Source of the DNA: Austwickia sp. TVS 96-490-7B
GTDB taxonomy: Bacteria > Actinomycetota > Actinomycetes > Actinomycetales > Dermatophilaceae
DNA: 64,000 bases
Assembly (NCBI RefSeq): GCF_019331795.1
Contig: NZ_JAHPZL010000003.1
Span: 161,888 to 225,887, forward strand
Direction: 5' to 3'
Shown here: positions 1 through 64,000 of the stretch, in pieces
Position numbering within the stretch: the first letter of the stretch is position 1
How the letters are laid out: every line of letters begins with the position of its first letter
Position numbers and translations under genes: made by a program
Notes under the pieces: model-generated
What the model was told of the DNA's origin: nothing
The model's database searches: none
Seen by the model: the letters and a program-made list of their open reading frames with translations, nothing else

Positions 1-740
1 ACCCCACCAGGAAGACCACCACCAAACCCACTCCCAGCTCCATGGCCTAACCCACCACCACCAGAAACCCACCCTCCAGACCCAGCACCCAGGCCACCGC
101 CATCCCCCGCAACCCCTGTACCGCCATGCCGGTCCGTCAACGACGCCACCTCAAAACCCGACCCGCCGCCACTCCCCAACGACGCCGCTGGTGCCGCCGA
201 ATCCCTCGCCTCAGAAATCGCAGGCCACCCCACCCCTGAAACCCGATCCCGATACCCCTCCGATTTCTCCACCAGCTCCTTCACCTTGCCGAGCACCTTC
301 TTCCGGTCCTCGTCGGCCTGCCGCACCTGGCTGTCATACTCCCGGTCCCAATACCACTGCGTCAGCCACGAATGCCTCGTCTTCAACCCCGCATCAGGAA
401 CTTTCACCTCCATCGACGCAATCTGATCACGCAACTCACCCATGTCTTTGCCCATCGCGCCCGCAGTATCACCCACTTTTGTCGACCTATCAGCCACATC
501 CGCACCTAAGCGGGCCATATCCACATTCGCATCAAAAGCCGAATCTGAGGCTGTCCCCACCCAACCCCCCAAACGCAACGACCTCATGTCCCGCATAAAA
601 TCAATAAACGAATCCACCAATACTGTCTGCGAACCATGAAAGTGATCCATCGCTTTCGCGATCTCCCCGGGATTCACCGACGCCACCATCGCCTTCAGCT
701 TCTGCCCGTCAATCCCGTCGTACTTTGCCATGTCAGCCAT
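1..740 (-). CDS. WXG100/ESX-type secreted protein, partial (3' end beyond left edge)
   Basis: I translated this strand by hand: the frame is open from the ATG at 740 down to base 1 with no stop, so the C-terminus lies outside the window. The first ~110 residues look helical and contain a W-V-G motif in the stretch LRLGGWVGTASDSAF, the hallmark of WXG100/ESAT-6-like and PPE-like type VII secretion substrates. A charged helical stretch follows (W-L-T-Q-W-Y-W, then K/E-rich), then a Gly/Ser-rich tail. Known: such proteins leave through ESX/T7SS as helical hairpins. Inferred: this is a longer substrate or scaffold with a low-complexity tail. The start is uncertain, because ATGs at 740 and 731 are possible and the frame stays open upstream to 956 with GTG codons. 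No EccC ATPase or second WXG gene is visible in the window. Confidence 0.75.
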   Translation of the reverse strand, partial: MADMAKYDGIDGQKLKAMVASVNPGEIAKAMDHFHGSQTVLVDSFIDFMRDMRSLRLGGWVGTASDSAFDANVDMARLGADVADRSTKVGDTAGAMGKDMGELRDQIASMEVKVPDAGLKTRHSWLTQWYWDREYDSQVRQADEDRKKVLGKVKELVEKSEGYRDRVSGVGWPAISEARDSAAPAASLGSGGGSGFEVASLTDRHGGTGVAGDGGGLGAGSGGWVSGGGGLGHGAGSGFGGGLPGG

Positions 741-933
741 CAGTCCCCACGCTTCCTCTGAGCTCTCACACCAGCACACCAAGTCGAACGACCAACTCAC
801 AGCATCATGGCACGCCACCCCCGCAACGAACCGCCATTCACCCACACCACCGGCCACGGGCGGCCCCTCCGCATCGACGGCGTGGGCGCGCAGGGGTGCA
901 GCGACCCTGATGAGGGGCCTGTCCCCCGCTGAC

Positions 934-968
934 GTGACGACCTCAGCGAGACATCATGAGGTCGTCAC
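934..968. other. 12-bp perfect inverted repeat between the WXG100 gene and padR
   Basis: Left arm 934-945 (GTGACGACCTCA) and right arm 957-968 are exact reverse complements around an 11-nt loop. No T-run follows on either strand, so a classical intrinsic terminator is not clearly supported. It sits in the divergent region between the WXG100 gene and padR and could be a protein-binding site or an RNA hairpin. The rest of 741-1066 holds only the padR upstream palindromes. Confidence 0.5.
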
Positions 969-1022
969 ATGCTCAGGTGCTTAGCCCTGCGAAGCAGGCT
1001 CAAGTAATACCCTGGCTGCACC

Positions 1023-1069
1023 CACTAGTGTTGCTCAAATACTAGTAGGTATGCCACGCTAGTGGCGTG
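1023..1069 (+). promoter_or_regulatory. padR operator: Cluster of palindromes before padR (probable autoregulatory operator)
   Basis: Three symmetric elements lie immediately upstream of the padR start: CACTAGTG (1023-1030, fully palindromic), ATAC-N6-GTAT (1039-1052, centred on TAGTAG) and CACGC-TAGTG-GCGTG (1055-1069, overlapping the GTG start codon). PadR repressors commonly bind short AT-centred dyads at their own promoters, so autoregulation is the natural reading. Binding is inferred. Confidence 0.5.
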
Positions 1070-1405
1070 ACCACCATCGATAAGGTCAGTCCGGTCAGCA
1101 AGGCACTCACACCCGTCGCAGCACTATTTCTGCTGATGGACGCCCCGGACTACGGCTACTCCTTAATTCAACGACTCAAACGGGAGGGCTTTAGACACGT
1201 ACAAGCAGGGGTGCTATATCCCCAGCTGAGAGCGCTGGAAGCTGAGGGGTACCTCGATTCAGAATGGCATGTTGCTAGTCAAGGGCCGCCGCGTAAAATC
1301 TATCGATTGACTACTCAGGGGCACGAGTTTGCCCGCCAGCAAAAAAAGCAGATCGTTGACACCATGCAGAGTTTTTACCGCATCTCTGGAGAGGCGAACA
1401 GCTGA
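1067..1405 (+). CDS. PadR family transcriptional regulator
   Basis: A 112-residue protein consisting of a PadR winged helix-turn-helix with a short C-terminal helix, so a PadR-s2-like short form. Diagnostic segments are LTPVAALFLLMDAPDYGYSL near residue 14, then the recognition-helix region GVLYPQLRALEAEGYL and the wing (PPRKIYRLTTQG). Such proteins act as dimeric repressors that respond to small molecules, often controlling exporters. It starts with GTG and reads away from the WXG100 gene. Its base composition looks more AT-rich than the surrounding genes, and no partner transporter adjoins it, which hints at acquisition or loss of its target. The inducer is unknown. Confidence 0.85.
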   Translation: MTTIDKVSPVSKALTPVAALFLLMDAPDYGYSLIQRLKREGFRHVQAGVLYPQLRALEAEGYLDSEWHVASQGPPRKIYRLTTQGHEFARQQKKQIVDTMQSFYRISGEANS

Positions 1406-1779
1406 CAGCGTTACCCGTGATCCTTTTATCCTTTAGGCATTATTAACGAGCTCTTACCCCCGGAGTGAGTTGTGCCCCGAATATGCTCATGACCTGCAGG
1501 TTTGCAGATTTCTGACAAGGTAATAAATTCCTCGTGAATAACGCCCTTTTGATGCAAATATAAAAATTCATAGGTCACAGACCCATTCGGCATGCAATTT
1601 ACTGCAGATGCAATCGTTTGCGAAAAACATTCTCAGGCTTGGCACCATTGTGAAACTGTGCGCCACAGCAGTAGGGACATAAAGACATCCCCGCCATAAT
1701 CACGCAGAGCAGCACCATCAACACCCCGTGGCAAACCTCATGGTGTTGCGGTGCGAAACCTCGCGATCCCTGATATCCG
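1406..1779. other. AT-richer intergenic stretch between padR and the acyltransferase/Nudix gene
   Basis: No well-supported gene. On the minus strand, about 1599-1727 can encode a ~40-residue peptide with a hydrophobic start and a CPYCC motif. It has no clear ribosome-binding site and may be chance or the remnant of a small membrane protein. A short direct repeat of the type AAAGGAT/AAAAGGAT (minus strand) lies near 1420-1435. Confidence 0.3.
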
Positions 1780-3006
1780 CTACCGACGACGTACCCGAGT
1801 GGGCGTGGGACGCTCGCCTTCGTCACGGTGCCGCCACGGAGTGGCCGGTCGGCCCTGCATGAGCAGGTCACCAAGGACGTGTGCGAGTCGACCCGGGGAG
1901 AAGACGACAGCTTCAGCAGCTGGGTCGTTGTCGTGGCGACGTTGAGCTTCGGCGATCTCGTCGAGATGCCACCAGCGCACCGCTTCGACGTACCCCTCAA
2001 GACGCAACGCGCCCACGTCGAGATCAACCAGATCAGCGTCGACGCCGGTGACTTCGAGCAGATGATAGGTGTCTCGGGTGCCGTCGTACTCCTCGTCGGG
2101 TTGCAGCGTCTCGCGCACCCAGACGGGATCACCGACGCCGTCGACGTGCAGCCCGGACGCTTTTTCGATCTCGTCAAGGAGGATCACCCCGGGGTCGTCG
2201 TCGATGGATACCTCCGCCCCGGGGCACGCCCACACTCCAGCCGGGAATTCGACATCTTCCGCGGCCCGGAAATGCATGAGCAGGACGCGTCCGTGCTCGT
2301 CAGCGATGACAGCTCGTACGGCGTCCCGCAGTCGCGGCAAGTCCACGCCTGCGGCGCGACGGACCCGCTCCACCTCAGGATCGCGGCTACGGACCACCCG
2401 GGCGGGGGCTCCCACGATCACCGCGTGTGGTGGGAAGTCTCCCCGAACGACGGAGGCGGCGCCGACGACGCTGCCAGAGCCGATACGGGTGCCGCGGGTG
2501 ACGGCGACTTTGGTGCCTAGCCAGACGTCGTCACCGATCCGCACTGGGGTTTTGACGATGCCCTGGTCTTTGATGGGGATATCCAGTCGCGTGGTGACAT
2601 GGTCGAAGTCGCACAGGTAAACATCATCACCAAACAGGCAGGCGTCGCCGATCTCCACGTCAAGCCAGGTGTTGACGGTGCAGCGTCGCCCGAAGACGGT
2701 CTTCGCACCGACCCGCAGCGTCCCTTCGTGACAGCGAAGGCTGGTCCCTGCCCCCACATGCACCCACGGTCCGATGATGATCCGTCCGTAGCCGCGTCGC
2801 ACCTCAATGGTCACGTCCTCGCGGAGAAAACACGGCCCCAGGAAGGTGACATCCGGGTAGCGGGCCTTGATCGCTGCCATCCGGGCGTACGACGCGAGGT
2901 GTTCCGGGCGCACCGCACCGCGGGAGATCGCCCACCGCGCCGCGGACCATGTCCGGTGTCGTCCCTCACCGTTGCCTCTCGGTCCGTCGGCACTGCTCGT
3001 GCCCAC
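1780..3006 (-). CDS. Fusion: hexapeptide-repeat acyltransferase + Nudix-like domain
   Basis: 408 residues. About residues 45-215 form a left-handed beta-helix acyltransferase: repeated [I/V]-G-x-x-x hexapeptides (IIIGPWVHVGAG, VFGRRC, IGDDVWLG), the His of a C-D-F-D-H segment, and the usual closing region PPHAVIVGAPARVVRS. About 225-375 resembles a Nudix hydrolase fold (VRAVIADEHGRVLLMHF, then FPAGVWACPGAEV), but the Nudix box is eroded: DEIEKASGL stands where REUXEEXGU is expected, so hydrolase activity is doubtful. A GTG start overlaps the hydratase stop by one base (TAGTG), indicating translational coupling. The first half could acetylate a sugar or small molecule. The second half may be a sensing or regulatory domain. 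Confidence 0.8.
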   Translation of the reverse strand: MGTSSADGPRGNGEGRHRTWSAARWAISRGAVRPEHLASYARMAAIKARYPDVTFLGPCFLREDVTIEVRRGYGRIIIGPWVHVGAGTSLRCHEGTLRVGAKTVFGRRCTVNTWLDVEIGDACLFGDDVYLCDFDHVTTRLDIPIKDQGIVKTPVRIGDDVWLGTKVAVTRGTRIGSGSVVGAASVVRGDFPPHAVIVGAPARVVRSRDPEVERVRRAAGVDLPRLRDAVRAVIADEHGRVLLMHFRAAEDVEFPAGVWACPGAEVSIDDDPGVILLDEIEKASGLHVDGVGDPVWVRETLQPDEEYDGTRDTYHLLEVTGVDADLVDLDVGALRLEGYVEAVRWWHLDEIAEAQRRHDNDPAAEAVVFSPGRLAHVLGDLLMQGRPATPWRHRDEGERPTPTRVRRR

Positions 3007-3785
3007 TATTTGCCCTCGAAACGGGCCTTCCCCGGTCCTTCGGTGACGAAGGAGTCCATTCCGGTCCGGGCGTCTTGGGTGGCGAAGATCCCCGCAAACA
3101 GCATCGCTTCGATCGCGGCACCGGAGTCAAGGTCCACGTCGAGGCCCCGGTCGATGGCTTCCTTCGCATGTCGGATCGCGACCGCAGGTCCGCCGACATA
3201 GCGTGACATCCGTTCCCGCGCGAGCGCATAGACCTCGCCGGGGGCGGTGATGTCGTCGACGAGGCCGATGCGCAGGGCTTCGTCGGCGGTGACATGTCGG
3301 CCGGTGAAGATCATGTCTTTGGCGCGGGCTGGGCCGATCAGCCGCGGTAGGCGTTGTGATCCGCCAGCACCGGGGATCAGCCCGAGCATCACTTCGGGTT
3401 GGCCGAGCCGTGCGTTGCTGGCGGCGTAACGAAAATCACAGGCTAAGGCGAGTTCGCATCCGGCGCCGAGGGCGTATCCCTCGATGGCTGCCACTGTGGG
3501 TTTGCCGATGCGTGCCACTGCGGTGGTGCAACCACCAACATGTTTGGCCCGGGCCACCATGTCGACATATGACATGTGTTGCATCTCTTTGACATCGGCG
3601 CCAGCGGCGAAGACTCGCTCCCCGCCGTACACGATCACCGCGGCGATGTCCTCGCGCTCGTCCGCCTGGGCGGCGCAGGCCGCGATCGCATCCTGGACCG
3701 CGGCATCCAGAGGATTCATCGTCGGTCTGTCGATGCGGATGGTGCCGATCCCGTCGGCGACCTCCAGGCGGACGAACGCGGTCAT
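3006..3785 (-). CDS. Enoyl-CoA hydratase/isomerase (crotonase family)
   Basis: 259 residues, the usual length for a monofunctional crotonase. The oxyanion-hole region (RVFAAGADVKEM) and both catalytic glutamates expected for hydratases are present, in GYALGAGCELALACDFRYA and QPEVMLGLIPGAGG. The predicted reaction is hydration of trans-2-enoyl-CoA to 3-hydroxyacyl-CoA in beta-oxidation or a synthetic short-chain route. It is the middle gene of an operon: one base separates it from the YbjN-like gene upstream and it overlaps the acyltransferase/Nudix gene by one base. It could supply the hydratase step for the thiolase, dehydrogenase and Ccr enzymes encoded 40 kb away, but that is inference. 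Chain-length preference cannot be read from sequence. Confidence 0.88.
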   Translation of the reverse strand: MTAFVRLEVADGIGTIRIDRPTMNPLDAAVQDAIAACAAQADEREDIAAVIVYGGERVFAAGADVKEMQHMSYVDMVARAKHVGGCTTAVARIGKPTVAAIEGYALGAGCELALACDFRYAASNARLGQPEVMLGLIPGAGGSQRLPRLIGPARAKDMIFTGRHVTADEALRIGLVDDITAPGEVYALARERMSRYVGGPAVAIRHAKEAIDRGLDVDLDSGAAIEAMLFAGIFATQDARTGMDSFVTEGPGKARFEGK

Positions 3786-3786
3786 G

Positions 3787-4245
3787 TCAGGCCTGGCCTT
3801 CGCCGAACGGGTCGCGGCCGAGCATCAGCTCGTGCCACACCTGCACGGCCTGCAGCACCAGCTGGGTGAGCAGGGTGGAGATCATCTTCGGGTCGCTGTC
3901 GGGCATGCAGATCTGCTCAGCGGTGACGAAGAGGGTTTCATTGTTCAGACCGACTTTGACGACGTTCAGTCGCAACGTCAGTTCGTTGCATCGCTGCAGG
4001 CGAACCAGTTCGTCCTTGGGCAGCGCTTCGTCGATCTGCCACTGGCCGAAGACGCGCAGCAGGGGCACGTCGCCTTCGAAGCAGTGCACGAACAATTGTT
4101 GCCCGTTGACCTTGAAGGCGATGTCGCCGTCGGAGTCGATATCGGGGCGGAAACCTTCATCCTGAAGGGCGTCTAGGACACGGCCGCGGAGGGGGTGCTC
4201 GTCGGCGGGCGGAGGGAAATTCGGAAGACTCGTCGGATCACTCAT
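3787..4245 (-). CDS. YbjN domain protein (type III secretion chaperone-like fold)
   Basis: 152 residues from the ATG at 4245. I rejected the longer frame upstream because its first 77 residues are low-complexity and cross the divergent promoter region. The protein has the alternating pattern of actinobacterial YbjN proteins: an N-terminal helix (LRGRVLDALQDEGF), a beta segment with an aromatic core (DIAFKVNGQQLFVHCF), ELVRLQRCNELTLRLNVVKVGL, and a C-terminal helix ending VWHELMLGRDPF. The family has a secretion-chaperone-like alpha/beta fold and no established enzymatic role. It leads the operon with the enoyl-CoA hydratase and is divergent from glgX, with ~190 bp between the start codons. 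Confidence 0.8.
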   Translation of the reverse strand: MSDPTSLPNFPPPADEHPLRGRVLDALQDEGFRPDIDSDGDIAFKVNGQQLFVHCFEGDVPLLRVFGQWQIDEALPKDELVRLQRCNELTLRLNVVKVGLNNETLFVTAEQICMPDSDPKMISTLLTQLVLQAVQVWHELMLGRDPFGEGQA

Positions 4246-4436
4246 GGGCCCAAGGTAGTCGTGCCGCGGTGGCCGACACCAGCGTGACACTCGTCCATCA
4301 CCGGTCGTCTCTGGCTGTCTCGCTGTGAACAGGTGATCTCCGAGGTGTGGGATGTCTCGGCGTGTGGAGTGCCATCGAGCGCTGGGAGTGGCGTGCTCTC
4401 GCACCGAGTTCGCTGTCGTGCAGATAGGCTGCCCTG

Positions 4437-6572
4437 GTGCGCCCACACCCGGATCTTCCACCGCTCCTGGGGTCACGCCCCACGACCGACGGCACCGGAT
4501 TCGCAGTTTTCGCCTCCCAGGCGGAGGCTGTGGAGCTGTGCCTCTTTGATGCCGACGACGTCCATGGGGACTCTGAGCGTCGGATTGAGCTGGCTGATCG
4601 GATCCACGGGGTGTGGTTTGGTCATGTGCCTGGGGTGGGCGCTGGGCAACGTTATGGGTATCGCGTGCACGGTGGCTGGCGCCCCGAGCATGGCCAGCGG
4701 CACAACCCGCACAAACTCCTTGTCGACCCTTATGCGCGCGCCGTCGCCGGTGATGTTGAAGTCGGTCCGCAAATTTTTGGGCATGTGGTGGGGCCTGATC
4801 TGATCGGTGCTGGCGATCTGATGGATGATCGGGATTCCGCGCCGTATGTCCCGCGGAGCGTCGTCGTCGATGACAGTTTCGATTGGGCTGGTGATCCGTC
4901 TGCGGCGGAGCGTCGGATCCGGTGGAACGACAGCGTCATTTATGAGGCGCATGTGCGCGGCGCGACGATGACTCATCCGGGGATCCCGGCGGAGTTGCGG
5001 GGCACGTACGCCGGGATCGCGCATCCAGCGTTTGTGGAGCATCTGCAGCGGATCGGTGCCACCACGCTTGAGTTGTTGCCGGTGCACGCGTTCACGTCTG
5101 AGCCGCGCTTGAGTCAGGTGGGTTCTGGTTTAAGCAATTACTGGGGGTATAACACGCTCGGGTTCTTTGCTCCGCACCTGCCGTACGCCGCGAACCGTGA
5201 CCCGTTGGGGGCGGTCACGGAGTTCAAGACGATGGTGCGCACCCTCCACGCCCACGGCATCGAGGTGATCCTCGACGTGGTCTACAACCACACCTGTGAG
5301 CAGAGTCAACTCGGCCCGACCTTGTCCTGGCGGGGGCTGGACAACGAGACGTATTACCGCATTGATGAACGCGGCCATGACATTGACGTCACAGGGTGCG
5401 GCAACACCCTTGACACCCGGCACCCAATGGTGACTCGGATGATCTTGGATTCGTTGCGCTATTGGGCGACGGAGTGTCACGTCGATGGTTTCCGTTTTGA
5501 TTTAGCTGTCGCATTGGGTCGGGGTCACAGCCACGACTTCACCATCCACCACCCGTTCTTCGTGGCGGCGAAAACCGATCCGGTGCTGTCCCGCAGCAAA
5601 CTCATCGCCGAACCATGGGATTGCGGTGTCCACGGGTGGCGCACGGGTCAGTTCCATCCGCCCTTTATCGAATGGAATGATCGTTTCCGCGACACCACCC
5701 GCACCTTCTGGCTGACGGACATGGCAGCCTCGGAATATCGCGGGCACGGCGTACGAGAACTCGCGACGCGAATGGCCGGCAGCCAAGATTTGTTTTGCCA
5801 TGACGACCGTGGTCCGCTGGCCAGCGTCAACTATGTCGCTTCCCACGACGGGTTCACCGCTGCGGACATGGTGTCGTACAACTACAAGCACAACGAAGCC
5901 AACGGGGAAAACAACCGAGACGGCCACGACGACAACAGGTCCTTCAACCACGGCGTCGAAGGCCCCAGCAGCGATGCGAAAACGCTCAGCGACCGACGTC
6001 GCAGCATCCGCAACCTGTTGGCGACGACATTGCTGGCCACTGGGGTGCCGATGATCTGCGCCGGTGATGAGATCGGTCGCACCCAGGGCGGCAACAACAA
6101 TGCCTACTGTCAGGACAATGAGACCAGTTGGATCGACTGGCAGCTGGAGCAGTGGCAGGAAGACCTCGCCGACACTGTCGGTTTCCTCACGCAGCTACGT
6201 AAAGCCCATCGAGTTTTCCGGCAGGGCAGCTTCTTCAGCACGCATCCTCGCCCCGGTGACGGTCGGGTCGACTTGCTGTGGTTTGGCCGGTACGGCGAGC
6301 CGATGACCAGTCAGTCCTGGGAGGATCCCCGCTGCCGCGTATTGCAGATGCTCTTGCTGGGCGATGACGACGTCTCTGCGTCGTTCCTGCTGGTCTTCCA
6401 GGGCAAACATGACCCGGAGGATGTGACCTTGCCACCGCTCTCGCAGGGGCGTGTCTATGACCTGTTGTGGGATTCGAGTTGGTCTCGTCCCGCTCGGGAT
6501 GGCGGCTTGATCGACCCCGGACACACTGCACGGGTCGAAGCAGCGACCATGCAGGTCTATCAGGTGGTGTGA
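4437..6572 (+). CDS. glgX: Glycogen debranching enzyme GlgX (GH13 isoamylase type)
   Basis: 711 residues, a full-length GlgX. An N-terminal CBM48 domain (~1-130) precedes the GH13 barrel. Catalytic landmarks: VILDVVYNHTCE (first conserved His region), GFRFDLAVALG with the nucleophile Asp, LIAEPWD with the acid/base Glu, and the SHDGF region with the transition-state Asp. The NEANGENNRDG loop is typical of GlgX. It hydrolyses alpha-1,6 branches of limit dextrins left by glycogen phosphorylase. GTG start with a weak ribosome-binding site. It stands alone, divergent from the YbjN operon and convergent with marR, but functionally belongs with glgP and the glgE operon further right. Confidence 0.95.
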   Translation: MRPHPDLPPLLGSRPTTDGTGFAVFASQAEAVELCLFDADDVHGDSERRIELADRIHGVWFGHVPGVGAGQRYGYRVHGGWRPEHGQRHNPHKLLVDPYARAVAGDVEVGPQIFGHVVGPDLIGAGDLMDDRDSAPYVPRSVVVDDSFDWAGDPSAAERRIRWNDSVIYEAHVRGATMTHPGIPAELRGTYAGIAHPAFVEHLQRIGATTLELLPVHAFTSEPRLSQVGSGLSNYWGYNTLGFFAPHLPYAANRDPLGAVTEFKTMVRTLHAHGIEVILDVVYNHTCEQSQLGPTLSWRGLDNETYYRIDERGHDIDVTGCGNTLDTRHPMVTRMILDSLRYWATECHVDGFRFDLAVALGRGHSHDFTIHHPFFVAAKTDPVLSRSKLIAEPWDCGVHGWRTGQFHPPFIEWNDRFRDTTRTFWLTDMAASEYRGHGVRELATRMAGSQDLFCHDDRGPLASVNYVASHDGFTAADMVSYNYKHNEANGENNRDGHDDNRSFNHGVEGPSSDAKTLSDRRRSIRNLLATTLLATGVPMICAGDEIGRTQGGNNNAYCQDNETSWIDWQLEQWQEDLADTVGFLTQLRKAHRVFRQGSFFSTHPRPGDGRVDLLWFGRYGEPMTSQSWEDPRCRVLQMLLLGDDDVSASFLLVFQGKHDPEDVTLPPLSQGRVYDLLWDSSWSRPARDGGLIDPGHTARVEAATMQVYQVV

Positions 6573-6588
6573 TCCCCGTGCGGTGGGC

Positions 6589-7173
6589 TCACCCTGGTGC
6601 GGGGCCGTGCGGCGGCCGGGTGGCCTGAGCGGCAGCGAGTAGGTCATTCAGGACGGCGGCCACGACGTCCAGGTCGTGGGGCTGGTAGCGCTGCAACTGT
6701 TGCTGCATCGCCTCCGACAGCGGACGGAACTGCGCCCGACTGGTGGCGCGCGCCTGCTCGGTCAGTTGCAGGACAGTTTTACGTCGATCTCCAGGGTGCG
6801 GTCGCCGACTGACATGTCCTGCTGATTCGAGTCGGTCGATGAGAGCGGTGGTGGCGGCCAGGGACAGTCCCAACGACTGTGCCAGGTCGGTGGGGGTGAC
6901 CTGTTTGCTATCGCGTGCTGCTCCCACCAGGACACCCAGCGCGATGACGTCGCTGCGATGATGACCGATGCTGCGCCCGACATCTTCGACGTACCGCTGC
7001 GTTTCTTCGGACAGCTCTCGCACCAGTTCGGTCACCGATCGTGGAGTGATGTGGTCAGGATCGGGGACTGAGACGTCGCGGTGAGGGGCCGCTGGGCATT
7101 GAGCTGATGCGGTGCACGCAGGGCGTTCTTCCCCGACCGGCGACCCGCCGGTCGATTGGTCTTGCCGTTTCAT
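6589..7173 (-). CDS. MarR family transcriptional regulator
   Basis: 194 residues from the ATG at 7173, which is preceded by AAGGA. A longer frame to 7221 would swallow the palindrome at 7180-7192. The first ~45 residues are probably disordered. A MarR winged helix follows: TPTDLAQSLGLSLAATTALIDRLESAGHVSRRPHPGDRRKTVLQLT is the recognition helix plus wing, with the conserved D-R-R-K. MarR dimers usually repress a divergent gene until a ligand binds. Here the divergent neighbour is the small membrane protein and lipid operon starting at 7252. That operon and marR itself are the likely targets. The ligand is unknown. Confidence 0.88.
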   Translation of the reverse strand: MKRQDQSTGGSPVGEERPACTASAQCPAAPHRDVSVPDPDHITPRSVTELVRELSEETQRYVEDVGRSIGHHRSDVIALGVLVGAARDSKQVTPTDLAQSLGLSLAATTALIDRLESAGHVSRRPHPGDRRKTVLQLTEQARATSRAQFRPLSEAMQQQLQRYQPHDLDVVAAVLNDLLAAAQATRPPHGPAPG

Positions 7174-7179
7174 GAATCC

Positions 7180-7192
7180 TTCGATGATCGAA
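7180..7192. promoter_or_regulatory. marR operator: Palindrome TTCGAT-G-ATCGAA, probable MarR operator
   Basis: A perfect 6+1+6 palindrome lies 7 bp upstream of the marR start codon and 59 bp before the divergent membrane-protein start at 7252. Size and position fit a MarR dimer site controlling both directions. No second copy is obvious nearby. Binding is inferred. Confidence 0.5.
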
Positions 7193-7251
7193 TCATATGG
7201 TGGTGTCACAGCTGACGTCACCCCTCGTCCCGGATGGAGAGGCCCGCAACG

Positions 7252-7623
7252 ATGCTACGAATCTCCCCCACACACGTCTTCGGATCACTGACTTTGGCCT
7301 ACGGTCTTTACACCCTCGCCCGCCCGTCGTCCCTGATCGATGCCACCCAATTGGATGGTGTCCTGCACCGACGTGGAGCTCAACTCATCGGAGTTCGTGA
7401 CACCATCTCCGGGCTGGCCCTCATGTTCACCCCCGCAGGGCCACCTCGACGTATCGCTCTCGCGACCCGTATCGGCTGCGATATCACCGATATCATCGGC
7501 TTTGGCGTCGTCTGTCCCCCAGCGACCAAGGCCAAAGCCCTCATCGCCGCCGGGGGCTGGGCCGTGGCGGGCCTCACCATTCTGGGCATCGACATGTCCG
7601 CCCCAGTCAGGTTCCACAGATGA
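7252..7623 (+). CDS. Small integral membrane protein (DUF4267-like)
   Basis: 123 residues. I chose the ATG at 7252 because GGAGAGG lies about ten bases upstream; the ATG at 7234 lacks this. Three to four hydrophobic segments are visible: THVFGSLTLAYGLYTLA, the region around ISGLALMF, ITDIIGFGVV and AAGGWAVAGLTILGI. The pattern with a central G-x-R-D motif (LIGVRDTISGLALM) resembles the DUF4267 group of actinobacterial membrane proteins of unknown function. It overlaps the flavoprotein start by 4 nt (ATGA), so it is the first gene of the lipid operon and probably under the divergent MarR regulator. No catalytic residues are recognisable. Confidence 0.65.
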   Translation: MLRISPTHVFGSLTLAYGLYTLARPSSLIDATQLDGVLHRRGAQLIGVRDTISGLALMFTPAGPPRRIALATRIGCDITDIIGFGVVCPPATKAKALIAAGGWAVAGLTILGIDMSAPVRFHR

Positions 7624-8966
7624 GCGGGATCGCCTCCACGCCAGAGCAGCCGCATCCCCATGATCGGGCAGGGGGATCTCCCCGACGAGCCGCAGTGATC
7701 GGGGCGGGCGTCTCCGGACTGACCGCGGCGTATCTCCTCCACCGCAGCTATGCGGTCACGCTCTACGAAGCCCAACCCCGTCTGGGCGGTCACGCCCACA
7801 CCCACGACATCACCGACTCAGCGGGGACCCTTCACCACGTCGACACCGGTTTCATCGTTCACAATGACCGCACCTATCCCCACCTGCTGCGCCTCTTCAA
7901 CGAACTGGACATCGCGACCCGCCCCACCGAGATGAGCATGAGCATCGCCTGCGGCGGGTGCGGACTGGAATACGCCGGGGGCCGAGGCGCGGGCGGCATC
8001 CTCGCTCGCCCCACCACTCTCGTGCGGGACCGCCGATTCATGCGCATGCTCACCCAGGTGTTGCGTTTCCACCGCGCCGCGCAGGCCGAGCTCGCCGCAG
8101 GCCGCGCCGAAGGAGCAGGACAGGGGGTGCGCGTCGCTGTCGGCGAACCCTTCGGAGTCTGGCTAGAACGTCACCGCTTCACGAGGTACTTCGTCCATCA
8201 CTATGCGATCCCCCTCGTCGCGTGCGTGTGGAGCACCGGTCATGCCTTGGCCCTGGACTATCCGGCGCGCTACCTGTTCACCTTCCTCGAGCATCACGGG
8301 ATGTTATCGGTCGGCGGCAGCCCGCAGTGGCGCACCGTCGTCGGCGGGTCTCGCACCTACGTCGACGCCATCGCTGCTCGCCTCCCCGCAGCGCGGCTCA
8401 GCGAACCGGTGCGCGGCGTGCGCCAGGGAGACGACGGCGTGCACGTCCGCACCGCGAACGGCATCACGACGTACGACGTGGCGGTCATCGCCACCCACGC
8501 TGACGAAGCGTTAGCGCTGCTTGAACACCCCACCGACGTCCAGAACGACGTGCTGGGAGCATTCAGCTACAGCCTCAATGACACCGTGCTGCACACCGAC
8601 GACACCTGGCTACCGCGAGCGCCGCGGGCTCAGGCGTCGTGGAACTATCGGATGCGTTCGTGTACCGACCTTGACGAGGCGCCGGTGGTGACGTATTGGA
8701 TGAATCGGTTGATGGGTCACCGCTCGGCCGAGCCGCATCTGGTGACTCTTAACGGTGGGGTCGCTCTGGATGAACGCCGCGTGTTGGCTCGGATGGCGTA
8801 TACCCATCCGGTGTATACGCCCGTGTCGGTGGCTGCGCAGGCTCGCCTGGGCGAGGTGGGTAATGAGCGGTTGGTGTTTGCGGGGGCCTATCACGGGTGG
8901 GGTTTCCACGAGGATGGCGCCGCGTCTGGGGTCGCTGCAGCCGCGCGCCTCGGGGTGAGCTGGTGA
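7620..8966 (+). CDS. FAD-dependent amine-oxidase-like flavoprotein
   Basis: 448 residues. A Rossmann FAD motif begins near residue 22 (AAVIGAGVSGLTAAYLL) with the second ribose-binding acidic residue in VTLYEAQPRLGGHA. The C-terminal FAD motif is LVFAGAYHGWGFHEDGAASG. It belongs to the flavoproteins that travel with DUF1365 and cyclopropane-fatty-acid-synthase-type methyltransferases, as found here. In Proteobacteria such sets belong to light- or singlet-oxygen-responsive lipid-modification regulons, and some make methylated or furan fatty acids. It is predicted to desaturate or oxidise an acyl chain before or after methylation; the substrate is inferred. It overlaps the genes on both sides by 4 nt. 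Confidence 0.85.
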   Translation: MSGIASTPEQPHPHDRAGGSPRRAAVIGAGVSGLTAAYLLHRSYAVTLYEAQPRLGGHAHTHDITDSAGTLHHVDTGFIVHNDRTYPHLLRLFNELDIATRPTEMSMSIACGGCGLEYAGGRGAGGILARPTTLVRDRRFMRMLTQVLRFHRAAQAELAAGRAEGAGQGVRVAVGEPFGVWLERHRFTRYFVHHYAIPLVACVWSTGHALALDYPARYLFTFLEHHGMLSVGGSPQWRTVVGGSRTYVDAIAARLPAARLSEPVRGVRQGDDGVHVRTANGITTYDVAVIATHADEALALLEHPTDVQNDVLGAFSYSLNDTVLHTDDTWLPRAPRAQASWNYRMRSCTDLDEAPVVTYWMNRLMGHRSAEPHLVTLNGGVALDERRVLARMAYTHPVYTPVSVAAQARLGEVGNERLVFAGAYHGWGFHEDGAASGVAAAARLGVSW

Positions 8967-10939
8967 ACCTTCCTGCGCTGCCGGCCATCGTGCACGGAGA
9001 TGTGGTGCACTCTCGACGCGAACCGCTTCGGCATCGTTTCCGGCATCGGATGTATCTGTGGCTCATCGATGTTGATGATCCGCCGGATCCGCGGCGGCCG
9101 TGGCGGTGGCTGGGTCATGTCAGTGCCGCCGACCATCTGGGTGATCCGGCGTCCTCGATCGGCGCGAATATCCGCGGTTTTTTGGCTGCGCAGGGGTCGC
9201 CGGTGCCGCCGGGTGCGCGGGTGGTGTTGCTTGCCCAGGCGCGCGCCTTCGGTCACTGTTTTGACCCGATCAGCGTGTTTTGGGTGATCGACGGCGGCCA
9301 GGTCGTCACTGTGGTGGCTGAGGTGCATAACACCTACGGCGATCGGCATGCCTACGTGCTGCACCCTGACGAGCAGGGTCAAGCCCGCACGGACAAGGTG
9401 TTGTATGTGTCACCGTTTTATGACACCAGCGGGCATTACGAGTTGAGTTTTACGCTGTGCCCGCAGCGAGTGGCGGTGAGTGTCCGCTTACGCCGCGAGG
9501 GCGCTCACCACGATTTCGTGGCTGCTTTCGTGGGTGTCCCTGAGGCGGCAACTCGACGAACTGTCCTACGGGCTGTCGCGCGCCAGCCCGCGGTGACCTG
9601 GCAGATCAGCACCTTGATCCGGGTGCACGGCATCGCACTGTGGCTCCGGCGGCTGCCTGTCGTGCCTCGTCCGGCGGCGCGTCCCCAGCCCGGCATCACT
9701 GGACCGGACGTCGCCAGAGCCGATGGGACTCGCCAGGCTCCTCGCGTGGTGGCGCGTCGGGCCGCTCAGATCATGGTCGAGTACGCATTGCGGCAAGTCT
9801 CTGTCCGGGCGATTTACCCGGATGGTCGCGTCGTCGGTGCTGGTGGCGCCGATGCTCCGACGTTGCTCATCCATCAACCAGAGGCGATCTTTGATCGGCT
9901 CGCGCGACATCCCAAACTGGGTCTCGGCGAGGGATATACCGCCGATGAATGGGGCGCTGCCCCTGGCACGGACCTGGCCGACGCGCTCACTCCTTTCGCT
10001 GCTCGTCTCGCGGAGGTCATCCCGGCACCCCTGTGGCGATTACGTCGGCTGGTGGACACTGCGCTGCCCGACGCTCACCGCAACACCCGGCATGGCGCCC
10101 GGGCCAACATCGCCCACCACTACGACCTGTCCAATGAGCTATTCGCGACGTTCCTCGACGAGACCATGACGTATTCGGCGGCGCTCTTTGGCCCAGAACC
10201 GGACACGCAGAGCCTGGCCTCGGCGCAGCGCGCCAAAATGGACGCGATCCTGGACCTCGCCCACGTTGGTCCGGGAACTGACCTGCTGGAGATTGGCAGT
10301 GGCTGGGGTGCGCTCGCTATCGCGGCTGGACAGCGTGGTGCTCGGGTGCGGTCGATCACGTTGTCAGCTGAGCAGCACGCCGAGGCGCGACGCCGGGTCG
10401 AGGCTGCTGGCCTCGCTGATCGGGTGTCGATCGAGGTGTGTGACTACCGTGATGTCACGGGTCGTTATGACGCCATTGTCAGCGTCGAAATGCTCGAAGC
10501 GGTGGGTGAGGAATTCTGGCCGACGTACCTGCGTCTTTTGCGGCACCGGTTGCGTCCCGGGGGTGTCGCTGCGGTGCAGACGATCACGATGAGTCATGAA
10601 CGTTTTCTCGCTACCCGGCGCAGTCACGGCTGGATCCAAGAACATATTTTTCCCGGCGGGTTGATTCCGTCGGTAGCGGTGATCCGGGATATCGGCGCGC
10701 ACTATGCCGGTCTGCGGGTCGAGGTGGTGCGCTCCCTCGGGGCCAGTTATGCCGAGACCTTGCGACGATGGCGTCAACATTTTATGGAGCATGAGGACGA
10801 GGTGCGACGGGCTGGGTTCGGTGACAGTGACTTTCGTCGTATGTGGGAGTTTTACTTGGCGTATAGCGAAGCCGGTTTCCGGTCGGGATACCTCGACGAT
10901 GTCCACGTACGGATCACTGCGGAGGAACCATGCAACTGA
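8963..10939 (+). CDS. Fusion: DUF1365 + cyclopropane-fatty-acyl-phospholipid synthase family methyltransferase
   Basis: 658 residues from the GTG at 8963, which overlaps the flavoprotein stop by 4 nt. Residues ~1-235 are a complete DUF1365 domain: VHSRREPLRHRFRHRMYLWL, FGHCFDPISVFWV, VVAEVHNTYGDRHAY, KVLYVSPFYD. Residues ~270-655 are a Cfa-type SAM methyltransferase: a YDLSNELF helix, DLLEIGSGWGALAI as the SAM motif, and SVEMLEAVGEEFW. Known Cfa enzymes add a methylene from SAM across an acyl double bond. The Cys of the E. coli bicarbonate-site segment YSC is Ala here (TYSAALFG), so plain cyclopropanation is not assured. DUF1365 and Cfa proteins are usually separate adjacent genes, so one polypeptide is notable. 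Role: membrane lipid modification with the flanking flavoprotein and SDR. Confidence 0.9.
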   Translation: MNLPALPAIVHGDVVHSRREPLRHRFRHRMYLWLIDVDDPPDPRRPWRWLGHVSAADHLGDPASSIGANIRGFLAAQGSPVPPGARVVLLAQARAFGHCFDPISVFWVIDGGQVVTVVAEVHNTYGDRHAYVLHPDEQGQARTDKVLYVSPFYDTSGHYELSFTLCPQRVAVSVRLRREGAHHDFVAAFVGVPEAATRRTVLRAVARQPAVTWQISTLIRVHGIALWLRRLPVVPRPAARPQPGITGPDVARADGTRQAPRVVARRAAQIMVEYALRQVSVRAIYPDGRVVGAGGADAPTLLIHQPEAIFDRLARHPKLGLGEGYTADEWGAAPGTDLADALTPFAARLAEVIPAPLWRLRRLVDTALPDAHRNTRHGARANIAHHYDLSNELFATFLDETMTYSAALFGPEPDTQSLASAQRAKMDAILDLAHVGPGTDLLEIGSGWGALAIAAGQRGARVRSITLSAEQHAEARRRVEAAGLADRVSIEVCDYRDVTGRYDAIVSVEMLEAVGEEFWPTYLRLLRHRLRPGGVAAVQTITMSHERFLATRRSHGWIQEHIFPGGLIPSVAVIRDIGAHYAGLRVEVVRSLGASYAETLRRWRQHFMEHEDEVRRAGFGDSDFRRMWEFYLAYSEAGFRSGYLDDVHVRITAEEPCN

Positions 10940-11664
10940 ACGGCACTCGCGTGTGGATTGTCGGGGCGTCCAGCGGGATCGGCGCGGCACTCGCCGACGA
11001 ACTGCATTCCCGCGGCGCCCAGGTCGCTATTTCTGCTCGCCGGATGGCGCAGCTCACGGAGGTGTCTCGGGGTCGGATGGTCGAGGTGACGGCTGATGTG
11101 ACGGATCAGGGCGCGGTTGCTAATGCGGCTGCGGCGGTGCGCGCGCAGCTCGGCGAGATTGATGCGGTGGTCGTGGCGTCGGGGTATTGGCAGCGCGCCG
11201 ATGGCCGCTCGTGGGATTGTGCCGAGTTTGACCGGCATGTTGCTGTGAACGTGACCGGCCTGTCCCATGTCATTGGGGCGGTCATGCCGGACATGGTGCG
11301 TCGTGGCCGGGGAACCTTCGCAGCGGTTGCGTCAGTGGCGGGTTATCGCGGAGTGCCTGGGGCGGAATACTACGGCGCCACTAAAGCGGCGCAGATCTGC
11401 TTGCTGGAATCGCTGCGGGCATCGGTGGCTGGCTGCGGTGTCCATGTCACCACTATCTGCCCAGGCTTCGTCCGGACCGACATGACCAGTAGCAATACCT
11501 TCCCAATGCCTTTCATCATTCCCCCCGAAGCTGCCGCACGAAGCATCGCCGACGGGCTGGCACACGACCGCCACGAAATCGTTTTCCCGGCACCGATGGC
11601 CATCCTCATGAAAGCCGCCCGATGGGCACCCGTGGGGATATGGGCACGCGCCGTACGTCGATGA
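10930..11664 (+). CDS. Short-chain dehydrogenase/reductase
   Basis: 244 residues, classical SDR. The cofactor motif is VGASSGIG near residue 11, followed by an Arg-rich segment (ISARRM) that favours NADP(H). The catalytic Ser lies in AVASVAGYRG, and Tyr and Lys in YYGATKAA. ICPGFVRTDM is the usual substrate-loop start. The C-terminal segment PMAILMKAARWAPVGIWA is hydrophobic and may touch the membrane. It overlaps the 3' end of the DUF1365-Cfa gene by 10 nt, so it is the last gene of the four-gene lipid operon. It probably reduces or oxidises an oxygenated acyl intermediate or fatty aldehyde; the substrate is inferred. Confidence 0.9.
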   Translation: MQLNGTRVWIVGASSGIGAALADELHSRGAQVAISARRMAQLTEVSRGRMVEVTADVTDQGAVANAAAAVRAQLGEIDAVVVASGYWQRADGRSWDCAEFDRHVAVNVTGLSHVIGAVMPDMVRRGRGTFAAVASVAGYRGVPGAEYYGATKAAQICLLESLRASVAGCGVHVTTICPGFVRTDMTSSNTFPMPFIIPPEAAARSIADGLAHDRHEIVFPAPMAILMKAARWAPVGIWARAVRR

Positions 11665-11909
11665 ACGCGTGACCGGTCTGGACCAATGATGCTGGACAAC
11701 AAATCACCCACCGCAACCAGCAGCTCCGATCAGCCGTGATCGCCAGAGCGCAGGTCACCAATTCCCCTGTGTGCCATACTGACCGATGCTCCGGACTGTT
11801 GAATGTGATACCGGAGCCCCTCCGTGACAGTGCCCGTAGTCAGACGGACTCGCCTTGCGCCACCTCCGACACGGCAACACTGGCATCACCTGCTCAACGA
11901 GGAGTAGCC

Positions 11910-12851
11910 ATGACGGCACGCGGCGTCCGATTCACCCACCCACACCCTGCCACCGGCAGCAACCGCAGCAGAGCTTTCACCGGTCTCGCTGCGGCTGTCG
12001 CTCTCCTCCTCGGATGTGGGGTCACCGCACCCACGTCAGCCCACGCTGCCCCAGAGCGCAAAGCGACCAGCTTGGTCTACGTCGAGGTCAACTCCCACGA
12101 GATGGCCAATGTCAACAAATACCGACTGGCTGACGGATCCAAAGCATTCGACGTGGCGATCATCTTCGCCGCCAACATCAACTCCGACGACAGTGGCGCT
12201 GCCACCCTCCACCTCAACGAACGGGTCAAGTGGACCCTCGACAACGCCGACACCCAAATCAGGCCGTTGCAGCAGCGAGGCACCAAAGTGACCCTCTCCC
12301 TGCTCGGCAACCACCAGAAAGCTGGCTTCGCGAATTTCCCGACCAAAGAAGCCGCCCAGAAATACGCCGGGGAAGTCGCTCAGGTCGTCAATCAGTACCA
12401 ACTCGACGGCGTAGACCTCGACGACGAATGGGTCACCTACGGCACCAATGGCGTCCCCGCAGCCACCAGCCAATCCGCGGTGTGGCTCGTCGAATCACTC
12501 CGGGAGAAACTCCCCAGCAACAGCATCCTGTCCCTCTACAACATCGGCGCAACAGCCGATCAGCTGCGCCAAGCCCCGGCCTCCGTGATCTCGAAGCTCA
12601 GCTACATTTCCAACCCGCACTACGGCTCCTACCGTGCGCCATCCTTCCCCGTCGATAAGTCCCGGTTGGGCGCAGCAGCGGTCAACTTCACTCAGGAATC
12701 CAGCTCCACCATCGCTGACTTCGCCCAGCGCACCGTTCGAGACGGGTACGGCGTCTTCGTGACCTACAACCTCACTGGCGCCGACCATCAGGCATCAGTG
12801 TCCGCATTCACCGAGAAGCTCTACGGCCAGAAAGCCACCTCCGGGAGCTGA
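11910..12851 (+). CDS. Secreted endo-beta-N-acetylglucosaminidase (EndoH-like GH18)
   Basis: 313 residues from the ATG at 11910, which has GAGGAG about six bases upstream. A signal peptide spans ~1-48 (twin arginine-free n-region, hydrophobic FTGLAAAVALLLGCGV, A-H-A before the mature protein). The mature part is one GH18 barrel: SLVYVEVNSHEMANVNKY, VTLSLLGNHQ, and DGVDLDDEW carrying the catalytic D-x-D-D-E arrangement of EndoH-type enzymes. These cleave the chitobiose core of N-linked glycans and release the oligosaccharide from glycoproteins. The substrate is presumably eukaryotic glycoprotein, suggesting a host-associated or scavenging life style. It is monocistronic, closed by a strong terminator. 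Confidence 0.85.
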   Translation: MTARGVRFTHPHPATGSNRSRAFTGLAAAVALLLGCGVTAPTSAHAAPERKATSLVYVEVNSHEMANVNKYRLADGSKAFDVAIIFAANINSDDSGAATLHLNERVKWTLDNADTQIRPLQQRGTKVTLSLLGNHQKAGFANFPTKEAAQKYAGEVAQVVNQYQLDGVDLDDEWVTYGTNGVPAATSQSAVWLVESLREKLPSNSILSLYNIGATADQLRQAPASVISKLSYISNPHYGSYRAPSFPVDKSRLGAAAVNFTQESSSTIADFAQRTVRDGYGVFVTYNLTGADHQASVSAFTEKLYGQKATSGS

Positions 12852-12873
12852 TCCTCTAGCACCCTCATCACGA

Positions 12874-12915
12874 CGGCTCGGCCGGGAACCCTCAGAAGGA
12901 TTCCCGGCCGAGCCG
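12874..12915. terminator. Bidirectional terminator between the EndoH-like gene and glgP
   Basis: A 15-bp perfect inverted repeat (12874-12888 and 12901-12915, arm CGGCTCGGCCGGGAA) encloses a 12-nt loop and extends imperfectly outward through ACGAC/GTCGT. It lies between two convergent genes and fits a shared intrinsic terminator, although T-runs are short as is common in high-GC genomes. Confidence 0.8.
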
Positions 12916-12930
12916 CGTCGTACCAGCAGG

Positions 12931-15507
12931 TCAGGCGTTGACCGCCAACCCGAACTCGGCAGGGGTGGTCAGGTGCCGGTGCGTCGGGACGACCCGCACC
13001 GTATACCCGAACGATCCAGTCTCAGTGACCTTCATTTCCCCTTCGAACCGGTGCCGTCCACCCTCATAGGACTCCGCGACATGCAGCGAGTACGTCGACG
13101 TGTTGGACAGCTGGTCATTGGCGTCAACGTGACCGTAGACCACCTGCACATCGACGTCCTCCGGTCGCAACACCCCCAAAGAGATGAACGCCTTGATGTG
13201 GAAGGTGTCGCCGACCTGCGGAGAATCCGCTACCCCAGAGGATTCGACGTGGTCCACGTGCAGCGTTGACCACGCCGAGGTGATCTTGCTGCGATACGCA
13301 GCCAGTTCCTTGGCAGCGTCGAAGCCCCGATCCGCCATCGTGTGGTTGGCCCGGGCCGCAGGGACATACAGGTCACGGGTGTAGTCCTGCACCTGTCGGG
13401 TCGCCAACACCTTCGGCCCCAGCGTGGCCAGGGTGTGCCGCATCATCGCGACCCACCGGCGAGGCACCCCGTGCTCGTCAACGTCGTAGAACCGTGGCGC
13501 AACCCGGTTTTCGATGAGGTCGTACAGCGCTGCCGCTTCGATGTCGTCTCGACGGTCCGGGTCGGCGATGCCGTCAGCAGTGGGGATATCCCAGCCGTTC
13601 TCGCCGTCGTACCACTCGTCCCACCAGCCGTCGAGGATCGACAGGTTGAGTCCGCCGTTCAGGGCAGCTTTCATCCCGGACGTGCCACACGCTTCCAGCG
13701 GACGCAGCGGGTTGTTCAACCACACATCGCAGCCCGGGTAGAGGTGGCGGGCCATCCCGATGTCGTAGTTCGGCAAGAACACGATGCGGTGGCGGATCTC
13801 CGGGTCGTCCGCAAACTGCACCATCTTCTGGATGAGCCGTTTGCCGTTGTCATCCGCCGGGTGCGACTTCCCCGCGATGACCAACTGCATCGGACGCTCC
13901 GGGTGCAGCAGCAAGCGCTTAAGCCGTTCCGGGTCGCGCAGCATCAACGTCAACCGCTTGTACGTCGGAACTCGCCGGGCGAACCCGATGGTCAGCACGT
14001 CCGGGTCGAGGATGGAATCGGTCCAGCCCAGCTCAGGGCGAGCTGCACCCCGCTTGGCCCAGGAATCCCGCATCCGAGTGCGAGCCATCTCCACCAGGGT
14101 CTGCCGCAGTTCGCGTTTCAACCCCCAGATCTGCTCATCCGTGGCGCGCTCGGCAAACTGGGCGATCTTGGCGCTCGAAGACTCCAACGGTCCGTAACTA
14201 TCCGAGAGGTCGAAGATCCGCTGATCGACCCAGGTCGGGGCGTGCACACCGTTCGTGATCGAGGTGATCGGCACCTCGGAGTCATCGAATCCGGGCCACA
14301 ACCCGTGGAACATGTCTCGGCTGACGATGCCATGCAGTTTGCTGACGCCATTGGAATGTTTCGCCATCCGCAAACCCATGACCGCCATGTTGAAGACCCC
14401 GGCTTCGCCGCCTTCGTAGGTCTCCGCACCCAAGGCGAGTAGCCGGTCCACCGGTACCCCATCCAGGGCGTTGTCGCCGCCGAAATAGTGGCGGATCTGG
14501 TCCACGCCAAAACGGTCAATCCCCGCCGGCACCGGGGTGTGCGTGGTGAATACCGTTGCTGCTCGTGTCGCCTCGACAGCTTCATCGAAGGTGAGGTTGT
14601 GTTGGGTGACCAGCTCATGGATGCGTTCGACACCGAGGAACCCAGCGTGGCCCTCGTTGCAGTGGTAGACGTCGGGGTCAGGAGCGCCAGTCAATGCGCT
14701 CCACGCACGCAACGCCCGCACTCCACCGATACCCAGCAGCATCTCTTGCAGCAAGCGCTGCTCACCGCCACCGCCGTACAACCGGTTGGTCACGGTCCGC
14801 AGATCCGGGTCGTTCTCGTGGACATCAGAATCGAGCAGCAGCAGCGGCACCCGGCCGACCTGCGCCTTCCACACGAACGCCCGCAACGTGCGATGACCCG
14901 GAATCGACAATTCCACCAAAACCGGCTTGTCGTCGGCGTCCCGGAGCAAAGACAGCGGCAGCCCGTCAGGGTCCAGGACCGGGTAGGTCTCCTGCTGCCA
15001 CCCGTCCCGGTTCAACGACTGGGCAAAATAACCAGTCTGGTAGAACAGGCCCACACCAACTACGGGCACACCAAGGTCGGAGGCTGATTTCAAGTGGTCA
15101 CCGGCGAGGATTCCCAACCCGCCGGAGTACTGCGGCAGGACCTCGGTGATCCCAAATTCAGCAGAGAAGTACGCGATAGAACTCGGCACCGTGCCGTCAA
15201 CCTCGTCAGCCCACTGCTGATACCAGCGAGGCTGAGTCAGATACGACTGCATGTCGGTGTAGGCCGCCTTAACCCTGGCGACGTAATCGGGGTCGGCTGC
15301 GAGACGGGACAGCTCGTCTGCCGACAGGCTGGACAACAGGGCGACTGGGTCATGCCCGACCTGTTCCCACCGAATCGGAGCGGTCTCCTCGAATAGCGTG
15401 CGGGTCGCGGTATGCCACGACCAGCGCAAGTTAATCGCGAGCTCCCCCAACTCACTGATCGACTCCGGTAGGACTGAGCGGACGTTGAAGCGTCGAATTG
15501 CCTTCAC
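12931..15507 (-). CDS. glgP: Glycogen/alpha-glucan phosphorylase
   Basis: 858 residues from the GTG at 15507, where the typical family N-terminus (K-A-I-R-R-F-N-V) begins; the frame is open further upstream. This is the actinobacterial/thermophile GlgP type. It opens with LRWSWHTATRTLFEE. The catalytic body includes YFSAEFGI, GGLGILAGDHLKSASDLG, CNEGHAGFLGVERI and TTHTPVPAGIDRF. The pyridoxal-phosphate end carries GTSGMKAALNGGLNLSILDGWWDEWYDGENGW. It releases glucose-1-phosphate from alpha-1,4 glucans using phosphate. It is divergent from glgE, so breakdown and synthesis arms share a control region. Glucose-1-phosphate would feed Pgm at 26.9 kb, and GlgX trims the limit dextrin. Confidence 0.95.
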   Translation of the reverse strand: MKAIRRFNVRSVLPESISELGELAINLRWSWHTATRTLFEETAPIRWEQVGHDPVALLSSLSADELSRLAADPDYVARVKAAYTDMQSYLTQPRWYQQWADEVDGTVPSSIAYFSAEFGITEVLPQYSGGLGILAGDHLKSASDLGVPVVGVGLFYQTGYFAQSLNRDGWQQETYPVLDPDGLPLSLLRDADDKPVLVELSIPGHRTLRAFVWKAQVGRVPLLLLDSDVHENDPDLRTVTNRLYGGGGEQRLLQEMLLGIGGVRALRAWSALTGAPDPDVYHCNEGHAGFLGVERIHELVTQHNLTFDEAVEATRAATVFTTHTPVPAGIDRFGVDQIRHYFGGDNALDGVPVDRLLALGAETYEGGEAGVFNMAVMGLRMAKHSNGVSKLHGIVSRDMFHGLWPGFDDSEVPITSITNGVHAPTWVDQRIFDLSDSYGPLESSSAKIAQFAERATDEQIWGLKRELRQTLVEMARTRMRDSWAKRGAARPELGWTDSILDPDVLTIGFARRVPTYKRLTLMLRDPERLKRLLLHPERPMQLVIAGKSHPADDNGKRLIQKMVQFADDPEIRHRIVFLPNYDIGMARHLYPGCDVWLNNPLRPLEACGTSGMKAALNGGLNLSILDGWWDEWYDGENGWDIPTADGIADPDRRDDIEAAALYDLIENRVAPRFYDVDEHGVPRRWVAMMRHTLATLGPKVLATRQVQDYTRDLYVPAARANHTMADRGFDAAKELAAYRSKITSAWSTLHVDHVESSGVADSPQVGDTFHIKAFISLGVLRPEDVDVQVVYGHVDANDQLSNTSTYSLHVAESYEGGRHRFEGEMKVTETGSFGYTVRVVPTHRHLTTPAEFGLAVNA

Positions 15508-15712
15508 CTGCACGATAGTACGTGACAAAGGTGACACTATGACAGCGGGTGGTGTCGACAAAGCCCCAGGTCAGTCGTCTGGTCCAGGTCAACAGCGTCA
15601 CCGGAAGCCCCAGGAAAAGGCGACAACACCTCGGCGACACCACCCGACCCTCCACCGCCGTGCCCGGACCCGCGGGTGCACTGCGACCAGCACAACAGAT
15701 AGCGTCAGCAAC
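15508..15712. promoter_or_regulatory. Divergent glgP/glgE control region with nested repeats
   Basis: If glgE starts at 15713, about 205 bp separate the start codons. Around 15514-15541 there is an inverted pair ATAGT...ACTAT enclosing a direct repeat GTGACA-AAG-GTGACA. The symmetry suggests an operator for a shared regulator, but no regulator gene adjoins. If glgE instead starts at the ATG at 15539, these elements would sit in a 31-bp gap and overlap both 5' ends. Confidence 0.4.
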
Positions 15713-17779
15713 GTGACTGTGACACCGCCACCGCCCGCCGTGCCCCGTCCCACTCAGCTTCCTGCTGCGGCGCCACGCCTGCCGCAGCGGCAGATCGGAC
15801 GTATTCCTGTCGTCGATGTCCAACCCACCCTTGAAGCCGGCGCCTGGCCGGTGATCTCCGTTGTCGCCGAGGAATTTCCCGTCACTGCGACTGTTTTCCG
15901 GGAAGGCCACGACGCCGTCAACGCCGACGTCGTCCTGACTGACCCGCATGGCACCGAATATGTCCTCCCCATGACATGCACCAACCCTGGCCTCATGACC
16001 TGGGAAGCCACCATTTATGCCGACCGAGTCGGAGCCTGGTCTTTCCGTGTCGAAGGCTGGAGTGACCCCTACGCCACCTGGGTGCACGACGCGACTATCA
16101 AGGTCCGCGCCGACGTTGACGTCGAGGTGATGTTTGAAGAAGGCGCCCGTCTGATGGAACGCGCCCGCGACGAGGTGACCCGCTCCGACTACGCCCGCGA
16201 CCTACTGACCTCAGCTGCGCGGACGCTGCGCGACACCACCGCCGGGATCGAAGAACGACTCGCCGGAGGCACGGCCGACGCTGTTCGCGCTGAACTCACC
16301 ACCACCCCGCTACGAGACATGGTCTCCCCCTCCCCCGACTACCCCTGGAAGGTCGAACGCGAACGGGCGCTGTACGGCGCCTGGTATGAGTTCTTCCCCC
16401 GCAGCGAAGGATGCCGGTACGACGAGGCCACCGGGACCTGGACGACCGGCACATTGCGCACCGCCGCAGAACGCCTCCCGGCCGTCGCTGCCATGGGATT
16501 CGACGTCATCTACCTGACGCCAATCCACCCGATCGGTGAAGTCAACCGCAAAGGCCCCAACAACACCCTGAACGCCGGCCCGCACGACCCCGGATCGCCG
16601 TACGCGATCGGATCCGTGCACGGCGGACATGACGCCATCGAACCCTCCCTGGGCACTTTCGACGACTTCGACCACTTCGTCGCCCAAGCCCGGAGCAACG
16701 GCCTAGAAGTAGCCCTGGACCTCGCCCTGCAATGCGCACCCGACCACCCGTGGGTCAGCGAACACCCCGAATGGTTCACCACTCGCGCCGACGGCACCAT
16801 CGCCTACGCAGAAAACCCACCCAAGAAATACCAAGACATCTACCCGCTGAACTTCGACAACGACCCCGCTGGCATCTACGCCGAAGTACGCCGGGTCGTC
16901 CAGGTGTGGATCGACCACGGCGTCAAAATCTTCCGGGTGGACAACCCCCACACCAAACCGGTGGAATTCTGGCAGTGGATCATCGCCGACGTCGCCGCAT
17001 CCCACCCCGACGTCATCTGGCTCGCCGAGGCCTTCACCAAACCCCCCATGATGAAAACCCTCGCCAAAGTCGGATTCCAGCAGAGCTACACCTACTACGC
17101 CTGGCGCAACGAACGGTGGGAGATCGAGGAATACTGCCGCGAACTCGCCGAAGAATCCGCGGCCTTCATGCGGCCCAGTTTCTGGCCAACCACTCACGAT
17201 ATCCTCACCCCATACCTTCAGTACGGCGGACCGACCGCATGGAAAGTGCGGGCAGCGCTCGCTGCGACGCTGGTCCCGACGTACGGCATCTACGCCGGAT
17301 ATGAACTCCTCGAATCGGTGCCACGTCCTGGCGTGGAAGAGCAGATCGATAACGAGAAATACCAGTTCAAGGACCGGGCTTGGCGTGACTTCGCACCAGG
17401 TGGCTCCCGCGAAGGTGAGCTGTGGATGGCCGATTACCTGCGCGAACTCAACCAGATACGCCGCGACCACTCAGCATTGCATTGGCTTCGCAACCTGCAT
17501 TTCCACGCTGCTGAAGACGACAATGTCATCGCCTACAGCAAGCGACGGGTGAAAGTCGGTGGCGAAGACACCATCCTGGTTGTCGCCAACCTGGATCCCC
17601 ACACCACCCGGGAGACCGTGGTGCACCTCGACCTGGACGCGTTAGGCCTCCCTGAGGGAACGACTTTCGTCGCGAAAGACCTGATTACTGGGCAGTCCTG
17701 GCAGTGGGATGACACCCCCTTCGTGCGCCTCGGCAAGGACACCGAACCGGTCCACATCATCAGCGTCCGGAGGTTCTGA
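15713..17779 (+). CDS. glgE: Alpha-1,4-glucan:maltose-1-phosphate maltosyltransferase GlgE
   Basis: 688 residues from the GTG at 15713; the ATG at 15539 would add a 58-residue Arg/His-rich, poorly structured extension. After an N-terminal beta domain (GRIPVVDVQPTLEAGAWPV, then FPVTATVFREGHD) and the helical S domain, the GH13_3 barrel contains IYLTPIHPIGEVNRKG, FRVDNPHTKP with the nucleophile Asp and WLAEAFTKPPMM with the Glu. It transfers maltosyl units from maltose-1-phosphate to growing alpha-glucans in the cytosol. It is the first gene of glgE-treS-mak::glgB, which covers the trehalose-to-branched-glucan route: TreS makes maltose, Mak phosphorylates it, GlgE polymerises, GlgB branches. 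Confidence 0.95.
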   Translation: MTVTPPPPAVPRPTQLPAAAPRLPQRQIGRIPVVDVQPTLEAGAWPVISVVAEEFPVTATVFREGHDAVNADVVLTDPHGTEYVLPMTCTNPGLMTWEATIYADRVGAWSFRVEGWSDPYATWVHDATIKVRADVDVEVMFEEGARLMERARDEVTRSDYARDLLTSAARTLRDTTAGIEERLAGGTADAVRAELTTTPLRDMVSPSPDYPWKVERERALYGAWYEFFPRSEGCRYDEATGTWTTGTLRTAAERLPAVAAMGFDVIYLTPIHPIGEVNRKGPNNTLNAGPHDPGSPYAIGSVHGGHDAIEPSLGTFDDFDHFVAQARSNGLEVALDLALQCAPDHPWVSEHPEWFTTRADGTIAYAENPPKKYQDIYPLNFDNDPAGIYAEVRRVVQVWIDHGVKIFRVDNPHTKPVEFWQWIIADVAASHPDVIWLAEAFTKPPMMKTLAKVGFQQSYTYYAWRNERWEIEEYCRELAEESAAFMRPSFWPTTHDILTPYLQYGGPTAWKVRAALAATLVPTYGIYAGYELLESVPRPGVEEQIDNEKYQFKDRAWRDFAPGGSREGELWMADYLRELNQIRRDHSALHWLRNLHFHAAEDDNVIAYSKRRVKVGGEDTILVVANLDPHTTRETVVHLDLDALGLPEGTTFVAKDLITGQSWQWDDTPFVRLGKDTEPVHIISVRRF

Positions 17780-17780
17780 C

Positions 17781-19488
<1,708 letters not shown>

Positions 19489-19496
<8 letters not shown>

Positions 19497-22400
19497 GATC
19501 CATGAGGGCGCGAGCGTCACACCCGGCAAGCTGGAACTGCTGGCGGCGTGGATGCCCCAGCAACGGTGGTACACCCGCAAGGGTCACGTACCCAGCCTGC
19601 GACGGATCGGCGGATTCCGCTGTGAGGACCCCGCAGGTCGGGTGGGCGCCGAAACGCTGATCGTCGTGGACGAGGCGGCAGCCCCACCGGTGATCTACCA
19701 GGTGCCGGTGACATATCGCGACGAACCGCTGCCCGACGGACAGGAAGCTCTGATCGGCACGTGCGAGCACTCCGTCCTCGGCACCCGCTATGTGTACGAT
19801 GCCTGCCGCGATCCGCGGTACGTCGAGGCCTTGGTGGAGCTGGCCACGGCGGGGGGTACGTCGGATCCGGGCTTCTCGACGAGCGATTGGGTGGATGCGC
19901 CGGCGGTGGGGACACCCGCGCTCGGTGTGCCCCGGCTACGGGTGACATCGTCGAGCGTGTTGCGCGGCGAGCAGTCCAACACCTCGATCATCGTCGATGC
20001 CCTCGATGAGACGGCCGGTCGCGCCCGCCCGCTGATCGTGAAGGTCTTTCGCGTGCTGCACGAGGGTGACAACCCCGATGTGGTCTTGCAGTCGGCGCTG
20101 GCCGCCGCCGGGTCTCACCTGGTTCCGGCCCCGCTGGGCTCGGTCGCGGGCCAGTGGGCCTCCCTCGAAGCCTCCGGGGGCGTCGCGAAGGGCCATCTGG
20201 CGTTCGCGCAGGAGTTCCTGCCGGGCACGCAGGACGCGTGGCGAGTCGCTGCTCAAGCCGTCGCGAATGGCACCGACTTCACCGCCCGGGCCCGGGACCT
20301 GGGCGCCGCGACCGCGCAGGTGCACCGCGATCTGGCCGTAGCGATGCCAACCGTGCCCGCTGACGCAGCGGCCCGCGGGCGGCAAGTGAGCTCGTGGAGG
20401 CAGCGCGCCGAAGCAGCCTTGGACGCCGTACCGGAGCTGTCGCACCTCACGGGTGCGATCGATGCGGTGTTCGCTGCAGCGGCCGCCGCCGCGTGGCCGC
20501 CACTGCAGCGGATCCACGGCGACTACCACCTCGGCCAGGTGCTCGACGTGCCCGGACGTGGGTGGGTGCTGCTCGACTTCGAGGGCGAGCCGATGCGACC
20601 CCTCGCCGAGCGGAGCCAGCCCGACCTACCGCTGCGCGACGTGGCGGGCATGCTGCGCAGCTTCGACTACGCGGCCGGCTCCCGGGCACAGGCGGAACCG
20701 GCCGATGCCGATGCGGCGCGCACCTGGGCGAGAGCCTGCCGTCACGCATTCCTCGACGGCTATGCCCACGCCGCCGACGACCCCCGCACGGACGCCGACG
20801 CTGCCGCCCTGCTGCGAGCCCTCGAGCTGGACAAGGCCCTGTACGAGGTCGTCTACGAGGCCCGCAACCGACCCGCCTGGGTGCCCATCCCTGCCTCAGC
20901 AATTGAGGCGCTGTGCACCCCCACCACCGACAGAAGCGAGACCTTCATGACCACGCCCACGCCCAGCCCCGCAGCGACACCAGAACCGGTGCCGATGCTG
21001 CGGCCGGCTAGCTGGGATGAGCTAGGACTGCTCGTCCACGGCGGGCACGGAAACCCGCATGGCGTCCTCGGGGCCCATCCGTGGAACGGCGGTGTGACGG
21101 TGCGGGTACTTCGCCCGCATGCCACGTCGGTGCAGATTGAGCTGCCCGACGGCAGCGTCCACCCAATGGCTCATGACTTCGAGGGGATCTGGCAGGTTCG
21201 CTTGGAGATCAGCGAGGTCAGCGACTATCGCGTCCTCGTGGATTATGGCGACGGGTTCATCCACCGCCAGGACGACCCGTACCGGTTTTTGCCGACGCTC
21301 GGTGAGATCGATCTGCACCTGATCGGTGAGGGCCGTCATGAGGAGTTGTGGAAGGTCCTCGGCAGTCATCTACGCAGGTACGACGGGCCGATGGGCTCGG
21401 TGGCGGGCACCTCGTTTGCGGTGTGGGCACCACATGCCCGCGCGGTACGGGTTGTCGGGGATTTCAACACCTGGGATGGCAGCTGTCATCCGATGCGTGC
21501 GCTAGGCAGTTCTGGGGTGTGGGAGCTGTTTGTGCCGGGTATCGGCGAGAACACTCTCTACAAGTACGAGATCCTCGGGGCAGATGGCTACCGTCGGACC
21601 AAAGCTGACCCATTGGCCCGCGCCACTGAATGTCCACCAGCGACGGCGTCGGTGGTGACCGCGTCGACATACCAATGGCAAGACGAATCATGGATGGAAG
21701 CGCGCGCCTCGCGCTCCGATCCGCAGAAACAGCCGATGAGCATCTACGAGGTGCATCTCGGGTCGTGGCGGCAGGGGCTGACCTATCTGGAGTTGGCCGA
21801 TCAGCTCGTCGACTATGTGACCGAGATGGGCTTCACCCATGTGGAGTTGCTCCCGGTCATGGAGCATCCCTACGGTCCCAGTTGGGGCTATCAAGTGACG
21901 GGATATTTCGCGCCGTCCAGCAGGTTTGGTTCTCCTGATGAATTCCGTCATCTGGTGGACACGCTGCATCAGGCGGGGATCGGCGTGATCCTGGACTGGG
22001 TGCCAGCACATTTCCCGAAGGACGGCTTTGCTCTCGGGCGTTTCGATGGTCAGGCGCTCTATGAGCATCCGGACCCACGGCGCGGGGAGCACACCGAGTG
22101 GGGCACCTACATTTTCGACTTTGGGCGCCCCCAGGTGCGCAATTTCCTCGTCGCCAACGCGTCGTATTGGTTGGAGGAATTCCACTGCGATGGGCTGCGG
22201 GTCGACGCCGTAGCCTCGATGCTCTACTTGGACTACTCCCGCAACGACGGGGAGTGGCTGCCCAATCAGTACGGCGGTCGGGAAAACCTGGAAGCCGTGC
22301 AATTCCTTCAGGAAATGAACGCCACTGTCTACCGGCGTTCTCCTGGGGTGGTCACCATCGCTGAGGAGTCGACCAGTTGGAGCGGAGTCACCGCCCCGAC

Positions 22401-23352
22401 GTATACCGGCGGTTTGGGTTTTGGCCTGAAATGGAACATGGGGTGGATGCATGACACCCTCGAATACATCGGTCAGGCCCCGATCTATCGCCAATATCAC
22501 CATCACGAGATGACATTCGCGATGGTGTATGCCTATAGCGAGAATTTTGTCCTGCCGATCAGCCACGACGAGGTCGTCCACGGCAAAGGCTCCATGATCG
22601 GCAAAATGTCAGGCGACGACTGGGAAAAACGAGCTAACCTGCGTGCCTATTTTGCGTGGCAGTGGAGTTTCCCCGGCAAGCAGTTGCTTTTCATGGGCAG
22701 CGAGTTCGCGCAGTACGCCGAGTGGGCCGACGGCTCCAGCTTGGATTGGTGGCTGCTGGAGCAAGACCCGCACCGGCAAATCCAGCAGTATGTGCGAGAT
22801 TTGAATGCGCTATACCGAGACCGCCCGGCGTTATGGTCGTTGGATAGCAGCGCAGACGGCTTCGCGTGGATCGACGCCAACGATAGCGCCGGCAACACGT
22901 TCAGTTTCTTGCGGTACGGCGAGGTGGACACTAATGGTGCCCGCCCGATCATCGCCTGCGTGACCAACTTCTCGGGCAGCGAACACCAGTCCTACCGAAT
23001 CGGTTTGCCGGCGGCTGGCACCTGGCGGGAAATCCTGAATTCCGACGCCACTGAATACGGCGGCGCTGGCACCGGCAATATGGGCCGCATTGAAGCCGAA
23101 GCCGTCCCGTGGCATGGTCAGCCATTCTCGGCGGTCGTGACCGTGCAGAAGCTGTCCAGCGTGTGGTTTGAGCCGGAGGCCGGAGGTACGGCGGTCGTCG
23201 TGGCTGCCGCTCCAGCTGATGTAGACCATCACGGGGTGGGCATTAGCCGACCTGAGCTGTCCAGTAGTCCGGTCCAGGTCGATGACGAGGTCGACTCCGG
23301 TCTAGGTCAGCTTCCCTCGGTGACCGGTCAGGACGAGAACAGCACCCGCTGA
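19489..23352 (+). CDS. mak-glgB: Fusion: maltokinase (Mak/Pep2) + 1,4-alpha-glucan branching enzyme (GlgB)
   Basis: 1287 residues in one uninterrupted frame. I chose the ATG at 19489, ten bases after GGAG; a GTG at 19480 is also possible. It overlaps treS by 8 nt. Residues ~1-475 are a maltokinase with an aminoglycoside-kinase-like fold: catalytic Asp in [12 protein letters not shown] and metal-binding DFEGEP. Residues ~500-1287 are Glg[15 protein letters not shown], a CBM48 domain ([18 protein letters not shown]), [14 protein letters not shown] (nucleophile), [11 protein letters not shown] (acid/base) and [13 protein letters not shown] Met at about 20947 could be an internal start but lacks a good ribosome-binding site. 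The usual fusion in this pathway is TreS-Mak, so Mak-GlgB is noteworthy. Confidence 0.92.
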
Positions 23353-23395
23353 CCGGATCAGACCATCGCGTCTCCAGCGAGCCCGGTCCTGCGAA

Positions 23396-24166
23396 TTATT
23401 CGTAGGGCTGGGCTGGCTGGGAGGTCGGCGTGACCGACAGCACCTTGAGACGGGGCATCGTCGATCCTGCCTCCGCGGAATCCGGAGCAGGCGCTTTGGG
23501 GTCAGGCTCCCAGATCCCTTCGACGGTCAGCCACGATCCATCCTTCGGCCGTTCGGGGACACCCAACGGCATGATCTTCACCGGGAACGCATCAGCGGCA
23601 CAACACATGATGGACATCCGCGTCAAGGCCCATCCGGGGCCGCCCTCGGTTTTGTCTGCCGAAGCAAAACCGACAAGTTTGACCCGCCGACCCTCGAGGC
23701 TGCGTTTCGTGTCAAAACTGGCTCGCTCCCAGAACTGACGCACCGTAATCGATACGGGGCCGTCCCCCGCAGCGAATGGGGCATAAGCCCCGTCAGTGCC
23801 CAACGCCGCGGAGGCATCTTTGTTGGTGGTACTCCGGGCAGCGGTATAACTGCCGACCGGGGTTGGCGGGACCGATGCCAACACCAGAAACGGAACGATC
23901 AATAACCAGCCAATCACCGGAGCGGCCCGTCCAGGCTTGTGGTGATGTCCGTGACCGTCGTCGACATATTCCAGGGTCGGGGCGCCCAATCCTCGAAAAG
24001 CTTGCCACCACTCGTAGGCCCCGACCAACAGCATCAATACCGCGGCCACCAGCAGCGGGATCGTGAGTCCCGACTTGACGTAGGCCAAGTGATCGTTACG
24101 CAGCACTGATCGACCCACCACGGCCGCACACAGCATCGTCGCCATCGCAGCGACCAAACGGCTCAC
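23396..24166 (-). CDS. TIGR03943/DUF1980 family membrane protein
   Basis: 256 residues. Two N-terminal transmembrane helices (MATMLCAAVVGRSVLRN and LTIPLLVAAVLMLLVGAY) precede a His-rich cytoplasmic loop (DDGHGHHHKPG), a third helix (APVIGWLLIVPFLVLASV) and a C-terminal extracytoplasmic domain. That domain carries MSIMCCAADAFPVK and WLTVEGIWEPD, the signature of the TIGR03943 family, which is almost always encoded beside a UPF0718 permease, as here. The His-rich loop and CC motif suggest metal or thiol chemistry; metal export or assembly is a hypothesis only. It overlaps the upstream permease gene by 4 nt (ATGA). Confidence 0.85.
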   Translation of the reverse strand: MSRLVAAMATMLCAAVVGRSVLRNDHLAYVKSGLTIPLLVAAVLMLLVGAYEWWQAFRGLGAPTLEYVDDGHGHHHKPGRAAPVIGWLLIVPFLVLASVPPTPVGSYTAARSTTNKDASAALGTDGAYAPFAAGDGPVSITVRQFWERASFDTKRSLEGRRVKLVGFASADKTEGGPGWALTRMSIMCCAADAFPVKIMPLGVPERPKDGSWLTVEGIWEPDPKAPAPDSAEAGSTMPRLKVLSVTPTSQPAQPYE

Positions 24167-25179
24167 AACAGCACCTCCCCAACGATCAGAGCTGAGGCCA
24201 CCGCGACCACGAACGTCATCGGGGCGAACCGCACCGCGAAGGCCCGGCCAAAAGTCCCAGCTTGCATCGCGAACAGCTTCACATCCAACGCTGGACCGAC
24301 CACCATGAATGCCAGGCGGGCAGGAAGCGGGAAGGCAACCATGCTCGCCGCGATGAACGCATCAGCTTCAGAGCACACCGCCACGATCACTGCGAACACC
24401 GCCAGGGTCAACACCGCCACGAAGATATTGCCAGCCAGCGTGTCCAACACGGTGCGCGGCACCAACACGTTGATCGTGGCCGCGATCGCCCCGCCAAGGA
24501 TCAGATATCCCCCGGCATGCAACAAGTCATGCGTGACTGCGCTGGTGAACTGCTGGAGTTTCGGCCCCTCGGCGCTGTGTCGATGTGGCAGCTTAATCAG
24601 GTCATCTCGGCCCCGGGCCAACCACCAATAACCCATCACCACCGATGTGATCAGCGACGCAGTGAACCTCGCCGCCACCACTTTGACATCCCCGCCGAAG
24701 GCCACCGCAGTCGACACCAACACCACTGGATTGATCGCCGGGGCCGCCAACAAAAAAGTCAACGCGGCAGAGGCCGGGACACCACGAGCCACCAACGACC
24801 CGGCGATGGGCACCGACGCGCACTCACATCCGGGCAACAACGCCCCGGCTAAACCGGCAACTGGCACCGCAGCGACACCCCGCTGAGGCAGGATCCGACG
24901 TAACGCCGACGCGGGAATGAGCACCGCCACCACCGCGGACACAGCCACCCCCAAGACCAGGAAGGGGAAAGCTTGCAAGGCAATGGCAACAAACACCGCC
25001 ACCCAGGTGGCGGCGATCGCATGTTCGGCGAGTAAGGACCCCCAGGTGCTGCGGCCGAGCGTCCCAACCAGAAGCAGGACCGCCATCGCGACCGCGGCGA
25101 CACCCACCCCCAAGACCGAAGGTCCCTCAGGGGACTCCTGAGCTGCATCTGCCGCAGGGACATGCTGTGTGTCGGGCAT
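24163..25179 (-). CDS. UPF0718/DUF318 family permease
   Basis: 338 residues from the ATG at 25179, preceded closely by GAGG. About eight to nine transmembrane helices. The first half ends with GALLPGCECASVPIAGSLVARGVP, the conserved Cys-x-Cys segment of this permease family. LTFLLAAPAINPVVLVSTAVAFGG is the second conserved repeat, and VCSEADAFIAASM the matching element of the C-terminal half. Related permeases include ArsP-type organoarsenical exporters, but most have no assigned substrate. The overlap with the TIGR03943 gene implies a two-component membrane complex. It is divergently placed from nothing; lhgO lies upstream on the same strand. Confidence 0.85.
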   Translation of the reverse strand: MPDTQHVPAADAAQESPEGPSVLGVGVAAVAMAVLLLVGTLGRSTWGSLLAEHAIAATWVAVFVAIALQAFPFLVLGVAVSAVVAVLIPASALRRILPQRGVAAVPVAGLAGALLPGCECASVPIAGSLVARGVPASAALTFLLAAPAINPVVLVSTAVAFGGDVKVVAARFTASLITSVVMGYWWLARGRDDLIKLPHRHSAEGPKLQQFTSAVTHDLLHAGGYLILGGAIAATINVLVPRTVLDTLAGNIFVAVLTLAVFAVIVAVCSEADAFIAASMVAFPLPARLAFMVVGPALDVKLFAMQAGTFGRAFAVRFAPMTFVVAVASALIVGEVLL

Positions 25180-25321
25180 CACCTCAGGATAGGCGACGGT
25201 GCTGCGACTCGGTCGGTTGTCCACTGCGAAAAACCGGGTCGTCCAACCTGGCTCGTCTGCAGTCAGACCAGCACGGCCACCGACCCAACACGTCGGGGAC
25301 GGTGACCGTGACAGCCTGTGA

Positions 25322-26632
25322 TCAGTGGTGAGCGAGCACCTTCTCGGTGATCAACGCCGCGATGGGCATCGCCGAGGTCGCCGCCGGTGACGGAGCATTG
25401 CAGACATGCAACATCCTGGCGGTGTCATAGAAGAGGAAGTCCTCGATCATCGAGCCATCCTTCTTCACTGCCTGCGCCCGAATGCCGCACTTCTCTGGCA
25501 ACAGATCAGCTGCCGTCAACGACGGACAATACTTGCGCACCATCTCTAAGTAGCCCCGTTTATAAATCGAGTTCTTTTGCTCGATCAGTCCGGTTTTCAG
25601 CTGCTTACGTGCCACTTTCCAGAAACCTGGGAAACGAGCGAAGTCAGCAACATCCCGCACGTTCAACGAGAACTTCGGGTATCCCTCACGAGAGAATCCC
25701 ATTACGGCGTTTGGGCCGACAGTGACACCACCATCCATCATCACCGTCAGGTGCACCCCAAGGAACGGCAGGTCCGGGTCAGGCACCGGGTAAACCAGCG
25801 TGTTGATGATCTGGTTGTGTTTGGGGTCGAGGCGGTAATACTCGCCTCGGAATGGCACCATGTGGAAGTCGACGTCCAACCCGGCCATCCTTGCCAACCG
25901 ATCGGCCTGGATGCCGCCACAGACCACCAATTGGCGGGTATAAATCCGGTCCCGCTCACCGCGAGCCGCCAATTCACGAGTGTTCAGGTCGATCGACACC
26001 TCAGAAAGGGACTCGTGGATCCCGGTGACCTCACACCCCAACCGGATGCTGCCGCCATGCTCCTGAATGACTTCGGCCATTTTTCGGCAGATCTGCGCAT
26101 AGTCGACGATCCCGGTGCCACGCAGGTAGATCGCACCCAGTCCGGCGATATTGGGCTCGCGGCGCCACAGCTCTGCTGGCCCCAGCAGTTCGACATCCAA
26201 CTCGTTGGCCAACGCCCGGTCATACAGGGCGTTCATTCGGACCAGCTCCGCGTCATCCGTGGCAACGATCAACTTGCCGGTATCGCGGTAAGGAATCCCG
26301 TGAGAATCACAGAAGTATCGGGTCCACTGGGCACCAGCTTTGCAGAGCTTCGCTTTCAAACTGCCCGGGCGGTAGTAGATCCCTGCGTGGATGACACCGC
26401 TGTTGTGCCCGGTCTGGTGCATCGCCACGTCGGGTTCCTTCTCCAGAACCACCACATCGGCTCCCGGCTGCTCCATGAGCAGTTTCATCGCCGTAGCCAG
26501 CCCGATGATCCCGCCGCCGATGACGACGAAGTCGTGGACGTGCATCCCTGCGTCCATGGGCGGGTAATCCTCGTCGACGTCGACGTAATACGGCTCGTCT
26601 GAGCGCGGCACCTGGTCGTCCATCATCGTCAT
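25322..26632 (-). CDS. lhgO: L-2-hydroxyglutarate oxidase
   Basis: 436 residues from the ATG at 26632, with GGAGGTG five to six bases upstream. DAO-family FAD enzyme: the dinucleotide fold DFVVIGGGIIGLATAMKLL starts near residue 34. The LhgO-specific TGHNSGVIHAGIYYRPGSLKA stretch follows the FAD motif, and VPFRGEYYRL lies in the substrate domain. It oxidises L-2-hydroxyglutarate, a side product of malate and lactate dehydrogenases, to 2-oxoglutarate, passing electrons to oxygen or the membrane quinone pool. The C-terminus ends with NAPSPAATSAMPIAALI. It is monocistronic and divergent from pgm, with about 220 bp between them. Confidence 0.92.
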   Translation of the reverse strand: MTMMDDQVPRSDEPYYVDVDEDYPPMDAGMHVHDFVVIGGGIIGLATAMKLLMEQPGADVVVLEKEPDVAMHQTGHNSGVIHAGIYYRPGSLKAKLCKAGAQWTRYFCDSHGIPYRDTGKLIVATDDAELVRMNALYDRALANELDVELLGPAELWRREPNIAGLGAIYLRGTGIVDYAQICRKMAEVIQEHGGSIRLGCEVTGIHESLSEVSIDLNTRELAARGERDRIYTRQLVVCGGIQADRLARMAGLDVDFHMVPFRGEYYRLDPKHNQIINTLVYPVPDPDLPFLGVHLTVMMDGGVTVGPNAVMGFSREGYPKFSLNVRDVADFARFPGFWKVARKQLKTGLIEQKNSIYKRGYLEMVRKYCPSLTAADLLPEKCGIRAQAVKKDGSMIEDFLFYDTARMLHVCNAPSPAATSAMPIAALITEKVLAHH

Positions 26633-26854
26633 GACACACCTCCAAACCTGGCCACCTGCCTGGCGTGTGCTTCGCACACTGATACCCGCTGGGGACCCCG
26701 GCATCCTCCTGAATGATGGCCATAGTCTTCAAGCGATGCCCCTGGCGAGAATACAGCCAGCAGCAAGCCCACCGGACACCTCCCTGATCCACCGCGGCGA
26801 GGTCGACCGGCAGCGAGAACCGGTGACACCCCGCACAAGTGCGAGGATGGGGGC

Positions 26855-28519
26855 ATGACGACGTCGCGTGCAGGCACCCCGGCCCAGCCCCAGGATCTCG
26901 TCGATGTGCCCCATCTGGTTACGGCGTATTACACCGCGCACCCCGACCCCGCGGACGCCGACCAGCAGGTGGCCTTCGGCACGTCGGGGCATCGCGGATC
27001 CAGCATGCGCACCTCATTCACTGAGGACCACATCTTGGCCACGTCGCAAGCGATCGTGGACTACCGCCGTAGGCAGGGCTACGACGGCCCGCTCTTCCTC
27101 GGCAGAGACACGCACGCACTCTCAGAACCGGCCTGGGTCAGCGCCATCGAAGTGCTTGCCGCCAACGATGTGACCGTCATGGTCGACGACCATGACGGCT
27201 ACACCCCCACTCCCGCCGTCAGCCACGCCATCCTGCGGGCCAACAAAGGCCGCATCAGCGGCGTCGACGCTCTTCCGGCCCACGCCGGACTCGCCGATGG
27301 CATCGTGGTCACCCCCTCACACAATCCACCCACCGATGGTGGATTCAAATACAACCCTCCGCACGGTGGCCCCGCTGACAGCGACGCCACCGCATGGATT
27401 GCCGCCCGCGCCAACGACCTCCTGCGAGCCGGACTCGACGGGGTACGACGTATCCCCTTCGCCCGAGCCCGGGCCGCTACGACGCCGTACGACTTCGTCG
27501 GCAGCTATGTCGACGACCTGCCGACCGTCGTCGATATCGACGCGATCCGACACGCCGGGCTACGTATCGGCGCCGACCCCTTGGGCGGCGCCAGCGTGGA
27601 GTATTGGGCAGCGATCGCCGAACGTCACCGAATCGACCTGACCGTCATCAACCCGCTGGTCGACCCGACCTGGCGATTCATGACCCTCGACTGGGACGGC
27701 AAGATCCGCATGGACTGCTCCTCACCCCACGCGATGGCCTCCCTCATCACCAACAAAGCCGACTACCAGCTCAGCACCGGCAACGATGCCGACGCCGACC
27801 GGCACGGCATCGTCACCCCCGACGCTGGCCTGATGAACCCCAACCACTATCTGGCCGTCGCCATCGGCTACCTCTACGGCGGGGCCCGCCCCGAATGGCC
27901 CACCGACGGTTTCATCGGTAAGACGTTGGTGTCCTCTTCGATGATCGATCGAGTCGCCGCTGACCTCGGCCGTCGCCTGGTCGAAGTCCCAGTCGGCTTC
28001 AAATGGTTTGTCCCCGGGCTGCTCGACGGCTCTGGACCGTTCGGTGGCGAAGAGTCCGCCGGAGCAAGTTTCCTGCGCCGCGACGGCTCCGTGTGGACCA
28101 CCGACAAAGACGGCATCATCCTGGCGTTGCTGGCCAGTGAAATCCTCGCCCGCACCGACAGAACCCCCAGCGAGTGGTACGCCGACCTGGTCCACCGGCA
28201 CGGCGCACCGGCCTACGCTCGCGTCGACGCCCCAGCGAGCCGATCAGAAAAAGCTGCACTCGCCGCACTCACCCCACACGCCGTCACCGCAACCGAACTC
28301 GCCGGCGAACCGATCACCGCGAAACTCACCACAGCCCCCGGCAACGGCGCATCCATCGGTGGGCTCAAAGTCGTCACCGAAAATGCCTGGTTCGCCGCTC
28401 GCCCCTCCGGCACCGAAGACGTCTACAAGATCTACGCCGAGAGCTTCCACGGCCCCGAACACCTCGCACAGGTGCAAGACCAAGCCCGTGACGTCGTCGC
28501 GGCAGCGTTGACATCGTGA
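26855..28519 (+). CDS. pgm: Phosphoglucomutase (alpha-D-glucose-specific)
   Basis: 554 residues, the length of Pgm-type phosphohexomutases. QQVAFGTSGHRGSSM is the substrate-binding N-terminus. VVTPSHNPPTDGGFKYN carries the phosphoserine. TGNDADADRHGIV is the metal-binding D-x-D-x-D loop. FGGEESAGASFLRRDGSVW is the sugar-binding loop, and AARPSGTEDVYKIYAESF is the phosphate-binding end. It interconverts glucose-1-phosphate and glucose-6-phosphate and so connects GlgP products with central metabolism. It is the first of two genes; the P-loop protein starts inside its stop codon (4-nt overlap). Confidence 0.95.
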   Translation: MTTSRAGTPAQPQDLVDVPHLVTAYYTAHPDPADADQQVAFGTSGHRGSSMRTSFTEDHILATSQAIVDYRRRQGYDGPLFLGRDTHALSEPAWVSAIEVLAANDVTVMVDDHDGYTPTPAVSHAILRANKGRISGVDALPAHAGLADGIVVTPSHNPPTDGGFKYNPPHGGPADSDATAWIAARANDLLRAGLDGVRRIPFARARAATTPYDFVGSYVDDLPTVVDIDAIRHAGLRIGADPLGGASVEYWAAIAERHRIDLTVINPLVDPTWRFMTLDWDGKIRMDCSSPHAMASLITNKADYQLSTGNDADADRHGIVTPDAGLMNPNHYLAVAIGYLYGGARPEWPTDGFIGKTLVSSSMIDRVAADLGRRLVEVPVGFKWFVPGLLDGSGPFGGEESAGASFLRRDGSVWTTDKDGIILALLASEILARTDRTPSEWYADLVHRHGAPAYARVDAPASRSEKAALAALTPHAVTATELAGEPITAKLTTAPGNGASIGGLKVVTENAWFAARPSGTEDVYKIYAESFHGPEHLAQVQDQARDVVAAALTS

Positions 28520-29043
28520 ACGAACCGCACGACAACCCTTCGGCAGCCACCGGCCACCCAGACATCCCCCCACCTGACGGCCGACTCATCGTGATCTCCG
28601 GCCCGATGGGCGGAGGCTGTCACCGGTTGGCGTGGGCCATGGCCCGACTGTGCGAGCAGTCCGTCGTCCTCGACGGCCCCATCCTGGCTGGCATGGTCGC
28701 TTCCGAACGGGCTTCCGGCGCTGACGAATTAGGCACCATCCGCACATCCCTGCTGCGCTACTGCGGCCACATTGCGCTCGCAGAGACCTATCGCCGCGCG
28801 GGCTATGACGTGATCATCGTCGAAGATCTCCCCGAAGCCCGTCTCGATGACTTCCTGGATTTAGCGTGCCCTGACGATGTCCATCTCATCGTGCTTGACG
28901 GCAGCCATGCCACCTACCCCCAAGGCCTGCACGTGCTCTTCGAGGATGACTTGGAAAGACAGGCGGTGCGGCTGCTGGAACGTCTCGACGAGGCGCTCCT
29001 GCCCTCAGGACGCGACCCTCACCAGGACCCACCTGCCCGCTGA
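28516..29043 (+). CDS. P-loop kinase-like protein with degenerate Walker A
   Basis: 175 residues, GTG start overlapping the pgm stop by 4 nt. The fold order is that of small P-loop kinases: strand plus loop RLIVISGPMGGGCHRLAWAMA near residue 25, VVLDGPILAGM as the usual acceptor-site position, a helical middle (YCGHIALAETYRRAGYDVIIVED), and LIVLDGS. However, the Walker A Lys-Ser/Thr is replaced by His-Arg, so nucleotide phosphoryl transfer is doubtful. It may be a pseudo-kinase with a regulatory role, possibly on Pgm given the tight coupling; that link is inference. I know of no named homologue. Confidence 0.7.
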   Translation: MNEPHDNPSAATGHPDIPPPDGRLIVISGPMGGGCHRLAWAMARLCEQSVVLDGPILAGMVASERASGADELGTIRTSLLRYCGHIALAETYRRAGYDVIIVEDLPEARLDDFLDLACPDDVHLIVLDGSHATYPQGLHVLFEDDLERQAVRLLERLDEALLPSGRDPHQDPPAR

Positions 29044-29050
29044 GCCGATC

Positions 29051-30076
29051 TCACCCCGTCATGCTGGCCCCGATCAATCCGATCAGGGCGATGAACGTTG
29101 TCGACAGCGCTCCCAGCAACACCGGACGCCCTCCCACCGCACGCAGTCGTGACACCTTGACGCCCGCCCCTAGAGAAAACATCGCCGCAGACAGCAGCAC
29201 CGTCTGGGCCCATCTCGATGACATCAGCAACCACTCCGGCAAGGGCAGCATCGATCTCACCAACACGGCCATCAAGAAACCAGCCACAAATAACGGCATG
29301 ATTGGCGGGCGTTTCCCGCTAGCGGTGGCGCCGCCGCGCCGTAACGACCAGGAGATCCCCATGATCACCGGCGCTAACAGCAGCACCCGAGTCAATTTGA
29401 CGACCACGGCGACTTTCAACGCAGCTGGCCCGATCACCCCGGCTGCAGCGACCACCTGGGCCACCTCATGGATACTCGCTCCCGCCCACACTCCATTGGC
29501 TTGAGCGGTCAATCCCGCAGTGGCCCCGACCAGCGGGACCACTCCAATCATCATCGTGCCGAAGACCACCACGAGAGCGATAGCGGTAGCGACGTCTTCT
29601 TCCTGTTCGTCCGGGAGCACCCCGGCGACCGCTGCCACCGCTGCCGCGCCACAGATGGAAAACCCACAGGCGATCAACAACCGCTGCATGGACGGCACCC
29701 CGAGCATGCTCCCCACCACAACTGTCCCGATGATCCCCACCACGACCACGGTGACTGCGACTGCGACGACGCCATAGCCCAGCGCTGCGATATCACGCAC
29801 CGACAACCCCAGACCGAGCAGGACCACTCCGATCCGCAGCAATCGGCGACCGCTGAACGCCAGCCCCGGCTCCAGAGCTGCTGGCACCGGGAAGGTGTTA
29901 GCCATCAACGCGCCCAGCAGGATCGCCACCAACAAGGCCGACACCGCGGGAAACACCAGATTCACCCCGGTGGACACCGCCGCTGCGGCCAGCGCCAGGG
30001 CAATCCCAGGCAGCAGTGCACGTCGCGTGGTTGGCGGTTTGGCCGTGGCGGCAGGCGTGGGGGATTCGACAGTCAC
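29051..30076 (-). CDS. yeiH: YeiH family putative sulfate exporter
   Basis: 341 residues with about ten hydrophobic helices. Diagnostic for the family: LLVAILLGALMANTF near residue 50, GVVLLGLGLSVRDI, LLIACGFSICGAAAVAAV, and NGVWAGASIHEVAQVVAAA, the strongly conserved helix-loop. In E. coli the homologue is paired with a LysR regulator (YeiE), and the family is annotated as inner-membrane sulfate exporter without firm biochemical proof. Here too a LysR gene is divergent, with 69 bp between the start codons. It converges with the pgm/P-loop operon, leaving 7 bp. Confidence 0.85.
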   Translation of the reverse strand: MTVESPTPAATAKPPTTRRALLPGIALALAAAAVSTGVNLVFPAVSALLVAILLGALMANTFPVPAALEPGLAFSGRRLLRIGVVLLGLGLSVRDIAALGYGVVAVAVTVVVVGIIGTVVVGSMLGVPSMQRLLIACGFSICGAAAVAAVAGVLPDEQEEDVATAIALVVVFGTMMIGVVPLVGATAGLTAQANGVWAGASIHEVAQVVAAAGVIGPAALKVAVVVKLTRVLLLAPVIMGISWSLRRGGATASGKRPPIMPLFVAGFLMAVLVRSMLPLPEWLLMSSRWAQTVLLSAAMFSLGAGVKVSRLRAVGGRPVLLGALSTTFIALIGLIGASMTG

Positions 30077-30145
30077 TGCTCCACTCTGGTGGTGGCGGTG
30101 ACTGATCGCCAGTGCTAATACTGCATGAGGTCATACGCTAATGAC
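30077..30145. promoter_or_regulatory. Divergent yeiH/lysR control region
   Basis: A 69-bp AT-richer gap contains the repeated element GCTAAT (around 30114 and 30136) flanking a GCATGAGGTCATAC segment. The arrangement fits a LysR-type binding site between a regulator and its divergent target. If the regulator started at the ATG at 30125, part of this would be coding. Confidence 0.45.
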
Positions 30146-31141
30146 ATGAGCAAGGATGCGCCGCAGCCGCCACTATCGACGCCACCCTTGCCTCCGTTGC
30201 CCGAGCTGCGCGCGCTAGATCTGCTGTGCCGGATCGTGCGATGCGGCAGCGTCGGTGCCGCTGCCCGGGATCTCGGAATGAGCCAACCGCAAGCCAGTCG
30301 ACTCCTCCACCGGTTGGAGCGGGACCTTGGCGTGGAATTGGTGCGGCGCTCCCCCACTGGGTCGACTCCGACCACGTCCGGTCAGTTGGTGGTGGATTGG
30401 GCCAGTCCCATCATGGCGGGCACGGAACGGCTCCTCACCGGTGTCGCCTCGTTGCGGGCCGATGCCGAAAGCGGCCATTCGATTGCGGCGAGTCTGACGA
30501 TCGGTGAGCATCTGGCGCCGTTGTGGCTGGCGGTCTACACCAGGCGACATCCGGACCGGCAGGTGCGGCTGCGCGTGACAAACTCCGCCACGGTGATCGC
30601 TGATCTGCATCGTGGCGCTGTGGATCTGGGATTCATTGAGACCGTACGTCGCCCAGCAGGTTTGCGGACAACAGTGGTGGCCACGGACGATCTGGTCGTG
30701 GTCACTGCGCCGACCCACCCGTGGGCGCGTCGGCGGCATCCGCTGACGTTGGCGGAGCTCGCGGACACGGCTTTGGTGGTTCGGGAGCTGGGGTCGGGCA
30801 CCAGGGACACCTTGGATAGGGCGTTGTCGCCGTACCCTCGTCGTCCGCCTGCGATGGAGTTGTCTAGCAGCGAGGCGATCCGGACCGCTGTGGCTGCGGG
30901 GTCGGCGCCAGCGGTATTGAGTCGGGTTGCGGTCGCGGATGCGGTCCGTGCGGGCACGCTCGTGGTCATCTCCGTCGCTGGGCCAGCGTTACGGCGGCAA
31001 TTGCGGGCAGTATGGCGTCCTCCGGGGCGTCCGGTGGGGTGGGTTGGTGAGTTCGTCCGTATCGCCCGGCAGTCCAGCGCTGCCGACCCAGGGGGCACCA
31101 CTCCGCTCAAGTCACACGCCGGCCTGCGGGCGGCGCCATGA
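30146..31141 (+). CDS. LysR family transcriptional regulator
   Basis: 331 residues from the ATG at 30146; an alternative ATG lies at 30125. The N-terminal winged helix is clear: LRALDLLCRIVRCGSVGAAARDLGMSQPQASRLLHRLERDLGVELVRR. A periplasmic-binding-like effector domain follows from ~100 (SLTIGEHLAPLWLAVYTRRHPD to the C-terminus), with the usual ELGSGTRDTLD ligand loop. It resembles the CysB/CbbR/YeiE branch that senses small anions or sulfur compounds. The most likely target is the divergent yeiH gene. Effector identity is inferred only from that neighbour. Confidence 0.9.
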   Translation: MSKDAPQPPLSTPPLPPLPELRALDLLCRIVRCGSVGAAARDLGMSQPQASRLLHRLERDLGVELVRRSPTGSTPTTSGQLVVDWASPIMAGTERLLTGVASLRADAESGHSIAASLTIGEHLAPLWLAVYTRRHPDRQVRLRVTNSATVIADLHRGAVDLGFIETVRRPAGLRTTVVATDDLVVVTAPTHPWARRRHPLTLAELADTALVVRELGSGTRDTLDRALSPYPRRPPAMELSSSEAIRTAVAAGSAPAVLSRVAVADAVRAGTLVVISVAGPALRRQLRAVWRPPGRPVGWVGEFVRIARQSSAADPGGTTPLKSHAGLRAAP

Positions 31142-31261
31142 GCCATCGAGTGAAGGTGGATGATCACCCCTGCAGCAGATGGCGCACCAAAATCGATGCC
31201 CCACAAAGGAATTCACATACTGAAGAAGCGGCAAGCATGGCCCCTGAATTCACTCTATGAG

Positions 31262-31291
31262 TTGACAATCAACTTTTAGCAATGCTAGGTT
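31262..31291 (+). promoter_or_regulatory. Sigma70-like promoter for the first ABC exporter
   Basis: TTGACA at 31262-31267, an 18-bp spacer, and an extended -10 of TGC-TAGGTT at 31283-31291. It lies in an AT-rich 220-bp gap and would give a leader of roughly 85 nt before the ATPase gene. The gap otherwise holds nothing recognisable. Confidence 0.5.
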
Positions 31292-31383
31292 CCAGGCCAT
31301 ATTATTAGCGCTTATTGATTCAAAAAGGCATCGATGAATAAGGTCATCAATGCGAATTTGATGTGTCACTAACAGGGGGAAGC

Positions 31384-32073
31384 TTGACGATTCGACTGAC
31401 ATCCATCAGCAAGTCGTTTGAATCGGGACCAGCAAGGCGACAAGTCATTAACAACGTCGATCTCGGCATAAATAATGGCGAACTTATCGCCCTCATGGGA
31501 CCATCCGGTTCCGGAAAAAGCACCCTGTTGAAGATCTGCGCAGGACTCGAACTTCCCGATCAAGGTGAAGTAGTCGTCAACAGCCAGCGCATGCATGTGC
31601 TCTCGTCCCGCCGACGCGCACTAGCCCGACTCCACCACATCGGGGTGATCTTCCAACACGGCAACCTCCTCGAAGAACTCACTGCAGCAGAAAACGTGGC
31701 CCTCCCACTACGTGCGCAGGGACGCTCCCGCGCACAGTCCATGGCCCTTGCCTCTGACAGCCTCAACGAGCTCGGACTCGGCGATTTCCTCGATCGCAAA
31801 CCACAATCCATGTCCGGCGGTGAGCAACAACGCATCGGTATCGCCCGCGCCCTTGCCGGTCACAAACAGATCCTCCTCGCTGACGAGCCAACAGGCGCCC
31901 TGGACAAAACCGCGACCGTCGACGTCATCACCACCCTGAGGGACATAGCTGACCGCGGCGCAGCCGTCGTGATCGCTACCCACGATCTCCTCGTTCAAGA
32001 CTGGGCTGATCGAATCCTGATCATCGATGATGGCAGCCTGTATGAAACGGCGTCCATGAGTCGTCACACATGA
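31384..32073 (+). CDS. ABC transporter ATPase (LolD/MacB-like)
   Basis: 229 residues from the TTG at 31384, which sits just after AGGGGGA; a GTG at 31363 in frame lacks a nearby ribosome-binding site. Complete ATPase: Walker A MGPSGSGKST, Q-loop IFQHGNLLEEL, signature MSGGEQQRIGIARAL, Walker B ILLADEPTGAL, H-loop IATHD. This subclass energises FtsX-type permeases that extrude peptides, lipoproteins or drugs, or act on cell-wall enzymes. The partner permease follows 39 bp downstream. The pair appears lower in GC than the flanking genes, suggesting transfer. Confidence 0.93.
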   Translation: MTIRLTSISKSFESGPARRQVINNVDLGINNGELIALMGPSGSGKSTLLKICAGLELPDQGEVVVNSQRMHVLSSRRRALARLHHIGVIFQHGNLLEELTAAENVALPLRAQGRSRAQSMALASDSLNELGLGDFLDRKPQSMSGGEQQRIGIARALAGHKQILLADEPTGALDKTATVDVITTLRDIADRGAAVVIATHDLLVQDWADRILIIDDGSLYETASMSRHT

Positions 32074-32112
32074 CCCCCACTCGCCACATCGTCTCCTGGG
32101 ATCCAAGGGCTG

Positions 32113-34632
32113 ATGATGCCACGTAGCACGGATAGGCTAAAGATCGCTGGCTTAGCAGGGATGGAGTTACGCCGCACCCTTGCTCGGCCGTCCTGGTGGG
32201 GCGGGACAATAGTGCTATGGATTGCCGTAGCCGCGCTCGCTTTTCTTCATCACTGGGGAGCTGCCAGCCAATTGACTGCAGCGCAAATGAACGAGAAGAT
32301 CCTCGGCGATCGACAGCACTCATTCAGTATGTCAACGGGGACATGCCACCCGCTGCGGGACTGCCCTTTCCGCCAGAAAATTCCCGAGATAGTGACCGCC
32401 TCAGGAGGGTCGCGTCCCGATATTGTTCTGCTGACCGAGGCCCTGAATGTCAAAGACAGAAAAGACCTTCGCCCCACGATACATGAAGGTCGATGGGGCG
32501 ACGACGCACATCCTGAGCGGTATCGGCTCAGCCATGGCGCTTGGCCACATCAATCTCAAGATGTGGCTCTCTCCTCTGCGCTGCATCGCGCCCTCGGCGA
32601 GCCGCAGCGTCTGGAACTCTACGGCGGGACAACCACCTTTCACATCGTCGGTACCGTCCGTGACGAATTTGACCGATCCGCTCAGGACATTTATGCCGCG
32701 CCTGGCGCTATCGCCCGGATCATGGATGCAGTGAGCCGCCATGGTGATCGCTACTCCAAACCGCAGGTGAGTGCACAGGTGAGATTTGACGGGGGCGATC
32801 GCGCCACTGTGACTGCGGCAACCGCCAATATCGCCCATCAGCTCACCCGTATCGACGCGGCGAACTACCGCGACGATATAGCGCACTCTTGGACCACCCG
32901 CAGGGCCACCGATCGGTCGTGGAGCGACTACTACCAGCGCGCCCCCTACATCGCGGGTTGGATTCCGTTATGGCTTCTTCCTGCAGTCAGCAGCACGGCT
33001 CTGATCATCACGGGACAGGCCTATCGACGTCAGGTCCGTGATCAGCTCTGGGCCCTAGGGATCCCGTATAGCACCAGCACTCTCATCCAAGCTGGAACGC
33101 TCATCATCGGAGCCTTGATCACCATCAGCACTGCAGTGCTCACCGGTGACGCTGTTGGGCGATTTCTTCGCCCCGCCCTGAATTCTTATGCTAATCAACC
33201 CCTCAGCCCTGAGATCTTGCCCATCACCGTGCTGATCGTCAGTGCAATCAGCGCTCTCATCCCGATCTTGATTGCCACAGTGATCGCTCTCAGCCAGCAG
33301 CTCCTTGCCTCAGCTTTGAAGCGCATTGCCAACTCCACCATGACTAAAACCATGCGCACATTGATGAGGAGCATCCGACGGGTAGCGTTGATTATCGGCG
33401 CTACATGGCTGGCCTACACAGGTTTTGTCAGCAGACCTCACAATGCCTCGGGACTCTCTCTTTGGGTGATGATATGGTGCACAGTGGGCGCTGTCGCCGG
33501 TGCGTTCCTGCTCATCTCTTATCAGGACCATCACGGACGGCTTCCCGTCCCGATCCTCTTGGGGATCCGCCGTACCACCCGGTATGCCACCAGCACTCTC
33601 TTAACCATGATTGCTGTCATGATCTGCCTGTCGCTGCCACTGGCATCGGCGATCACCACCGCCACCAACGATTTTCACGCCAATGCGCTCCGCGTCGCAC
33701 ATATCGGTCAGAATCAGGTCGCTCTGGGCAGGGAGCAAATTTATTCCGGAGGCGTCAATCAGCGACTGCGGCGTGACTTCGAAGCGGCGACACAGCTCAG
33801 CAACCCTATCGCCATGCGATATGTTTTGATCGATCCCACAGATATCATGCAAGGGCTACCATTCGCAATGGACACCGCCCATGACATTGAACGATTGATC
33901 GGCCACCCCCTGACGCCTGCGCAAATTCAACATTTTTCCGCCGGAGGAATCCTCGTCTTTGCAGAGAAGGACGGGCTCACTCTCGCAGAAGGATCCGTGG
34001 TGGAGTTTAAGGAAGCTCAGAATTCCAATACCCCCGCGAAAGTTCCTGTTTCCATCATTCGCAACACACCGAAAGAGTACGTCGTCCAAGGGATGGGATT
34101 TATCTCTGCCGAGCGAGCCCGTCAAGCCGGTTGGCCGATGGATGTCCCTTATTGGGTCTATGACCAGGCCAGCCCTGCTCAGATCACCGCAGCCCTCCGC
34201 GCTCCGAAGGAACAGAACTTTGACGATTCCTACATCACCGTCCACAAGGCCCCGGAAAAAATCACCGTCCCACCGACTCTGACCTGGGCTGCCGTCGGCA
34301 GTGGCCTTGTCTTTCTCGTTCTGACGTGTGCTGTTGCCATCTTTCACACTCGTAGCCTCCGGGATTACCGCACCAGCCTGGATGCGATCGGCATCAGCCC
34401 GGCAGTCCTGGTCGGCACAGTGATCACCGTCATCACCATGACGATTGTTATTCCCGCAGTGATGGGGCTGGGGATCGCCATCCTCGGCAATGAGTTGGCG
34501 TGGGGCCTTCTCTTGGACTCAAGTCGCGGCGCGCATATCCCCTACGACTGGGTCCGATCCGCGATGGCGGCTACTGGCGTTGTGATCCTTGTGGGCACCA
34601 CGAGTGGGCTAGTCCAGTGGCGACGGCGTTAA
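32113..34632 (+). CDS. Large FtsX/MacB-type ABC permease
   Basis: 839 residues. A first transmembrane helix (~25-45, SWWGGTIVLWIAVAALAFLHH) is followed by a ~220-residue extracytoplasmic domain containing a C-H-P-L-R-D-C segment that may form a disulfide. A block of three helices around 290-400 precedes further helices at ~425-520, a second outer domain and three C-terminal helices (TLTWAAVGSGLVFLVLTCAVAIF and on). This duplicated FtsX layout is common for Actinobacterial and Firmicute permeases working with a single ATPase. The substrate is unknown. Its last 11 codons lie inside direct repeat A (34598-34750), and a copy of this 3' end recurs in repeat B. Confidence 0.88.
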   Translation: MMPRSTDRLKIAGLAGMELRRTLARPSWWGGTIVLWIAVAALAFLHHWGAASQLTAAQMNEKILGDRQHSFSMSTGTCHPLRDCPFRQKIPEIVTASGGSRPDIVLLTEALNVKDRKDLRPTIHEGRWGDDAHPERYRLSHGAWPHQSQDVALSSALHRALGEPQRLELYGGTTTFHIVGTVRDEFDRSAQDIYAAPGAIARIMDAVSRHGDRYSKPQVSAQVRFDGGDRATVTAATANIAHQLTRIDAANYRDDIAHSWTTRRATDRSWSDYYQRAPYIAGWIPLWLLPAVSSTALIITGQAYRRQVRDQLWALGIPYSTSTLIQAGTLIIGALITISTAVLTGDAVGRFLRPALNSYANQPLSPEILPITVLIVSAISALIPILIATVIALSQQLLASALKRIANSTMTKTMRTLMRSIRRVALIIGATWLAYTGFVSRPHNASGLSLWVMIWCTVGAVAGAFLLISYQDHHGRLPVPILLGIRRTTRYATSTLLTMIAVMICLSLPLASAITTATNDFHANALRVAHIGQNQVALGREQIYSGGVNQRLRRDFEAATQLSNPIAMRYVLIDPTDIMQGLPFAMDTAHDIERLIGHPLTPAQIQHFSAGGILVFAEKDGLTLAEGSVVEFKEAQNSNTPAKVPVSIIRNTPKEYVVQGMGFISAERARQAGWPMDVPYWVYDQASPAQITAALRAPKEQNFDDSYITVHKAPEKITVPPTLTWAAVGSGLVFLVLTCAVAIFHTRSLRDYRTSLDAIGISPAVLVGTVITVITMTIVIPAVMGLGIAILGNELAWGLLLDSSRGAHIPYDWVRSAMAATGVVILVGTTSGLVQWRRR

Positions 34633-34750
34633 GCGGCTCCCGCGCAGGACGACGGGGCACACCAGACAGGTGGTCTCAGCCGGTTGTCGCAGCTGAGACC
34701 ACCTGATCAGCTCAGAACAACGCACTCATCAACGATCGACGAGCTTTAGT
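34598..34750. repeat. Direct repeat A flanking the second ABC exporter
   Basis: 153 bp matching 37392-37544 with only four substitutions. It contains the last codons of the upstream permease gene, a hairpin, and on the minus strand a copy of the last codons of the thioredoxin-TPR gene (ending A-L-M-S-A-L-F in repeat B, S-L-M-S-A-L-F here). Beyond 34750 the minus frame keeps weak similarity to that gene for about 20 more codons, so repeat A carries a truncated, decaying gene end. Confidence 0.9.
34668..34704. terminator. Hairpin terminator in repeat A
   Basis: A perfect 12-bp inverted repeat, AGGTGGTCTCAG and its complement, lies around a 13-nt loop 36 bp after the first permease stop. It probably ends transcription from both sides. 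The same hairpin recurs in repeat B. Confidence 0.7.
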
Positions 34751-34809
34751 GACACAGTTATTGGCTGCAGCCTGGGCAAAACATGAGGTGGATGAACGAG
34801 CTGCGAGAG

Positions 34810-36492
34810 TCAGGCCAGCCTCCGGCCAGCGCGAGTACCCAGGACGCCACCAGCGGTAGTGATGACCAGCAGGGCCAGGAAAGCGAGATGTAGCAGGACT
34901 GGGGGGCTGGTGGGAGTGACAGCGTGGTGGGTGGCGACCCGAGCCACTCCGTGGGCCATGCCCCACCAGGTGATCAGGGTGAGCAGATACACCGTCAGGG
35001 TGCGAGCCAATGCATCCCAAAACACAGTGAGTAGGTCTCCCGCCGTGGTCGCCCCGAGAGCTGTGGTGACGCGGGTGGTGCGATAGAAGCTGGCGTTGAG
35101 CAGGTAAACTGCGGCCGCACTGAACAGCAACGACAAAGTGATCAGGGGTGCGAGCATGGGGGCGATGTCGGCGGCCCCGGATCCCCTGAGCACAGCTTGG
35201 GAAGGTCCCTCAGCGGCCCAGGAGCGAGCGCGAATCACCTGCACAGTGGGGTCGGTGATGGTTGCGGGTGTGGTCAGGACGGGCAGAGCACGCCAAGTGC
35301 CAGAGATCTCGGGCGCAGCTCCGTCACGCAGCCGTTGCCAGGGGGAACCGGTGAATCCGTTCTCGGGAGAGGTCCATATGACCTGGCCGGAGTGAGTGGC
35401 CTCAGCGTCAGCTGTATCAGTGAGCAGCGCTTGGCGGGTGCGACTGTCAGAGTAGGCAGTGCCATGCTGATCGCTGGTATCGGGAGCGATATGGACCAGG
35501 CCGATGCAGCTGGGTGCAGTCCGGCAAATCCTGGTAGCGAATTCTCGGGGTAGCAAAGCTCCGTCGTGGCTGGTGACGACCGCGGCAGTGGGGGTGAACA
35601 GGTCTGCTAGAGCGGCTCGCTGAACTCGTTCCACGGTGCCGACCATCGATACCAGTGCGGTGAACAGGATCAAGGCCAGGGTGGCGACCGTCACGCTTGA
35701 GGAAAGCCCAAAGAGCCGATCACGAGTCAGGGCGACGCGCGCGGACCATCCGACGGGCCAGGCGTGAGCTAGCCCAGGTGCCAGGCACAGCAAGGTGAAT
35801 AACGCCGGAGCGAGGAGCACAGCGGCCAGCACCCACACCAGAGCGCTTCCGAAGAGTGCTCCAAGGCCGCTGGTACCGGCGTTCATCAGCAGAGCGACAG
35901 CGCCGACGACGGCAGCCGCGCCAGCTGCGATACGCGGGGCGTGGGCCATGACGCGACGACTGCCGGTTCGTCGGTCGGTGCGCAGGGGTCGCGCGCGCCA
36001 TCCTCCGATCAGAGCGAGCACTGCGGTCACTGCGATGCCGATCAGGAACGAGGACACCCAGTCGGGAGAATCGTGGGGCAAGCCATGGAACTTGCCGGTG
36101 CGCAGCAACCACAGCAGCACCCCGTAGACAGGGGCAGCGGCAGCCGTGCCTAAGGGCAGAGACAGGCCGAAGGCGCTCAGTGACTGGGTAGCTGTGAACA
36201 TACGGATACTCACCGGGGAGCAACCCAGCGCGGCCAGAGCGGCCAAGTCGGCCTCGAAACCTGCTCGCACCACATCGATGACACTGCAGGCGATGGCCAG
36301 CAGGCCAACCGCGGTGGTGACGAGGAAGATGGTTAAAGCTCCGGTGTTGCCACCGCCAGCGATCGAGGCGGAGACCAGTGCAGTCAGTGCGATCATTCCG
36401 GCGGTGGCTAGGGCATACACCAGAATGGGAGCAATGAAGGCGCTGAAGGCCCGGGTCACGCTGGTAGCTGCCGGACGCCACATGGCTCTCAT
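34810..36492 (-). CDS. FtsX-family ABC permease of the second exporter
   Basis: 560 residues with about ten helices in two FtsX-like groups: IAPILVYALATAGMIALTALV, TIFLVTTAVGLLAIACSVIDVV with the characteristic DLAALAALGCSPVSI loop, and after an extracytoplasmic domain (~300-445, with C-R-T-A-P-S-C) the C-terminal set starting MLAPLITLSLLFSAAAVYLLNAS. It works with the ATPase whose gene overlaps its start by 4 nt. Compared with the first exporter's permease it is shorter and not obviously its close copy. The gene sits between direct repeats A and B. Substrate unknown. Confidence 0.88.
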   Translation of the reverse strand: MRAMWRPAATSVTRAFSAFIAPILVYALATAGMIALTALVSASIAGGGNTGALTIFLVTTAVGLLAIACSVIDVVRAGFEADLAALAALGCSPVSIRMFTATQSLSAFGLSLPLGTAAAAPVYGVLLWLLRTGKFHGLPHDSPDWVSSFLIGIAVTAVLALIGGWRARPLRTDRRTGSRRVMAHAPRIAAGAAAVVGAVALLMNAGTSGLGALFGSALVWVLAAVLLAPALFTLLCLAPGLAHAWPVGWSARVALTRDRLFGLSSSVTVATLALILFTALVSMVGTVERVQRAALADLFTPTAAVVTSHDGALLPREFATRICRTAPSCIGLVHIAPDTSDQHGTAYSDSRTRQALLTDTADAEATHSGQVIWTSPENGFTGSPWQRLRDGAAPEISGTWRALPVLTTPATITDPTVQVIRARSWAAEGPSQAVLRGSGAADIAPMLAPLITLSLLFSAAAVYLLNASFYRTTRVTTALGATTAGDLLTVFWDALARTLTVYLLTLITWWGMAHGVARVATHHAVTPTSPPVLLHLAFLALLVITTAGGVLGTRAGRRLA

Positions 36493-37202
36493 CTCAGCAC
36501 TCCCTCGTGAGTAGGGGGAGCCTGAGTGGTCATAGAAGGGTCTGTACGTCGGAGGTCCTCGACAACTGATCCGTCGCGGATGACGAGGAGACGATCGGCA
36601 AAGGCCTCGGCGCGGACGGTGTCATGGGTGACACACATGACGGCGGCTCCTGCCTGGTGTGCCAGGTCGCGCAAACCGGCGAGGACCAGATCGGAGTTAG
36701 CGGCATCCAATGCCGAGGTGGGCTCATCGGCCCATACCAGTGGGGACCGGCGGTACACGGCACTGGCCATGGCCACTCGCTGACGCTGTCCTCCGGACAT
36801 GTTCGACACACGAGACGCGGCTTGGTCGAGCAGTCCGACTGTCTCTAGCGCGGCTCGAGCCGCAGGTATGTCTCGCCGAATGCCCGCGATCTCTCCAGCG
36901 ACCACAATGTTTTCCAGCGCGGTGAGATACTCCACTACCGATCCTCGCTGGACCAGGTAGGTGCCCCTGCGTCGCACTACGCGGCGTGCACGTCTCTTTC
37001 TCAGGTCGAGGTCGAGGACCTCGACCTTCCCAGACGTCGCCGCGATCATGCCGGCGCACACGTCCAAAAGGGTGGATTTGCCCGTTCCCGACGGGCCGCC
37101 CACGGCGACGAACTCCCCGGCATCGATCTGCACCGAGGGGATGGCCATTTGGAAGGACGAACGTGGGTGGCGAACTACGACATCCTGCAGGTCCACGATC
37201 AT
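36489..37202 (-). CDS. ABC transporter ATPase of the second exporter
   Basis: 237 residues. Walker A GGPSGTGKSTLL, a Q-loop in TYLVQRGSVVEYL, signature MSGGQRQRVAMASAV, Walker B LVWADEPTSAL, H-loop VTHD. Overall it is a LolD-like ATPase serving an FtsX-type permease, here the overlapping downstream gene (ATGA). About 190 bp lie between its start and repeat B; that gap presumably holds the cassette's promoter, though I see no strong hexamers. Function: powers extrusion by the second exporter. Confidence 0.92.
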   Translation of the reverse strand: MIVDLQDVVVRHPRSSFQMAIPSVQIDAGEFVAVGGPSGTGKSTLLDVCAGMIAATSGKVEVLDLDLRKRRARRVVRRRGTYLVQRGSVVEYLTALENIVVAGEIAGIRRDIPAARAALETVGLLDQAASRVSNMSGGQRQRVAMASAVYRRSPLVWADEPTSALDAANSDLVLAGLRDLAHQAGAAVMCVTHDTVRAEAFADRLLVIRDGSVVEDLRRTDPSMTTQAPPTHEGVLR

Positions 37203-37391
37203 GATCCGCTCCCGTCTGCCTGGCCAAGGGCGCGCCTATGAAAGCCCAGGTCTGAAGTGTTGTCAGCGATACAGGCGGTAACCTGCGTCAGGTGCTGCCC
37301 GTATGTGGTGCCCTGGGGTGCATCCTTGCCGGTGTGGTGGATTGCTGCCGGGGTATTGAAGCGGATGTTGATGACTGAGTTACTGCTACCC

Positions 37392-37544
37392 CCACGAGTG
37401 GGCTAGTCCAGTGGCGACGGCGTTAAGCGGCTCCCGCGCAGGATGCCGGGGCACACCAGACAGGTGGTCTCAGCCGGTTGTCGCAGCTGAGACCACCTGA
37501 TCAGCTCAGAACAACGCACTCATCAGCGCTCGACGAGCTTTAGT
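37392..37544. repeat. Direct repeat B flanking the second ABC exporter
   Basis: Second copy of the 153-bp repeat, 2794 bp to the right of copy A. The left boundary is sharp: plus-strand codons ACG AGT GGG CTA to the TAA copy the last codons of the first permease gene, but the sequence upstream of 37392 does not continue that gene. The right part is the genuine 3' end of the thioredoxin-TPR gene. Confidence 0.9.
37462..37498. terminator. Hairpin terminator in repeat B
   Basis: Identical to the hairpin in repeat A (12-bp arms, 13-nt loop). It lies 8 bp beyond the stop of the thioredoxin-TPR gene and is its likely terminator. Confidence 0.7.
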
Positions 37545-38441
37545 CACGCGGTCATCGCTGGCCCCGACCAGCTCGAACAGCTCTAGCAGACGAGCCCGGA
37601 CTGCGTCCCGGTCGTCCTCGCTCGTACGACGTACCAGATCGATCAGGCGCGCGAAGGCGTCCTCCACGTGCCCCCCAACGAGGTCGAGGTCAGCGACCAG
37701 AAGCGCCGCTTCAATCGAGTCCGGGTCGGCGGCAGCGGCCTGCCGGGCCGCCACTAAGTCAGCGCCGTCCACTCGCTGCAGCAGCCGCACCTGCGCCACA
37801 CCCACCTTGGCGTCAGCATCCGCTGGATTTTCTTTTAATGCTTGCTCGTACGCCGCGACAGCACCGGCGAGATCACCAGCATCGATGGCCTCGACAGCGC
37901 GCGCATGCAACGGTGGGATCTGCGGCTGGTCATCACCAATCGGGTCGACCTGAGCGGTCGGCTCGACCCGGCCGGTCACTCCGTTCTGTGCTGCCAGCTG
38001 CAACACCTGCTCGCATACCGGTCGTAGCTGCGCTGCTGGCTGCACCCCAGCAAACAGCGGCACCGGTTGCCCAGCAATCACGGCCATCGTCACCGGGACT
38101 TGCTGCACTCCCAAGCCCTGCGCCAACCGGGGGGCGAGTCGGACGTCAACGGCACACACCCGCAATCGGCCATCGCAACCGGCGGCAGCCTCGACGGCTG
38201 CATCTACTGCACCGCGGGTCTGCGGCGACTCGCCGTCATAGATGACAAAGAGCGCAGCCACGTCCCGCGTGGCCAGGAACGCCTCTTCAAAACTGGCATC
38301 AGTGACTTCAGTGACCGCGCCACGTGCCCCTGAGGCACCGGCAGGGGCGCCCGGTGTCACCGGAGGGCGCGGAGTACGGCCGAGCGAGGACAGGTCGACG
38401 GCGCCGCGCAGGGCGCCGGAAGGGGATCCGGGCAAGCTCAT
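37506..38441 (-). CDS. Thioredoxin-fold + TPR protein lacking the CxxC motif (YbbN/CnoX-like)
   Basis: 311 residues from the ATG at 38441 (an ATG at 38450 is also possible). A Pro/Ala/Gly-rich start leads to a thioredoxin fold at ~45-150: SFEEAFLATRDVAALFVIYDGESPQTRGAVDAAVE has S-P-Q-T where thioredoxins carry CxxC, and VQQVPVTMAVIAGQPVPLFAG includes the cis-Pro. The C-terminal half contains TPR-like helices (AVEAIDAGDLAGAVAAYEQALKENPADADA). This is the layout of YbbN/CnoX co-chaperones, which hold unfolding proteins and pass them to chaperonins. Loss of the cysteines means no redox role. Its last 13 codons lie in direct repeat B. Confidence 0.85.
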   Translation of the reverse strand: MSLPGSPSGALRGAVDLSSLGRTPRPPVTPGAPAGASGARGAVTEVTDASFEEAFLATRDVAALFVIYDGESPQTRGAVDAAVEAAAGCDGRLRVCAVDVRLAPRLAQGLGVQQVPVTMAVIAGQPVPLFAGVQPAAQLRPVCEQVLQLAAQNGVTGRVEPTAQVDPIGDDQPQIPPLHARAVEAIDAGDLAGAVAAYEQALKENPADADAKVGVAQVRLLQRVDGADLVAARQAAAADPDSIEAALLVADLDLVGGHVEDAFARLIDLVRRTSEDDRDAVRARLLELFELVGASDDRVTKARRALMSALF

Positions 38442-38538
38442 GGCGCCCATTCTGTCCGACAACGATGCACTGCGGCGAACCAGCGCCCCATCGGTACGTC
38501 GCATCGTGTTTCACGACGTACCGACGGGAAGTCTGAGG

Positions 38539-39522
38539 TCAGAACCCGGAGGCGCCAACGACCTGTTCAGTGGCTGCGACCAGCTTGGCTTTGCCGTCCT
38601 TGGGCAGGATAAACACCAGGAACTGCATCACCTGGACCTGGGCTTTCTGGACCAGAATGGCGCGTCCAGGGAGGAACGGGGCGACCAGCCCTGGAGTTTT
38701 CATCTGCTTGCCTGGTTTGATCGTGTAGATCTCGGTGCGTTCGATCGCACCCATCACCATGGTGTCGCCGTTGAGTTGCCGCATCGCAACCATCGGGTCA
38801 GCCATGACCTGGTTACTACGAGCGACTGTGGTGATGGCCTCGTAGTCCTGATCGAACTCTTTTGCCTTCTTGTGGATTTGCTCGGAGAACGTGTCCGGGT
38901 CGTAGGGCGGATTTTCCGGGGCCTTGTCGGACAGCCCATCGGCGTACGCCTTGAGGAGATCGACGGGCTTGACATTCATGTCGCTGCCGTCGGTGACCAC
39001 CGGGCTGCCTTCATTGGCGGCGTAGAAGGCGTTGATGTGCGCGGTGGGCAGCATCTGGGCGCTCATGGCAATGCGATACGGCGTACGAACGTCGGTGCCC
39101 ACGATCATGTGCAGCAGCGGCTGCTTGTTGCCTGGTGGAAGCGATGCCCCCAACAAATATCTCGGGTAGTCGGTGCCGCGGGAGGTGGCCAGGACCTTCA
39201 CATCGCTGGGGGCGCCCTTCGGCAGGGATTTGGCTTTCGATGCGGTGAGAGTCTGGTTGGCTTTGACAGCACGAGCGCCCTCACCGGCGTAGATGGCGTT
39301 GAGGTGGGAGATGGCCTCTGGTTTGCCTTCGCGAACGTCGGTGTCAGCGGCCATCACCCGTTCCATGATGCGACTCGACTGGTCTTGGGTGACCGCTGCT
39401 CCGGGGCTGTCGAGCAGGCTAGGCGCCCCCGGAAGACCGGGGGCGCCGCATCCGGCTAACGTCACGGTCGCCGCCAGGACCGATGCTGCGGCCATCGTGG
39501 CCATGGTGCTCTGACGCCTCAC
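38539..39522 (-). CDS. Predicted lipoprotein of unknown function
   Basis: 327 residues with a lipoprotein signal peptide: basic start, hydrophobic MATMAAASVLAATVTLAG and a lipobox L-A-G-C with Cys at ~25. The mature protein appears globular with two similar halves; each contains a segment of the type NAIYAGEGA / NAFYAANEGS, suggesting an internal repeat. I recognise no family with certainty. It overlaps the end of the membrane-protein gene by 4 nt, so the two form an operon and probably act together at the outer face of the cytoplasmic membrane. Confidence 0.75.
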   Translation of the reverse strand: MRRQSTMATMAAASVLAATVTLAGCGAPGLPGAPSLLDSPGAAVTQDQSSRIMERVMAADTDVREGKPEAISHLNAIYAGEGARAVKANQTLTASKAKSLPKGAPSDVKVLATSRGTDYPRYLLGASLPPGNKQPLLHMIVGTDVRTPYRIAMSAQMLPTAHINAFYAANEGSPVVTDGSDMNVKPVDLLKAYADGLSDKAPENPPYDPDTFSEQIHKKAKEFDQDYEAITTVARSNQVMADPMVAMRQLNGDTMVMGAIERTEIYTIKPGKQMKTPGLVAPFLPGRAILVQKAQVQVMQFLVFILPKDGKAKLVAATEQVVGASGF

Positions 39523-41201
39523 TGGTCGCGCTCCCCTGTTTTCGGGTCGGTGTTGGATGTCTTCGATGGGCCCTGATCCGAGCGTTGGGATTTGCCTGAC
39601 CGGAACATCTTCTTGAAACGGTCAGCGGCCGCCGACTCCTTGCTCGCAGACCGTCGTCCGGGGGCCGCAGGCGATCCATCAGGCTCGCCGGATCGGTTCC
39701 GGGATGCACGAGTCTGGCCCGTCTCGGTGGTAGGACCAGCGGGGTTCACCGACGGCTCCGGGATCTGCGTGAACGGCGCGGTCGCCGCTCCGGTGTCTGA
39801 CGCGGGCGGAATAGCCGCGATGCCCACGGTCGCTGCCGGAGGCGTCGATGGTGGGGTGGGGACTCCCTGGGGCGAAGGCGACGTGGGTGGCAACGCCAAC
39901 CAGGACGGAGTCTGGGGGTCGGTCAGGTCCGGAATAGAGGTTGCTGCAGAGCGCGACGGCATGCTCCGTGGGGGCAGACCTGAGCTGATCGGTGCTGATC
40001 CCGGTCCGGAGATGGACGCCGCCGACGGGGTGGTCGGCGCCGCGGGCATGGGCGGCGCAGCCGGGCTGCTCGGCAACGGCCCCGTGCTCGTGATCTCGGA
40101 GGCCGAGATGGGCGCGGTGCGGGCGTCGTCGTCGCCAGTGCTCGCTGGCTGAGGCCCGGTCGGGGTGTCACTGTTTTTCCGCCGAGCAGCGGCTCGGCCA
40201 CGACGCCCACCCTCAGCGGTGTCAGACCGATCAGCATCGGCTGCTGCGGCACTGCCTGCCGCAGATCCACCAGTGAGCCGATCAACCATGGGTAGACCCT
40301 TGACCCGGTGACGCCACGAGCCAGCAACACCGGCTGCAGCTGCCCCAGCAGCGGCAATGCCAGCTCGACGGGAGGTGGTCTGCTCTGACGTGGGGTCTGC
40401 GACCGCAGCAGCCTCGGGGATCTTGGCGGCAGGACCGGTCATCGCTCGACCGCTGCGTCCGCTCCGCGAGCGCAGGTCGCGCCGGCCGCCGGTGATGGAG
40501 CCCGTGTCAGCTGCTGGCTCCGAGCCACGGTCGGCGCGGCTGCCTCCCTGGGCCGCTTCTGCTGGGACCTTGCGGAATCGATCCAACAGTCCGAGGCCAG
40601 CTGCCCCGAGTCCGAGTAGGGCCACACCGATGAGTGCCACCAGGACTGCTTCGAAGAACCACAGCATGTTTTGCCAGGTCACTTCGACCTCGAGTGCTTC
40701 TTCGCGGGGCGAGCCCTCTCCTCCGGGGTACACGATCAGTGCTTGCGGGATCTCGCTGGGCGGCAGCTCGATTGATACGCCATCGCCGCTTTGGGGTTGC
40801 GCGAGGAAGGTGTCGACGTTGAACTTTTGCGGTAGGGAGCCCTCGCCGCTCTCCTCGACCGATAGCGAACCTGACAGGAAGGAGACCCCGTTCAACGTGG
40901 TGTGACGGGTGGTTTTCAGCGTTTCGAGCGCGTCGACGTCGAGCATCCGGACTGCCGTCACTGATCCGCCTGAGCTGCCGGTCACCCGGATCTTCGCCGG
41001 GGACGATGAGGCATGGAGGACATCTTCGCGGATCAGTACGACGCCGGGTGAGGCGACCTTGGCCTGCGCTTGGACTTGGCCGGAGGGACCCAGCATGACG
41101 GCCAGAATGAGACCGCCGACCAGTAACAGGGCACCGAGCGCGAACGCGGCAACCGACAGGGGGGTCAGCCTCTGTCGTAGTAATCCTGAGGGTGAAGGCA
41201 C
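39519..41201 (-). CDS. Membrane-anchored protein with long Ser/Pro/Ala-rich cytoplasmic tail
   Basis: 560 residues from a GTG with AAAGGA a few bases upstream. One transmembrane helix at ~15-35 (VAAFALGALLLVGGLILAVML) is followed by a ~150-residue extracytoplasmic beta-rich domain. A second helix at ~180-205 (FFEAVLVALIGVALLGLGAAGLGL) leads to about 350 residues of low-complexity Arg/Ser/Pro/Thr-rich sequence, presumably disordered and cytoplasmic. The outer domain faces the partner lipoprotein whose gene overlaps the 3' end. No family assigned. A possible hairpin terminator of the upstream mutase lies in the 204-bp gap before it (GGTTCC...GGAACC, 41280-41300). Confidence 0.75.
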   Translation of the reverse strand: MPSPSGLLRQRLTPLSVAAFALGALLLVGGLILAVMLGPSGQVQAQAKVASPGVVLIREDVLHASSSPAKIRVTGSSGGSVTAVRMLDVDALETLKTTRHTTLNGVSFLSGSLSVEESGEGSLPQKFNVDTFLAQPQSGDGVSIELPPSEIPQALIVYPGGEGSPREEALEVEVTWQNMLWFFEAVLVALIGVALLGLGAAGLGLLDRFRKVPAEAAQGGSRADRGSEPAADTGSITGGRRDLRSRSGRSGRAMTGPAAKIPEAAAVADPTSEQTTSRRAGIAAAGAAAAGVAGSWRHRVKGLPMVDRLTGGSAAGSAAAADADRSDTAEGGRRGRAAARRKNSDTPTGPQPASTGDDDARTAPISASEITSTGPLPSSPAAPPMPAAPTTPSAASISGPGSAPISSGLPPRSMPSRSAATSIPDLTDPQTPSWLALPPTSPSPQGVPTPPSTPPAATVGIAAIPPASDTGAATAPFTQIPEPSVNPAGPTTETGQTRASRNRSGEPDGSPAAPGRRSASKESAAADRFKKMFRSGKSQRSDQGPSKTSNTDPKTGERDQ

Positions 41202-41405
41202 AAGAGGTCCTTTACTGGCGGCAGTTGGGTCAGCACAATCACACTAGCCAGTGCGAGCGCAAGGTCACAAAACGGCAACGGTTCCGGTGGGTGTGGAACC
41301 ATGCCGGTCACCGCTGGCAGTCCCCCGACTCCGTGTCTCGCCTATGTTTCAGAGTACGACTGAGTGCCAAGCGGTCTCGACGTGACCGGCCTCTGTGCGG
41401 CAGCG

Positions 41406-43223
41406 TCAGAAACGCGCCGGTTCCCGGTGCCGTCCCCACTCGGCGATCAGTGCCCCACAGATCTCCCCCAAGGTTGCTTCCACCCGCACCGCAGCCACCA
41501 TCGCCGGGATGATGTTCTCTGCCGTTCGGGCTACTTCCACCATGCGCTGCACTGCCGCGTCAACGGCCACCTGATCTCGATGTGCTCGGCGTTGGGTCAG
41601 CACCCGCACCTGCTCCTTCTCGACCTCGTGACCGACTCTGAGGATCTCCAACCGGTGGCTGATGGAATCCGTGTGGCAGTTGACCCCCACCACTTTCTTC
41701 GCCCCTTGCTCGACCGCCAGTTGGTGTCGGAAGGCAGCGTCACCGATCTCCGCGGTGAACCATCCGTCCTCGATCCCACGCAGCAGTCCGGAGGTCATCG
41801 GTCCTATTGCGTGGTCAATCTGGCCGCCCACACCGGGATATTGATCACGTTCCCCTAGTTCCAGAATTGCTGCGAAAGTGCGCTCGGCCTCGGCTTCGAT
41901 CGTGTCGGTGAGCGCTTCGACGTACCAGCTGCCGCCGAGCGGGTCGGCGACGTTGACGATCCCGGTCTCCTCCATGAGGACCTGCTGGGTGCGCAGGGCG
42001 ACTTCGGCAGACTGCTCGGTCGGCAGGGCGAGCGTCTCGTCGAGGGCGTTGGTGTGCAGGGAGTTGGTGCCGCCGAGGACCGCGGAGAGCGCCTCGACCG
42101 CCGTACGCACCACGTTGTTGAGGGGTTGCTGCGCGGTCAGACTGACCCCGGCCGTCTGGGTGTGGAATCGCAGTTGCTGCGCCTTCTCGGTCTTCGCGCC
42201 GTAGACATCGCGCAGCCAGCGCGCCCAGATGCGCCGCGCCGCACGGAACTTTGCGATCTCCTCGAAGAAGTCGACGTGCGCGTCGAAGAAGAAGCTCAGC
42301 CCCGGCGCGAAGCTGTCGATGTCGAGGCCGCGGGAGAGGCCGAGCTCGACGTACCCGAAGCCGTCCGCGAGAGTAAAGGCCAGCTCCTGCGCGGCCGTCG
42401 CCCCGGCCTCGCGGATGTGGTACCCGGAGACCGAAAGCGGCTTGTACGCGCGGATATTGCTGTCGCAGTACTCCATCAGGTCGCCGATCAGGCGTAGGTG
42501 CGGCTCGGGGGCGAAGAGCCACTCCTTCTGAGCGATGTACTCCTTGAAGATGTCCGTCTGCAGGGTGCCGTTGAGCTTGCTGATGTCACATCCTTGACGC
42601 TCTGCTGCGACCAGATACATGCAGAACATCGGGACGGCCGGGCCACTGATGGTCATTGACGTGGTGACCTCGTCGAGTCGGATCCCCCGGAACAACACGT
42701 CCATGTCGGCGGCACTGTCGATAGCGACACCGCAGTGACCGACCTCACCGAGGCTCATCGGGTCATCGGAATCGCGGCCCATCAGGGTGGGCATGTCGAA
42801 GGCGACCGAGAGTCCACCACCGCCGCGGCCGAGGATCATGTGGTAGCGCTCGTTGGTCTGCTCGGCGTTGCCGAACCCAGCGAATTGTCGGATGGTCCAC
42901 GTCCGCCCGCGATAACCCGTCGTATGCAGGCCACGCGTGAACGGCCACTCCCCCGGCCAGCCAATCCGAGCGAAATGTCCATCAGCCTCCGCCTGGGCGT
43001 CGCTCGGCCCGTAGACCGGTTCAACCTCCACCCCAGACAAGGTGGTGAAGTCCGCGTCACGCACCGCCCCGGCTGCCACTGCACTGCGATACCGCTGCTG
43101 CCACCGTTGACGACCGTTGGCCCGAGCTGAGTCGGGCAGGGTGTAGACCGGCAGTGGTCCCGCCGCCGCCGAAGCACCATTCGGGACGGAAAAGCCTACT
43201 GATGAGGGCCGCGTCGTCGTCAT
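41406..43223 (-). CDS. icmA: B12-dependent acyl-CoA mutase large subunit, isobutyryl-CoA mutase type
   Basis: 605 residues: a TIM-barrel mutase domain without the C-terminal B12-binding domain (no DxHxxG), so it needs a separate small subunit not in this window. Substrate residues can be read by alignment to P. shermanii MutB. Its Tyr89 (RQYAG) is Phe here (WTIRQFAGF) and its Arg207 (KEFMVR) is Gln (KEYIAQ). Phe/Gln is the isobutyryl-CoA mutase pair; Arg would be expected for carboxylated substrates such as methylmalonyl-CoA. The catalytic His is in SVSGYHIREAG. Predicted reaction: isobutyryl-CoA to n-butyryl-CoA. It is the last gene of the operon thiolase, MeaB, thiamine-binding protein, mutase. 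Known Icm large subunits are ~560 residues. Confidence 0.85.
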   Translation of the reverse strand: MTTTRPSSVGFSVPNGASAAAGPLPVYTLPDSARANGRQRWQQRYRSAVAAGAVRDADFTTLSGVEVEPVYGPSDAQAEADGHFARIGWPGEWPFTRGLHTTGYRGRTWTIRQFAGFGNAEQTNERYHMILGRGGGGLSVAFDMPTLMGRDSDDPMSLGEVGHCGVAIDSAADMDVLFRGIRLDEVTTSMTISGPAVPMFCMYLVAAERQGCDISKLNGTLQTDIFKEYIAQKEWLFAPEPHLRLIGDLMEYCDSNIRAYKPLSVSGYHIREAGATAAQELAFTLADGFGYVELGLSRGLDIDSFAPGLSFFFDAHVDFFEEIAKFRAARRIWARWLRDVYGAKTEKAQQLRFHTQTAGVSLTAQQPLNNVVRTAVEALSAVLGGTNSLHTNALDETLALPTEQSAEVALRTQQVLMEETGIVNVADPLGGSWYVEALTDTIEAEAERTFAAILELGERDQYPGVGGQIDHAIGPMTSGLLRGIEDGWFTAEIGDAAFRHQLAVEQGAKKVVGVNCHTDSISHRLEILRVGHEVEKEQVRVLTQRRAHRDQVAVDAAVQRMVEVARTAENIIPAMVAAVRVEATLGEICGALIAEWGRHREPARF

Positions 43224-43346
43224 GTCAGAACGCTACCCAGCTAGGCAGGCTGCTGACCTGAGCGAGGTGGTGCGTACTCCCTGAACTGTGGTGTCTCCGC
43301 GACGAAGGGTCCCGCCGCCAGGACGATTGGCGGCCGCAGACCTCGA

Positions 43347-43655
43347 CTACGACCGTTCGTCGAGGGCCTTTTCCAGACGATCCAATTTGCCCTGAAGTTC
43401 ACCAGTGCGTCCAGGACGAATATCAGCTTTCAGCACCAAGGACACCCGGGCACTGTGCTGCCCCACCGCCTCACAACACCGATGCACCACATCCATACAT
43501 TCATCCCAGTCACCTTCGATGGTGGTGAACATCGCATCAGTGTGATGAGGCAGGCCACTGGCCCGCACGATGGCAATGGCATCCGCAACGGCAGCGTGGA
43601 CGGAGCCGGTGTCATCGGCAGCAGTGGCAGGAGCGACAGCGAACGCGACAAGCAT
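43347..43655 (-). CDS. Thiamine-binding protein, MTH1187/YkoF family
   Basis: 102 residues from the ATG at 43655, ten bases past the meaB stop. A longer frame to 43781 is only meaB antisense-frame read-through. Typical DUF77/MTH1187 features: start MLVAFAVAP, then VADAIAIVRASGLPHHTDAMFTTIEGDWDECMDVVHRCCEAV and ARVSLVLKADIRPGRTGEL. Proteins of this group form ferredoxin-like tetramers that bind thiamine or its analogues. Placement between a mutase and its G-protein chaperone is unexpected, as none of these steps uses thiamine; it may instead bind another ligand or report on branched-chain keto-acid dehydrogenase activity (speculative). Confidence 0.8.
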   Translation of the reverse strand: MLVAFAVAPATAADDTGSVHAAVADAIAIVRASGLPHHTDAMFTTIEGDWDECMDVVHRCCEAVGQHSARVSLVLKADIRPGRTGELQGKLDRLEKALDERS

Positions 43656-43665
43656 GCCGCCCAGG

Positions 43666-44694
43666 CTAGTCGGCGTCGTCAGCGCACTCAGCAGACGGGG
43701 AAGGTGCGCCCCCGCCGCCAGCGACACCAGCAGTGGTGATCGCCGCCACAATACGGTCAGCGACCGTAAAAGCATCCGCACTGCCCGCAGCGACCTGGCT
43801 GGCGGCCCAAGGCAAACTGCCCGCGCCGTCCCATCCGGCCATCAGCTGACGCACCTTGTCCATCACCAAGGCGTCGATTTCCTGAGCAGCCCGACGGCGA
43901 CGCCGACGATCGAGTTCACCGTGAGTCTGGGACCAATCCAGGTGCGCGTTCACCGCCTCGACGACCGCATCAATCCCGGTGGCTTGCACCGCGACCGTGG
44001 TCAACACCGGCGGCCGCCACCTCGGGCCGTCTCCGACCAACCCCAAGTCGATCATGTGCCGCAGATCTCGCACTGTCGCCTCAGCGCCCTGACGATCCGC
44101 CTTATTCACCACAAACACATCCCCGATTTCCAGGATGCCAGCTTTAGCCGCCTGGATTCCGTCACCCATTCCCGGAGCCAGGAGCACCACTGTGGTGTCA
44201 GCCAACCCGGCAATTTCCACCTCTGACTGCCCCACCCCCACCGTCTCAATGAGAATGACCTCGCACCCTGCTGCCTCCAACACCCGCACCGCCTGCGGGG
44301 TGGCACACGACACCCCGCCCAAGTGCCCCCGACTGGCCATTGACCGGATAAAGACGTCAGGGTCAGCCGCGTGATCCTGCATCCGGATCCGATCCCCGAG
44401 CAGCGCTCCACCAGAAAACGGCGAACTCGGATCGACCGCCAATACTCCCACCCGGCGGCCCTGCTCCCGGAAAGCCCGCACCACAGCGTCAGTGGTGGTG
44501 GATTTCCCCACTCCAGGGCTGCCGGTCAGACCCACCACATGGGCCCGTCCAGACGTGGCAGCGACCGCGGCCATCACCTCCGGCAACGCCGACGATCCGT
44601 CTTCCACCAGCGAAATCAGTCGGGCCACAGCCCGAGGAACCCCTCGCCTGGCCTGGTCGACCAGGGCAGGGACATCGTCGGTACGTCGTGACAT
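43666..44694 (-). CDS. meaB: MeaB/ArgK-type G-protein chaperone of acyl-CoA mutases
   Basis: 342 residues. GTPase landmarks: Walker A LTGSPGVGKSTTTDAVV near residue 56, VLAVDPSSPFSGGALLGDRIRM (family-specific switch region), VILIETVGVGQSEVEIAGLADTTVVLLAPGMGDGIQAAKAGILEIGD, and VVNKAD for guanine recognition. MeaB gates cobalamin transfer to B12-dependent mutases and protects them from inactivation. Its place directly upstream of the mutase large-subunit gene makes that its partner. About 66 bp separate it from the thiolase gene upstream. Confidence 0.93.
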   Translation of the reverse strand: MSRRTDDVPALVDQARRGVPRAVARLISLVEDGSSALPEVMAAVAATSGRAHVVGLTGSPGVGKSTTTDAVVRAFREQGRRVGVLAVDPSSPFSGGALLGDRIRMQDHAADPDVFIRSMASRGHLGGVSCATPQAVRVLEAAGCEVILIETVGVGQSEVEIAGLADTTVVLLAPGMGDGIQAAKAGILEIGDVFVVNKADRQGAEATVRDLRHMIDLGLVGDGPRWRPPVLTTVAVQATGIDAVVEAVNAHLDWSQTHGELDRRRRRRAAQEIDALVMDKVRQLMAGWDGAGSLPWAASQVAAGSADAFTVADRIVAAITTAGVAGGGGAPSPSAECADDAD

Positions 44695-44760
44695 GAAGGC
44701 GCCCTTTCCTCGACGGTGATCCTGCTCCTGCGGTCCCCCCTCAGCCAGCCAGATACGTCG

Positions 44761-45963
44761 CTACCAGCGGGGAACCCGGACGACCATGGCGTCCCCTTGC
44801 CCGCCGCCACCACACAGCCCCGCCGCGCCCACTCCTCCACCGCGCGCGGTGAGCGCCCGGGCCAGGGTGAACACGATCCTCGCGCCAGACATCCCTAAGG
44901 GATGCCCCAGGGCGATAGCCCCGCCGTGCAGGTTGACTTGCTCCTCGGCCACGTCCAGCTGTCGGATGCTGGCGAGGGCGACGGCGGCGAACGCTTCGTT
45001 GATCTCGACCAGGTCCAGATCGCTGGGAGGCAGGCCTTCGCGGCGGCAGGCTTCGGCGATGGCATTCGCCGGTTGGGCCTGCAAGGTGGAGTCCGGCCCG
45101 GCGACGGTGGCATAGGGACCGATTTCGGCCAGCCAGGGCAGGCCGCGTCGATCCGCTTCGGAGCGGGCCATCAGCACGACCGCGCAGGCGCCGTCGCTGA
45201 TTTGGCTGGCCGATCCGGCAGTGATGGTGCCTTCGGCTCGGAAAGCGGGACGCAACCGGGCCAGGGCCTCTGAGGTGGTGTCTGGGCGCACCCCTTCGTC
45301 GCGGTCCACGACGCGAGTTTCCCCACGGCGAGTGGGCACCGGCACGGGCACGACTTCGTCAGCGAAGAAACCTTCAGTCCAGGCGTCAGCGGCGCGGTGA
45401 TGACTGCGTACGGCGAACGCATCTTGGTCGGCGCGGCTGACCTCGCCATGGTTGTGCGACTCGGTGAGATCGCCCATGCCTTGATCGGTGAAGACATCCC
45501 ACAGCCCGTCGTACTCCATGCTGTCGCGCAGGGTGACCTCGCCGTACCGGTGGCCCTCTCGGGAACCGGTCAGCAGGTGCGGGGCGCGGCTCATCGATTC
45601 CATGCCGCCTGCGACGACCACGGTGGCCTCGCCGAGTCGAATCAGGTGATCGGCCTGGGCGATTGCCGCGAGACCGGAGAGACATACTTTGTTGATGGTG
45701 GTTGCCGGGACGTTCATGGGGATTCCCCCAGCGACTGCGGCCTGACGGGCCGTGATTTGGCCGCAGCCAGCTTGCAGCACGTGCCCCATCACCACCTGGT
45801 TGACCTGCTCGGCGGGGATCCCTGCGCGGGCCAAGGCTCCGGCGATGGCATATCCACCCAGAGCGGTGGCCGGAACGTCTTTGAGCGCTCCCATCAGGCG
45901 TCCGATCGGCGTCCGTGCCCCGGCGACCAGGACTGTCGGATCGGTGCTGGGCGAGATGGGCAT
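44761..45963 (-). CDS. Acetyl-CoA acetyltransferase (thiolase)
   Basis: 400 residues from the ATG at 45963 (GGGAGG upstream), standard thiolase length. Active-site Cys in [14 protein letters not shown], His in [18 protein letters not shown]-terminal Cys in [31 protein letters not shown] is the usual N-E-A-F loop. It condenses two acetyl-CoA to acetoacetyl-CoA or runs in reverse. With the 3-hydroxyacyl-CoA dehydrogenase (52.8 kb), enoyl-CoA hydratase (3 kb) and Ccr (50.2 kb), it could build C4 acyl-CoA units. It is the first gene of the MeaB-mutase operon. Confidence 0.92.
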
Positions 45964-46111
45964 GGGGCCTCCCACGGCGACGGGGGTCACGGACGCCGTC
46001 ACTGTATCTAGCGTGCCGGGGGTTCACGCCCGATACGACACGAGGCCGCGGTCACAGTCGCGGGGGCTTTCGTCCCTGAAACGCCGTGGAGCACGGCCCT
46101 AGGCTGAGGGC

Positions 46112-46549
46112 ATGACCGACACCATGGCAGGACTGTTCACCCACATCGACCACGTGGGCATCGCCGTGCGCGACCTCGACGAGGCCATCCGCTTCTATGA
46201 GGAGAAGTACGGCATGACGATGGCCCACCGCGAGGTCAACGAGGAGCAGGGCGTGGCCGAGGCGATGATGGCCGTCGGCGATTCCACGTCGTGCATCCAG
46301 TTGCTCGCCCCGTTGAATGAGAACTCCACGATCGCCAAATTCATCGACAAGAGCGGCGTGGGGATCCAACAGATGGCTTACCGGGTCGAAGATGTCGACG
46401 CGGTGTGCGCGACCTTGCGGGAGCGCGGGCTGCGGTTGCTGTACGAAACCCCGAAGCGGGGCACTGCGGGCAGCCGGATCAACTTCATCCACCCGAAGGA
46501 CGCCGGTGGTGTCCTGGTGGAACTGGTGGAGCCGGGCACCGGTCACTGA
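46112..46549 (+). CDS. mce: Methylmalonyl-CoA epimerase
   Basis: 145 residues, vicinal-oxygen-chelate fold. The first metal ligand is in FTHIDHVGIAVRDLDEAI, then the REVNEEQGVAEAMM, IQLLAPLNENSTIAKFI and GTAGSRINFIHPKDAGGVLVELVEP segments; the last holds the Glu ligand. Where Propionibacterium epimerase has the His-His pair (GLHHMAWRV) this protein has Gln-Gln (GIQQMAYRV), so metal coordination differs. It interconverts (R)- and (S)-methylmalonyl-CoA and can accept ethylmalonyl-CoA in the ethylmalonyl-CoA pathway. It is divergent from the thiolase-mutase operon. Confidence 0.9.
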   Translation: MTDTMAGLFTHIDHVGIAVRDLDEAIRFYEEKYGMTMAHREVNEEQGVAEAMMAVGDSTSCIQLLAPLNENSTIAKFIDKSGVGIQQMAYRVEDVDAVCATLRERGLRLLYETPKRGTAGSRINFIHPKDAGGVLVELVEPGTGH

Positions 46550-46569
46550 CCGTTCCTTGATGCTCCACG

Positions 46570-46597
46570 GGCCCGGTGTCGTCTACGGCACCGGGCC
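46570..46597 (+). terminator. Terminator after methylmalonyl-CoA epimerase
   Basis: GGCCCGGTG (46570-46578) pairs with CACCGGGCC (46589-46597) around a 10-nt loop, about 20 bp after the stop. The remaining gap to 46850 shows no further gene or RNA I can support. Confidence 0.7.
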
Positions 46598-46850
46598 TGT
46601 CGTTATCGTGACGATGATGATCCGTGCCATCGACTGAGTGCCCTCTTGGCATTCTCCAGTCGTTTCCGGTCAATCACCCACCGTTCTTTGACGAAATCAG
46701 GCCGAACCCTTGGTCACGAGAAGCATTCTCGCGTGAAAACGTGCCTTCACGGCATCGACGTGATCGCCCGGTCCTGCACCGCTGATCAGTGCCAGACCAG
46801 CACGAAGTGCGCCGACGCCACCCCCGATCCCCAAGCCGAAGGCACGCGTC

Positions 46851-48488
46851 ATGCGAACTCTGCTCACTGTGGCGACCGCTGTCATCCTGGCCCCACTAGC
46901 CACCACAGCTCAGGCAGCGCCGATGTCCACGACATCTCCTGCTGCAGCTCCCGCTGCGATCCACGCTGCCGATCCCACCGGCGGCGCCCCCACTCCCGCG
47001 TTGGACTGGCAGCCGTGCAGCGGCAACAGCGGGTACGAGTGCACGAAAGCGTTGGTGCCGCTGGACTACGCCGCACCTCAGGGCCCGTTCATTGAGCTGT
47101 CCCTGCAGCGGTTGCCGGCGCGCAACGCTGATGAGCGTCAAGGGTCAATTTTCATCAACCCGGGTGGTCCTGGCGGCTCGGCGCTGGAGTCGCTGTCCTA
47201 CTTCGTCGACGTCCTCGGCAACCAGGTCACTCAGAACTACGACGTCGTAGCGATGGATCCGCGAGGCATCGGCGAGAGTTCGAAGATGGTGTGTTGGAGT
47301 CGCCAACCCGGCCCCGGAGTAGAACTTGCCAGCTACCCCACCACCAAGCAGCAGTACAACGCGACCGTCAAAGTAGAGAACTTCATTCGCACCATGTGCG
47401 GGGAGTCGGCCCGCCCGATTCTGGACCACATGTCCACGGGGGATGTGGCACGTGATCTGGAGTTGCTGCGCAAAGCCATCGGTGACGACGTGCTGAATTT
47501 CTACGGCATGTCTTACGGGACCCACCTGGGCGCCACCTATGCCGCGATGTTCCCGCAGAGCACTGGCCGCATGATTTTGGACGGCGTACTCGACCCCGTC
47601 GAGTGGACCACCGGGCGCGGCAACGCAGCGAAGACCGTCCCGGTCGCGGCCCGAGTCGGGTCGGCGGCCTCCGCCGAAGAGACCCTGCGGGCGGCTTTCG
47701 CGGCGTGTCGGGACGCGGGATCGGCGTGCCGTGCCGGAGCCAGGATTGAGGAGGAGTGGGACAGCATCATCGGACGACTGCGCCAAGGACCGGCCGTAGG
47801 GGCCAGTACCGCTCAGTACACCTTGGAGACTGAGCTGTCCACGGCAGCGTTCTCGTTGGCTCAACCTGAGGGGATCCGCAGCGTCATCCAGGAAATCCAC
47901 TGGCACTACAACGACCTCGCCAACGGTGAGGGGCTCGGAGCGACCCGTCGTCGCGAGATCACTCCCACCAAGAAAGCCAAGTTCACCCCAGCTCCACCAC
48001 GGGTAGCTCCCATTCCCCCGATCTCACCGATGCCCGATGACGCTGTGGCGCAGGGGGAATTCCCCAAGTACGGCGTCATGTGCACCGACGCGGTGAACCC
48101 CAAGGACCCCAAGGCGTGGTGGAACTATGCGCAGCGCCCAGAAGTCCAGCAGTCGCTGTTTGGACCGGCCTGGTCCTGGACATCCAGTCTGTGCGCGGGC
48201 TGGCCGGGCTCGACCAAGGGTGCCTTCCGAGGCCCGTTCTATCCCCAGGTGCAGACACCGCCACTGGTCGTCGGCAACAAGCACGACCCGGCCACGCCCC
48301 TCGTTAACGCGCAGAAAGTTGCCGCTGCCACTCCCGGTGCCCGCCTGATCACCACGAACCTCTTTGGCCATGTCGCTGGCGACCGCAGCACCTGCGCACT
48401 CACCCGCATGCGGGACTACATGTCCACCGGGCGTCTCCCGGAGAAGGACGTGAACTGCACGGACGCGCCGAAACTCTACGGTCGCTAA
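46851..48488 (+). CDS. Secreted tripeptidyl aminopeptidase-like alpha/beta hydrolase
   Basis: 545 residues. A signal peptide is present at ~1-23 (LLTVATAVILAPLATTAQAAP). The alpha/beta-hydrolase body has an oxyanion segment GSIFINPGGPGGSA, nucleophile Ser in NFYGMSYGTHLGATYA, the Asp region VVGNKHDPATP and the His in NLFGHVAGDRSTCA. This is the Streptomyces tripeptidyl aminopeptidase group (S33; C-terminal TAP-like domain at ~440-540) that removes N-terminal peptides from extracellular proteins. It is monocistronic. It fits an exported digestive role alongside the EndoH-like glycosidase and GGT-like enzyme. Confidence 0.9.
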   Translation: MRTLLTVATAVILAPLATTAQAAPMSTTSPAAAPAAIHAADPTGGAPTPALDWQPCSGNSGYECTKALVPLDYAAPQGPFIELSLQRLPARNADERQGSIFINPGGPGGSALESLSYFVDVLGNQVTQNYDVVAMDPRGIGESSKMVCWSRQPGPGVELASYPTTKQQYNATVKVENFIRTMCGESARPILDHMSTGDVARDLELLRKAIGDDVLNFYGMSYGTHLGATYAAMFPQSTGRMILDGVLDPVEWTTGRGNAAKTVPVAARVGSAASAEETLRAAFAACRDAGSACRAGARIEEEWDSIIGRLRQGPAVGASTAQYTLETELSTAAFSLAQPEGIRSVIQEIHWHYNDLANGEGLGATRRREITPTKKAKFTPAPPRVAPIPPISPMPDDAVAQGEFPKYGVMCTDAVNPKDPKAWWNYAQRPEVQQSLFGPAWSWTSSLCAGWPGSTKGAFRGPFYPQVQTPPLVVGNKHDPATPLVNAQKVAAATPGARLITTNLFGHVAGDRSTCALTRMRDYMSTGRLPEKDVNCTDAPKLYGR

Positions 48489-48551
48489 CAGGCAGATTCA
48501 CGAGCCATCGTGACGACAGTCGCCGTCACCCCCTCGGTGGGGTGGCGGCGA

Positions 48552-48990
48552 CTAGCTGCTCCGACGAAAAACCACGATCGTTTCGATCGCCTCAAATCCC
48601 GCAGTCTCGTTGATCGCCACCATCGGGGCGTTGTCCTCGGCGTTGCAGGTGATGATGTGGTCCCGCCCCGGCTGGGTCGCCCACCAGCGCAACCCGGTGA
48701 CTGACAACAAATCCGCACGTGGCTGCACAACGACCCGGGTAGTCCAGCAGCGCCTGCTCGATGCTGACCGCCCCGTCCAACTCGGCACCGACTAAGTGAC
48801 CCTGATCTATCAGGCCCAGGATTCGCCGCTCCCACCGTTCGGAAGAGGTGCGCAGGATCGTGGCAAGTTGGTCCTCTGACATGGGAACGAAGTGAGGACG
48901 TCCGTACCCTAAAGCACGTTGATGCAACCGGTGATAGTCACCCAGAAAAGCATCATCGTGGAATGTCAGTTCCCGCACTTCAGCAGTCAT
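48552..48990 (-). pseudogene. Broken two-domain GNAT acetyltransferase
   Basis: Two frames together resemble the intact neighbour at 49048-50100. Frame one (48990 down to ~48735) encodes its N-terminus: RELTFHDDAFLGDYHRLHQRAL to SIEQALLDYPG. Frame two (down to 48552) encodes the C-terminal end of a GNAT domain: HIITCNAEDNAPMVAINETAGFEAIE, a typical coenzyme-A-side motif. The middle, about half of a normal gene, is missing, so a deletion plus frameshift has fused the ends of domain 1 and domain 2. No intact product is expected. Confidence 0.65.
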
Positions 48991-49047
48991 AACCGTGACG
49001 TTATCGACGAGAGTTGTGCCGGCACCACTGAATATTCCTCGGACAGA

Positions 49048-50100
49048 TCAGGACTGACTAGCGGATTCCTCCTCTGGTGGAATTTCCTTGACGATACGGC
49101 GGGACACCCGCAGCATCGTCTCGATCGGCCGGTAACCCAAAGCCCGGCTGAGCGACGCCATCTTGCGATCGATCTCCACAGTCGTGTTGTGCAGATGCTT
49201 CCGCTGCGGCGCATGCGTATCAATCCACGTGCTGAGAGCCAACAGCAGCATCGGCGCGAGCCGCCGACGCCGATGAGCCTCATCGACGTACGTCGCCCCC
49301 TGCAGGATCGCCGCAGACTCCGGTTTTGGAGGGATCCGCACCGTGCACAAACCGACCAGATCGTCCTGCGGGCCCACCGCGATCGCCGTCAGGATGGCAT
49401 GGCCCTGCCCGAGCCACATCGTGGCGGTCGTTTCTGGATCGCTGCTGGTGCGGTCGGGTTGCACGGCCAACTCCCGCGCCATGTCGTGGTCGTCAGAGAC
49501 AGCGTGCAACGCCCACAACATGTCGCGCCACTGCGGTGGTGGCAGCCCCTCGAAGATCGCCAACCGGTATCCCTCAAGCCGAGGGTAGGCCGCCTGGTCG
49601 AAAGAGGCGCGGATGCTGGGGTCCACCGGCAAAGTCAGCTCCCAGCGAATCAGTCGTCGACCAATCTCGAACCCGTGGCTACGTGCGAAATGGACATACG
49701 GGTGGCGGCTGGCTTCGGCGAGATTGTCCCCAGCGAACTCGACTGCGGAGAGCATGCGGGTTCGTTCCGCGTCCTGAGCGTGGCGGATCAGCTCCTCGAT
49801 GAGCATCCTGCCGATGCCTTCGCCGCGGTAATGCGGGGGCACGAAGGGAAACACCCACACGTCCTGAGACTGAACGTCGGTGGGGGTCAACTCGACAGCA
49901 GCACCCATCATCGAATGTTGCGCGGAAACCGCAATGACCCGTCGCCGGTAGGTCTCGTCAGGGAGCGCGAGGAGCTCCAAGAAATCCTCCAGACGGGTGG
50001 GCTGATACCGAGGCCGCCCCGCACTCAACGCGGTCTCCCGGACACGCCAATAATGTTCGGCCTGCTCATGGTCAGCCAGATCCAGCTCGACGAGCTCCAT
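49048..50100 (-). CDS. Two-domain GNAT family acetyltransferase
   Basis: 350 residues with two GNAT folds in tandem. Domain 1 (~1-165) has VWVFPFVPPHYRGEGIGRMLIEELIRHA, containing the acetyl-CoA pyrophosphate loop R-G-E-G-I-G. Domain 2 (~175-330) has a less canonical loop (THRRRRLAPMLLLAL-like) and EIDRKMASLSRALGYRPIETML. Usually one domain is catalytic and the other structural; domain 1 looks catalytic. The substrate is unknown; relatives include mycothiol synthase-like and antibiotic-modifying enzymes, but no specific assignment is justified. A damaged paralogue lies directly downstream. Confidence 0.85.
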   Translation of the reverse strand: MELVELDLADHEQAEHYWRVRETALSAGRPRYQPTRLEDFLELLALPDETYRRRVIAVSAQHSMMGAAVELTPTDVQSQDVWVFPFVPPHYRGEGIGRMLIEELIRHAQDAERTRMLSAVEFAGDNLAEASRHPYVHFARSHGFEIGRRLIRWELTLPVDPSIRASFDQAAYPRLEGYRLAIFEGLPPPQWRDMLWALHAVSDDHDMARELAVQPDRTSSDPETTATMWLGQGHAILTAIAVGPQDDLVGLCTVRIPPKPESAAILQGATYVDEAHRRRRLAPMLLLALSTWIDTHAPQRKHLHNTTVEIDRKMASLSRALGYRPIETMLRVSRRIVKEIPPEEESASQS

Positions 50101-50241
50101 CCATGAAGCCTACGGAAGAACCTCAGCGACGTCGGGGACGTGACGCAACTCACCGGTGTCTCTTCCCCCGTCAGCGGCGGCGACCGGCCAGGGTGGCGGC
50201 AGCAGCTGTCGCGATGAGGACCCGGACCCAGGAGTACCGTC

Positions 50242-51588
50242 ATGACGAGCGTTGAGCAGATCAGAGAAGCTGTCCTCTCCGGAGATCGCAGCCAGGACAG
50301 CTACGCAGCGATGACCCCAGAAGTGTTCCGGGCAGTGACAGTGCACCGCGACGAGATGGACATGTTTGCGGGTATCCCCAGCCGGGACAAAGATCCCCGA
50401 CGCAGCCTGCACGTGGATGAGGTGCCGGTGCCGACACTTGCCCCCGGGGAGGCGCTGGTCGCTGTGATGGCCAGTTCAGTGAACTACAACACCGTCTGGT
50501 CGAGCATTTTTGAGCCAGTGCCGACATTTACATTCTTGGAGCGTTACGGCCGACTCTCCCCCACCGCCCACCGCCATGACCTGCCCTATCACATCGTCGG
50601 ATCAGACCTGTCCGGAGTGGTGCTCCACACCGGCCCGGGAGTGCATCTGTGGCGTCCTGGCCAAGAATGCGTCGCGCACTGTCTGTCCGTGGAGTTGGAG
50701 CACCACGACGGCCACAACGACACCATGCTGGACCCGGAACAACGCATCTGGGGATTTGAAACCAACTTCGGCGGCCTCGCCGAACTAGCCATCGTCAAAG
50801 CCAATCAGCTGATGCCCAAAGCGGCCCACCTGACCTGGGAAGAAGCAGCCTGCCCCGGACTAGTCAACTCCACCGCCTACCGGCAACTGATCTCCCGCAA
50901 TGGCGCCGGAATGAAACTCGGCGACCGGGTCCTCATCTGGGGGGCCAGCGGTGGTTTAGGGTCGTACGCCACCCAGCTGGCGCTCGCCGGTGGAGCCACC
51001 CCAATATGCGTGGTGTCGTCCCCAGAGAAGGCTGACTTATGCCGGTCAATGGGAGCTGAGTTAGTGCTGGACCGGCGCGAACGGGACTACCGGTTCTGGG
51101 ACGACTCCGGCACAGTCCAAAACCCCAAGGAATGGCGACGCCTGGGCGCCGACATCCGGGACCTGACCGGCGGACATGACGTCGACATTGTCTTTGAGCA
51201 TCCTGGTCGGGAGACATTCGGTGCGTCGGTATTCGTCGCTCGTAAAGGCGGCACCATCGTCACCTGCGCGTCCACCTCCGGATATCTCCACGAGTACGAC
51301 AACCGGTATTTGTGGATGAACCTGAAACGGATCGTGTCCAGCCATTTCGCCAACTATCGGGAGGCCTGGCAGGCGAATGCGTTGATCCAACGAGGCCTCA
51401 TTCATCCGACGCTGAGCCAGACCTACCCGATGGATCAGGTCGGGCAAGCCGCATGGGATGTGCACCGCAACACGCACCAGGGGAAGGTCGGAGTGCTCTG
51501 CCTAGCCCCGCAGGAGGGGCTGGGGGTGACCGACCCGGAGACCAGGGACCGACACCTCGCAGCGCTCACCCGGTTTCGCAGCGCCTGA
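50242..51588 (+). CDS. ccr: Crotonyl-CoA carboxylase/reductase
   Basis: 448 residues, ATG with AGGAG eight bases upstream. MDR-superfamily enzyme with a nucleotide-binding fold (RVLIWGASGGLGSYATQLAL). Residues known to hold CO2 in characterised Ccr enzymes are all present: Asn in SSVNYNTVWSS, Phe-Glu in WGFETNFGGLAEL, and His in VSSHFANYREAW. It reductively carboxylates crotonyl-CoA with NADPH and CO2 to ethylmalonyl-CoA, for C2 assimilation or as polyketide extender. Epimerase and a B12 mutase are nearby, but the mutase has Icm rather than carboxylate-binding residues, and no mesaconyl-CoA steps appear in the window. Confidence 0.95.
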   Translation: MTSVEQIREAVLSGDRSQDSYAAMTPEVFRAVTVHRDEMDMFAGIPSRDKDPRRSLHVDEVPVPTLAPGEALVAVMASSVNYNTVWSSIFEPVPTFTFLERYGRLSPTAHRHDLPYHIVGSDLSGVVLHTGPGVHLWRPGQECVAHCLSVELEHHDGHNDTMLDPEQRIWGFETNFGGLAELAIVKANQLMPKAAHLTWEEAACPGLVNSTAYRQLISRNGAGMKLGDRVLIWGASGGLGSYATQLALAGGATPICVVSSPEKADLCRSMGAELVLDRRERDYRFWDDSGTVQNPKEWRRLGADIRDLTGGHDVDIVFEHPGRETFGASVFVARKGGTIVTCASTSGYLHEYDNRYLWMNLKRIVSSHFANYREAWQANALIQRGLIHPTLSQTYPMDQVGQAAWDVHRNTHQGKVGVLCLAPQEGLGVTDPETRDRHLAALTRFRSA

Positions 51589-51623
51589 CCTTGACCGCAG
51601 TCTGACTTTGGCCGCAGCCACCG

Positions 51624-52427
51624 TCATTCAGCGTCGGTGACGTCCGCACTCTCCATCGGCCCCAACCAGGTGGTCGGCAACTCGCCGCCGCCGGGGCGCA
51701 CCACGTCGACGATTTCTTGGAGCGCTCGCCGGACATAGCTTTCGCCGACCCACAGGTGCTTGCACCCATCGATGGGGATGACTTTGGCCTGCGGGATCAC
51801 GCTGAACCGTTCCACGGCTTCGCCGGGTTGGAGGAAGTCGTCATGTTCCGGCACTAACGCGATCACCGGACGTCCAGATTCGGCCCACGATTCCAGGTCG
51901 CTGTCATGGCTGTAGCGCAACGGTGGGGAGAGCAGAATGGCGCCTTCTATCGAGGGGTCGTTGCCGTGCATCAGGGCGAGGTCGGTGCCGAAGCTCCACC
52001 CGACCAGCCAGCGGTGCGGCAAATCGTGGAACTCGGCGTACTCGATCGCGGCGGCGACGTCGTACCGCTCGCTTTGCGCGTAGTCGAATTCGCCTTCGCT
52101 GGTACCGCGCGCTGAAGAGGTGCCACGCGTGTTGAACCGCAAGACAGCGACATCGGCGAGCGCTGGCAGCCGGTACGACGCCTTGCGGTAGACGTGGCTG
52201 TCCATGAATCCGCCGTGTGTGGGCAAGGGGTGCAGGGTGATGAGGGTCGCGACGGGGGGTTTGCCGATGGGAGTGGCGAGTTCACCGACGAGACGCAGTC
52301 CGTCGGCGGTGTGCAGTTCGATGTCTTCGCGGTGGGCGGGCAGGATGCTGTTGGCGCGGATGTCCCGGGGTGCGACTACTCGCAGTGATCCGGTGGTGGG
52401 GTCGGTGGCACGGGGGACGGATGTCAT
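51624..52427 (-). CDS. Alpha/beta hydrolase
   Basis: 267 residues from the ATG at 52427, with GAGGAG seven bases upstream. Serine hydrolase of the dienelactone/DLH-like type: LITLHPLPTHGGFMDSHVY (oxyanion region), nucleophile in WLVGWSFGTDLALMHG, acid in IALVPEHDDFLQPG, and the His in IDGCKHLWVGES. It is predicted cytosolic because there is no signal peptide. The substrate is unknown. It overlaps the upstream zinc-ribbon gene by 4 nt (ATGA) and converges with ccr. Confidence 0.85.
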   Translation of the reverse strand: MTSVPRATDPTTGSLRVVAPRDIRANSILPAHREDIELHTADGLRLVGELATPIGKPPVATLITLHPLPTHGGFMDSHVYRKASYRLPALADVAVLRFNTRGTSSARGTSEGEFDYAQSERYDVAAAIEYAEFHDLPHRWLVGWSFGTDLALMHGNDPSIEGAILLSPPLRYSHDSDLESWAESGRPVIALVPEHDDFLQPGEAVERFSVIPQAKVIPIDGCKHLWVGESYVRRALQEIVDVVRPGGGELPTTWLGPMESADVTDAE

Positions 52428-52723
52428 CTCCAAGCTCCTCTCGGCGGGCGGCGGCTGCGGTGGCGCCAGCAGGTGGTGTGCCAGTGTCGGCGGTCGCCCA
52501 GCCCGCCGACCCCGTCCGCGGGCCAGGCCACCACGTGGGGTACGGCGGCAGCCAGCGACTGTTGGCATCCTGGGCACACGTAATGACGTGCGTCATTTCG
52601 GCCTGCGACGTGACGCACAAACCAGGTGCCGTCGGGATGTTCTTCGCGTCGTTCGACGCCGCCGACGGCACGGGAAAGGTCGAGTTCGCGTTCGTCGCGT
52701 CGTCGACGGTTGGCCCGAGGCAT
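52424..52723 (-). CDS. Small actinobacterial zinc-ribbon protein
   Basis: 99 residues. A longer frame to 52996 is antisense to the dehydrogenase gene and is not used. The N-terminus is Arg-rich (MPRANRRRRDERELDL); the core is YVCPGCQQ...PHVVAWPADGVGGLGDRRHWHTTCW, giving a C-x2-C / H-x-H-x2-C set that could bind zinc. The same short protein architecture is familiar from other actinobacteria, often mislabelled ATP/GTP-binding; it has no P-loop. The basic start and ribbon suggest nucleic-acid contact. It is translationally coupled to the alpha/beta hydrolase. Confidence 0.75.
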   Translation of the reverse strand: MPRANRRRRDERELDLSRAVGGVERREEHPDGTWFVRHVAGRNDARHYVCPGCQQSLAAAVPHVVAWPADGVGGLGDRRHWHTTCWRHRSRRPPRGAWR

Positions 52724-52803
52724 GAGGACATGATGGCAGGCCGGGGGTGAGGTCGGTGGGTGCTCTGAGGTGGATGGGATGGGCAGCGGGTCGATGACCT
52801 GCG

Positions 52804-54594
52804 TCAACAGGGCGTAGACCGGAAGCCGTGACCGGTTTTGCGTCCGAGGTATCCCCCTTTGACCATGTGTTCGAGTAGGGGGGCGGGGCGGAGCCCGGGG
52901 TCGCGGTATTCGCGGTGCAGTTCCCGTTGGATGGCGAGGGATACGTCGAGGCCGACGACGTCCATGAGCGCGAATGGCCCCATGGGCAGGTGGCATCCGC
53001 TGGTCATGGCTTGGTCAATGTCGTCGATGGAGGCGTAATGCGCGGCGAGCATTTTGACGGCGTCGTTGAGATAGGGGAAGAGCAGGGCGTTGACGATAAA
53101 GCCGGCTCGGTCGGCGCAGTGCACGGGGTGTTTGCCGAGGCGGCGGGCGAGATCGGTGACGGTGTCTTGGACTTCGGGTGCGGTGGTGACAGCGCTGACC
53201 ACCTCGACTAGGCGCATCACGGTGGCGGGGTTGAAGAAGTGCATTCCGATCACGTCGCCGGGGCGGCTGGTCGCGGCGGCGAGTGTGACCACGGGGAGGG
53301 AGGAGGTGGTGGTCGCGAGGATCGCTCCGGGGCGACAGATGGCGTCGAGCCGCCGGAAAATGTCGGTTTTGACGTGGAGGTCTTCGGCGACGGCTTCGAC
53401 CACGAGATCCACCTGGTGAAGCTCGGTCAGGTCGATGGTGGTGGTGCAGTGGGACAGGGTGTCCGCATGGTGTGCCGGGGTGATTTTGCCTTTGGCCAGG
53501 GCTCGGTCGAGGCTGGCTGTGAGGCGGCTCAGGGCGCGGTCGGCTGTGTCAGGGGTGCGGGCGACCAGGGTGGTGGCGTGACCGGCGCGGGCGAAGATCT
53601 CAGCGATACCGACGGCCATGATGCCGCTGCCGATGACGGCGACCCGGTGGATGGGGCGGGTGTGGCCGGTGGTGTCGAGGGAGGGGGAAGGCGCGATGTC
53701 TTCGGGTACGACGACGCCAAAGCCTGGCCGGTCGTAGCGGTAGAACCCGTGACCGGATTTACGTCCGAGCCGTCCGGCGGAAATCATCTGGGCCCACAGT
53801 GGCGCCGGAGCGTGTCTACGGTCTCCGCCTTGGGCATACATCTCCTCTAAGACCGCACGGCAGGTGTCCAGACCGACGAGGTCGGCTAGGGCGAGCGGCC
53901 CCAGAGGGTAGCCGCAGCCGAGTTGCATCGCCGCATCAATGTCTTCCCTGGTGGCGTACTTGTTTTCGTACATTGTCACGGCGTGGTTGAGGTAGCCCAT
54001 CAGTAGGGCATTGGCGATGAATCCGGCTGTGTCACCGACCACGATGGGATGTTTGCCGAGCCGGCAGGCCAGGGTGGTGATGTCAGAGATGAGAGCGGGT
54101 GGGGTGACGACGGTGCCGACGACTTCGACGAGTTCTTGCACCGGGACCGGGTTGAAGAAGTGCATCCCCATGACGCGGTGAGGGGCGGCGGTGGACATGG
54201 CCAGGTCGGTGACAGAGAGCGCTGAGGAACTGGTCGCCAAGATGGCCTCAGGGCGGACGATCCCGTCGAGTTCGGCAAACAGGGCCCGTTTGAGGTCGAT
54301 GTTTTCGGGGACGGCTTCGATGACCAGGTCGGCGGCTGCGACGCGAGACAAGTCGAGGGTGCCCGTGATCCGGGACAGCAGAGCGTCGCGGGCCGGTTCG
54401 GTGAGTTTGCCTTTGGTCACCGCGTTGCGGGTGGATTCCTCCAGGAAGGCGTGGGCCCGGGCCAGGCTGGGCTGGTCGACCTCGACGGCGATGACGTTGA
54501 GGCCACTGCGAGCGAGGACTTCGGCCAATCCGGCGCCCATGGTTCCGACGCCGATGACCCCGACTGTGCCGATGTGCCGACCGTTGTCAGTCAT
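52804..54594 (-). CDS. Tandem 3-hydroxyacyl-CoA dehydrogenase (two fused copies)
   Basis: 596 residues made of two complete 3-hydroxyacyl-CoA dehydrogenases of ~285 residues. Copy 1: NAD motif VGVIGVGTMGAGLAEVLARSG, catalytic His in GMHFFNPVPVQELVEVV, C-terminal domain DTAGFIANALLMGYLNHAVTMYE. Copy 2: VAVIGSGIMAVGIAEIFARAG, GMHFFNPATVMRLVEVV, DRAGFIVNALLFPYLNDAVKM. Both keep catalytic residues. These enzymes oxidise 3-hydroxyacyl-CoA or reduce acetoacetyl-CoA, here plausibly giving 3-hydroxybutyryl-CoA for the hydratase and Ccr. Single copies form dimers, so the fusion probably makes a dimer in one chain. It is divergent from nucS. Confidence 0.93.
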   Translation of the reverse strand: MTDNGRHIGTVGVIGVGTMGAGLAEVLARSGLNVIAVEVDQPSLARAHAFLEESTRNAVTKGKLTEPARDALLSRITGTLDLSRVAAADLVIEAVPENIDLKRALFAELDGIVRPEAILATSSSALSVTDLAMSTAAPHRVMGMHFFNPVPVQELVEVVGTVVTPPALISDITTLACRLGKHPIVVGDTAGFIANALLMGYLNHAVTMYENKYATREDIDAAMQLGCGYPLGPLALADLVGLDTCRAVLEEMYAQGGDRRHAPAPLWAQMISAGRLGRKSGHGFYRYDRPGFGVVVPEDIAPSPSLDTTGHTRPIHRVAVIGSGIMAVGIAEIFARAGHATTLVARTPDTADRALSRLTASLDRALAKGKITPAHHADTLSHCTTTIDLTELHQVDLVVEAVAEDLHVKTDIFRRLDAICRPGAILATTTSSLPVVTLAAATSRPGDVIGMHFFNPATVMRLVEVVSAVTTAPEVQDTVTDLARRLGKHPVHCADRAGFIVNALLFPYLNDAVKMLAAHYASIDDIDQAMTSGCHLPMGPFALMDVVGLDVSLAIQRELHREYRDPGLRPAPLLEHMVKGGYLGRKTGHGFRSTPC

Positions 54595-54710
54595 GGGGTG
54601 AGTCTGGCAGCGAGGGTGCCTCGACGGTGGGGTGGTGGTGGGCGACTCCGGTCACATCTGTGGGCCTTGAGGATGCCGGGCAGTGGCCATGGGTATGAGA
54701 CAGTGACCGC

Positions 54711-55415
54711 GTGCGTGTGGTGATCGCGAAATGCAGTGTCGACTATTCCGGCCGGTTGTCGGCCCATCTGCCGTTGGCGACCAGGTTGTTGCTGGTCAAA
54801 GCGGACGGGTCGGTGTTGATCCACAGTGATGGGGGGTCGTATAAACCGTTGAACTGGATGTCTCCGCCGTGCGCGATGGCTGAGGTGGCTCCGGAAGAGC
54901 ACGAACGGGCCGCCGGGGTGGAGACGGTGTGGGCGGTGCGGCACGCGAAGACCGGAGACGCCTTGCGCATCTGTTTGTACGACGTACACCACGATTCCCG
55001 ACACGACTTGGGCGTGGACCCCGGGTTGGTCAAGGACGGGGTGGAAGCCCATCTGCAGGCTTTGCTGGCCGAGCACATCACCACCCTCGGTGCGGGATAT
55101 CAGCTGGTACGACGGGAATACATGACTGCGATCGGACCGGTGGACATCCTCGCCCGGGATGCGTCTGGACGTAGTGTCGCGGTGGAGATCAAACGCCGTG
55201 GGGAGATCGACGGCGTGGAGCAGTTGACTCGCTATCTGGAGTTGATGAATCGGGATCCTCACTTGATTGCGGCTGGCCCGGTGCAGGGGGTTTTCGCAGC
55301 CCAAGAGATTAAGCCGCAGGCCAGGACGTTGGCGACTGACCGTGGGATTCGCTGTCTCACGTTGGACTATGACGCGTTGAAGGGGATCGACGACCGGGAG
55401 TCTCGACTGTTCTGA
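54711..55415 (+). CDS. nucS: Mismatch-specific endonuclease NucS/EndoMS
   Basis: 234 residues, GTG start. N-terminal dimerisation/DNA-binding half: [46 protein letters not shown]. The C-terminal RecB-like nuclease half has [36 protein letters not shown] with the catalytic Asp and E-x-K. In actinobacteria, which lack MutS/MutL, NucS cuts both strands at mismatches and provides mismatch repair together with the beta clamp. Presence of an intact gene argues for normal replication fidelity in this organism and supports the actinobacterial assignment. Confidence 0.95.
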
Positions 55416-55470
55416 GCTGACGGGGCGCACTTCCCCCGTGCGGGGTTCCCCTCCCCCTATGGTGGTGGGC

Positions 55471-56391
55471 ATGGCTTTCCCTGCCCTGGCCGGTCGGTTC
55501 GGCGTCGAGGGGCGGACGAGGGTTGCGGCTCGTCGGTCCGCTCAGGCTGCTGCTGATCTGGCTTGCCCGATGTTGTATCCGCGCGCCCCGGTCATTCCGA
55601 CGTACTGGTGGGAGGGACACACCAACTTCGGCGACCAACTCACTCCGGTGTTGTTGCGGGGTTTGGGGGTGATTGCCACGCATCGCCCGGTGGAGCAGGC
55701 CAGCGTCATCGGGGTTGGTTCGTTGATTCAGCAGCTCCCCTCAGACTTCGAGGGCCTGTTATGGGGGACGGGCTTGATTGTGGATATCCCGGTAGATCTC
55801 CCTGGGGTGCGTGGGGTGGGAGTGCGCGGGGAGTTGACTCGCAGCCGGATCAGTTGCCCGGGGATGCCAGTCAGTGGCGATCCTGGCTTGTTGACCCGGC
55901 TGTTGTTTCGTCCTGTACGGCGCCGGTACGACGTGGGAGTGGTGGTGCATTACACCCATGCCGAAGACGCACGCCTCGCGGAGATGCTGCAGCACACCCC
56001 GGGCAGCCTGCGGATCGATGTGACTCGTCGCCCATGGTCGGTGGCGCGGGACATCGCATCTTGTCGGCGGATTGTGACGACCTCGTTGCACGGGTTGATC
56101 TTGGCTGACGCTTTTGGGATCCCCGCGGTGTGGATTCGGATGCCGCAAGGTTTGTACGGCGGTGACTTCAAGTTCCGCGATCACGAAACGGTGGCCCGAC
56201 CTTCTCAGGAGCGCGGTCACGACCTGGATCAGGTCGAGTCCTTAGCGCACGCACAAGCACTGGCGGTAACAGCGGATGAGAAGGCTGTGGATGAAGCATG
56301 CGAACGGATCCGTCGTTCGGTGGAAACACTGGTAGATGCGGCTGCGACGCCGCCCAGCAGTCCGTGGCGGTTCCCCGCCTGGCGGACCTGA
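55471..56391 (+). CDS. Polysaccharide pyruvyl transferase family protein
   Basis: 306 residues from the ATG at 55471, behind GGTGGTGGG; a GTG at 55438 and an ATG at 55459 are alternatives. N-terminal half: PTYWWEGHTNFGDQLTPVLLRGLG, the G-D-x-L-x3-L element of the family, then ASVIGVGSLIQQLP. C-terminal half: IVTTSLHGLILADAFGIPAVWIR, the conserved S-L-H-G-L motif. Members add ketal pyruvate to exopolysaccharide or wall sugars, giving negative charge. With the three glycosyltransferases 4-8 kb to the right it suggests surface-glycan synthesis in this part of the chromosome, though other genes intervene. Confidence 0.88.
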   Translation: MAFPALAGRFGVEGRTRVAARRSAQAAADLACPMLYPRAPVIPTYWWEGHTNFGDQLTPVLLRGLGVIATHRPVEQASVIGVGSLIQQLPSDFEGLLWGTGLIVDIPVDLPGVRGVGVRGELTRSRISCPGMPVSGDPGLLTRLLFRPVRRRYDVGVVVHYTHAEDARLAEMLQHTPGSLRIDVTRRPWSVARDIASCRRIVTTSLHGLILADAFGIPAVWIRMPQGLYGGDFKFRDHETVARPSQERGHDLDQVESLAHAQALAVTADEKAVDEACERIRRSVETLVDAAATPPSSPWRFPAWRT

Positions 56392-56403
56392 CGGGGCCCT
56401 GGA

Positions 56404-57960
56404 ATGTCAGTGACCACAGTCGCAGTGGCGGCTCCAGGAAGTGATGCGGTGGCTGCGGCAGCAGCAGTGGTCGACCTCGGCGGCAACGCGGTCGACGCGG
56501 CAGTGGCCGCGATGGTGGTGGCGACCTGCACCGAACCGGGCATCGTCTCCCCGATGGGCGGAGCTTTTGTCAATGTGTGGCCGCCGGGCGGCGACGCTGT
56601 CGTCATCGACGGCAACTGTGAGATGCCAGGGCGCGGCCGATCACGGTGGCAGCGCGGCGACGGCACGCGCGCCGTGTCCATGGATTACAGCGGCGGCATC
56701 ACCGTGTGGGGTGGGGCTGGTTCGGTCGCCACTCCTGGAATGTTCCTGGCGTTGTCTCAGGCCGCCCAGCAGTGGGGAGTCGTACCGTGGGCTGAGTTGA
56801 TGGCACCGGCGGCCCATGTGGTACGGCGGGGATACCGATTAGGCGCGACATCGGCGTACTACTTGGGGTTTGCCGTGCAGGAGCTCTTCGCTGAGGATCC
56901 AGACTTGGTGTCATTCCTGGCGCAGGCCGGTGATCCACCCACGGCAGGTTGCCTCCTGCGTGACCCTGATCTGGCGGAGGCTTTAGATCGCGTGGGCCGG
57001 GAGGGCGCACAAGACCTCTATACCGGCGAATTGGGTACGGCGCTGGCCCAGGTCGTCCAGGACGGTGGCGGTCTGCTGGGGCGAGAGGATCTGGCGGCGT
57101 ACCGGACGGTGACGCGACCTGCATTGTCGTCCCAGTTGGGCCGCTGGGACCTGGCAGTCAATCCAGCACCATCGGTGGGGGGTCCGGTATTGACGGCAAT
57201 GGTGCGGCTCTTACAGCGGCGTCATCAAGAGCATGGTGTCGTCGATGCCGCAGATCTCGTGGACATTCAACGTCAGGTATTGGCATATCGACGCCGCCGG
57301 GTCGACGTCGCGGAGGACTTGGAACGAGCTGGTCGAGAACTCCTCGACATGATTGACGCTGCTGGGGGTAGCGGGAATCTGGTGCTCTCCAGTTCGCCAG
57401 ACACGGTGCACGTCTCCACGGTCGATGCGACGGGTTTGGCCTGTGCGATCACCGCATCCGCTGGCTATGGCGCCGGAGTGACAGTGCCAGGCACCGGTCT
57501 GGCGCTGAACAACGCACTCGGTGAGCCAGAGTTGAATCGTCGAGGGATGCATGCGCTGCCGGCGGGGACTCGGCTGGCCTCCAATATGGCTCCGACAACG
57601 GCTCGACGCGATGATGGCACCGTCCTGGCGATCGGATCGCCAGGGGCCGACCGGATCACGACGGCGCTGTTCCAGGTATTGAGTGGGGTGTGCCTCGACG
57701 AGTTGCCCGTGCAGGCAGCGGTGGACCGACCCCGCCTGCACGTGCATGTGGATGAGGCTGGCGCCCAGTTAGTGCGCTACGAACGCTGCCCTGAGCTCGC
57801 AGAGACAGTGCGGGGGTTGACCATCCCGACAGAGGACTTAGATCCGTTGACAATGTATTTCGGCGGGGTTGGCGCGGCTTTGTGCCGCCCGGACGGGACT
57901 GTCACCGCAGCGGGAGATCCTCGACGTGCCGCCGCGACCGGGGTGCGATCCCGCGGTTGA
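56404..57960 (+). CDS. Gamma-glutamyltransferase-like Ntn hydrolase
   Basis: 518 residues. GGT family: N-terminal GSDAVAAAAAVVDLGGNAVDAAVAAMVVATCTEPGIVSPMGGAFV, and the maturation site near 345 where DTVHVSTVDATG aligns with TTHFSVVD of known enzymes, so the nucleophilic Thr is present. GTRLASNMAPT and GSPGADRIT cover the small-subunit substrate region. No signal peptide is evident, unlike classical exported GGTs. Self-cleavage would yield ~345- and ~170-residue chains. The reaction could be gamma-glutamyl or related amide hydrolysis (glutathione is absent in most actinobacteria, so another substrate is likely). It follows the pyruvyl-transferase gene by 12 bp and is probably co-transcribed. 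Confidence 0.85.
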   Translation: MSVTTVAVAAPGSDAVAAAAAVVDLGGNAVDAAVAAMVVATCTEPGIVSPMGGAFVNVWPPGGDAVVIDGNCEMPGRGRSRWQRGDGTRAVSMDYSGGITVWGGAGSVATPGMFLALSQAAQQWGVVPWAELMAPAAHVVRRGYRLGATSAYYLGFAVQELFAEDPDLVSFLAQAGDPPTAGCLLRDPDLAEALDRVGREGAQDLYTGELGTALAQVVQDGGGLLGREDLAAYRTVTRPALSSQLGRWDLAVNPAPSVGGPVLTAMVRLLQRRHQEHGVVDAADLVDIQRQVLAYRRRRVDVAEDLERAGRELLDMIDAAGGSGNLVLSSSPDTVHVSTVDATGLACAITASAGYGAGVTVPGTGLALNNALGEPELNRRGMHALPAGTRLASNMAPTTARRDDGTVLAIGSPGADRITTALFQVLSGVCLDELPVQAAVDRPRLHVHVDEAGAQLVRYERCPELAETVRGLTIPTEDLDPLTMYFGGVGAALCRPDGTVTAAGDPRRAAATGVRSRG

Positions 57961-58142
57961 CCCCGGCAGAAGGTCAACACGCTGTCCTGCGCGATGGGGC
58001 TGTTGTATCTCAGCAAGGTCACTGTTCATCCCGACGTCGTGGCTCTCGTAGGACGAGCTGGCTAGGGTGCCAACACCGGTGGAGGCCACGGCATCTGGTG
58101 ACGTCGTCGGGGGGTCGGCCCCACCAAGACGAGGGAGTGCCC

Positions 58143-59372
58143 ATGCCATATCGGATGTCGTGCCGTCGTGTGTCCGTCCTGGCCGTGTTGGTGTTGTGTC
58201 CTTTCCCAGTGGCAACCGCCCATTCCTTACCTACCGCGGCCTCACCCTGCCCAGCGGCGGCCCCCTCCTGCAGTGAGGTGATCCACGGCCGTGATCTGGC
58301 GTATCGGGTGGTGCCGCTGCCCGAGCCTGCTCTCCCGCCTAGCCATTCGTTCGGCAGCGATGTCTCCGAATCGGGGACGTTGCTCGTGAGTACCAAGCTG
58401 GTGACACCGGTCCCACCGGAAGGCGAGCCACCCCCACCAGACGGATCAACGGTGTATTTAGCCGATCCAGGACACGGCGTCACATCGCTGCCTATTGAGA
58501 CCACTGATTGTTACGCCGGAGCGACGCTGTCATCGTGGAAGGGGTTGTCCTTCTCAGCGGACGGGTCAATTGTCGGAACGTCGGATTGCACCAACGGCGA
58601 GTCGGTCGCCGCGATCCGCGATCAAGTGGTGGCTTGGCCCACTCCGACATCAATGCCGCGGGTGCTCTTTTATACTTCCCCGAAGTTCATGTCCCACGAG
58701 AATGTCGTTGCCAACAGCCGGGGACAGGTGATGCATGTGGATCTGCAACAGTTCACCTATCCCTACGCCACTCAGGTGCGGGTCGATGAGACCACTTCCC
58801 GAGAGATTGGCGGCCCTGATGCCGCAGTGGATGTGTATGGGACCGACCTCGCCGATGACGGCACCGTCGTCGGCGTGTCCTGGGAGCGGGACCCGGCCAT
58901 GCTGCGGTGGCCACATCAGAACGCCGTACAGAAACCGTTTGTGACGGACAGAGACGGCACGGCCTTACGAGAACTGAAATTGCCGACCGGGATGACTCCT
59001 CCGGCAGTGACGAAACCCCCGGCAACAGTGAAAGTGTCCCCTGATGGCCGATGGATTTTAGGGGCTTTCGGGTCGACGACGGTGGCCTGGGATGGGGCGC
59101 GACGTCCGCGGCTGCTCTCCACCACAGCTGGCATCGCCCCAGTAGAGCTGTTGAAGAACAATCGGGCCCTGGTGAACTCGGTATGGGGGCCAGCGATTTT
59201 GGCATCGCGGGTCGTTCACCCCATCACCGTCAAGGGACTCCCCGAGGGGGCCCGGCTGGAATCAGTCGCGCACATCAATTCAGCGAAATGCATCGCGGCG
59301 ACTTTGCTGCTCGCTGACGGCCGACACCACGCCGCTTTACTGGAGCCCATCGACCGGCTACCTGAGCGCTGA
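58143..59372 (+). CDS. Secreted protein with beta-propeller-like repeats, unknown function
   Basis: 409 residues from the ATG at 58143, behind GAGGGAG. A signal peptide spans ~1-28 (RRVSVLAVLVLCPFPVATAHS). The mature part has several segments with a shared rhythm: a D/S-D-G turn, a V-x-G strand and an aromatic (FSADGSIVGTSDC, LADDGTVVGVSWERDPAMLRW, VSPDGRWILGAFGSTTVAWDG). This is typical of HAF- or WD-like extracellular propellers. Cys pairs (CPAAAPSC; CYAG...DC) suggest disulfides. No enzyme motif. Probably an exported binding or structural protein. Confidence 0.7.
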   Translation: MPYRMSCRRVSVLAVLVLCPFPVATAHSLPTAASPCPAAAPSCSEVIHGRDLAYRVVPLPEPALPPSHSFGSDVSESGTLLVSTKLVTPVPPEGEPPPPDGSTVYLADPGHGVTSLPIETTDCYAGATLSSWKGLSFSADGSIVGTSDCTNGESVAAIRDQVVAWPTPTSMPRVLFYTSPKFMSHENVVANSRGQVMHVDLQQFTYPYATQVRVDETTSREIGGPDAAVDVYGTDLADDGTVVGVSWERDPAMLRWPHQNAVQKPFVTDRDGTALRELKLPTGMTPPAVTKPPATVKVSPDGRWILGAFGSTTVAWDGARRPRLLSTTAGIAPVELLKNNRALVNSVWGPAILASRVVHPITVKGLPEGARLESVAHINSAKCIAATLLLADGRHHAALLEPIDRLPER

Positions 59373-59378
59373 CCAGGA

Positions 59379-59433
59379 CTGTCGTCACGGCACGGCGCCG
59401 ATCCAATCAACCCGGCCCGCGCTGTGACGACAG
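59379..59433 (+). terminator. Possible long-loop terminator after the secreted protein gene
   Basis: CTGTCGTCAC (59379-59388) is the exact complement of GTGACGACAG (59424-59433) across a 35-nt loop, starting seven bases after the stop. The long loop makes its function uncertain. Confidence 0.4.
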
Positions 59434-60222
59434 CTCGACAGATACCTGACGGTGACACCACCTTTGTAGAGCTGTGATGACGCACCCATTAATGGAGCTC
59501 ACACATTGTCTTCATCATGTCTTGGGCGACAACGCGCCCGAGGCATGATTCCCACTCCAGGTGGGGGCAACGATGAGCGAGTCTGGTGCCACCCGCGGAC
59601 CCTGGCCTGGCCCTGGCGGCATGTATGTGTGCTGGCCCACATGTCTTTGATCAAGTGTCATATGGCTGGGCGATAGCTTTACTTTCTTGGGCACTGGGAT
59701 GTCTATTTATGCCGAATCGACGAAAGCGCAGTAGCAGACCAGCCCAGCAGGTCCACGTTCAGTCCATATGCCCCGAACACCCAGCCAGCTGCTGCCACTG
59801 CTAAGTCAGCCGCACATTCTCCGTGCAGGTCGGTTTTGTTGCAGCAATTTCCGCTATTCCCAGACTCGCACTCCCCCGAGGTAAGCCGGTGGGGCGGTAG
59901 AAATTAGGAGCCCATCAACACACCCACATCACTAGCCAAACCAGCCTTCGCGCCGAGCCGATCAGTCAAGATCCACACCTATCCCTTAGCCACTTCTGCC
60001 ACATAGGCCACAAATGACACTTGCATATCATCGCCTATCGGGTCATCGTGGCAGATCCTTAGATCACTTAGCCCCGTACTGACCAATTCGTCGTTAAACT
60101 CACTGTCCAAGACATCGCTGCAGTCCGCGCTAAATAGCCATGCTCAGCGCATTGTGTCATGTGCGGAAAACGACCGTTTCGCCACCGCCACCGCCACCGA
60201 TCCAGGAAGGGACCCTGCTTCC
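59434..60222. other. 790-bp gap preceding the glycosyltransferase operon
   Basis: Composition appears to drop towards AT-rich from about 59850. The only sizeable frame, 59586-59804 (72 residues, GTG start, one possible membrane helix YGWAIALLSWALGCLFM), has no good ribosome-binding site and I do not call it. The gap probably holds the promoter of the glycan genes and may mark the left edge of an acquired segment. Confidence 0.4.
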
Positions 60223-61176
60223 ATGGCGCATGACCCCTTAGTAACCATTGCCATTCCGGCCTATCAGGCAGAGCGCACTGTAGGAGGTGCCATCAGTTCC
60301 GCGCTCACCCAGATATATCCTCACAAAGAGATTATCGTCTGCGACGATGGCTCCACAGATAGCACATCAGCAATCGCCCACGCCTACGGCTCCCAGGTCA
60401 CTGTGGTCAACCAAGATAATGCGGGCGTCGCAGCAGCGCGAAATGCAGCGATCAACGCTGGAAGAGGCGATCTGATCGTCCCCCTTGACGCTGATGACCT
60501 CTGGTTTCCCCGCTATGTAAGCCAGCTGGTCGATATGTGGAAGAAAAATGGTGGTGGTCGACGACTCATTGCTTCCACCGCTTTTTTTCTCACTGATGCT
60601 GGTATCAACACACGTCGTCGGATCATCACCAAAAAAATACCCCGTCATCAGTTACGTAAACGCGCCCTCGAAGGGCCATTCATGCCGATCTTTGCACTGT
60701 ACCCACGGGCACTTCATGATGAGCTGGGCGGCTTCGACACTACATTGCGCACCGCGGAGGACTACGACTTCTGGCTCCGGGCCGTTTTTCATGAATGGCA
60801 CGTTGACTTCCAGCTTGAACCCCATGCCTGCTACCGACGTGCGGGCCATTCTTTGTCAAGCAATATCACCCAGATGATGCACGACGAACAAGGCGTACTC
60901 AAGAGACTTCTTCACGATCCACTGATTCGTTTAACTGACGAGGAGCGAGCTTATATCAACGCACGATTAGCAACTGAGCAACCATTAAAACTCATTCAAC
61001 GCGGGGAACAAGCCGTCAAGGAGGGGCGCCGGATAGACGCAGCGCAGGCATTCCAAGAAGCAGCACACATCTGGCCGAGTCACACTGGCTTACGACGGAA
61101 AGCCTGGCTACTTCAGATCCCCGGCAGCACCCAGGTGCTCTCCCGATTGCAAGACCGCCGACATAGGGAAACCTGA
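60223..61176 (+). CDS. Family 2 glycosyltransferase with C-terminal TPR-like helices
   Basis: 317 residues from the ATG at 60223, with AGGAAGGGA about ten bases upstream; the frame is open further. GT-A fold: VTIAIPAYQAERTVGGAISSAL, nucleotide-sugar segment IIVCDDGSTDSTSAIAH, metal-binding IVPLDADDLWFPRYV, and the acceptor-side TAEDYDFWLRAV containing the E-D catalytic-base motif. The last ~70 residues (LIQRGEQAVKEGRRIDAAQAFQEAAHIWPSHT) resemble one to two TPR helices, which may tether the enzyme in a complex. It is cytosolic and probably adds one sugar to a surface-glycan repeat. First gene of a three-gene operon. Confidence 0.9.
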   Translation: MAHDPLVTIAIPAYQAERTVGGAISSALTQIYPHKEIIVCDDGSTDSTSAIAHAYGSQVTVVNQDNAGVAAARNAAINAGRGDLIVPLDADDLWFPRYVSQLVDMWKKNGGGRRLIASTAFFLTDAGINTRRRIITKKIPRHQLRKRALEGPFMPIFALYPRALHDELGGFDTTLRTAEDYDFWLRAVFHEWHVDFQLEPHACYRRAGHSLSSNITQMMHDEQGVLKRLLHDPLIRLTDEERAYINARLATEQPLKLIQRGEQAVKEGRRIDAAQAFQEAAHIWPSHTGLRRKAWLLQIPGSTQVLSRLQDRRHRET

Positions 61177-61215
61177 TCAGCCATCACCACATCCCCTACC
61201 CGCTGAGGTGCCCCT

Positions 61216-62151
61216 ATGAAACAGACTGATAGTGACACCAGTGTCCGCCTTCCAGCCCCACTCGTCAGTGTCATTATTCCTACCTATCAACGCGCAGACC
61301 GCATCTACCAAACCGTGATGAGCGCCCTCCAACAGACCTTCACCGATGTAGAGGTCATCGTGATTGACGACGCCAGCACTGATCACACTGTTGACGTCAT
61401 CCAGGGCATCGACGATTCCCGGCTGCGACTCATTGTGCACCAGATTAATCGGGGCGGTAACGCGGCGCGACAAAGTGGTATCGACGCAGCCAAGGGGACG
61501 TGGGTCGCTTTTTTAGATAGTGATGATCTCTGGGAACCAGACAAATTATCGAAACAGTTGACACGCTTGAAAGAAGCCGGACCACAATACCATTTCTGTT
61601 ATACCTGGTTTGATCTGCAACTAGATGATGGCAGCGTGCTTCCTGCGCAGAAAGTGGCCATCGAAGGTATGGGGCGGCCTGAACTTCTCGGAGTGCACCT
61701 CATCGGCACATTTTCAACCATGATGATCTCTCGAGAAACACTTCACCAGGCAGGTGGACTTGACCCGACCTTACCTTCGTGTCAGGACTGGGACCTGATC
61801 CTTCGCGTCAGCCCTATGACCGGAATTTGTGTCGTCCCAGAAGTTTTGACACATTATTGGCACGGAGATGGGGAACGAATCAGCACACGATCTTCGTCGG
61901 TCGTGGAGGGACATTACCGCATTTATCAGAAGCTACGGCGTCACTATCCAGAGCTACCGGCTGCACACGTCGAATCTTCCCAAAGATACATTATGGGAGT
62001 CCTGGCCCATCATGGAGCAACACGTCAATTGCTGGAAATCATCAAGGAAATTTATCCGCGCCTCCTCTCGAGGGGCAACCTCACATTCACCGCGCGGATG
62101 GTTGGCCGTTCGATACGTCGCCAGATCAGTCGGGTAGGCACCCATGCCTGA
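61216..62151 (+). CDS. Family 2 glycosyltransferase
   Basis: 311 residues, ATG with GAGGTG six bases upstream. Motifs: LVSVIIPTYQRADRIYQTVMSAL, VIVIDDASTDHTVDVI, WVAFLDSDDLWEPDKL (the D-x-D metal site) and CQDWDLILRV (acceptor-side Q-D-W). It resembles the preceding enzyme in the N-terminal domain but has a different tail (HHGATRQLLEIIKEIYPRLLSRGN), so each probably makes a different linkage. It begins 39 bp after the first transferase and overlaps the third by 8 nt. The sugar donor cannot be read from sequence. Confidence 0.92.
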   Translation: MKQTDSDTSVRLPAPLVSVIIPTYQRADRIYQTVMSALQQTFTDVEVIVIDDASTDHTVDVIQGIDDSRLRLIVHQINRGGNAARQSGIDAAKGTWVAFLDSDDLWEPDKLSKQLTRLKEAGPQYHFCYTWFDLQLDDGSVLPAQKVAIEGMGRPELLGVHLIGTFSTMMISRETLHQAGGLDPTLPSCQDWDLILRVSPMTGICVVPEVLTHYWHGDGERISTRSSSVVEGHYRIYQKLRRHYPELPAAHVESSQRYIMGVLAHHGATRQLLEIIKEIYPRLLSRGNLTFTARMVGRSIRRQISRVGTHA

Positions 62152-64000
62152 CGTTGTGGTAGGAATTCCTACCTATCATCGACCAGAGGGACTCCGCAGG
62201 TTGCTGCGCTCGTTGCGACCTGAAATTCACGGGCGCGCCGCGGTCATCATCGCAGACAACGGATGCCGCACTGACACGACTGCTATCGCTGACAGCGAGC
62301 TGAGCAGCATTCCTCACCTGGTGATCCCAGTCCCCCAATCTGGGGTGTCTCAGGCCCGTAATGCCCTGATTGACACCGCCATTTCTCGCTTCCCCCAGTG
62401 GCAGTGGTTGATGATGCTGGATGACGATGGATGGGTGACTCCAGGGTGGTTGGATCATCTACTCAAGGCAGGACTCACCTATAATGCTGATCTCATAGGT
62501 GGAGTCGTAGACCAGCGTCTTTCTCAGCATCCTTCGCGCATCGTTCGAAATAGCCCAGCCGCCGAGATGAGCCCTTTCCCTACTGGACTGGTGCCACACC
62601 TGGCTGGCGCGCAGAATATCGGCATCCGTAGACGGATAGTTGATGATTTGCCAGCCCCTTGGTTTGACCCAAAGCTAGGTCAAATTGGCAGTGAAGACAC
62701 CGACTTCTTCACCCGAGTCAGCCTGCATGGGGGAATCTTGGCGTGGTCTGCAGAAGCCGTCGTGGTAGAGCCAGTTCCCACGGCTCGATTATCGCCGAAG
62801 ATGCTGCTCAAGCGGGCATACCACGCCAATACAGTCAACGCCCACGTAGCCTTAAAACACCACGATCCTCAGGCAGTCCGCCACCAGATACTGTCGCTAT
62901 TTCCTCATCTAGGTCGAAACGTGATCGCATCAGTGATACGACGAGATCCGGATAGGTTAATCCGCACAGGCTTTGCGGCGACGGGCTTGGCCGGTCGCAT
63001 TAATGGATATTTAGAAGCCCGCATAGGAGCCAGATTTGCCTGGGCACAACGTCATTCCTCACGACACCGGACCTGGATTCGCCATCAGGAAGCCGCACCC
63101 CTGCCCCAGAATGCGGCCTCTGCGCGACAGATTCCACCGATGATGATTCGGCACAGTGCACCACCCCGTTATCTAAATCGCCTCTATCAGCGAGCTCGAT
63201 CCGTATCTCATCAACTTGCTGGCCCACGCCACGCAGAACGAGTTCTTCGCGAGAGATTTCGGGCTTATTATGATCGAGATCTTGATGTCGACCACGCAAA
63301 GCTTTTCACCGAGAAACTGTTTCGCCGGATGATTCTTATGGCGCGCCGCCGTGACACCGGATGGCTACCTTACATCGACACCTTAGCGTTACGAGATCAT
63401 GTCACCGCCACAGTCGGCGCTGGCTACGCCTTACCCGTGCTCTGGCGAGGCACCCGTGCCGATGATATTCCCTTTGAAACGTTACCTCGGCCGTGTGTCC
63501 TAAAGTCCACTCAAGGCTGCGGTCAACATTTCGTCTTGGACGGATCAGAGGATCCGCAAGCAGTGGTATCCCTTGCGCACGGGTGGTCCGGTCAGAGCCC
63601 CCAAAGGGAAAACTTAGAATTTTATTACTACGACATCCCACGGATGCTCTACATTGAACCTTTCCTCAATGATGGATTCGACGACGGCCCCTTAGGTTAT
63701 TATTTTTACACTTTTAACGGAAAAGTGACTGCGATTCAGATTGGCGGCCGCTTAGGAGATGTCGGCATTTTCTATGATGTGCACTGGGAAAAGCTTCCCT
63801 TCCTGGTGCGATCAGTATGCCGTGAATCGCACCCTCCTCGGCCTCATAAATTGGCGGAGATGATCAGCATCGCCGAAAGACTCGGCGCAGATCACGATTT
63901 TGTGAGAGTGGATCTATATTACGTCGACGATCACATCTACGTTGGCAAGATGACGTTTATTCCAGCCAACGGATGGTTGGACTTCAACCCGGCGGAATGG
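62144..64000 (+). CDS. Fusion: family 2 glycosyltransferase + TupA-like ATP-grasp ligase, partial (3' end beyond right edge)
   Basis: I translated this by hand: the frame from the ATG at 62144 is open for 619 codons and reaches the last base. Residues ~1-250 are a GT2 domain: VVVGIPTYHRPEGLRRLL, VIIADNGC, SGVSQARNALID, WLMMLDDDGWVTPGWL and IGSEDTDFFTR. A ~150-residue Arg-rich linker follows. From ~405 the sequence matches the TupA-like ATP-grasp family: LRDHVTATVGAGYALPVLWRG, CVLKSTQGCGQHFVLDG, DHDFVRVDLYYVDDHIYVGKMTFIPANG (metal and ATP ligands in F-V-R-V-D-L-Y). TupA-like proteins are linked to attachment of amino acids or peptides to acidic wall polymers. The chain could glycosylate and ligate the same polymer; that joint role is inferred. 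Confidence 0.85.
   Translation, partial: MPDVVVGIPTYHRPEGLRRLLRSLRPEIHGRAAVIIADNGCRTDTTAIADSELSSIPHLVIPVPQSGVSQARNALIDTAISRFPQWQWLMMLDDDGWVTPGWLDHLLKAGLTYNADLIGGVVDQRLSQHPSRIVRNSPAAEMSPFPTGLVPHLAGAQNIGIRRRIVDDLPAPWFDPKLGQIGSEDTDFFTRVSLHGGILAWSAEAVVVEPVPTARLSPKMLLKRAYHANTVNAHVALKHHDPQAVRHQILSLFPHLGRNVIASVIRRDPDRLIRTGFAATGLAGRINGYLEARIGARFAWAQRHSSRHRTWIRHQEAAPLPQNAASARQIPPMMIRHSAPPRYLNRLYQRARSVSHQLAGPRHAERVLRERFRAYYDRDLDVDHAKLFTEKLFRRMILMARRRDTGWLPYIDTLALRDHVTATVGAGYALPVLWRGTRADDIPFETLPRPCVLKSTQGCGQHFVLDGSEDPQAVVSLAHGWSGQSPQRENLEFYYYDIPRMLYIEPFLNDGFDDGPLGYYFYTFNGKVTAIQIGGRLGDVGIFYDVHWEKLPFLVRSVCRESHPPRPHKLAEMISIAERLGADHDFVRVDLYYVDDHIYVGKMTFIPANGWLDFNPAEW

Follow-up and report, generated by a model that had tools for sequence, protein, structure and literature searches.

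A GT2 glycosyltransferase fused to a TupA-like ATP-grasp domain with substituted catalytic residues in Austwickia sp. TVS 96-490-7B

Introduction

Fusions of a GT2 glycosyltransferase to a TupA-like ATP-grasp domain are enzymes that add amide decorations to capsules during assembly. The closest described example is Cj1438 of Campylobacter jejuni NCTC 11168 (serotype HS:2 capsule), whose single chain runs from a GT2 domain (residues 1-325) through a middle domain (326-452) to a TupA-like ATP-grasp domain (453-776). Both of its halves have been assayed and found active: the GT2 domain transfers GalfNAc to glucuronamide, and the ligase uses serinol-P or ethanolamine-P, not peptides, to amidate glucuronate (PMC11800379). 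For ATP-grasp enzymes in general, four classes of catalytic residue have been described, namely a first Lys, situated in the linker that leads into the RAGNYA module, a second that ends RAGNYA strand 2, an Asp in strand 4 of the C-terminal module and, on the final strand, an E-x-N motif; in the R2K clade, a Lys or Arg in a loop replaces the missing first Lys (PMC4431377).

The gene presented here lies at the end of a 64,000-nt stretch of DNA from Austwickia sp. TVS 96-490-7B (the window). Its product, which we compared with Cj1438 through the published description of the latter, likewise carries an N-terminal GT2 domain and a C-terminal TupA-like ATP-grasp domain in one chain and has a surface-polysaccharide context. 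Because Cj1438 has the same domain order, the architecture is already published and understood, and is not new. The two proteins differ in the region between their halves, as the middle domain of Cj1438 comprises ~127 residues whereas only ~45 separate the last GT2-associated helices (to ~300) from the start of the TupA part (~345) in the protein described here. They also differ in the ligase, which is experimentally active in Cj1438 but has lost catalytic residues in the Austwickia protein. Judged from its sequence, the protein does not appear to be a new kind of enzyme; what appears new is the degenerate ligase half. A first-pass annotation of the locus had proposed an assembly module for a peptide-bearing surface glycan, a proposal that leaned on an old TupA precedent and that sits poorly with the use of serinol-P and ethanolamine-P by the one fusion that has been assayed (PMC11800379).

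Results and discussion

One continuous gene

The reading frame that is open at the end of the window closes 48 nt farther on in the genome (L002:3032-4936) to give a protein of 634 residues with no internal stop, and thus none hidden between the two domains (Table 1). Pfam matches to both families lie above their cut-offs: PF00535 covers residues 6-125 (52.9 bits against a cut-off of 23.3, E 5.5e-14) and PF14305 covers residues 408-626 (71.8 bits against 25, E 8.4e-20). The first-pass annotation was therefore right that a single open frame joins a GT2 domain to a TupA-type ATP-grasp domain.

Table 1. Positions in the window of the three-gene cassette, the parts of the fused gene and its substituted catalytic codons.
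Feature	Position	Strand	Evidence or remark
Cassette gene 1, GT2 glycosyltransferase, 340 aa	60154..61176	+	PF00535, 97.4 bits; 49% identity to its positional counterpart in two sister species
Cassette gene 2, GT2 glycosyltransferase, 311 aa	61216..62151	+	PF00535, 115.4 bits; 54-55% identical to the sister-species gene
Fused GT2 / TupA-like ATP-grasp gene	62144..64000	+	Open to the end of the window; stop codon at 64048, beyond the window
GT2 half, residues 1-300	62144..63043	+	GT-A core 1-215, D93-D95, E184-D185; then low-confidence predicted helices
Arg/His-rich linker, residues 301-340	63044..63163	+	Sequence; compared with L004/L005
TupA-like ATP-grasp half, from residue 345; residue 619 is the last in the window, and residue 634 lies at 64045	63176..64000	+	PF14305; ATP-grasp fold
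Codon 413, Thr for the first ATP-grasp Lys	63380..63382	+	Other TupA domains: Lys 145/147, Arg 2/147
Codon 518 (GGT), Gly for an invariant Asp	63695..63697	+	Other TupA domains: Asp 145/147
Codon 602 (AAG), Lys for the metal-site Glu of the E-x-N/T motif	63947..63949	+	Other TupA domains: Glu 147/147

The genome is a draft in 58 contigs, and errors of assembly or base-calling might in principle have joined two genes or created the odd residues described below. We consider this very improbable indeed, since the gene is far from either end of its 727,704-base contig in a genome that is 100% complete with 0.62% contamination, since the codon-position GC pattern runs continuously through the linker, and since three independent errors at only invariant active-site codons would be implausible. 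A Met-Met pair near residues 334-335 lines up with the N termini of stand-alone TupA relatives; an internal translation start there was rejected because no Shine-Dalgarno-like sequence precedes it.

The GT2 half

The two halves of the protein were modelled separately with AlphaFold2. The core of the first half (residues 1-215) adopts a GT-A fold whose best match in the PDB is WrtF (Z 22.1, rmsd 3.0, 191 residues aligned; VIA-align), with TarS at Z 20.0, and is followed by a region, residues 216-335, that is modelled with low confidence. Comparison with 25 GT2 relatives showed that the catalytic positions are kept, both the DxD-type metal motif at D93-D95 and the ED region at E184-D185, so that the complete GT2 domain with its metal motif, as originally annotated, is borne out and the half looks intact. 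It has the GT-A fold, the DxD-type metal motif and the ED base region in common with GT2 enzymes of the TuaG, EpsD and TarS-TarP types, but its scores against the models for these fall far under their equivalog cut-offs. Its closest relative, ~40% identical, is a separate protein in another genome (G009).

A degenerate ATP-grasp half

Residues 336-619 were modelled as an ATP-grasp fold with a mean pLDDT of 87.7. Its best structural matches, at Z 12-13, are D-Ala-D-Ala ligases, LysX and carbamoyl-phosphate synthetase, among them DdlA (Z 12.8, rmsd 4.0, 202 residues aligned) and LysX (Z 12.6); a sequence search of the PDB returned no structure of a TupA relative. The four residue classes of PMC4431377 were mapped to positions 413, 454, 590 and 602-604 through their motifs and the order of strands, as read from the alignment and the model's secondary structure and not from a superposition, and the protein was compared with 148 other TupA domains, each count covering those that have a residue at the position in question. 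Two classes are kept, as K454 (Lys in 145 of 146 others) and D590 (Asp in 147 of 147), and two, K413 and E602, are lost: the motif at 602-604 reads K-M-T where other TupA domains have Glu-x-Thr/Ser/Ala. E505, R588 and T604 are also kept, and D518 is replaced (Table 1). Over seven catalytic positions, 140 of the 148 other domains show no deviation and eight show one, and the fused protein alone shows three. Position 520 is Tyr and is less telling, because in the nearest clade Ser, Arg or Ile already takes the place of the common Lys there.

Because two defining catalytic features, K413 and the E602 motif, are missing, we do not file this half as a TupA ligase; by sequence and fold it is best described as a homologue of the TupA-like ATP-grasps. 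With key residues lost that all or nearly all relatives keep, it is degenerate and probably no longer forms a peptide-like or amide bond. Modelling confirmed both expected folds, and comparison with relatives brought out three substituted catalytic positions that the first-pass annotation had missed. What stands of its interpretation is a single-chain fusion that ends a lower-GC glycosyltransferase operon in a surface-glycan context, and what is not supported is the idea that the chain couples glycosyl transfer with the ligation of an amide or ester, given Thr, Gly and Lys where the relatives have Lys, Asp and Glu, and the lack of a compensating Lys or Arg after K454. More generally, a PF14305 match over threshold need not mean a working amide ligase.

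It is nonetheless worth considering whether the enzyme might still be bifunctional, with the ATP-grasp half ligating an amine to a uronate through unusual residues. The domain order is that of Cj1438, in which both halves are active (PMC11800379), K454, E505, R588, D590 and T604 are retained, and the genome has two UDP-glucose dehydrogenase-family genes. However, the Glu-to-Lys change at the metal site reverses the charge and occurs in none of 147 relatives, neither the first Lys nor the Asp at 518 is retained, and the loop after K454 contains no Lys or Arg able to stand in for K413 in the manner of the R2K clade (PMC4431377). We therefore regard continued ligation as improbable. That some ATP-grasps relocate their catalytic lysines was counted against the reading we favour, in which catalysis is lost; no candidate residue was seen in the fused protein.

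Decay or retention

If the ATP-grasp half has lost its chemistry, it could be a domain on its way out or one that serves some other purpose. In the tree its terminal branch is long, at 1.41 changes per column where the median is 0.43. Neutral simulation left only 0.4% of copies free of stops at 0.2 substitutions per site, and a long neutral decay is therefore unlikely, whereas at 0.02 substitutions per site the probability of a stop-free frame was 0.54. A short neutral period would thus leave the frame open, and the main rival to a kept pseudo-ligase is accordingly a recent inactivation: an active, Cj1438-like two-step enzyme whose ligase half lost catalysis not long ago and is now a passenger set to decay. 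The long branch, the location of all three losses in catalytic residues and the status of the gene as an accessory one, absent from three sister genomes, would all agree with this. Against it, three separate invariant positions have changed without a single stop or frameshift, and the structural positions are nearly all kept: at 25 of 30 conserved columns (at least 80%) the residue matches, and four of the five mismatches are the charged active-site positions 413, 518, 520 and 602. On balance, recent inactivation seems to us unlikely, though a serious contender.

The reading that we favour, and to which we give about an even chance, is that a working GT2 enzyme carries a TupA-like ATP-grasp domain that has lost ligase catalysis and is kept as an acceptor-binding or scaffold module. 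The product would then be a cytoplasmic GT2 glycosyltransferase with a catalytically dead TupA-like ATP-grasp domain at its C terminus. Its GT2 half might add one sugar to the lipid-linked repeat of a surface polysaccharide, acting in sequence with the two GT2 enzymes encoded upstream, and its pseudo-ligase might bind the acidic glycan acceptor or hold partner enzymes together, with no part in amide formation. Only tentatively do we propose that catalysis was lost after fusion and that the domain has since been stably kept, either for acceptor recognition or scaffolding or with a rebuilt, metal-free chemistry. If true, this would be the first described pseudoenzyme of the TupA family within the searches made, and a natural fusion with a dead ligase half, if such it is, would separate catalysis from acceptor binding in enzymes of this type.

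Distribution and origin of the fusion

The fused gene was found in one genome only. Full-protein scans of genome contigs and viral contigs yielded no close relative of the whole protein, a full-protein search of 395 genomes of the class yielded no other GT2-TupA fusion of this kind, and a search with the TupA half over 396 genomes of the order added 22 further genomes with TupA matches and no fusion. Within the family, PF14305 genes occur in 36 of 188 genomes, and no other one examined is joined to a GT2 domain. The GT2-TupA order was likewise found in none of 80 named relatives from many phyla. To recognise GT2 domains, the check for fusions combined a profile built from the fused protein's own GT2 relatives with Pfam on the longest frames, and it could miss a fusion with a very different glycosyltransferase. 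Of the long open frames that surround other TupA genes and were taken as candidate fusions, Pfam confirmed just one, in a Rhizobacter MAG (L097:5362-7758): a 799-residue frame that joins the same two Pfam families with its catalytic residues intact, but in the reverse order, TupA then GT2, and on a separate branch of the tree.

The nearest relatives of the C-terminal half are separate proteins, up to 38% identical to it. These stand-alone PF14305 proteins, for example from Kineosphaera limosa (L075), Nitrospira and Comamonadaceae, are typically ~300-350 residues long and have the equivalents of K413, D518 and E602 intact with rare single exceptions, whereas the fused protein has lost all three. 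One genus of the family (g41) includes genomes with tandem runs of two or three TupA-like genes, which fall on a separate branch of the tree (L008, L012, L017).

In two Nitrospira contigs (L085, L088) GT2 and TupA reading frames abut. The only match that spans the whole protein, in the genome G370, falls on two adjacent genes; there, GT2 and TupA are separate neighbours in an exopolysaccharide cluster that also has UDP-glucose dehydrogenase-like, flippase-like and polymerase-like genes. In the same cluster (L063:6903-8785) after the TupA gene come a gene with no Pfam match and then a different ATP-grasp, PF14397, which is associated with sugar transfer. The simplest history, as far as sequences can suggest one, would be the fusion of a neighbouring GT2 and TupA gene pair, and the pseudo-ligase may have as its ancestor a uronate-amidating enzyme whose gene adjoined one for a GT2. 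Because every relative found of either half was separate, Cj1438 and the present protein, compared through the former's published description, suggest independent fusions.

The cassette and its surroundings

The second GT2 gene shares 8 nt with the start of the fused gene and follows the first by 39 nt, and we treat the three as one cassette because of this spacing. Third-position GC is ~0.55 in all of them, against 0.67-0.75 in most neighbouring genes, and both plain GT2 genes are real; the claim that the fused gene closes a lower-GC operon of three genes thus holds. The second gene is weakly TuaG-like (NF047683, 126.7 bits against a cut-off of 400). Upstream of the cassette are a gamma-glutamyltranspeptidase-like gene and a polysaccharide pyruvyl transferase gene, and downstream lie a convergent methylmalonyl-CoA mutase gene and then a surface-polysaccharide region with an O-antigen ligase-type gene (PF04932) and hexapeptide acetyltransferase, GT2, GT4 and malectin-domain genes.

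Two sister species have homologues of both plain GT2 genes in exactly the same place (identities in Table 1; 81-82% for the flanking mutase). Third-position GC in these homologues is 0.76-0.88, and they adjoin the mutase with no fused gene in between; no PF14305 gene was found in any of the three sister genomes. The low-GC cassette has the look of an acquired allele, with which the fused gene would have arrived. The glycosyltransferase slot is variable within the genus, given the differing content of the sisters: comparison of 59373-62151 with three contigs (L163, L164, L165) showed the low-GC pair here, its high-GC homologues in two species and, in the third, a lone, different GT2 gene on the opposite strand.

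The downstream polysaccharide region also encodes secreted-looking proteins with a 'WGGxxAxN' core (L002:17365-19092 and L002:19276-19998), and at least one of the WGGxxAxN set has a malectin domain. Another genome of the family (G037) has proteins with this core next to its stand-alone TupA gene (L069:11932-13548 and L069:13805-15892).
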